From IMG/VR virus record IMGVR_UViG_3300047457_000333, positions 1-26,205 of that record: 26,205 nt of DNA. One strand, written 5' to 3'. The stretch comes from a virus. The position numbers were made by a program, and so were the translations under genes. Positions 1 through 26,205 of the stretch are shown in pieces. The first letter of the stretch is position 1. Every line of letters begins with the position of its first letter. The notes under the pieces are model-generated. The model saw only the letters and a list, made by a program, of their open reading frames with translations, was not told where the DNA came from and made no database searches.

Positions 1-12
1 GTGTGGTATAAT
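1..12 (+). promoter_or_regulatory. Extended -10 element of a possible rightward promoter
   Basis: The first 12 bases on the plus strand read GTGTGGTATAAT, a perfect TATAAT with the TG of an extended -10. The same 12 bases occur on the minus strand in the strong promoter at 5580-5608. The -35 would lie outside the window and cannot be judged. A transcript from here would run against the leftward genes, which is odd, so this is a candidate only. Confidence 0.35.
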
Positions 13-36
13 GTGTTGATTTATAACGACTTTTGA

Positions 37-102
37 CTATATAAGGGGATGATGATGGATGGGGGGATGGGGCGCTAGCAATAAAACTTCATCCTGGGCC
101 AA
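37..102 (-). CDS. Possible 21-codon small ORF
   Basis: Downstream of the zinc-finger gene there is a strong GGAGG (113-117) ten bases before a TTG codon at 102. The frame runs 21 codons to TAG at 37. The predicted peptide has the core DEVLLLAPHPP followed by three histidines. I do not recognise it. The good ribosome site and protein-like composition are the only support; a TTG start and very short length argue against. An ATG in another frame at about 92 gives only five codons. The 1-163 interval otherwise shows no gene. Confidence 0.3.
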   Translation of the reverse strand: MAQDEVLLLAPHPPIHHHPLI

Positions 103-163
103 ACTCTTTTTTCCTCCAATTTATTTTCCCAGGCAAAATCGCAATTTACCCTTTTTCCATTTC

Positions 164-535
164 TCAAATTTTTTTCCAGGCTGCCAACATCCGTTTACCC
201 TTTATGGGTTTTCTACCCTTTCTCGTAGGTTTCCCATACAGTTTCTTTCTCAGAGTTATCTCTCTGTCTCTCTCTTTAAGAGATTCTAAGACCCACTCAT
301 CAATCCAGACATGGATGGGTTTTGCGTTCCCTATAATACCATCCTCTCTCAGTCTATCTCTGGCTCTCTGAGCATTTCTGTTAATCTGCTCCGGTGTCGC
401 AAACTCAGAACCACATGCAGAGCATTCAGAGGAATCTATCAGAAGACCTTTAAAGTATTCATTCTTATATTCAGAGTTATTTTGTCTTGTATATTCGGTG
501 ACAGTACCTTCTGCACCACAGATAGGACAATACAT
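164..535 (-). CDS. Zinc-finger protein, MqsA/YgiT-like N-terminus
   Basis: A 123-residue protein with a CPxC pair at C3/C6 and a CxxC pair at C38/C41 (CSACG). This is the arrangement of the MqsA/YgiT-type N-terminal zinc ribbon, where the second pair is followed by a short linker (here FATPEQINRN). The remaining 75 residues are basic and helical. I see no clear helix-turn-helix of the kind that follows the zinc domain in MqsA antitoxins, and there is no adjacent MqsR-like toxin. A free-standing phage zinc-binding regulator is therefore more likely than a toxin-antitoxin system. The ATG at 535 overlaps the upstream stop as TAATG, so it is probably translationally coupled. Function unknown. Confidence 0.75.
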   Translation of the reverse strand: MYCPICGAEGTVTEYTRQNNSEYKNEYFKGLLIDSSECSACGSEFATPEQINRNAQRARDRLREDGIIGNAKPIHVWIDEWVLESLKERDREITLRKKLYGKPTRKGRKPIKGKRMLAAWKKI

Positions 536-726
536 TATTCAATCTCTATTAATTGCCGTTCCAATAATTGTAAATCATTCTTGAGTTTATTCAAGAATGG
601 TATACCACATTTCTCCATTCTATCAGCAGGATAATTCACAATTACTCTTTTATAGTTTTCAATCTCGATCTTCTTCAAGAATATCTTATGTTCTATATCA
701 TCCTTAGTTAGTTTCTTTTTAGACAT
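535..726 (-). CDS. Small hypothetical protein, predicted coiled coil
   Basis: This is a 63-residue, charged protein made almost wholly of predicted helix, with heptad-like Leu/Ile spacing in residues 10-25 and 44-63. It has no cysteines, signal peptide or membrane segment. Its start overlaps the upstream stop (TAATG) and its stop overlaps the next gene's start in the same way. It belongs to a tight run of small accessory genes. I do not recognise the family. Confidence 0.65.
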   Translation of the reverse strand: MSKKKLTKDDIEHKIFLKKIEIENYKRVIVNYPADRMEKCGIPFLNKLKNDLQLLERQLIEIE

Positions 727-989
727 TATTCAATACCAAAACGTTTTTTCAATAGATTTTGAAAATTCTGCATTGCATGTGCCAAATCAATCGCATCCAA
801 TCCAGTGAATCTATCTTCTTCAAGTTCTGCTTGTTCGATACATTCTCTCACAATTAACTCAGCAAACTTCTCAGCAGCCTCCCAGCTATCTGCTTCTATA
901 GTTTCTCCTAAGTCTTCACCACCAATATCATGAAGGTCATAGAAATAAAAACCGGACTGTTCTGCGAGTTCTTTAATTCTTTCGTTCAT
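726..989 (-). CDS. Conserved phage hypothetical protein
   Basis: I place the start at the ATG at 989 (87 residues, beginning MNERIKELAEQ). It has a strong Shine-Dalgarno, AGAAGGAAG, about five bases upstream. The longer frame to 1010 would put that ribosome site inside the gene. The protein is acidic and helical, with the central stretch EADSWEAAEKFAEL. Short proteins with a similar N-terminus occur in many T4-like phages, but no function is known to me. It overlaps the end of the upstream cysteine-rich gene by 17 bases. Confidence 0.7.
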   Translation of the reverse strand: MNERIKELAEQSGFYFYDLHDIGGEDLGETIEADSWEAAEKFAELIVRECIEQAELEEDRFTGLDAIDLAHAMQNFQNLLKKRFGIE

Positions 990-1191
990 AATATCTTCCT
1001 TCTGGTCCACAGTTCACTAATGGTCTATAGTTCTGTCTTTCTACATTACAGAATGCAAAGTTAGTATCGCCAGTAACGGGATCGATACCATAACTAGATG
1101 CTTTTGGATTACTACATTTGGATAGACTTTGATCCAACCAAAAACTTTTGTACCATTTACAGTTCTTACAGATTTTCACTTCTTCGTTCAT
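973..1191 (-). CDS. Small cysteine-rich, probable zinc-binding protein
   Basis: A 72-residue protein with cysteines at 8, 11, 26, 48 and 61. The CKNCKWY start (C8/C11), C26 (KCSNP), C48 and C61 form a spaced set suitable for binding a metal. CxxCKWY followed by a C-x-NP loop is a recurring motif in small phage proteins of unknown function. Its ATG overlaps the stop of the exonuclease gene as ATGA (GTATGA), so the two are probably co-translated. It has no membrane segment or signal peptide. Confidence 0.7.
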   Translation of the reverse strand: MNEEVKICKNCKWYKSFWLDQSLSKCSNPKASSYGIDPVTGDTNFAFCNVERQNYRPLVNCGPEGRYYERKN

Positions 1192-1607
1192 ACTCTACCC
1201 ATATACATATCAGCAATAGCACGAGCATCATACAATGCATTGTGCAGAACTTTACTATGACCACTTGAAAGGGTACGATCAAGAATAAAAGAGATTGGAG
1301 GATGCCTTGGAGAGATACCCGGACCAACAATCAAAGATTCACAGAAATACTTAATATCATCTGCCCAATCTGCAATGATAGTAATCTCTGTAAAGTGCAT
1401 TAGAAAGTTAAACAGTTTGTCTTGGAATAATTCTTTACTAATAGGTTTCTTACCAAGCATAGGCATAACATTATTTTTAACCCAAGGACCTGGATTAGGA
1501 CATTCTAATACTTCATAGAATTCAAAACCAGTTCCGGTCACCAATGCCAAACTGATGAGTTCACCACCGAATTCATTAAACTCAGTGTCAATAAAAATTT
1601 TTGTCAT
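1188..1607 (-). CDS. DEDDh 3'-5' exonuclease, Rv2179c-like exoribonuclease
   Basis: A 139-residue compact exonuclease of the DEDDh superfamily. Exo I is DTEF (D7, E9), Exo II contributes D80 in IADWADD, and Exo III is LHNALYDARA with H122 and D127 five residues apart. This is the layout of two-metal 3'-5' exonucleases. The short length and the DTEFNEFGG start resemble the Rv2179c-like (PF16473) exoribonuclease group, as opposed to DnaQ proofreading subunits. All catalytic residues are present, so activity is likely. Substrate is not readable from sequence: RNA turnover or small-fragment clean-up is the family expectation. Its start overlaps the upstream small gene by 20 bases. Confidence 0.85.
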   Translation of the reverse strand: MTKIFIDTEFNEFGGELISLALVTGTGFEFYEVLECPNPGPWVKNNVMPMLGKKPISKELFQDKLFNFLMHFTEITIIADWADDIKYFCESLIVGPGISPRHPPISFILDRTLSSGHSKVLHNALYDARAIADMYMGRV

Positions 1608-1791
1608 TTTTCCATTCTTCCTCTAAATTAACTTCTTTAACCTCTATCTTATATGGAGATTGTTTCTCTAACCCTTTACCAAGATAATTAGCATATGATG
1701 TGGCACTCTCTGGGTTATCAAATACTTTCTTAAACTCTGGACTACCATAACTGTATCTTCTTGAGATGAACACCATATACACCTTAGTCAT
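1588..1791 (-). CDS. Small hypothetical protein
   Basis: The likely start is the ATG at 1791 (67 residues, MTKVYMVFISRRYSYG). The extra N-terminal codons of the longer frame lie inside the upstream gene. The new ATG sits in an AATGACTAA overlap with that gene's stop. The protein begins with a beta-strand-like stretch, has a helical middle (ESATSYANYLGKG) and an acidic tail. This looks like a small alpha/beta fold, but no motif identifies it. Its 3' end overlaps the exonuclease gene. Confidence 0.6.
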   Translation of the reverse strand: MTKVYMVFISRRYSYGSPEFKKVFDNPESATSYANYLGKGLEKQSPYKIEVKEVNLEEEWKNDKNFY

Positions 1792-2263
1792 TAACCAACT
1801 CCATTTCATAGAGTTTAATGGCAGCCATTGCATTATCCTTGAAATGGTAAGAATCAAAGATTTTACCATGTTGCTTGGTATTAGGGCAGTAATGTCTCAG
1901 AGTATAAGGACGGGCACCATAACCTTCATCAAGAAGCACACGAATACCTTTATAAGGATTCTCTGGTTCTGCAAAGTGTGATTTGTTATAACAACTAATA
2001 ACGGCATCAACCGCAGAGTCACCCCATGCAGATACAGTAAAAGACGGACGGTTAATGGGAGACTTCTTCATCGTGGCAACCCATTTACCCGGATATTCTG
2101 ATAATGCAAATGGTTCTATGCTTCTCACCGAGATATTAAATGAGTCAATCAAAAGACCTGCATATTCCCATTCATTTTTCATTTCTTCATCACCGCAAAT
2201 TGAAATACCAAAAAACCCATGTAAAGGAAAGCCAAACGAGTGGCTCTCAATCTCCCACTCCAA
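1784..2263 (-). CDS. Conserved-looking phage hypothetical, uncertain start
   Basis: The protein has up to 159 residues. The best-looking core is residues 28-159 (YAGLLIDSFNISVRS, GKWVATMKKS, FTVSAWGDS). This core looks globular, with alternating strands, but I cannot assign a family. Start choice is unclear. TTG at 2263 has no ribosome site. ATG at 2182 has GGTGA seven bases upstream and may be the true start (132 residues). The frame is open further upstream to a stop near 2313 without any ATG, and those codons still read as protein-like strands. The stop overlaps the next gene by eight bases. Confidence 0.55.
   Translation of the reverse strand: MEWEIESHSFGFPLHGFFGISICGDEEMKNEWEYAGLLIDSFNISVRSIEPFALSEYPGKWVATMKKSPINRPSFTVSAWGDSAVDAVISCYNKSHFAEPENPYKGIRVLLDEGYGARPYTLRHYCPNTKQHGKIFDSYHFKDNAMAAIKLYEMELVND
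2238..2260 (-). other. Small RNA hairpin near a disputed start
   Basis: A six-base inverted repeat (GAGTGG / CCACTC) encloses an 11-base loop, just inside the long form of the gene that starts at 2263 or 2182. An overlapping alternative stem (CTCTCA / TGAGAG) is possible just upstream. There is no U-tract, so it is not a terminator. If the 2182 start is used, the hairpin lies in the leader and could affect translation; this is inference. Confidence 0.25.
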
Positions 2264-2341
2264 TATGATGAGAGAGAAACGTAAGTCACTCCCATCATAA
2301 AGGAGAAGAGATTAAAATATTCCAGACCTATTGCAAGGAAG

Positions 2342-2539
2342 TTATTCATTCAACAATGATGGATTAGATCCAGCTTCAGAAACAAAATCATCAGCAATGT
2401 CTTCTGCAAGATTCATTGCAACATGATGAGTTTTCTTGATCACTTTTTCGTTAATGAAATACTCTACCGTATACCCGGAAAAATCGGAATAGATTTTAGC
2501 GATACGATTACCTTGTTCGAACGAAGAGACTAGCTCCAT
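2342..2539 (-). CDS. Small hypothetical protein
   Basis: This is a 65-residue acidic protein beginning MELVSSFEQGNRIAKIYSDF, with a strand-rich first half (YTVEYFINEKVIKK) and a helical second half (NLAEDIADDFVSEAG). The ribosome site is excellent: AGGAGG seven bases before the ATG. Small proteins with this strand-then-helix pattern recur in T4-like marine phages, without a known function. It follows the VWA/peptidase gene by 11 bases and is probably on the same transcript. Confidence 0.65.
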   Translation of the reverse strand: MELVSSFEQGNRIAKIYSDFSGYTVEYFINEKVIKKTHHVAMNLAEDIADDFVSEAGSNPSLLNE

Positions 2540-2550
2540 AAAAAACCCTC

Positions 2551-4764
2551 CTATGAGATTAAACCAATAAAACGATTAAGTACGGTTCTGTTATTCATCT
2601 TGTTACCCGCATGTTTTGCAAATGCATTGGCAATAGATTTAACAGATGTACCCCTAACACTGAAAGTATCTTCTTCGTCATCTTCATTATAAGAAGGTCG
2701 ATCTGATTTCAGCAGATAGTATTCATCATAACCTTGTGAAGTAACAACTAGATGCTTATTCTTCTTGAAAGTTGAGTAAAGATCACCATGTGTTTCATAC
2801 TTGTTAGGATAAAACTTATATATGCCTCTCTTAGCTTCAAAGTTACTCAGAAGATAGAATCCAATGATATTAGAGTTGGTACGCAACTTCAACAGTTTGA
2901 TATATGCATTGGTGTAAGAAGCAGTATCAGTTCCTTTGATAGTTACTTCATGACGAGTTACTTCATCCCGAAGAACAACTTCATTGTTTACATACCTATG
3001 TTTTACATAAGCAGTACGTTGAATTGCGGTATGATGTAAGTTGTTATTATAACAATAAACACTACCGTTACTTTCACCGTCAGTTAGAAACACAGTGTTT
3101 ACAATCTGAAGACGATTCTTCTTTTGAAACTCTGGAACAACTTCCATTGCAGCCAGAATAGTATCATTCAAAGGAGTACCACCTAGTTGAAACATTTGAA
3201 TGTGGTGATTAATGTTCTTAGAAACAAATACCAGTGCAGATGCAGCCTTACTGAATTGTGATGCATTCATTCGACTAGAAAGAATGTTCATCAATCTAAG
3301 ATGACCGCATACAACCAAATCGTTCTTTCTGCGAATCTGAATATCGGTATAATCATGGCATAGACCATGTGCATCACTGAAGGCATATACTTCATAAGGA
3401 ATATTAACCTTCTTACAGAACATAACCAGATTGAACAACTGCTTGACTGTGTTATAAAGATGGTCAGTCATAGAACCAGACCAATCGATAAACATAACCA
3501 GACCATGAGATTTACCCTGACTAGTTACAGTTAGTTTCTTGAAGATATCTTCATTAAACTGATAAGAGAAAATCTTATTAAGATTCAAATCACCAGTTTT
3601 TGCAGTAGAAGCTTTCTTCATCTGTTCTGCATTCTTACGAAGTTCAAATTCCTTTACCAGATAAGAAACAGTCTTGTTCAAACTGTTACGCATCTGAATG
3701 AAACCTTCAGTATCGTAACCATGATTTTTACCAAAATCCCACCTTTTTGAAATTTGTTGATCATACATCTTATAAAGATCTTTGAAATCAACAATAACCT
3801 TATCAAGATCAACTTTCGGTGCATTTACATAAACACTTTCAGCTCGTTCTGAATCAAACAACTGTTGTTCATTCTGCTTAAATGCATCATCAGTAACAGA
3901 ACGAATTTCTTCTTCGAACTGTCCTGCACCCTTAGTACCTGTGGATTCCTTCTCCCCTTTTTCTTGTTGACCTTTTTCTAAAGGTTTTTCTTCGGTTTCA
4001 CCTGCACCCTTAGAATTAGATTCTGCATCATCAGCACCCTCTTCCTGTTCTTGATTGTCTAGATCAGTTTCAGATTGGGTTCCCTTTTCGTCATCCTTTT
4101 CACCAACACCATCTTCACCATCCTGATTAGAAGGTGGTTCCATAGAATCATCACCTTCATCATCTTCTGGGAACGATGAATCAAAATCCATGTCATCTTC
4201 TTCATCATTATTGAACTTCATGAACTCTACGATCTTACGTTGGACCAGTACACCTTCATCAAATGTTTGTACTGATTCAAGATCATTAAGAAGCGCACGT
4301 TCTTGTTCACTAAATTCAATATTAAGATTGGCACCAACTTTGCAATGAAGGTTGATTCGGTCAATCAGATTGTATTCATTGAGGTCTTTACCTGCCGTTT
4401 TAAAGAAATCCCGAGCAAAAAGACCATTGTATGCACGAATGAAGACGTTCTTTAGACCAGGATACTTGTACTTGATCTTCTTTTCGATACGAAAATCTTC
4501 AACAACATTGAGAACAGACATGTTTTCACGGTTGTCTATTGCTTTCTGCCAGTCAACAATATCAGTATACAGTGCATGACCTACTTCGTGACCCATAAAA
4601 AGGTCATAGGTGTCAGCATCAACATCATTGTTAAGAACAGGAACAGTAAGAACACGATTGTTAAGGTCAAAAGATGCAGTCGAAACCTTACGTTGTTCGA
4701 TGTGGATGTTCTCCGTTGCCATCAGTTTGGCAAGAAGTGACTTAGTTTCAATCAAATTACTCAT
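2551..4764 (-). CDS. HExxH peptidase-like / VWA-domain protein, CobT-like
   Basis: A 737-residue protein starting at the ATG at 4764; the GGAG upstream is its ribosome site, so the longer TTG frame is rejected. Residues 54-63 hold MGHEVGH, a gluzincin-type HExxH (H59, E60, H63), followed by NVVEDFRIE (about 87-94), which could give the third ligand. Residues about 185-290 are a very acidic low-complexity linker. A von Willebrand factor A domain follows, with a MIDAS motif DWSGSM at 427-432 and later GGTPLNDT and TDGES elements. This is the layout of CobT-like partners of MoxR/CobS AAA ATPases found in T4-like cyanophages. No such ATPase is in the window. The substrate is unknown: metal-dependent remodelling of a phage or host complex is an inference. 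Transcribed from its own promoter at 4795-4823. Confidence 0.8.
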   Translation of the reverse strand: MSNLIETKSLLAKLMATENIHIEQRKVSTASFDLNNRVLTVPVLNNDVDADTYDLFMGHEVGHALYTDIVDWQKAIDNRENMSVLNVVEDFRIEKKIKYKYPGLKNVFIRAYNGLFARDFFKTAGKDLNEYNLIDRINLHCKVGANLNIEFSEQERALLNDLESVQTFDEGVLVQRKIVEFMKFNNDEEDDMDFDSSFPEDDEGDDSMEPPSNQDGEDGVGEKDDEKGTQSETDLDNQEQEEGADDAESNSKGAGETEEKPLEKGQQEKGEKESTGTKGAGQFEEEIRSVTDDAFKQNEQQLFDSERAESVYVNAPKVDLDKVIVDFKDLYKMYDQQISKRWDFGKNHGYDTEGFIQMRNSLNKTVSYLVKEFELRKNAEQMKKASTAKTGDLNLNKIFSYQFNEDIFKKLTVTSQGKSHGLVMFIDWSGSMTDHLYNTVKQLFNLVMFCKKVNIPYEVYAFSDAHGLCHDYTDIQIRRKNDLVVCGHLRLMNILSSRMNASQFSKAASALVFVSKNINHHIQMFQLGGTPLNDTILAAMEVVPEFQKKNRLQIVNTVFLTDGESNGSVYCYNNNLHHTAIQRTAYVKHRYVNNEVVLRDEVTRHEVTIKGTDTASYTNAYIKLLKLRTNSNIIGFYLLSNFEAKRGIYKFYPNKYETHGDLYSTFKKNKHLVVTSQGYDEYYLLKSDRPSYNEDDEEDTFSVRGTSVKSIANAFAKHAGNKMNNRTVLNRFIGLIS

Positions 4765-4794
4765 AATATATGTCTCCAATCAATTTGTAGGAGT

Positions 4795-4823
4795 ATTTTA
4801 CCATCATTTTTAGTCGTTGTCAA
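4795..4823 (-). promoter_or_regulatory. Sigma70-type promoter for the VWA/peptidase gene
   Basis: On the minus strand TTGACA (4818-4823) is separated by exactly 17 bases from TAAAAT (4795-4800), preceded by TGG (extended -10). It overlaps the last codons of the upstream gene and lies about 30 bases before the ATG at 4764. The -35 context CTTGACA is shared with the promoters at 5580, 7541 and 12547. Confidence 0.8.
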
Positions 4824-5025
4824 GCTCTTTTATGCGTTCAATGACAAGAACATTGCCATTGTTACCCAATTTTACAGTAGATTTTAAGAGTGTTTTCTCA
4901 TCCCAACCCAATTCTTCAATAACATCCTCATGAATCGTGATCCAAAGATCGTCTGATAGTTCATTAAACGGGTCTTTTACCACTTCAGTAAAGGTATAAT
5001 ACTCTTTAGGTTCTGCTTTTTGCAT
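4810..5025 (-). CDS. Small protein, possibly AbrB/MazE-like
   Basis: Start set at the ATG at 5025 (71 residues), which forms a TAATG overlap with the newly found upstream gene. The ATG at 5037 would overlap that gene by 13 bases and has no ribosome site. The second half (LWITIHEDVIEELGWDEKTL then NGNVLVIERI) has the strand-helix-strand pattern of AbrB/MazE swapped-hairpin proteins, where a helix ending in LGW is followed by a strand pair. No toxin gene is next to it. The AbrB reading is inference; a small phage regulator is plausible. Confidence 0.65.
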   Translation of the reverse strand: MQKAEPKEYYTFTEVVKDPFNELSDDLWITIHEDVIEELGWDEKTLLKSTVKLGNNGNVLVIERIKELDND

Positions 5026-5201
5026 TACATCAACCATTCTTGGTCAAAAGTATAGATGTTTTTACCCTGTTCTGCTAGTTTTTGCATCATTTTATATGAT
5101 TGTAATTGAATTTTTAGTTCTTCTTCAGTCAAATCATCGAAAGTTACACAATCTTCGTACATATTTCTCATAAATTCTTCTGGATCACGTTCTGGAAACA
5201 T
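5025..5201 (-). CDS. 58-residue acidic hypothetical protein, doubly coupled
   Basis: A short gene filling the otherwise empty 5038-5200 gap. It starts at the ATG at 5201 (TAATG overlap with the upstream stop; ribosome site GAGG eight bases before) and ends with TAA at 5025, itself a TAATG overlap with the next gene. The protein begins MFPERDPEEFMRNMYEDCV, continues TFDDLTEEELKIQLQSYKMM and ends FDQEWLM. It is acidic and helical, with a single cysteine. There is no known family. Coupling at both ends and good codon-like composition make it convincing despite its size. Confidence 0.75.
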   Translation of the reverse strand: MFPERDPEEFMRNMYEDCVTFDDLTEEELKIQLQSYKMMQKLAEQGKNIYTFDQEWLM

Positions 5202-5548
5202 TAGAGTACCTCGTTCTTACGGCCAAGAGAAGCTGGATTCATGCCTTCAGAGACATAAACATAGTTGCCTTTATGTAAAGGTGCAAGACAATTGCCAATT
5301 TTCTCGACAATTTTGCGGTCATCTTCGGAAAGTTTGTGGAAATCACGCATAATTCCCGATTTTGTAAGTGCGCCAGTAACACCAGTATCAACAGACTTGT
5401 AGTCTGGGGTGATTCTGTCACTGGGAATAGACAAATTGTAGTTAGAAAGACGTTTTAGTTCAGTCTTAGCTACAACTTTTGGTTTGGTTTCTACGTCTTT
5501 GGGTTTGCGCTTCGGTTTGGAGCGTGGTACTTTTGCATAAATCATCAT
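5201..5548 (-). CDS. Conserved T4-like phage hypothetical
   Basis: This is a 115-residue protein. The N-terminal 35 residues are very basic (SKPKRKPK, TKPKVVAKTELKR). The C-terminal half is a more ordered domain (KLSEDDRKIVEKIGNCL, then YVYVSEGMNPASLGRKNEVL). The closing GRKNEVL block is, as I recall, shared by small proteins of cyanophage-like T4 relatives with no known role. The basic arm suggests nucleic-acid contact (inference). The ribosome site GAGGTGA lies just before tandem ATGs at 5548 and 5545. It is the first gene behind the consensus promoter at 5580-5608. Confidence 0.7.
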   Translation of the reverse strand: MMIYAKVPRSKPKRKPKDVETKPKVVAKTELKRLSNYNLSIPSDRITPDYKSVDTGVTGALTKSGIMRDFHKLSEDDRKIVEKIGNCLAPLHKGNYVYVSEGMNPASLGRKNEVL

Positions 5549-5579
5549 AAATCACCTCACAGTCAATTGTGTAGGGGAT

Positions 5580-5608
5580 ATTATACCACACTCCTCCCGT
5601 TTTGTCAA
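5580..5608 (-). promoter_or_regulatory. Perfect consensus sigma70 promoter
   Basis: On the minus strand TTGACA (5603-5608), a 17-base spacer and TATAAT (5580-5585), with TGG ahead of the -10 giving an extended -10. It sits in the gap between two genes, about 32 bases before the ATG at 5548, and should drive 5548 to about 4810. Such a site should be used by host RNA polymerase without a phage factor. Confidence 0.9.
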
Positions 5609-5617
5609 GCTATCGTG

Positions 5618-5818
5618 TCATTCGTAGTAAAAATCCTCATCTCTGTCACAATTTTGGTAATTTTTAGCCTTGAAACGAGTAGTTGTTGCATTCTTACTGC
5701 GTTTTACTTCTACACTTTCGTTAGCCTTCTTCTTGGTCTTTACGAAATTCCCACCAAAACCTTCATAGTCCTCATCGAAAAGATGTTCAGAATGAAATTT
5801 TGCTAGATTTTTAGACAC
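5618..5818 (-). CDS. Small charged hypothetical protein, GTG start
   Basis: This is a 66-residue protein beginning with GTG at 5818, seven bases after AAGGAG. The first third is acidic and aromatic (HLFDEDYEGFGGNF), the middle is lysine-rich (VKTKKKANESVEVKRSKN) and the tail is acidic again. It has one cysteine, no membrane segment and no recognised domain. It ends just before the promoter at 5580-5608, so it is the last gene of the RNase H transcript. Confidence 0.65.
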   Translation of the reverse strand: MSKNLAKFHSEHLFDEDYEGFGGNFVKTKKKANESVEVKRSKNATTTRFKAKNYQNCDRDEDFYYE

Positions 5819-5854
5819 GATACTGCTCCTTAGTTAATAAATGCCTTTATTTCT

Positions 5855-6292
5855 CTACCCGGCACGTTTAGGTAGCATGTCAGGGAAACATTGACTGACA
5901 AAATCATAAGTAAGACCCTCAACTCCTTGGTCTTTCTTAAAAATACCAATAACAACTTCCGCTTCGCGTGGTTCCAGAGACTCTAGGAACTGTATTAGAA
6001 GTTCTTTTCTCTTTCTTTCGTTTAATCCTTCTCCCGCAGGATCACCTTTTCTAAACAAATAGAGTTTTCTTAGTTCTGTGCTCAATTGACAGGTGGAAAT
6101 TCCCGGTAGTGTATCAGGAATCTTATATTCGGCGGGGAAATCGTCAACTAACCATTGGAATTCTGGGTCGAAGGTTAGTTTTAGAACATTTACGAGAGTT
6201 TGGTTTAAATTGTTTTGAATAACAAGAACTTTTTCTTGTTCGGTTAATGCTAATTCAAATTCATCAAAAATTTCATAGATATTTTTTGCCAT
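5855..6292 (-). CDS. DUF6433-like conserved phage protein
   Basis: A 145-residue all-helical protein (IYEIFDEFELALTEQEKV, RKRKELLIQFLESLEP, AEVVIGIFKKD) ending FVSQCFPDMLPKRAG. The helix order and the repeated ELLIQ-LESLEP / GLTYDFVSQCFP blocks match my recollection of a conserved family in T4-like cyanophages and marine myoviruses (DUF6433) of unknown function, usually near replication genes. Here it directly follows RNase H with a TAATG overlap and a GAGG ribosome site, which supports a link to DNA replication (inference). Confidence 0.75.
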   Translation of the reverse strand: MAKNIYEIFDEFELALTEQEKVLVIQNNLNQTLVNVLKLTFDPEFQWLVDDFPAEYKIPDTLPGISTCQLSTELRKLYLFRKGDPAGEGLNERKRKELLIQFLESLEPREAEVVIGIFKKDQGVEGLTYDFVSQCFPDMLPKRAG

Positions 6293-7152
6293 TAAAAATC
6301 CTCAATCACATCCATTAGGTTCATTAGCTTATTTGATATAAAATAATCTAAAAGTTTATTTTTAGGAGAGGGTTTGAATTCTTCATAGGTATTTATAATT
6401 TCCTGTTTCAATTCAGCAGGAATAAATGACAGGTCGATCAACCTACGATTACGATCAAAATTAATCTTGGCATATTCGTTATCCCAATCATTCCAATCTT
6501 CATTCATCATCACCTGTAGCTTAGGTTCTGTAATAGATTTTTGCTTAATACTATTAACAAAACTATCAGAAGCAGACAATACGTTAGGAATTCCGTCACC
6601 TGCATCTCCACGAATGATCTTTTCCTTCAAATCCTTATGTGGATCATTAGAAATGATATATTTCTTTGCAGTAGGGTTGTATTGTTTGATTTGATACTTT
6701 GCGTTGTTGTATTGCTGAAGTTGTAGGAAGTCTCCATCACTAGATAGAATCAAAACATTTTCATGAGCTACATGACGAGGAGCTAATGTACCAATAACAT
6801 CATCAGCTTCCGCACCCTCTACGTCAATAACCTTGTATGGAAAATGTTCCTTGAGTTCATTCTTGAATCGTCCAAGAATATCAAAGATAAGATGCCAGTC
6901 AAGATCAGACTTTTCTCTGTTCTTCTTACGACCGGCCTTATAATAAGGAAAGATATCCTTTCTCCAATACTTTCGGTTATCACAACACAGAACAACCTCA
7001 CCATAAGTCTTTCTGAATGTTTTAATGTGATTACGAAGAATATTAAGCGCCATGTGCTTAATCAGACCTTCTTCAATTGTCTTGTTCTTGCTCTTATTGA
7101 TTTGGGTCATCATACCCGCAATCAATACTTGATTTAAATCAACTAAAATCAT
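6292..7152 (-). CDS. rnh: T4-type RNase H (FEN-family 5' nuclease)
   Basis: A 286-residue 5'-nuclease of the FEN/T4 RNase H family, which removes RNA primers from Okazaki fragments. The acidic metal-binding set is visible: D5 (LVDLNQVL), D58 (VVLCCDNR), E115/D117/D118 (EGAEADDVIG) and D139/D141 (SSDGDF). A basic arch region (YKAGRKKNREK, about 71-81) follows the second acidic motif. The helix-hairpin-helix part is marked by IIRGDAGDGIPN. Length is close to the T4 protein (305). The ribosome site AAGGA is eight bases upstream. It is linked to NrdB and primase in the same leftward gene order, consistent with a replication cluster. Confidence 0.9.
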   Translation of the reverse strand: MILVDLNQVLIAGMMTQINKSKNKTIEEGLIKHMALNILRNHIKTFRKTYGEVVLCCDNRKYWRKDIFPYYKAGRKKNREKSDLDWHLIFDILGRFKNELKEHFPYKVIDVEGAEADDVIGTLAPRHVAHENVLILSSDGDFLQLQQYNNAKYQIKQYNPTAKKYIISNDPHKDLKEKIIRGDAGDGIPNVLSASDSFVNSIKQKSITEPKLQVMMNEDWNDWDNEYAKINFDRNRRLIDLSFIPAELKQEIINTYEEFKPSPKNKLLDYFISNKLMNLMDVIEDF

Positions 7153-7167
7153 AATGTCAATCCTTTT

Positions 7168-7509
7168 TTATGCGAATGATTCTCTCATCTTTTGAATCAT
7201 GTCTTGATTAAATTCGTCAGATGAAGTAGTCTTCTTTGAAATAAATCCAAAATATCCCGCAGGGATGATATGAGACATATAAACTAATGGGTCTACAAGA
7301 ACTGCTTCAAATGTGTCAAAGTCGATAGTAAAATCTTTCTTTTCCTTGAAGATATTAATATGGTATATACAACCCATATTCCCTCTAATTTCCTCACCCT
7401 TGTCGATGTAGGTTCCACCTTCAAGGTTCATTTCTCCATCTTTTTTACCGGGAAGGAAGCTGATGCAGTCAAAATTTTCATCTTTAAGTTGTTCTAGAAA
7501 CGGTAACAT
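7168..7509 (-). CDS. Hypothetical protein, 113 residues
   Basis: The start is taken as the ATG at 7509 (MLPFLEQLKDENF), which has AGAGGAGAA just upstream. The longer frame to 7542 would begin inside the -10 box of the promoter there and cannot be translated from that transcript. The protein is strand-rich in the middle (GGTYIDKGEEIRG, FTIDFDTFEAVLVDP) with a mixed C-terminus. No motif or membrane segment is seen. It is the first gene behind the consensus promoter at 7541-7569, followed by RNase H. Confidence 0.65.
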   Translation of the reverse strand: MLPFLEQLKDENFDCISFLPGKKDGEMNLEGGTYIDKGEEIRGNMGCIYHINIFKEKKDFTIDFDTFEAVLVDPLVYMSHIIPAGYFGFISKKTTSSDEFNQDMIQKMRESFA

Positions 7510-7540
7510 GTTTTCTCCTCTTAATTTAAGACCAGAACAC

Positions 7541-7569
7541 ATTATACATCAACTCGCTTCATTTGTCAA
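7541..7569 (-). promoter_or_regulatory. Perfect consensus sigma70 promoter
   Basis: On the minus strand TTGACA (7564-7569), a 17-base spacer and TATAAT (7541-7546). The -35 overlaps the final codons of the GIY-YIG-like gene. It lies about 32 bases before the ATG at 7509 and probably drives that gene, RNase H, the DUF6433-like gene and the GTG-start gene. Confidence 0.9.
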
Positions 7570-7977
7570 GAGAAATTTTAGATGGGATCTTTGGACCCTA
7601 ACCATAATCCAGTGATTGTAATATTCGTCGGGTTTTCTGAGAACATCATTGACAAATTGTTCCTTAGCTTCCATGTAATTGCATTCTCCTTTAGATAAAC
7701 AAAGGTGAATGATCTCACGTTTGAAGGTTTCCTTACCTAGTGAAGAAATGTCATCTTTAAGTGTTTGATTAGATCCGTAATAGGATTTCCAATCACTAAA
7801 GACCTTTTCTTTCTTCTTTTTGCCCTTAACCTGTCTGGTTTTGGTAGAATAGAAAAACTTTTTGCCAATGTATTTTTTATTGGTAGTTAGATTAGTGATA
7901 ATATAGACGAATCCATAATTATCACCAATCATATCTTCTGTAAATAATTGATTATTATATTGCCACTCTAATTCCAT
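7549..7977 (-). CDS. GIY-YIG-like putative endonuclease
   Basis: A 142-residue protein. Residues 22-40 (GFVYIITNLTTNKKYIGKK) match the core of the GIY-YIG nuclease fold: G-F-V-Y25 for GIY, and Y36-I-G38 for YIG. A basic stretch follows (TRQVKGKKKKEK). Later Glu residues (ETFKREIIH; NYMEAKEQFV) could provide the catalytic acid, but I cannot decide which. Homologues of this short form occur in T4-like marine phages and are distinct from T4 endonuclease II and homing enzymes: there is no DNA-binding add-on. Host DNA breakdown or a free-standing nuclease are both possible. The ATG at 7977 follows GAGG and overlaps the zinc-ribbon gene by ten bases. Confidence 0.7.
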   Translation of the reverse strand: MELEWQYNNQLFTEDMIGDNYGFVYIITNLTTNKKYIGKKFFYSTKTRQVKGKKKKEKVFSDWKSYYGSNQTLKDDISSLGKETFKREIIHLCLSKGECNYMEAKEQFVNDVLRKPDEYYNHWIMVRVQRSHLKFLLTNEAS

Positions 7978-8165
7978 TGATCCTCATCCAATTCATCCTC
8001 ACCATCTATATAGTCTTCGGATTCTTCGGATAATTCTTCAATAGGATCACCACAGAAAGGGCAATACTCTGGATACTCTTTTGATGCTAACATTTCGTTA
8101 TAATTGACTAGGAATACAGATTCACAATTGTGACATTCTCCATTTATAGTTTTGATTATCGACAT
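7968..8165 (-). CDS. Small zinc-ribbon protein with acidic tail
   Basis: This is a 65-residue protein with two CxxC knuckles, C11/C14 (CHNCES) and C35/C38 (CPFCGDP), separated by 20 residues: a typical zinc ribbon. The last 25 residues are almost all Glu/Asp/Ser. It follows NrdB by 12 bases with an AAGGAA ribosome site. It may be a regulator or an adaptor; no function can be read from the sequence. Confidence 0.75.
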   Translation of the reverse strand: MSIIKTINGECHNCESVFLVNYNEMLASKEYPEYCPFCGDPIEELSEESEDYIDGEDELDEDQWN

Positions 8166-8177
8166 TAAATTTCCTTT

Positions 8178-9158
8178 TTAGTTGGCCCATACGTCCCCCC
8201 AATTTCCAGATAATGCACCCTTTGCATAATCGGTTGCACGATTCTCAAAGAAATTAGTGTGAGTAGGAGCATTGATCATTTCCTCTACCCAAGGCAAAGG
8301 ATTCCTTTTCACCTTGAAGATACCTTTAAGTCCCATAGAAATCAATCGTCTGTCAGCAATGTATCGAATATACTTCTTAACATCTTCTGATGACAAATCT
8401 TCCATTGCACCCGTAGAGAATGCCAAATCAATAAATTTATCTTCAAGTTCTACCATTCTTTCTGCAATCGTGTAAATCTTAGATTTAAGATCATCATTCC
8501 AGATTTCACGATTTTCTTCTATGTAGGTCTTGAATAATTTAATCATTGATTCAGTATGTTGTGTCTCATCTACAATAGACCAAGTAACAATTTGACCCAT
8601 TCCCTTCATCTTTCCGTGGCGTGGAAAGTTGAGAAGCATGATGAACGAAGAAAATAACTGCATTCCTTCCGTAAATGCGGAGAAAACAGCAATATGAGTA
8701 GCAGTAGACTCAACAGTACCATTCCGCGAAGAAAGGTCCATAACATAATCATGTTTCTCCTTCATTTCTGCATATTCCATAAACTCATTGTAAGTAGTTT
8801 CTGGAAGTCCAAGAGTTTCAATTAAATGAGAGTATGCGGCAACATGTAGTGCTTCTCTTGCCGCAAAACCCAAAAGCATCATACGGATTTCTGGTTGTTT
8901 GAAATATGGAAGGTAGTTATTAACATAACCACCAGCCACATCGATATCACCCTGAGTAAAGAATCTGAAAATCTGTGTAAGAAAATGTTTTTCTTCTTTG
9001 GATAACTTTTTCTTCCAATCCTGCATATCTTCAATCATTGGAACTTCAGTGTGAAGCCAATGAGATTGTTCATGCTTTAACCAAGCTTCATATGCCCAAG
9101 GATAGTTGAAAGGTTTGAAGTATGACCTTTCATGAGTCAGGTTACTATTCTTTTTCAT
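8178..9158 (-). CDS. nrdB: Class I ribonucleotide reductase beta subunit
   Basis: A 326-residue R2 subunit that houses the diiron centre and tyrosyl radical needed by NrdA to make deoxynucleotides. Predicted iron ligands are D71 (FTQGDIDV), E102 and H105 (REALHVAAY), E164 (FTEGMQ), E198 and H201 (DETQH). Y109 sits seven residues after E102, the position of the radical tyrosine. The full ligand set and Tyr suggest an active ordinary Fe/Tyr enzyme. Its ATG overlaps the stop of the nuclease gene (TAATG). It is separated from nrdA only by that nuclease gene. Confidence 0.93.
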   Translation of the reverse strand: MKKNSNLTHERSYFKPFNYPWAYEAWLKHEQSHWLHTEVPMIEDMQDWKKKLSKEEKHFLTQIFRFFTQGDIDVAGGYVNNYLPYFKQPEIRMMLLGFAAREALHVAAYSHLIETLGLPETTYNEFMEYAEMKEKHDYVMDLSSRNGTVESTATHIAVFSAFTEGMQLFSSFIMLLNFPRHGKMKGMGQIVTWSIVDETQHTESMIKLFKTYIEENREIWNDDLKSKIYTIAERMVELEDKFIDLAFSTGAMEDLSSEDVKKYIRYIADRRLISMGLKGIFKVKRNPLPWVEEMINAPTHTNFFENRATDYAKGALSGNWGDVWAN

Positions 9159-9574
9159 TATTCACACCAGTTAGACTTTGCTTCTCCATGATATTCTCTT
9201 GCAAGACCACGTTCGATCAATTCATGTGCAAGATTAGCATCATCGATAAAAACATCACCAAGGACACGACCACCATACTTGTCCCAACTCTTTAGGTTGA
9301 CACTAATCTTCTGTGCATGAGCAACACGTTCCTTAGTGAAAGCAGATGCCTTCTGTGCTAGTTCGTCTTCTTTTTCGCATTTATTACGAGGTTTCTTTTC
9401 TGGGGTATCTACACCTAGAACCCTAACGGAAAGAAATGGTTGGAGAGGCGCAGGCAGGAATTCTACCTTAAACTTGATAGTATCACCATCAAGAACCTTT
9501 TCTACCTTCCAATCATAAACTTCTGCATTAACAGAAGAAACAAAGAACATAAGTGCAATTAATAACTTTTTCAT
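9158..9574 (-). CDS. Secreted Staphylococcal-nuclease-like endonuclease
   Basis: This is a 138-residue thermonuclease (SNase) family protein with a clear Sec signal peptide: MKK, then a hydrophobic core (LLIALMFFVSS) and an Ala-containing cleavage site near residue 17 (VNA). The catalytic set is complete: D29 in VLDGDT, R51, D56, T57 and E59 in RVLGVDTPE, and R103 in KYGGRVLG, matching D21/R35/D40/T41/E43/R87 of micrococcal nuclease. C66 and C137 could form a disulphide after export. The gene lies between nrdA and nrdB with a GAGGG ribosome site, so it is co-expressed with nucleotide synthesis although its product should act in the periplasm. Confidence 0.9.
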   Translation of the reverse strand: MKKLLIALMFFVSSVNAEVYDWKVEKVLDGDTIKFKVEFLPAPLQPFLSVRVLGVDTPEKKPRNKCEKEDELAQKASAFTKERVAHAQKISVNLKSWDKYGGRVLGDVFIDDANLAHELIERGLAREYHGEAKSNWCE

Positions 9575-11383
9575 TTAACCCTCACAAGCGATACAATCAT
9601 TACCTTGAGCAATCTGTGTCATATCAAGTTCTTTAATGACTTCACGCTCAATCTTCTTAGATACCTTATCTGCCTTTCCAATCTTTTCTGAACGACAGTA
9701 ATATAGAGTTTTTACACCCTTTTTCCATGCCATGAAATGAATAGCATGTACATATTTAATATGGGCATCTGGCCTAAAGAAAAGATTTAGAGATTGTGAT
9801 TGATCGATATAATTCTGCCTGTCAGCAGCAAGTTCGATAACCCATCTCTGATCGATTTCCATAGACGTTTTAAATACATCCTTAGTTAGGTCATCCATCC
9901 ATGTTAAATGTTGGACAGAACCATCATTAGCCATAATAGAAGACCAAATACTATCTAATTCTTCTTGATTAATTCCAACATCTGGATTACCACCTTGCAA
10001 ATAATCACAAATAACCTTATCTAAGTATTTGTTCTTGTTTAAGGATGCTCCCGATAGAGTATCCTGGCGATAAGCGTTGGCTCGATATGGTTCAATAGAA
10101 GGACTAGTATTACCGACAATGATACTTGAAGAGGCGTTAGGGGCAATAGCCATAACATGACTAAACCTACGACCAGTACCAGCAGCGTCAGGGGCTTCCC
10201 CCCGTTCTTTACCCAATTGATAATTAGCTTCATCTAGTTTTTCTCTTATATGTTTAAAAATACGACTGTTTGCTACTTTAGCCATGACCCCTTCAAAAGG
10301 AATTCCATTGTGTTGAAGATAGGCATGAAAGCCAAGAGCGCCAACACCAATAGAACGTTCACGCTCAGCACTATAACGTGCGCGAGAGATAGTGTCAGGA
10401 GCGTTATTGATAAAATATTGCAAGACATTATCAAGCATTTCAGCAACGTCTTTAAGGAAAGTCTCATCATTTTTCCATTCATCAAAATATTCTAGATTCA
10501 AAGAAGATAAACAACATACCGCAGTTCGGTTTTCATTAGTTGGTAGAATGATTTCTGAACATAGATTAGATTGGTTTATTTTTAGTCCCTTATCCTTTAG
10601 GAAGTCAGGTAGTAATCTGTTGCTAGTATCAATGTAGTGAATGTAGGGTTCACCCGTCTGCATACGAATTTCAATGATAGACTGCCAAAGATGTTTAGCA
10701 GATACCACCTCTCTTACTTCACCCGAATGTGGATCTTTGAGTTCCCAATCATCATTAGCATCAGGGTCAATCATGCACTTTTCAATAATATGCATGAAAT
10801 CATCTGTGATGTTAATTCCATGATGAAGGTTCAAACATCTAACATTAGGATCACCTGTAGGTTTCCTCATTTCAAGGAAAGGAATTATATCAGGGTGCGA
10901 AATATTGAGATAAGCAGCATATGACCCCCTACGAGTACGCCCCTGGCGATACGCGAGAGATGACGAGTCATAAATCTTGAGATGTGGCATAACACCTGTA
11001 GACTTATCATCACTGGAACGAATACCAAAGCCAACACCAACCCCACCACCGAGCATACTAAGCCAATTGGTTTCCGATAAATTATCAACGAGTCCCTCCG
11101 CAGTGTCTTCAATGTAGTTTAAGAAGCAAGAAATAGGAAGTCCCCTCTTACTTCTACCAAAAGATAGAATAGGAGTAGAATAAGACAACCAATGCTTACT
11201 TGCATGTTCATATAGTCTTTGTGCATGTTCTGGATTAGAACCAAAAGCTTTTGAAACAAAAGCCAATCGGTGTTGAGGCGAACTTTCCTCATCGGTCATA
11301 TAAGATTCTTTAAGTCTCTTAATACCCAATTCATCAAAGAGATTATCTCTTTCTAAATCAATATTGATACCGAGATATTCCAT
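9575..11383 (-). CDS. nrdA: Class I ribonucleotide reductase alpha subunit, no ATP-cone
   Basis: This is a 602-residue catalytic subunit that reduces ribonucleotides with NrdB. Active-site residues are C86 (ISCFLN), N273/C275/E277 (NLCSE), C290 (AVCCLSS), and a YY pair in TLYYCRS for radical transfer. A redox pair CIAC (C597/C600) sits at the C-terminus. It is about 150 residues shorter than E. coli or T4 NrdA (about 750-760). The N-terminus goes almost straight into the catalytic body (LFDELGIKRL), so the ATP-cone that senses dATP is missing. The ribosome site AAGGA is five bases before the ATG. It lies in the thyX-mazG-nrdA-nuclease-nrdB run. Confidence 0.95.
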   Translation of the reverse strand: MEYLGINIDLERDNLFDELGIKRLKESYMTDEESSPQHRLAFVSKAFGSNPEHAQRLYEHASKHWLSYSTPILSFGRSKRGLPISCFLNYIEDTAEGLVDNLSETNWLSMLGGGVGVGFGIRSSDDKSTGVMPHLKIYDSSSLAYRQGRTRRGSYAAYLNISHPDIIPFLEMRKPTGDPNVRCLNLHHGINITDDFMHIIEKCMIDPDANDDWELKDPHSGEVREVVSAKHLWQSIIEIRMQTGEPYIHYIDTSNRLLPDFLKDKGLKINQSNLCSEIILPTNENRTAVCCLSSLNLEYFDEWKNDETFLKDVAEMLDNVLQYFINNAPDTISRARYSAERERSIGVGALGFHAYLQHNGIPFEGVMAKVANSRIFKHIREKLDEANYQLGKERGEAPDAAGTGRRFSHVMAIAPNASSSIIVGNTSPSIEPYRANAYRQDTLSGASLNKNKYLDKVICDYLQGGNPDVGINQEELDSIWSSIMANDGSVQHLTWMDDLTKDVFKTSMEIDQRWVIELAADRQNYIDQSQSLNLFFRPDAHIKYVHAIHFMAWKKGVKTLYYCRSEKIGKADKVSKKIEREVIKELDMTQIAQGNDCIACEG

Positions 11384-11391
11384 ATCTGTCC

Positions 11392-11754
11392 TTAATTCTT
11401 ATTAATAATTGACTTAATATCTGCTGGAGAGAAGGTGTCAGGTTTCATAACTTTACCATCTTCCCTTTTCAGAACCTTTCCTGTTGGACTGATTTTACTT
11501 AAATTACTTCTTGCAACTTCATTCCAAACTTCTTGTTGTGGGATATTTAGTGTATGTTCTAAACCCTCAATAACCCATTTGAGGTCTGCACAAGCATCTG
11601 CAATCTCCACCATATCCCTTGCTAGGAATGCTTCAATTAGTTCTTGAAACTCTTCGGTGATTAGTTCCATATAGAGTTCAGCCTGATTACCAAAACCAGT
11701 TTCATTTTGGTCACAAGCTTCCATAAAAACTTTTACATCATCAAAACTATCCAT
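11392..11754 (-). CDS. mazG: MazG-like nucleotide pyrophosphohydrolase
   Basis: A 120-residue all-helical protein starting at the ATG at 11754, seven bases after AAGGAG. The upstream TTG of the longer frame is not needed. The MazG metal-binding pattern is visible: E34/E35 and E38 (TEEFQE), then E50 and D53 (EIADACADL). Proteins of this superfamily hydrolyse (d)NTPs, and phage versions have been proposed to lower (p)ppGpp or clean dNTP pools. The single domain and the C-terminal tail KVLKREDGKVMKP resemble phage and phosphoribosyl-ATP-type MazG proteins. Its start overlaps the thyX stop by eight bases. Confidence 0.85.
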   Translation of the reverse strand: MDSFDDVKVFMEACDQNETGFGNQAELYMELITEEFQELIEAFLARDMVEIADACADLKWVIEGLEHTLNIPQQEVWNEVARSNLSKISPTGKVLKREDGKVMKPDTFSPADIKSIINKN

Positions 11755-12397
11755 TAACAAACTCCTTAATCATAGGGAAAATAGGTTCAATTGCTTCTGC
11801 ACATGCAAGTGCAATCTCACGGTGTTCTTTTTGTGTTTCAATTCCACTTCTTATTTGTATATAGTGAATCCATGATCGAATGGAACCCTTCATATACATT
11901 CTAGAAACTGTTAGACCTTCTGGAAGTACTGATCGTGCTTGTTCTTTTGCAATACCATTCTCAATAGCCCAGTTATATGCTTCTTTTGCATAATATAGTA
12001 CTTGTTTTTGACAAATCTCCCATCCCTGTTCTAATCGTTGGTCATCTACATCAATACTGTTCTGTCGATTCTTTGCGTCTTGAAGTCTTGCATCTCTATA
12101 CACAAATCCCAAGTCTTTGGTGGGGTCTGCATACCTTTGAGAGAATTCTTGAAATACAAATGAACGGTGTCTAAGGATTTGTCTTGCAATATCTCTAGTA
12201 GTTTCAATTTCTAGAGTTGCATCTACCATTTCAAGTGGAGACCAATGTTTATGTTTAATAAGATAGTTGACTAACTTCTCAGCAGTATCATGATTATTCT
12301 GATTTGACGGATTAGATACCCTAGCAACATAAGCAATCTGTTCAAGGAGATTCAATCCAGATTCTTCCATAGTGTGACTAAACAATTTTACATTCAT
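11747..12397 (-). CDS. thyX: FAD-dependent thymidylate synthase ThyX
   Basis: This is a 216-residue flavin-dependent thymidylate synthase that makes dTMP from dUMP with FAD and methylene-tetrahydrofolate. The ThyX signature is present as RHRSFVFQEFSQRY (R76, H77, R78 ... S86, R88). A second conserved area is SVLPEGL (about 159-165) before the RSWIHYIQIR helix. The length is normal for the family. I use the ATG at 12397, which overlaps the primase stop as ATGA; the TTG at 12409 in the longer frame is unlikely. A consensus promoter at 12547-12575 inside the primase gene may drive it with mazG and nrd. Confidence 0.93.
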   Translation of the reverse strand: MNVKLFSHTMEESGLNLLEQIAYVARVSNPSNQNNHDTAEKLVNYLIKHKHWSPLEMVDATLEIETTRDIARQILRHRSFVFQEFSQRYADPTKDLGFVYRDARLQDAKNRQNSIDVDDQRLEQGWEICQKQVLYYAKEAYNWAIENGIAKEQARSVLPEGLTVSRMYMKGSIRSWIHYIQIRSGIETQKEHREIALACAEAIEPIFPMIKEFVNG

Positions 12398-13395
12398 ACT
12401 TTTTTCCAATTAATAAATTCCATCTTTGCTCTTAAATTCACAAATGTATTCTTTTCAATTATATCTTTTATCTCATCTACACTAAATCCCTCAAGTATCA
12501 TATCGTTAATGTCTTTAGACTCTATCATCTCAGGCCAGATCACTACATTATAATGGTCTTCGATGGCTTTGTCAAGCACTTTTACAATTTCTTTGTTTCT
12601 TGGTTCATTATCAAAGACTAAGACGATGTTCTTCTTATCGAGAATATCACCGGCACGAACTAGATTGCTGTCGGCAGTTGCGATTGCATTGTCAAGAAAA
12701 AGAGAATCAATCGGACCTTCTACGACATAGATTTTTTTGTTTTCATCTATTTTATCTATGCCAAAGAACTTTGCATTCTCATCTGACATTTTCACTGTTA
12801 TATATCGCATACTAGAATTGGTTAGTGTTCTTCCTTGTAATGCAATAAGGTTCTTGTCTTTATCAAAGAATGGTATCACCAACCTCTTGTCGTTCTCTAT
12901 GAGGTTCTTTTTCTCTATACCAAGGTCATCTACAAACTTTTTAAAATCTGGTGCATAATAGAGATTGTGGAACGTTTCTTCTGGTATCTTTCTATCCAGA
13001 CAATATTTTTTTGCAAGATGTGTATCCGAAAGTTCTGCAACAGTCTTTAGTTTAAGATGCTTTTTGAACACAGGTTTAGAATCAGTAAAATCAATTGGTG
13101 TTTCTACTGGTTCTGGGTTTTCGTTTCTGAATCTTTCTACAGAATATTCTTTCAAAAGAGAAGGTTGTACTCTTTCTAGAAAATTATAGAAATTATGAGA
13201 AGCACCACAATTATGGCATCTATAAAAGTAATTATCTTTTCTTTTAAAGATATAACCACGGCACTTGGTCTTATCTTTTTGTGAATCACCACAGATAGGA
13301 CACCTAAAGTTGTATAGGTCTGTTTTTCTTTCCGTGAATAATTTAAGCTTGGGGGATATCAATAGAAGATACTTTCTATCAATGAAAACACTCAT
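12394..13395 (-). CDS. 61: DNA primase, T4 gp61-like
   Basis: A 333-residue DnaG-type primase that makes RNA primers on the lagging strand with the replicative helicase. The N-terminal zinc ribbon has C32/C35 (CPICGD) and C60/C63 (CHNCG). The TOPRIM catalytic domain begins near 220, with E226 in YVVEGPIDS and an acidic pair D262/E264 in VLVFDNE. The length matches T4 gp61 (342). The helicase partner is not in the window. It starts about 40 bases after a promoter-like site (13439-13467), and its 3' half contains a perfect promoter for thyX. It belongs to the same replication cluster as RNase H. Confidence 0.88.
   Translation of the reverse strand: MSVFIDRKYLLLISPKLKLFTERKTDLYNFRCPICGDSQKDKTKCRGYIFKRKDNYFYRCHNCGASHNFYNFLERVQPSLLKEYSVERFRNENPEPVETPIDFTDSKPVFKKHLKLKTVAELSDTHLAKKYCLDRKIPEETFHNLYYAPDFKKFVDDLGIEKKNLIENDKRLVIPFFDKDKNLIALQGRTLTNSSMRYITVKMSDENAKFFGIDKIDENKKIYVVEGPIDSLFLDNAIATADSNLVRAGDILDKKNIVLVFDNEPRNKEIVKVLDKAIEDHYNVVIWPEMIESKDINDMILEGFSVDEIKDIIEKNTFVNLRAKMEFINWKKV
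12547..12575 (-). promoter_or_regulatory. Perfect consensus sigma70 promoter inside primase gene
   Basis: TTGACA (12570-12575), 17 bases, TATAAT (12547-12552) on the minus strand, within codons for VLDKAIEDHYNV. It lies 150 bases before the thyX ATG, so it could express thyX-mazG-nrdA-nuclease-nrdB without the primase. It shares the CTTGACA context with three other promoters here, which makes chance less likely. Confidence 0.75.
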
Positions 13396-13419
13396 AACAA
13401 CTCCATTACAAATGGTGGA

Positions 13420-13851
13420 CTACTTGAAAATTTTCTCTATTATACCATAGTCTAAATGAGAAATCAACCATGACATGACAACAATTCCACCAGCAACCAT
13501 CCATTTCCATTGTGACAACTTGTCTACGGATTCTTGCTCTTTCTGGAACTTTTCTGACATTTCCTTGCGGAGTTCTTTGATATCGTCCTTGATTCTTCGT
13601 TCTGTGAGTTCAACCTTGTCAATCACTGTATCGATACGGTTGTGAACTTCCTTCATTTCTTGATTCTTTTCTATTCTTCTCTTTTCCATGTCATCATAGA
13701 CCTGAGATATGTATCTATCCTGTTGATCGACAATCTTTTCAATGACACGATCCATCTTCTCACAAAGATTAGTGAGAATGATAGCTTGTTGTTTTAATGT
13801 TGCAACATCTACTTTTAAATCGGTTATATTGTCACTCATTGGTGCCGTCAT
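13420..13851 (-). CDS. Coiled-coil protein with C-terminal TM segment
   Basis: This is a 143-residue protein: residues about 10-112 form a long charged coiled coil (QDRYISQVYDDMEKRR, ERRIKDDIKELRKEM) and 115-133 is one hydrophobic segment (WKWMVAGGIVVMSWLIS). A short cytoplasmic-type helix ends it. The layout is that of haemolysin XhlA-like and other small membrane-anchored lysis accessories, and it is the last gene of the lysis cassette, so an accessory role in lysis is likely (inference). It overlaps the upstream membrane gene by 20 bases. A second start at 13839 is possible. Confidence 0.65.
   Translation of the reverse strand: MTAPMSDNITDLKVDVATLKQQAIILTNLCEKMDRVIEKIVDQQDRYISQVYDDMEKRRIEKNQEMKEVHNRIDTVIDKVELTERRIKDDIKELRKEMSEKFQKEQESVDKLSQWKWMVAGGIVVMSWLISHLDYGIIEKIFK
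13439..13467 (-). promoter_or_regulatory. Sigma70-type promoter before primase
   Basis: TTGATT (13462-13467), 17-base spacer, TATAAT (13439-13444) with a TG one base before the -10 (TGGTATAAT, extended -10). It overlaps the end of the coiled-coil/TM gene, about 45 bases before the primase ATG at 13395. It marks the boundary between the lysis genes and the replication genes. Confidence 0.75.
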
Positions 13852-14176
13852 CTTCTTTGCTTGTTGGTTGCTGTCGTTTTGCTAGAATTGCATTAGCAAC
13901 CCAAGCGCCAATATAACCAACAAAGTACCACTCATCCAATTTTCCTTCTATAATGAGGTACACGAATCCCCAGGTAGAAACAACCCATGTTCCTAAACGA
14001 GTAACTTTCCTTTCTTGGATTTTGCCGTCATCGACAATTAAATCCATAACACTATAAGTGTTCTTTTTGTCTTTATCTACCTTTCTTAGGTAATATAATG
14101 CAAAACCAAGAATCACTACTAAAATTATATACATCAGAATCATACTATCAACCTGTATATGTTCTGGGATGTTCAT
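13832..14176 (-). CDS. Small three-helix membrane protein, holin candidate
   Basis: This is a 114-residue protein with three predicted membrane helices: about 11-30 (SMILMYIILVVILGFALYYL), 61-77 (LGTWVVSTWGFVYLIIE) and 82-98 (EWYFVGYIGAWVANAIL). A charged linker lies at 31-60, and a polar tail with several acidic residues ends it. Size, topology and place in the lysis cassette (after the spanins, ATGA overlap) make a holin plausible. I cannot match it to T4 holin gpT, which is larger with one TM, so the role rests on context. It is part of the endolysin transcript. Confidence 0.6.
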   Translation of the reverse strand: MNIPEHIQVDSMILMYIILVVILGFALYYLRKVDKDKKNTYSVMDLIVDDGKIQERKVTRLGTWVVSTWGFVYLIIEGKLDEWYFVGYIGAWVANAILAKRQQPTSKEDDGTNE

Positions 14177-14469
14177 TTCTCTATGTCTTCAAATATCTCT
14201 TTTTGTGATTTATACCATTCTTGCCAAGCAAGATATCTTTCTTTCAACTCATAGAACTTTCCATAGTTCTCATTAGCGTTGAATAACAAATCACTGATAT
14301 TATTACTTTCCAGTTTTTCCAGATTTGGAGCCGGTCGCATGAGACTTGCTGGTGGTTCTGGAAACTTCATTGTCAATGGAACGGTTGTAGAGCACCCTTG
14401 CAACATCAGGTAAGGCACACTCAGAATCAATGACCACTTTATGTTCTTCAATAACTTTCTTTGTTTCAT
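14173..14469 (-). CDS. o-spanin (Rz1-like outer-membrane lipoprotein)
   Basis: A 98-residue lipoprotein. A basic start (MKQRKLLKNIK) is followed by a hydrophobic stretch and a lipobox LQGC with the lipidated Cys at 26. After it comes a proline-rich stretch (VPLTMKFPEPPASLM, RPAPNLEKL) typical of Rz1 proteins, then a helical C-terminus. It spans the periplasm with the i-spanin and fuses inner and outer membranes at the end of lysis. Its first 167 bases lie inside the i-spanin gene in another frame, the nested layout known for lambda Rz/Rz1. The partial overlap here leaves the C-terminal half unique. Confidence 0.88.
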   Translation of the reverse strand: MKQRKLLKNIKWSLILSVPYLMLQGCSTTVPLTMKFPEPPASLMRPAPNLEKLESNNISDLLFNANENYGKFYELKERYLAWQEWYKSQKEIFEDIEK

Positions 14470-14800
14470 TGACTTTTCCTTTCAATTTATTCAAACGGTC
14501 ATTAACTTCTTTATCAATTCTTTCATTTTCATGTTTAGAATGTTCAGATGCGGCATCTATCTTCTTCTGCATCTCGACTATTCTTTCGTGGTATTCTTTT
14601 TCCTTATTGAATCCACCTTGAAAATAAGAACCCACTATTAATAAGATAAATGATATCAAATTAATAGCGGGTCTATATGGTCTGATTGGTGGTATCATGG
14701 CTCCCACAAAAGAAACCAATAAACCAATCAGACCAGCGATTATTACATTAAATACGATAAATTCCAGAGTTGCATCAGGAATGAATCGTAACCAAAACAT
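14303..14800 (-). CDS. i-spanin (Rz-like inner-membrane subunit)
   Basis: This is a 165-residue inner-membrane spanin. Hydrophobic segments at about 14-36 (FIVFNVIIAGLIGLLVSFVG) and 46-62 (NLISFILLIVGSYFQ) are followed by a long charged coiled coil (about 66-122, EYHERIVEMQKKID, ENERIDKEVNDRLNKL) and a C-terminal part with IDSECALPD. Classic i-spanins have one TM, so the second TM is unusual. The o-spanin gene is nested in its 3' part. The ribosome site AGGA is seven bases before the ATG, and the endolysin stop is four bases upstream. Confidence 0.85.
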   Translation of the reverse strand: MFWLRFIPDATLEFIVFNVIIAGLIGLLVSFVGAMIPPIRPYRPAINLISFILLIVGSYFQGGFNKEKEYHERIVEMQKKIDAASEHSKHENERIDKEVNDRLNKLKGKVNETKKVIEEHKVVIDSECALPDVARVLYNRSIDNEVSRTTSKSHATGSKSGKTGK

Positions 14801-14804
14801 TACA

Positions 14805-15659
14805 TTATCCTAGAAGTTTCTTTAGTGTTGCAGGACCAGCAATACCGTCAGCAGAAAGACCATGTTCTTCTTGCCATGCCATTAGGGCACGTTGACTACC
14901 TGGACCAAAGATACCATCTGCATCAACACCAAGCGCTTCTTGAACCTTCTTTGCAAGTTCCCCGCGAGAACCCAACTTAACTAGTTGTGAACCACCAGTA
15001 GATGCGGCCTTTTCTTCTGCAACAACATGAGATTCTGATTCTCCACCAGCAAGGATTGCTTTATTATGTACATAATGCTTCTTACGATCTTCTAGACCAA
15101 TAGTACCACCATTAATCTTCTTAGTCATAAGAGTGATATCATCATTATCACAGACTGAATTCAATCCGTTAGCTTTCCAGAACCAACATGCAGATTCAAT
15201 TGCACCTTGAAGTGTTTCTGTATACTCTACAGTTTCATCAAGAGTTTTCTCAATAGCCTTTGCGAAACGAGAATAGTTATCTTTACCAGTTAGCTGAATC
15301 GCACCACGACCACGGAACTTCCACCCTTCCCCAGATGCGGTATCACCATTACCCATACGATTTGCATAAACTACGTTAGCAATCTTTTCTGGATTACGAG
15401 CATAACCAGTTGCGTCACGACCAGCATTCTTGAAATACTTAGGGAAAATCTTGTTTAGTCCGTCAGCAGAATAATTCAGATTTTCTTTAAGAACAGTGAA
15501 GTCAACAGATTCATGGCCACATTGTGCAAGGAATCCAGCAACACGATTTACAGTGTTGATTTCATACTTTGGGAATACTGCATTGAATGCTTCTAGTAAA
15601 GCAGCAATATTCTTATTTCTTGGCAACATTTTAGCCAATGATGATTCAGTTAAATTCAT
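14805..15659 (-). CDS. Endolysin: GH19-like lysozyme plus peptidoglycan-binding domain
   Basis: This is a 284-residue muralytic enzyme. Residues about 1-200 are a glycoside hydrolase 19/chitinase-like lysozyme domain. The catalytic Glu is E50 in CGHESVDF and the second acid is E59 in KENLNYSAD; the conserved block GWKFRGRGAIQLTGKDNY (112-129) follows. A linker (AEEKAASTGG) leads to a C-terminal PG-binding type 1 repeat (about 222-284) with the DADGIFGPGS and SADGIAGPAT pair. There is no signal peptide, so a holin is needed for release. The ATG overlaps the upstream small gene as ATGA, with a good AAGGAG ribosome site. It heads the lysis cassette. Confidence 0.93.
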   Translation of the reverse strand: MNLTESSLAKMLPRNKNIAALLEAFNAVFPKYEINTVNRVAGFLAQCGHESVDFTVLKENLNYSADGLNKIFPKYFKNAGRDATGYARNPEKIANVVYANRMGNGDTASGEGWKFRGRGAIQLTGKDNYSRFAKAIEKTLDETVEYTETLQGAIESACWFWKANGLNSVCDNDDITLMTKKINGGTIGLEDRKKHYVHNKAILAGGESESHVVAEEKAASTGGSQLVKLGSRGELAKKVQEALGVDADGIFGPGSQRALMAWQEEHGLSADGIAGPATLKKLLG

Positions 15660-15847
15660 ATTTGTTTTCTCCTTCTGATTGAACCCATTACAGGACTTTT
15701 TCTTCTTCTTTTCATGTCTACGCCAGGTTCACCGCCTTTTCCCCCGCTACCAGCAATTGCACCACTACCAACTACGTTGGTTGGGCCAGCGGCAATTGCT
15801 CCGCCACCCATTCCATCTTCATTTATAAATTGTTTGAATGATTTCAT
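15656..15847 (-). CDS. Gly-rich, basic protein with capsid-targeting-like leader
   Basis: The start is the ATG at 15847 (TAATG overlap with the upstream stop; 63 residues). It begins MKSFKQFINE, which aligns with the T4 capsid-targeting sequence MKTYQEFIAE. I8-N9-E10 would be a gp21-type cleavage site. The remainder is glycine/alanine-rich (GGGAIAAGP, GSGAIAGSGGKGG) and ends in arginine/lysine clusters (MKRRRKSP, SIRRRKQI). A small basic internal head protein that binds DNA is the best reading. It sits directly before the endolysin gene. Unrecognised otherwise. Confidence 0.65.
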   Translation of the reverse strand: MKSFKQFINEDGMGGGAIAAGPTNVVGSGAIAGSGGKGGEPGVDMKRRRKSPVMGSIRRRKQI

Positions 15848-16464
15848 TAGCAATTCCACTTTCTCAGTGATAGTGCCTTTCTGGTTGGTCTACCCTTTTC
15901 ATCCTTCATTGGACCAGGCATACCACCCATTCTTGCACAAAATGACTTTCTACGATTTGCCGCTTTGCTTCCTTTCTTCAACTTTGAAGGAGGAGTAGTT
16001 ACTGCCATACTCAACTTAGAACCGGGATTCTCTCTACGATAGGATGCAATACCCTTTCTATTGAGACCACCTTCTGGATTCTTGCCTTCCTTACGTTGCC
16101 ATGCAGCAGACTTTTCATCTAACTGAGTTTCTTCTGGAACACAATTAGGAACTTTTCTACCACCTTTCATTTTCATACCAACGGCAGTATATCCTTTCCA
16201 ACAAGCCTTCTTTAATGGACCTGATGATTTCTTCACATCTTCATCTAAATTAGAATGTAAGTAATCACATACTGTTGACATATAATCTTTAGCTAGAGTT
16301 ATTTTACTTTGAACCCATTCTGGTAGATTTGTCGTATCTTCTAGCATATCAGTGACATGTTTGCAATGCATTATAATTACTTCCATATCATTTTTGGCCA
16401 TTTCACCTTCATAATCATATTCTTTTGCGTTTATAGATTCTACAAAATGTTTGAATGTTTTCAT
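15847..16464 (-). CDS. DUF6321-like protein with capsid-targeting-like leader
   Basis: A 205-residue modular protein. It starts MKTFKHFVES, similar to the T4 CTS with E9 one residue early. A helical module follows (NLPEWVQSKITLAKDYMS, about 46-63), then ACWKGYTAVGMKMKGG (about 87-102). After QLDE (113-116) comes a highly basic conserved block (KSAAWQRKEGKNPEGGLN, KGIASYRRENPGSK, SFCARMGGMPGPMKDEKGRP), which I associate with DUF6321, a domain found widely in phage proteins of unknown role. QLDE before the basic block looks like another prohead-protease site. The start overlaps the preceding stop (ATGA). Likely an internal virion protein; function unknown. Confidence 0.75.
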   Translation of the reverse strand: MKTFKHFVESINAKEYDYEGEMAKNDMEVIIMHCKHVTDMLEDTTNLPEWVQSKITLAKDYMSTVCDYLHSNLDEDVKKSSGPLKKACWKGYTAVGMKMKGGRKVPNCVPEETQLDEKSAAWQRKEGKNPEGGLNRKGIASYRRENPGSKLSMAVTTPPSKLKKGSKAANRRKSFCARMGGMPGPMKDEKGRPTRKALSLRKWNC

Positions 16465-16847
16465 ATGCTTAACAGTATCTCTGCAATATTAGGTTCTAGT
16501 GGAATATCAGAGGTATAAATGGTTTTTCCTTTGATACCTATAACTTCATCCGGCATAATATCAAGATATTCTAGAAATGTTTTTAGAATATCATAATCAC
16601 GTTCATCAGTTTTATAAAATAAAATTCTTGCGGTTGGAACCGGACCAAAAACATTATTCAATAAAATGATATGATTAAGTATTAATCGTTCTTTTAGTAC
16701 TTTGGATATTTTATACTTGCGAAATAATCTTTTCAAATATTTTGTACGTTTAATATCACTTTCGAATTCTGACATAATGCAATGAGGTGCGTTATAACAC
16801 TTCATTGCATATATCAGGAAATTATCTTCAGTTAAATTACTAAACAT
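16461..16847 (-). CDS. Conserved T4-like phage protein, DUF7207-like
   Basis: A 128-residue helical protein starting MFSNLTEDNFLIYAMKCY, with RTKYLKRLFRKYK and an LILNHIILLNNVFG helix, then LKTFLEYLDIMPDEV. This family is conserved in cyanophage-like T4 relatives, usually beside structural genes; I link it loosely to DUF7207, function unknown. There is no Shine-Dalgarno: the ATG lies only seven bases after a terminator hairpin and T-tract, so its expression may depend on read-through or on an unusual mechanism. The gene stop overlaps the next start (ATGA). Confidence 0.75.
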   Translation of the reverse strand: MFSNLTEDNFLIYAMKCYNAPHCIMSEFESDIKRTKYLKRLFRKYKISKVLKERLILNHIILLNNVFGPVPTARILFYKTDERDYDILKTFLEYLDIMPDEVIGIKGKTIYTSDIPLEPNIAEILLSI

Positions 16848-16853
16848 AACAAT

Positions 16854-16876
16854 AAAAGGGGGACAGTATCCCCCCT
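16854..16876 (-). terminator. Rho-independent terminator hairpin
   Basis: On the minus strand a perfect GGGGGA / TCCCCC stem around a five-base loop (TACTG), then TTTTATTG. It begins a few bases after the stop codon at 16880 of the virion protein gene. The stem is strong (five G:C pairs) but the T-tract is short, so some read-through into the next gene is expected. Confidence 0.85.
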
Positions 16877-16879
16877 ATA

Positions 16880-17464
16880 TTATACACCAGAGTAGTAGGT
16901 GTTTGTGTTACTTGTTCTACCAGAATTGGTATTAGCAACGGCAGTGTTAGAAAGTGCAACAAGTGTTTCTACCTGTACACGACCTGCACGACCACCAGTA
17001 CCAGTAGTAACATGTTGCCAACCGATGTGTGCAGTAGAGGTATTTGCAAACCCTACAGTGTTGGCTAGACGAGTAGTTGAAACAAGAACGGTATCACCAA
17101 AATAAGTATTGGCGGTGTCTTGATTGTAAAGAATGTTAGTACCAAAGTCAAGCGATGTGCCTGAAGCTATTGTTCCCATTACACTATTAGCAAGTCTAAC
17201 AGTATTAACACTTACAGATACAACATAGTTGTTGGAAGTGAAGAATTCCTGTTCACCAGTAATAGATGCATTGGTTCCATAGATGTACATTCCAGCCGCG
17301 ATACCAATATTGGCAGCAGTGTTAGCACCAACTCCAACAAATACAATAGTGTTACCTGATGTAGTGGTGTTAGCAGTTACTAGGCTAGCAAATGGTCTAA
17401 CCTGTCTTTCTTGTGACCAATGTGGCTTATCATAAATTGAATCGGTATTACCCCAAGATGGCAT
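16880..17464 (-). CDS. Putative virion structural protein
   Basis: A 194-residue Thr/Asn/Val/Gly-rich, beta-strand-rich protein starting MPSWGNTDSIYDKPHWSQ and ending in the conserved block AHIGWQHVTTGTGGRAGRV. Both ends recur in proteins of T4-like marine and cyanophages that are annotated as structural. Composition and strand pattern suit a virion surface or decoration protein. It has its own late promoter (17498-17505), an AGGAG ribosome site seven bases before the ATG and a terminator just after its stop, so it is a single-gene, probably highly expressed late unit. Confidence 0.75.
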   Translation of the reverse strand: MPSWGNTDSIYDKPHWSQERQVRPFASLVTANTTTSGNTIVFVGVGANTAANIGIAAGMYIYGTNASITGEQEFFTSNNYVVSVSVNTVRLANSVMGTIASGTSLDFGTNILYNQDTANTYFGDTVLVSTTRLANTVGFANTSTAHIGWQHVTTGTGGRAGRVQVETLVALSNTAVANTNSGRTSNTNTYYSGV

Positions 17465-17497
17465 TTTATTTCTCCTAAAACTTTAAGTTTATATGTC

Positions 17498-17505
17498 TAT
17501 TTATA
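17498..17505 (-). promoter_or_regulatory. T4-type late promoter TATAAATA
   Basis: The minus strand reads TATAAATAGACATATAAAC, containing the T4 late consensus TATAAATA with no -35 element needed. It lies 33 bases before the ATG at 17464, in the only gap on that side. The 23536 promoter repeats TATAAATAGAC and a TATA nearby at nearly the same distance from its gene. Confidence 0.8.
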
Positions 17506-17510
17506 GATTA

Positions 17511-18770
17511 TTATTTCTTGTCCAGATTGGCTTTCTTTGCAAAATCTGGATGAACGTTTGGTTTCTTCATCATCGGATCAAGTTCAATTACATCTCTTCC
17601 TTGACCTGTTAATGTTTTCCCACCATAGATTATGCCTGCTGCTTTGGGGTCATTAGGACTTGAATCTACTTTTGGTTTCTTTCCATAAGTCGCGACTGAC
17701 TTATTTTCTTTTTCCCAATCATACATGTCTTCTTTCACAGTCTTCTTCTTCAAAGATTTTACCATCTTAGCAGCTTTAGACTCTTTTTGATTCTTTTCTG
17801 TATCATCTGAACAAGTTACTTCTGGTCCAGTGGTTTGAGTTGCCGCATAAGAATCTTGATAGGTATCTTCTGGGAAGAATTGTTCTTTCAATTTAGCAAC
17901 AAAATCATAATCATCCATAGTAAGAGTACCCTTATTGCGAATATCAATAAGTTTCTCTACTACACGATGAAGTTGTGCATCAGACTTAACATCTTCACGA
18001 GCGAGTTCAAGAACACGAATTAACAATGGAATATCCATAGTAATCGTATCCTTTTTATCAGTTTCTTCGTTTTGTTGACCGATATGTAAACTTCTATGCA
18101 GATCAGGACCAGCAATACGAATAGGTTTAGATTTTATAAATGCCTTATCTAAAGTCTTCTGTCTCTTTAATGTAGGAGAAGCTTTCCATGTAACTTGTTC
18201 AGTGTTAGGAACAGGCAATCTACCACCACGCATATGCTGTTGCTTCCATTTATTAAAGTTTCCAGTTTTAGAAGCAGCAATCTTAGAGATTTTACTTGCA
18301 GTTTTAGGATTAATCCCTCTGGTCTTTAAGTAAGCATTTAGAAGTTCATCCTCTGTGATAGGTTCAACTTCTTCTTTTTGTGTCTTTTTCTTTTGTTGGT
18401 CATCCCAAACTTTATCAGTTTTTACATTATATTCTTTTTTACCGGGACCAATATCGGCTACTTTAAAACCAATAGGTTTATCAGTTGACACTTTCACTTT
18501 AATTTTTTCATCTACTTGTTCAACTTCTTCAGAGAACTTGCGGTCTTGTTTCCATTTTGCAAAAGAACCACTCTTTGCATGAGAAATTTTAGTCTCTTGA
18601 CTAACTCTCGTTGGATCAATTCCTTTAAATTTCAAATAGTTATCCAATTCACCGGCTTCGTTTACATTAGACTTAACTGACCAAGGATCATTGGGGTCGG
18701 TGCCAAAGGTGGGTCTTTCTTTGACCCCACCCTTGACGATTGCCATCAATCTTTCTACTTTCTTATCCAT
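17511..18770 (-). CDS. Modular internal head/prohead protein candidate with direct repeats
   Basis: This is a 419-residue highly charged protein. Two related modules occur: about 42-75 (LDNYLKFKGIDPTRVS ... GSFAKWKQ) and about 143-176 (LLNAYLKTRGINPKTAS ... GNFNKWKQ). Between and after them are acidic elements EEVEQVDE (81-88) and EPITEDE (136-142), which look like cleavage sites of the T4 prohead protease type (hydrophobic-x-Glu). The C-terminus is basic. No enzymatic motif is seen. Probably an internal head or scaffold-type protein cut during maturation (inference). The start overlaps the previous gene (TAATG). Confidence 0.65.
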   Translation of the reverse strand: MDKKVERLMAIVKGGVKERPTFGTDPNDPWSVKSNVNEAGELDNYLKFKGIDPTRVSQETKISHAKSGSFAKWKQDRKFSEEVEQVDEKIKVKVSTDKPIGFKVADIGPGKKEYNVKTDKVWDDQQKKKTQKEEVEPITEDELLNAYLKTRGINPKTASKISKIAASKTGNFNKWKQQHMRGGRLPVPNTEQVTWKASPTLKRQKTLDKAFIKSKPIRIAGPDLHRSLHIGQQNEETDKKDTITMDIPLLIRVLELAREDVKSDAQLHRVVEKLIDIRNKGTLTMDDYDFVAKLKEQFFPEDTYQDSYAATQTTGPEVTCSDDTEKNQKESKAAKMVKSLKKKTVKEDMYDWEKENKSVATYGKKPKVDSSPNDPKAAGIIYGGKTLTGQGRDVIELDPMMKKPNVHPDFAKKANLDKK

Positions 18771-20578
18771 TATTTTGGACCTGGAGTAAATTTAATCTTA
18801 GTTGATTTACTATCTGCACCCGGACCAACATCATCATCCTTTCCACCCTTAATTCTACCCTTTAAAGTATCGGTAGTTTTGATGCGTGGATCAATTTCTT
18901 CTGATGTTGCACCAGCCTTACCCAACATTTCATTCTTTACTTTAGAAAGGGCGGCACGAGCAATAGTTTTAGCTCTTTCTAATGGAGATGTTGGAGATTC
19001 GTTAGTTGGATTAGTTGCAAAGGTTTCTAATCCATAATCTGAACCTGGTCCCTTTGCTTCATTTAGTTCATGGCGATGCATATCTTCCCAGTGAGAAGCA
19101 GCAGCCTTTCTATCAGCAGTAGAGAACATCTTGTGCCATGGTTTACCATCACCATGTTCCTTTGCATAAGATTGAGCAGCACGATCAGCATGGTATGCCC
19201 ATAACTTCTTTGCTTTTTCTGGATGATACTCACCCTTCTTCATCTTCTTACGAAGGTTATTCATAATAGGAGTATGACTAGAATGATAAAGATGTGGATG
19301 ATTATCTGCATGAAGTACTAGTTCCTTAGCGGCATGAGACATGTCACCATAACTTTCAGTTACCTGTTCAACTTCTTCGTTTGATAATTTCTTTTTGGCG
19401 ATATCAATACCGCTCTTTCTCTTACCAAACTTTTCAGCATGTTTCATAAACTGTTTGGTATCGCGAGATTTACCACGACTAGCAGCACTTCCAGCAAGAG
19501 CATATGATTTATCAGCAGACTTAGATGCTTTACCAACATAAGAAGTTAATGTGTCTTTCGAAAGTTCATCAATCTGTTCAATATCTTCAGCAACTCTCTT
19601 AGCAGATTTGGTAGCAGTAGCATATGCAACTTCCTTCCATCTCTTACCATAACGTGCCTTTAGTCCCTTCTTGTCCTTCTTCATGGACTTTACAATTTCT
19701 TCCTTCTTCTTAGATTCAGCAGGAGTAAGGGTCTTTTCAATAACTACTTCTTCGGTTGCCTTTACTTTAGGTTCTGGTAAACCAAATTTCTTGTCACCAT
19801 ATGCCTTTTTCAGTGCAAGACTACGACCACCTTCGCGTTTCTTAATTTCAGATGGTGAACTATATTCTGGTTTGGTCTTACGAATATATCTCTGAACCAA
19901 ATCTCTAGATAATTCATCAATCTGTTCTGCATTTTCCTTACGAAGTTTCTTGAAGTCAGCAGCAGTAAGTTTACCCTTTGGTTTAGCAACATCAAGTTTA
20001 TGTTGAGCGCCTTTCAGACCTTTACCAGCAGCATTAGCAGCGGCAGAAGCAGCAGAAGATTTACTTCTATTTGACTTCTTCCAAGGACCATCAGCAATAT
20101 CTGTCCACTTGTCTTCAGCAACAGTTTCTTCTTTATAAATTCTATAAGTTCCTAATCCTGTTTTTTCTATTTTTCCACCGTGTTTTTTAGCAGCATCGTT
20201 GGCATGTGTTGCTTTATCAAATGTTGCAAGCATATGTCCTTTTCCATCGCCAGATTTGTGTTCTGTATCATGTAAATATAATCTATCTTCTTGGCCATGT
20301 CTGGACTTTTGAAAAACGGGTTTATTGACAGATGTATGGTATCCATATGAACCGAAAGATTCATCAACTTCCTTTGGAGTCTTCTTTGCTAATTTACCGA
20401 TTTCCTTATCTGGATCAGTTTTCTTGTCTGCTTCGATTGGTTTTGCCTTCATGCGACGAAGTTCTGCATCCGCACGTTTTACATCATCATCTTCATCGTC
20501 ATCATCCCATCTTTCTGAGATGATCTTTTCGATTTCTTCAGCAACTGAATCTTTCTTTGTAAATTTACTATTAAACAT
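18770..20578 (-). CDS. Large modular internal head protein candidate
   Basis: This is a 602-residue, lysine-rich, disordered-looking protein with repeated modules. EQIDELSRDLVQRYIRK (about 218-234) and EQIDELSKDTLTSYVGK (about 334-350) are close copies. GLKARYGKRWKEVAYATATK (about 305-324) is a basic block that recurs in T4-like internal or head proteins. Further EQVTE (404-408) and EVDES (70-74) elements fit prohead-protease sites. Residues 24-33 are an aspartate run. There is no enzyme motif. Coupled to the upstream gene by an eight-base overlap with a GGAAAG ribosome site, and on the late transcript from 23536. Likely a packaged or core protein that is cut into fragments (inference). Confidence 0.7.
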   Translation of the reverse strand: MFNSKFTKKDSVAEEIEKIISERWDDDDEDDDVKRADAELRRMKAKPIEADKKTDPDKEIGKLAKKTPKEVDESFGSYGYHTSVNKPVFQKSRHGQEDRLYLHDTEHKSGDGKGHMLATFDKATHANDAAKKHGGKIEKTGLGTYRIYKEETVAEDKWTDIADGPWKKSNRSKSSAASAAANAAGKGLKGAQHKLDVAKPKGKLTAADFKKLRKENAEQIDELSRDLVQRYIRKTKPEYSSPSEIKKREGGRSLALKKAYGDKKFGLPEPKVKATEEVVIEKTLTPAESKKKEEIVKSMKKDKKGLKARYGKRWKEVAYATATKSAKRVAEDIEQIDELSKDTLTSYVGKASKSADKSYALAGSAASRGKSRDTKQFMKHAEKFGKRKSGIDIAKKKLSNEEVEQVTESYGDMSHAAKELVLHADNHPHLYHSSHTPIMNNLRKKMKKGEYHPEKAKKLWAYHADRAAQSYAKEHGDGKPWHKMFSTADRKAAASHWEDMHRHELNEAKGPGSDYGLETFATNPTNESPTSPLERAKTIARAALSKVKNEMLGKAGATSEEIDPRIKTTDTLKGRIKGGKDDDVGPGADSKSTKIKFTPGPK

Positions 20579-22337
20579 TTTTCTTTCCTTTCTTAGTTAT
20601 TTTTATACCAATGTTTTTATCCTGATCTTTATAGGTTTGGAGTGGTTCTTTATTGGTTGCCCCACATAGTGTACCACCTACCCCCATATCCACAGCACCC
20701 GGATCGTCAATCGCTTCTCTAACTCTTTTTAGAAGTGATTTGGTATCTGTTTGCTCTCTATAAGTAACATCACCAAGACCAGACATTGGATATACAGTAC
20801 CTTGTTGTCTAGTATCAAATTCTTGTCCTACTCCAGCAACATTTCTTAATCTTTGATTTACTGTTGGGGAGTCGGTGTATCTTTTCTTACTTTTCGTCTT
20901 CTCTTTGTCTTTTGAGAAGTTGCTTTCTTTTGGTTCTGGGAAAACTTTGAGTTTTGGCCCTTGCTCTTCACTGTACGTTCTGAAGGTGTATGTTTTTTCT
21001 GGGTTCTTTCTCGCAGGAGCATCGCCTTTGATATCGTCCCCCCACCTTGCTTCTCCTGCTCTATTGTCTGGAGTAATGTCTGATGGGCTTGGTGCTCTGA
21101 AGGCTGGGTTATACTTGACCACAGTAGATTTTTGAATTTGTTTAGAATCTTTTTTAGCATCTTCATTTACCTTGAACATATTGTCAAAATTTAGTTTACC
21201 ATGTTTCTTAAACCAGTCATAAGAAAGATAATCAGTAACCTGTTCGTCTAGGAAATTATTTATTGTTTGATAAGTTGTTGTGATATCTTCTTCTATTGAT
21301 TCAATACTACCACTATTGTCGAAGTGAATGAAATAGTTAAACATATTACCAAACATATTTTTATTCTGTTGTGCAGTTTCCCACTTCTCTGCACGAACCG
21401 ACTCTATCATCATACGAGAAAGTTTTTGATTTCTTTCTTGACTTGCTTGATTGGTAGTATCCACAAATACCATCATAGTTTCATACCCAATAGATTCAAG
21501 AACCTGTTTGATATTAGAAATAGATTCTAAATCTTCTGCTGGTCCATTGATGATTAATGGGAGATGATTCTTTAGATATTGACTTTCATACAATCTTTGA
21601 ATCTGAACATAATTGAATTCTTTACATTTAGACTCTGCAATGGCTTCACGGATAATGATATCTTTACCAGAACCGGGACCACCAGTTACAAATATAGCTT
21701 TGGATAAACCGCGATTATAATCTTCATGAAGACCCATTCCTTTACGAACATCATGCATTAATTCATGTGCGTGTTCGTCAGAAACATGATGTGGAACTCC
21801 TTGACGGAATGATGAGAAGTCTTTATTCTTTGCATGTTCTCTCATCTTAGTTCCAGACATACCTTCGGTTCCTTCTGAATCAGGATCACGATGACCCGCA
21901 GAATGAACTTCAATCTTATGGAACTTATAATGACCATGCTTACCTTTAACACCATTATACTTGTGTAGTAGGTGATGCATTTCTTTTACGCGATCTGATC
22001 CAGCAACAACTGTTAGATGTGTATGACCAGATGCGTGTAAATTAGCAGCATGGTGGAGAATAGTAGGATGTTCTTTTGAAGAAGCAACAAATCGAGTGCC
22101 AGGCGAGTATCTCTTTAGATGTTTAACCTTTTCTTCACCAGAAAGAGGATTCTTCTTGCTATCTTGTGAGTGAGATACTACAACATGGTGTGATGCACCT
22201 TGCTTTTCAGCAGTATGTTTAACTTTATCAATGAGTTTTAAATGACCACTGGTGGGTGGGTTCATACGACCGAAAGCTAATACTGCTTTCTTAGCTTTCT
22301 TTTCTTCTTCTGTAATAACGTCTAGGAAACTTTTCAT
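20571..22337 (-). CDS. Cytidylyltransferase-fold / P-loop fusion with CTS-like leader
   Basis: This is a 588-residue protein. Its first ten residues MKSFLDVITE align with the T4 capsid-targeting peptide. Residues about 15-205 form a cytidylyltransferase/NMN adenylyltransferase-like domain: GRMNPPTSGH (T/HxGH, H32) and SGTKMR (161-166, ISSTxxR-like). Residues about 212-370 hold a P-loop domain: GGPGSGKD (219-226) with Asp in place of the usual Ser/Thr after the Lys. The last 200 residues are charged and structural-like (SEEQGPKLKV, GVGGTLCGATNKEP). Domain pairs like this are known in T4-like phages; substrates (NAD precursor, nucleotide or sugar nucleotide) cannot be read. Start overlaps the upstream stop (ATGA). 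Packaging into the head is inference. Confidence 0.75.
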   Translation of the reverse strand: MKSFLDVITEEEKKAKKAVLAFGRMNPPTSGHLKLIDKVKHTAEKQGASHHVVVSHSQDSKKNPLSGEEKVKHLKRYSPGTRFVASSKEHPTILHHAANLHASGHTHLTVVAGSDRVKEMHHLLHKYNGVKGKHGHYKFHKIEVHSAGHRDPDSEGTEGMSGTKMREHAKNKDFSSFRQGVPHHVSDEHAHELMHDVRKGMGLHEDYNRGLSKAIFVTGGPGSGKDIIIREAIAESKCKEFNYVQIQRLYESQYLKNHLPLIINGPAEDLESISNIKQVLESIGYETMMVFVDTTNQASQERNQKLSRMMIESVRAEKWETAQQNKNMFGNMFNYFIHFDNSGSIESIEEDITTTYQTINNFLDEQVTDYLSYDWFKKHGKLNFDNMFKVNEDAKKDSKQIQKSTVVKYNPAFRAPSPSDITPDNRAGEARWGDDIKGDAPARKNPEKTYTFRTYSEEQGPKLKVFPEPKESNFSKDKEKTKSKKRYTDSPTVNQRLRNVAGVGQEFDTRQQGTVYPMSGLGDVTYREQTDTKSLLKRVREAIDDPGAVDMGVGGTLCGATNKEPLQTYKDQDKNIGIKITKKGKKNV

Positions 22338-23503
22338 TTTCTTGCTTTGAGGAGATTGGCCTTACTGAATTCTGCACGATTAACTAACTTGGTTGGTTGT
22401 CCAGCATGATTTACCACAAAACCTTCTGGGTCAGTTTTCTTTCCATCAATATCGTGTTCCAATCCGCCGCTATGTTGATTTAGAACGTTAACTAAAACAT
22501 TCTTCGCTTGTTGTAAATGATTATGCATACCTAAAAGGTTTTCATAATGCTTCTTGTTTGCATTAACATAATTTTCATGCTCAGCATACTGATTCATTTT
22601 TCTACTCTGAGCAGCAGGAGTTTTTAATCCACTTGCTGCTTTTGTATACTTATCTTTCATATGCTGAATGAAACCTTTTACATTAGGTTTCTCATCAGTT
22701 CTTACGGTTTGATTGATATATGTAGCTAAGTGCCCAGCATCACCTTGATGAGGCGAGGTAGCAGAATACATCATAGGATTTTCTTTATGAATCTTTTTAG
22801 CGGCATCAATATGATTTTGGAATTCTGATTGTTGTATTGGATCATAATGTACATGTCTCGTATCATGTTCTGCTGATTGATGCCATACATCAGGATGTTG
22901 TGTAAAATTATGCACATCAGGATATGGATCAGCTTTCATGTTATTAAGAGTATCACCATGATATTGCTGGTGAACAACAACTCCTACCTTTGCTCTTTTA
23001 ATCTTATCTGCTAGATTTCCTTTCGCAGAATATGTGATGGTATTTGGTGTAAAAGAGACACCACGTTTGTTTTCTTGTTTATCATCACCAGAAAACATCA
23101 TATCCCCTTGATATACACCTACCTTTGGTGTAACTTTAGGGAGATGATTAAGTGCATCGTGGAGTTTATCCATCAAACCAGGTGCATGACCATGATTCTT
23201 GAGAATATCTTGATGAGTGTAGTTGATTTTTGGATTCTTGTTGAATGCAGATTTAGATGCAACAAAGAATTTATTGTTCTCTGGATTTCTACCAAAAATG
23301 ATAGAGGGGGAACCATCATATTTCATGGTAAGAGCAGAACTATGTGCGCCACTCTTGATGTGATTATGTGCTTGTTCTAAAGCACCAACTGCATGATCGA
23401 ATCCAGCACTACCATGAAGAAGAGGTCTATCTTCCGCATGGTGAATGTGCTTTAATTTGGATTCGTCTGCTTGCTCTACTAAAAAATAAGAAAATGACTT
23501 CAT
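22334..23503 (-). CDS. Ligase-fold nucleotidyltransferase-like protein (DUF6267-like) with CTS-like leader
   Basis: A 389-residue protein. It starts MKSFSYFLVE, aligned with the T4 capsid-targeting peptide, with E10 as the putative cleavage site. Residues 61-64 are KYDG in TMKYDGSPSIIFG, the KxDG motif I of covalent nucleotidyltransferases (DNA/RNA ligases, capping enzymes). EGFVV at 360-364 resembles motif IV and K372 (PTKLVNRAEF) motif V. The middle is His/Gln-rich. I associate it with DUF6267 of T4-like phages; a ligase or RNA-end activity has not, to my knowledge, been shown. First gene behind the late promoter at 23536, and the start has only a weak ribosome site. Confidence 0.7.
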   Translation of the reverse strand: MKSFSYFLVEQADESKLKHIHHAEDRPLLHGSAGFDHAVGALEQAHNHIKSGAHSSALTMKYDGSPSIIFGRNPENNKFFVASKSAFNKNPKINYTHQDILKNHGHAPGLMDKLHDALNHLPKVTPKVGVYQGDMMFSGDDKQENKRGVSFTPNTITYSAKGNLADKIKRAKVGVVVHQQYHGDTLNNMKADPYPDVHNFTQHPDVWHQSAEHDTRHVHYDPIQQSEFQNHIDAAKKIHKENPMMYSATSPHQGDAGHLATYINQTVRTDEKPNVKGFIQHMKDKYTKAASGLKTPAAQSRKMNQYAEHENYVNANKKHYENLLGMHNHLQQAKNVLVNVLNQHSGGLEHDIDGKKTDPEGFVVNHAGQPTKLVNRAEFSKANLLKARK

Positions 23504-23535
23504 TTATTCAACACACTGTGGTTGGTATATAAGTC

Positions 23536-23543
23536 TATTTATA
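23536..23543 (-). promoter_or_regulatory. T4-type late promoter TATAAATA
   Basis: The minus strand reads TATAAATAGACTTATATACC, immediately after the stop of the SDR gene and 32 bases before the ATG at 23503. It shares TATAAATAGAC and the following TATA with the 17498 promoter. It probably drives the four large virion-linked genes 23503-17511. Confidence 0.8.
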
Positions 23544-24371
23544 TTACTTGATAAGTGTATCAATAATATTATAACTGTTATACTTAGGTTTAAATCCCAA
23601 TCTTTCTAGTTTGGTGATATCAAGTACCATATTTTTCGTTTGAACGATATTATGAAACTCTGCTGGAGGAATAGACCCAATATTTGAGGTTGAGTTTAGT
23701 TTATCTTTGGCATATTCTATAGCCTTACCAATATAAGTAGGAACACCACTACCAACATTATAAATGGTATTCTTCTCACCTTTCTGCAAGATCAAATTAA
23801 TAGCATCAACAGCATCATCGACATATAGATAATCTCTGAATGCATTACCCCCATCATAGAGATTAATGTCTTCATTATTCTTCAATTGATTAATCATATA
23901 TTGAAGTGCATTCTTCTTTTTTGATACCTTTTTATCTTGTGGTCCAAGAATATTAGATAACCTAAGAATACGATAGTTGATTCCAAAGGTTTCACAATAA
24001 GAAATCAATAACTGCTCAGCAGCACGTTTGGTAATACTATAGAAACCCTTGGGATCACAATATGCATTTTCTCTTGCGGGAAGTTGAACATTACCATAAA
24101 CAAACCAAGAACTAATAAAGTTAATGGTAAGATTACCAACCTGCTTATTTCGTATGGTCTCAAGAACTTTGATAAGAGTTGTTAAATTAGTTTCAATATC
24201 AATAAAGGGATCATCATAGATATTATAATTATCAACGGTTGAGATAAAATATAACACATCGTTGGTCTTGATATTGTAGTCATCTCTATCATTAACTATA
24301 ACATCAGGGGTCAGTTCACAGAACCGACCTCCAACAAAACCACTGCCACCAAATACATTAATTAGTTCCAT
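23544..24371 (-). CDS. Extended SDR: NAD-dependent epimerase/dehydratase
   Basis: This is a 275-residue nucleotide-sugar modifying SDR. The NAD-binding motif is VFGGSGFVGG (G8, G11, G14), the catalytic residues are S87/S88 (ISSW), Y111 and K115 (YSITK), and a sugar-binding segment runs FRDYLYVDDAV. The length is close to CDP-paratose/abequose synthases (about 280-300). The neighbour is an E1/RfbH-like dehydrase, so a 3,6-dideoxy-sugar pathway step (4-keto reduction or epimerisation) is a reasonable guess; GalE-like activity is also possible. The start overlaps the upstream gene by ten bases. It is the last gene of the glycan group, before the late promoter. Confidence 0.85.
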   Translation of the reverse strand: MELINVFGGSGFVGGRFCELTPDVIVNDRDDYNIKTNDVLYFISTVDNYNIYDDPFIDIETNLTTLIKVLETIRNKQVGNLTINFISSWFVYGNVQLPARENAYCDPKGFYSITKRAAEQLLISYCETFGINYRILRLSNILGPQDKKVSKKKNALQYMINQLKNNEDINLYDGGNAFRDYLYVDDAVDAINLILQKGEKNTIYNVGSGVPTYIGKAIEYAKDKLNSTSNIGSIPPAEFHNIVQTKNMVLDITKLERLGFKPKYNSYNIIDTLIK

Positions 24372-25618
24372 TTCTTACACACCTGTTCAATATATTCCAA
24401 AACCTTTTCATTGTAGAGAGGAGAACAACCAAGGAAGAACACATTACTCAATGCAAGATTTGAATTAGGATATAACTTATAATCATCAAGATGTTTATAT
24501 GCGGGATGAATCAAAAGGTTTCCTGCAAAGTAGCTACGAGTTTGAATCTTATTTTCTTCAAAGAATTCTACAAGATGTTCTCTCAGTTCTTGAGTTTCAC
24601 AGTATACTGGAACACCAAACCAAGAAGGGTCAGATCCTTCAGTTGCTTTAATAACTCTAGCACCTTTAATATTATCATCAATAAAACTTCCAATGAAGTG
24701 TTTATATTGTCTACGGCTATCTTCCAACATATCAAACTTCTTCAACTGTGCCATACCAATAGCACCTTGTAGATCCAGAGGTTTTAGATTATATCCAATG
24801 GTAGTAAAGACATACTTGTGGTCAATAATTCCATCATATTCATCTAACCATTTGTCAAAACGATTACCACAAGTACCACAGGCAAGTAGATTGTTAGAAC
24901 CGATACAATAACAATCCCTACCCCACCAAGCTATACTAGTTGCAGTGGTAATGAAATCCTTATCATCAGAACAAACCATACCACCTTCACCTGTTGACAT
25001 ATGGTGAGCGGGGTAGAATGATGTAGTCCATGCATAGTAATAATCTGTGATTAGCTTATCTTTCCAAAGAGTTCCTAGCGAATCACAATTATCACCGATA
25101 AGAATAATACCATGAGTTTCACAAATATCCACCAACCTATCAATATCAGGAGGGTTACCAAGAACAGGGCTAACGAATATTGCCATTGTTCTGTCTGTAA
25201 TTTTTTCTTCAATTTTATTAACATCAAAATTAAGTGAGTCTAGTTCAATATCTACAAATACTGGTTTAAGTCCATTTTGGACAATAGGTGCAATCGTAGT
25301 AGGAAATCCTACCGGAGATACAATGATTTCATCACCATTATACCATCCAAATTTCTTCTTCAGTGCAGAAATAAGAACAAGATTAGCAGAACTACCAGAG
25401 TTCACCATAAGAGAATGTTTTACATTAAATCTCTTACTAAACTTATTCTGAAACTGTGCTACCTTTTCTCCCGCAACAACCCATTTACCATTCATCAACG
25501 AATCAACAGCAGCATCCAGTTCTTCATGATCCCATAACTGACCAGAATACTGAATGAAGTCGCCAGGTTTAAAATTGTCATAATTCTTAATATAAGGGGG
25601 AAGTGATACTTCACTCAT
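24362..25618 (-). CDS. RfbH/E1-like DegT-family C-3 dehydrase
   Basis: This is a 418-residue DegT/DnrJ/EryC1/StrS-fold protein. The PLP-lysine position is His: SFYPAHHMSTGEGG (200-213) has H205 where aminotransferases have K, as in CDP-4-keto-6-deoxyglucose-3-dehydrase (E1, RfbH/DdhC). Cysteines C178, C236 and C238 keep the C-x57-C-x-C spacing of the E1 [2Fe-2S] site, with C247 (x8) close to the family's x7. That combination predicts a PMP/iron-sulphur C-3 deoxygenase that needs a reductase partner (E3), which is not here. The ATG at 25618 follows GGAG and overlaps the upstream stop (ATGA). It should feed the adjacent SDR. Confidence 0.85.
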   Translation of the reverse strand: MSEVSLPPYIKNYDNFKPGDFIQYSGQLWDHEELDAAVDSLMNGKWVVAGEKVAQFQNKFSKRFNVKHSLMVNSGSSANLVLISALKKKFGWYNGDEIIVSPVGFPTTIAPIVQNGLKPVFVDIELDSLNFDVNKIEEKITDRTMAIFVSPVLGNPPDIDRLVDICETHGIILIGDNCDSLGTLWKDKLITDYYYAWTTSFYPAHHMSTGEGGMVCSDDKDFITTATSIAWWGRDCYCIGSNNLLACGTCGNRFDKWLDEYDGIIDHKYVFTTIGYNLKPLDLQGAIGMAQLKKFDMLEDSRRQYKHFIGSFIDDNIKGARVIKATEGSDPSWFGVPVYCETQELREHLVEFFEENKIQTRSYFAGNLLIHPAYKHLDDYKLYPNSNLALSNVFFLGCSPLYNEKVLEYIEQVCKKWN

Positions 25619-26205
25619 AATTCAACTCCATAATGTTTCGCAATACCATGTTTACCGTGAAATCCTAAACTCTTACCAACCCAAGGAGAAGACATATTAT
25701 GTTCAATACTAAACATATCTGCAACATGGGGAGGAGCAAATTCAATACCATATTTTGTTTCTAACTTATTTCTATATAGTTTGCAGATAATATTATCCTC
25801 TGGGATTACCTTGTCTCCGCAACCATCAAAGACATAAAAATCTGGATTATCAATGATTGTATGTCTCATCAAAATCTCATCATTGTACATATCCATATCG
25901 AGCATGGCATCGTACAACTTTCTACTCCTAATTGTAAATCCACCATTGCCTACTTGACCATTTGGCCACACCGCACCAATGTAATCATAATCTAAGAACT
26001 CATTATACCACGAATTTTCATTAATTGCAAATCCATCTGAGTGAATAATCATGTTATGTTTTTCTGTGCAGATGTGAGGCATCAACTTTAATGTGATGTG
26101 ATTGTACTCCAACGTGTATCGTTTGAATTTTGGAATTTTAATCCATCTAACATTACAATCTATATCCAATTTATTATAGAAAGGATGATCACTAAACCAA
26201 TAAAT
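25615..26205 (-). CDS. DUF5672-like glycosyltransferase, 5' end outside window
   Basis: The frame stays open to the window edge: the codons before the internal TTG at 26169 read IYWFSDHPFYNK and continue into the protein, so the gene is truncated by the window. Visible features are IHSDGFAINENSWY, YDYIGAVWP, then GNGGFTIRS, the acid-rich sugar-nucleotide site typical of DUF5672/GT-like proteins. GNGGF is the family hallmark. A GT in a row with an RfbH-like dehydrase and an SDR suggests transfer of a deoxy-sugar to LPS or to the virion (inference). Missing the first part, so fold details are uncertain. Confidence 0.75.
   Translation of the reverse strand: MYWFSDHPFYNKLDIDCNVRWIKIPKFKRYTLEYNHITLKLMPHICTEKHNMIIHSDGFAINENSWYNEFLDYDYIGAVWPNGQVGNGGFTIRSRKLYDAMLDMDMYNDEILMRHTIIDNPDFYVFDGCGDKVIPEDNIICKLYRNKLETKYGIEFAPPHVADMFSIEHNMSSPWVGKSLGFHGKHGIAKHYGVEL
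26002..26030 (-). promoter_or_regulatory. Possible internal sigma70-like promoter in GT gene
   Basis: TTGCAA (26025-26030), 17 bases, TATAAT (26002-26007), with TGG before the -10 (extended). It lies in codons for NENSWYNEF, about 385 bases before the RfbH-like gene. The -35 matches four of six and it is inside a coding region, so chance cannot be excluded. Confidence 0.35.

What the first reader, a model, noticed from the sequence alone, without database searches (positions are those of the whole stretch)
15656..23503. Four proteins share a T4 capsid-targeting-like leader: a candidate packaged-protein set
Genes starting at 23503, 22337, 16464 and 15847 begin MKSFSYFLVE, MKSFLDVITE, MKTFKHFVES and MKSFKQFINE. 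The T4 internal proteins IPI-III begin MKTYQEFIAE, cut after E10 by the gp21 prohead protease. Three align exactly with hydrophobic-x-E at 8-10; 16464 has E9. Among the cargo are a ligase-fold protein and a cytidylyltransferase/P-loop fusion, enzymes that would enter the host with the DNA. I know T4 precedents (IPs, Alt) but no description of these as a set.
Basis: partly seen in the sequence, partly recalled or inferred. Interest (0 to 1): 0.82.

Follow-up and report, generated by a model that had tools for sequence, protein, structure and literature searches.

The report
T4-style head-targeting leaders on packaged cargo
A freshwater-type relative of phage T4 puts the same ten-residue address tag on several unrelated proteins, including an RNA-ligase-like enzyme and an NAD-type nucleotidyltransferase; related phages with the tag carry some of these proteins inside their particles, so the tag probably marks what is loaded with the DNA.

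Summary
Confirmed and extended. The leader MK[ST]F..[F/V/L]Φ.E occurs three times in the six-frame translation of the window, each time at a gene start (the fourth protein is a variant, MKTFKHFVES). In 160 related loci it begins about 10 unrelated protein clusters. Its conserved columns (4, 7, 8, 10) are those shown by mutation to matter in the T4 capsid-targeting sequence. Relatives encode the S77 prohead protease and a gp23 whose own cut site is LxE. Published virion proteomes give outside support: leader-bearing homologues of the window's cytidylyltransferase/NMNAT protein were detected in virions of S-SM1 (MKKFSAFLNE), S-SCSM1 (MKSFLQFLKE), S-CREM2 (MKNFSSFLTE) and S-SZBM1 (MRFRQFIIE). In S-CREM2 five of five clear leader proteins were detected. 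DUF6267 has an RNA-ligase-like fold. Beyond the finding, genes between the leader genes encode Lys-rich polyproteins whose modules join at conserved Φ-x-E sites, and the same module can follow either an N-terminal leader or an internal site. Not shown: cleavage at residue 10, DUF6267 in virions, ejection into the host. Verdict: a new variant of a known system (T4 CTS/internal proteins).

The parts
22334..23503 (-). DUF6267 protein, 389 aa, RNA-ligase-like nucleotidyltransferase with leader
   Evidence: PF19782 E 1.4e-97; motifs K61-x-D63-G64, G133-D134, E360-G361-x-V363, K372 conserved; model pLDDT 89.9, all 50 listed pdb_via rows are RNA/DNA ligases, best Z 9.3
23474..23503 (-). leader MKSFSYFLVE of the DUF6267 protein
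   Evidence: pLDDT < 50 over residues 1-13; only hydrophobic-x-E site in the 389 aa
20571..22337 (-). NMNAT/cytidylyltransferase-like domain + P-loop kinase-like domain + disordered basic tail, 588 aa, with leader
   Evidence: PF01467 E 7e-7; model and PDB hits; homologue of T4-GC190, detected in cyanophage virions
22308..22337 (-). leader MKSFLDVITE
   Evidence: F4 invariant, E10 and K2 in at least 90% of 33 homologues
18770..20578 (-). Lys-rich polyprotein 1, 602 aa; candidate junctions after residues 22, 73, 155, 222, 281, 338, 408, 507
   Evidence: hydrophobic-x-E at module starts conserved; module gains/losses end at such sites
17511..18770 (-). Lys-rich polyprotein 2, 419 aa, with a duplicated LxxYLKxxGIxP module; candidate junctions after residues 38, 88, 140
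   Evidence: 26 of 30 contexts with hydrophobic-x-E at the module start against 0.20 background
16880..17464 (-). possible small virion protein, weakly similar to S-SCSM1 gp95 (annotated tail fiber protein, virion protein)
   Evidence: phmmer E 0.005; no hydrophobic-x-E site
16461..16847 (-). DUF7207 protein, syntenic in cyanophages; no leader
   Evidence: PF23837 E 2.7e-33; E 7e-26 to S-SM1 SSM1_196
15847..16464 (-). leader variant MKTFKHFVES + YDYEG module + CWKGY module + DUF6321 module, joined at NLDE|D and QLDE|K
   Evidence: PF19846 E 2.9e-23; DUF6321 contexts; similarity to MS-detected S-SZBM1_139, E 1.4e-10
15656..15847 (-). 63-aa leader protein (MKSFKQFINE), Gly-rich with a basic tail, upstream of the gene 61-like primase; gp61.1-like
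   Evidence: relatives and T4 gp61.1 resemble the own gp23 mature N-terminal arm
15818..15847 (-). leader MKSFKQFINE
   Evidence: only hydrophobic-x-E site in the protein

Best explanation
The ten-residue leader is a capsid-targeting and prohead-protease sequence of the T4 CTS type. During head assembly F4 and F7 would dock the precursors into the scaffold core; after the shell closes, the phage's S77 protease would cut after the hydrophobic8-x-E10 site, as it cuts gp23 at LxE, and the cargo would stay in the head with the DNA. Neighbouring polyproteins (18770-20578, 17511-18770, and the tail of 15847-16464) would be cut by the same protease at hydrophobic-x-E junctions into small basic modules. 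On infection at least part of the cargo (an RNA-ligase-like enzyme, an NMNAT-like/P-loop enzyme, basic peptides that may bind DNA) would enter the cell with the genome. Shown: the leader, its column pattern, its transfer between unrelated cargoes, junction conservation, and virion detection of leader-bearing homologues of the NMNAT-like protein. Inferred: docking, cutting at residue 10 and at junctions, ejection, and activity in the host.
For: Three leaders, all at gene starts; 106 against 0.74 for permuted motifs, about 10 unrelated clusters. Conservation at 4, 7, 8, 10 equals the T4 IPIII mutational map (targeting 4 and 7, processing 8 and 10; PMC9026906 section 10). S77 protease in 12 of 15 relatives' records and gp23 LxE sites in 13 of 13 genomes, T4's FLTE|AEIGG included. 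T4 control finds ipII, ipIII and gp61.1 only. Virion MS: T4-GC190 in S-SM1, whose protein starts MKKFSAFLNE; S-SCSM1 NMNAT starts MKSFLQFLKE; S-SZBM1_140 starts MRFRQFIIE; S-CREM2 gp154, gp14 kinase, gp6 SAM hydrolase, gp13 and gp136 all carry the leader and all were detected (Fisher p 0.0007 with the broad pattern). The same DUF6321 module follows MKSFKQFLEE|, MKTLKQFIE|, MITLKEFIVE| at N-termini and KTFGNFMNE|, SFKQYLNE|, KTYDQFMIE|, SFESFVSE| inside longer proteins. Hydrophobic-x-E at module starts: 29/31, 26/30 and 42/76 against 0.22, 0.20 and 0.11 background.
Against: No peptide evidence for cutting at residue 10 or at any junction. The window is a fragment in which no S77 protease was found and no gp23 gene is seen. 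In cyanophages DUF6267 lacks the leader and S-SZBM1's was not in the virion list. Leader proteins S-SZBM1_191 and _192 and S-SCSM1 gp30 were not detected, and S-SZBM1 alone gives no significant association (p 0.45). The exact leader is not found in HTVC008M, Melnitz, DLP6 and P-HM2, where some orthologues have register-shifted forms. P-HM2 has a leaderless copy of the NMNAT family. Depletion of internal hydrophobic-x-E in the DUF6267 clade (0.28 of expected) does not track the leader once S-SM1 (0.26) and S-SZBM1 (0.54) are included.
Confidence: 0.85

Rival explanations
1. The leader targets the proteins to the prohead core, where they act as scaffold; the protease then shreds them and most fragments leave the head (as for T4 gp22, gp67, gp68), so little or nothing is delivered to the host.
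For: Polyproteins are Lys/Glu-rich with many hydrophobic-x-E sites; T4 core proteins behave so; some small leader proteins are not seen in virions.
Against: Folded enzymes with leaders are recovered from purified virions; polyprotein-like S-SZBM1_139, S-CREM2 gp160, S-SCSM1 gp89 and gp92 are reported or annotated as virion proteins too; the DUF6267 protein of the window has a single site, at residue 10.
Confidence: 0.15
2. The leader is an ordinary amphipathic N-terminal helix shared by descent or chance; the enzymes act in the cytoplasm and their presence in virion preparations is carry-over.
For: Look-alike N-termini exist in non-virion proteins (MKNLYEVFDEF, RecA MSFLNDVVKE); the authors of PMC10665884 allow for carry-over in CsCl preparations.
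Against: About 10 unrelated clusters share it; positional conservation at 4, 7, 8, 10; enrichment among MS-detected non-structural proteins in S-CREM2; transfer between N-terminal and internal positions before DUF6321.
Confidence: 0.05
3. The leader targets but is not cut in some members (16464, where E is at 9), so the set is mixed: some cargo stays attached to the core or shell. This is compatible with the best explanation for the other members.
For: T4 work separates targeting (4, 7) from processing (8, 10); MKTFKHFVES keeps F4 and F7 only; relative L002 has MKTFTKFRES.
Against: F-V-E| is itself a hydrophobic-x-E; relative L072 has MKTFKHFLEE.
Confidence: 0.3

Closest known systems
T4 internal proteins IPI-III with the capsid-targeting sequence (CTS) cut by gp21
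   Same: Ten-residue N-terminal leader, same key positions 4, 7, 8, 10, hydrophobic-x-E site; T4 ipII and ipIII are found by the same scan; S77 protease and LxE gp23 site in relatives.
   Different: Cargo includes enzymes and multi-module polyproteins rather than small IPs only; the leader spans about 10 unrelated clusters; CTS-like motifs also occur inside proteins at module junctions.
T4 Alt (packaged ADP-ribosyltransferase)
   Same: An enzyme carried in the head behind a short propeptide.
   Different: Different enzyme classes: RNA-ligase-like and NMNAT-like/P-loop. Delivery to the host is not shown here.
Cyanophage virion-associated NMNAT/cytidylyltransferase (T4-GC190: S-SM1, S-SCSM1, S-SZBM1, S-CREM2)
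   Same: Homologous enzyme family; leader present in these four; detected by MS.
   Different: The parts of the cited papers read here do not connect detection with a leader; the window protein adds a P-loop domain and belongs to a phage without a close relative in the annotated phage collection.
Polyvalent proteins of phages and plasmids (PMC5512222)
   Same: Multi-domain proteins thought to be injected with DNA, some proteolysed during packaging.
   Different: Here the modules are small, basic and without recognised enzymatic domains, no embedded peptidase was recognised, and junctions match the prohead protease motif.

Membership tests
T4 capsid-targeting sequence (CTS) | about 10-residue N-terminal leader with large hydrophobics at 4 and 7 and hydrophobic8-x-E10 | tested here: met
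   met in three of four window proteins, variant in 16464
T4 capsid-targeting sequence (CTS) | directs the protein into the head | tested here: inconclusive
   No targeting assay; homologues with the leader are in virions, three leader proteins were not detected
T4 capsid-targeting sequence (CTS) | cut after E10 by the S77 prohead protease | not testable with these tools
   Protease and LxE gp23 sites present in relatives; no peptide data on the leader
ATP-dependent RNA/DNA ligase (covalent nucleotidyltransferase) superfamily, for DUF6267 | KxDG motif I, EGxV motif IV, motif V lysine | tested here: met
   K61/D63/G64, E360/G361/V363 and K372 invariant or nearly so in 41 sequences; also in nine phage genomes
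ATP-dependent RNA/DNA ligase (covalent nucleotidyltransferase) superfamily, for DUF6267 | nucleotidyltransferase fold | tested here: met
   Foldseek top 3 are DNA ligases at a weak E of about 0.01; all 50 listed pdb_via rows are ligases, best Z 9.3, rmsd 3.7 over 183 residues
ATP-dependent RNA/DNA ligase (covalent nucleotidyltransferase) superfamily, for DUF6267 | ligase activity | not testable with these tools
   No assay; motif III is divergent (QGD)
NMNAT/cytidylyltransferase-like nucleotidyltransferases | CTP_transf_like fold and HxGH-type motif | tested here: met
   PF01467 over cut-off; GRMNPPTSGH largely conserved; NaMNAT/NMNAT structures among PDB hits
Polyvalent proteins | several recognised enzymatic or effector domains in one polypeptide | tested here: not met
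   18770-20578 and 17511-18770 match no Pfam family

The most novel reading that the evidence does not exclude
These phages carry a modular head-cargo system in which CTS/hydrophobic-x-E units work both as N-terminal addresses and as internal junctions, so one polyprotein delivers many small basic modules to the prohead and the protease releases them there. One leader-tagged member (the gp61.1-like 63-aa protein) imitates the phage's own gp23 mature N-terminal arm, a feature that T4 gp61.1 shares.
Probability: 0.5. Interest if true: 0.82.

Novelty: new variant of a known kind. Interest (0 to 1): 0.7.

Why it matters
A short readable leader would let anyone predict from sequence which proteins a T4-like aquatic phage packs in its head, and would help settle doubts that enzymes seen in cyanophage virion proteomes (NMNAT, kinase, SAM hydrolase, a Cas9-like nuclease) are contaminants. 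It names an RNA-ligase-like enzyme and an NMNAT-like enzyme as candidate first-minute host-takeover or counter-defence factors, and offers natural cargo tags and junctions for T4-type protein delivery.

Tried and rejected
A nucleotide search of annotated phage records found no close relative. Depletion of internal protease sites as independent proof of exposure: strong in the DUF6267 clade but also seen in two leaderless cyanophage proteins and absent from the cytidylyltransferase (1.51 of expected), so not used. Homology of the 63-aa protein to T4 gp61.1 outside the leader: not significant by pairwise score (249 of 1000 shuffles reach it); gene position and the gp23-arm resemblance are the link. 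Leader-protease co-occurrence: most contigs are fragments too short to be informative, so only consistency is claimed. S-SZBM1 as a fresh test of leader versus virion detection was not significant (p 0.45). The 602-aa polyprotein was not folded, because only four relatives share most of its architecture. Literature on DUF6267, DUF6321 and DUF7207: none found.

Full report
Observation. The four ORFs are at the stated places on the minus strand. MK[ST][FYL]..[FLIVM][ILVM].E is found three times in all six frames of the window, each time as the start of a gene; the fourth protein reads MKTFKHFVES. In 160 related viral loci the pattern occurs 106 times; 103 begin frames of 40 aa or more and all of those lie within 40 codons of an upstream stop. 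200 permuted orders of the same residue classes average 0.74 hits, though one near-synonymous order reaches 51. After removal of the first 12 residues the leader proteins fall into about 10 unrelated clusters: DUF6267, the NMNAT-like protein, the 63-aa Gly-rich protein, a 104-aa 'NIAGDFNG' protein, DUF6321 proteins and others. These loci are related to each other, so the clusters, not the 103 hits, are the better count of evidence.

What the leader looks like. In 55 DUF6267 and 53 NMNAT-like N-termini the conserved columns are 4 (F), 7 (F, or L/I/V), 8 (L/I/V) and 10 (E); 5, 6 and 9 vary more, and most of residues 11-18 form a variable linker before the domain. In a 33-sequence alignment F4 is invariant, and K2 and E10 reach 90%. 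The T4 IPIII leader was dissected by amber suppression: residues 4 and 7 target, 8 and 10 allow processing (PMC9026906 section 10). A similar scan of the T4 genome returns ipII, ipIII and the uncharacterised gp61.1 only. In the DUF6267 model residues 1-13 have pLDDT below 50 while the whole averages about 90.

Protease context. The window is a 26-kb virus fragment in which no S77 protease was found, but 12 of 15 relatives' records encode Peptidase S77, and in 13 genomes, T4 included, the gp23 prepeptide ends at an LxE site (T4 FLTE|AEIGG is the known site, from general knowledge). So the motif at the end of the leader is the one this protease lineage uses on its main substrate.

Evidence from virions. 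Sullivan et al. (PMC3037559 section 26) detected T4-GC190, a putative cytidylyltransferase, in purified S-SM1 virions. That protein begins MKKFSAFLNE, and the window's 588-aa protein belongs to the same family (37% identity over 193 aa to the P-HM2 member). S-SCSM1 NMNAT was detected in virions (PMC9602691) and begins MKSFLQFLKE. S-SZBM1_140 was detected (PMC9146016) and begins MRFRQFIIE. In S-CREM2 (PMC10665884 Table 3) the leader proteins in the F4/L4-F7 register are gp6 SAM hydrolase, gp13, gp14 APH-like kinase, gp136 and gp154 cytidylyltransferase; all five were detected. With a broader pattern, 5 of 7 leader proteins against 23 of 188 other non-structural proteins were detected (p 0.0007). 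The detected Cas9-like gp12 has FASFMAE|A near its N-terminus. The pattern was widened after a first look at S-CREM2, so this p-value is indicative only. S-SZBM1, used fresh, gives one true positive and two undetected leader proteins (p 0.45), and S-SCSM1 gp30 is also not marked as a virion protein. In S-SCSM1 the genes between mazG and primase that match the window's cluster by position (gp89-93, 95, 97) are annotated as virion proteins in the record.

Cargo. DUF6267 carries K61-x-D-G, E360-G-x-V and K372 across 41 sequences. Its predicted structure finds archaeal DNA ligases first in Foldseek at a weak E of about 0.01; in the second-look aligner all 50 listed entries are RNA or DNA ligases, led by Naegleria RNA ligase (Z 9.3) with T4 Rnl2 at Z 8.1. 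A divergent RNA-ligase-like enzyme is the best reading. The 588-aa protein has an NMNAT/cytidylyltransferase domain, a P-loop domain resembling adenylate and polynucleotide kinases, and a disordered tail. RNA repair or NAD supply at the start of infection are both plausible and untested.

Polyproteins. Between the leader genes lie two Lys-rich ORFs (18770-20578 and 17511-18770) without Pfam matches. Their segments end in acidic hydrophobic-x-E motifs such as EQIDE|L, EQVTE|S and EPITE|D. For modules found in several architectures the hydrophobic-x-E at the module start is conserved: 29 of 31 contexts for KTLTPAE, 26 of 30 for LDNYL and 42 of 76 for DUF6321, against 0.22, 0.20 and 0.11 at random places in the same ORFs; two other modules of the 16464 protein are less clear (YDYEG 7/19, CWKGY 19/35). 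The window's 602-aa protein differs from relatives by a stretch inserted between KEVDE and the next EQIDE. Most tellingly, the DUF6321 module is found directly behind N-terminal leaders (MKSFKQFLEE|SAAWQRK, MKTLKQFIE|SAAWQRK, MITLKEFIVE|VAAWQRK), behind internal leader-like sequences (KTFGNFMNE|A, SFKQYLNE|V, KTYDQFMIE|V, SFESFVSE|A), behind plain hydrophobic-x-E (QLDE|K in the window), or with none (MAKTPAWQRK). The 16464 protein is thus itself a three-module polyprotein behind a variant leader. S-SZBM1_139 and S-CREM2 gp160, detected in virions, share sequence with it.

The 63-aa protein. It lies upstream of the primase gene (12394-13395), as T4 gp61.1, which carries MKTFKEFIKE, lies next to gene 61. 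In T4, P-HM2, S-CRM01, S-CREM2 and a relative of the window (G006), one protein of the same genome matches the phage's own mature gp23 N-terminal arm far better than any other ORF (scores 69, 101, 99, 95, 59 against 39, 44, 48, 43, 36). Self-matches exceed cross-matches in the matrix for these five. S-SCSM1 gp97, a record-annotated virion protein, shows the same resemblance by eye (GGFTGSSAAEGPTAGYDPLM against GGSADAGPTAGFDPVL of its gp23). In T4 and G006 it is the leader protein; in the cyanophages the mimic lacks the leader. DLP6, C48C1, G001, G002, G003, HTVC008M, Melnitz and S-SZBM1 gave none. This is a lead, not part of the main claim.

Verdict. The set is real and is best read as a T4 CTS-type head-cargo system extended to enzymes and polyproteins. 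Membership in the CTS kind is met on sequence, supported by virion data for homologues, and untested for cleavage. The CTS concept is known and its reuse for varied cargo in T4-like phages has been proposed; the enzyme set, the leader-virion correspondence in cyanophages and the junction use were not found in the papers searched.

Noticed in passing
15656-15847; T4 NC_000866 18966-19130; S-CREM2 gp160; S-CRM01 97341 minus; P-HM2 150774 plus; G006 60743 plus: A protein encoded near gene 61 imitates the same phage's own gp23 mature N-terminal arm (T4 gp61.1: NPENISIGTTSGAVVNKGP against gp23 NATNIAAGQTSGAVTQIGP); T4 gp61.1 also carries a CTS-like leader.
   Followed up: partly
L260 (S-CREM2 gp12), residues 19-25: A virion-detected Cas9/Csn1-like nuclease has a leader-like FASFMAE|A near its N-terminus.
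   Followed up: no
L081, L083, L113; S-SZBM1_191; S-SCSM1 gp30: A family of about 105 aa (MKSFKSFLSESVNISGDFNG...) has the leader in all copies seen but was not reported in two virion proteomes.
   Followed up: no
G004, G005 (114 and 107 kb contigs): DUF6321 occurs without leader in large contigs that show neither S77 protease nor gp23, so the module may be shared with other phage types.
   Followed up: partly
L001:4261-6924: In a close relative the NMNAT-like protein is fused to modules that are in the separate polyprotein gene of the window.
   Followed up: no
L286 (S-SCSM1 gp93, 69 aa): A small virion-annotated protein has a leader-like motif at its C-terminus (RTFKEFLEYIE).
   Followed up: no
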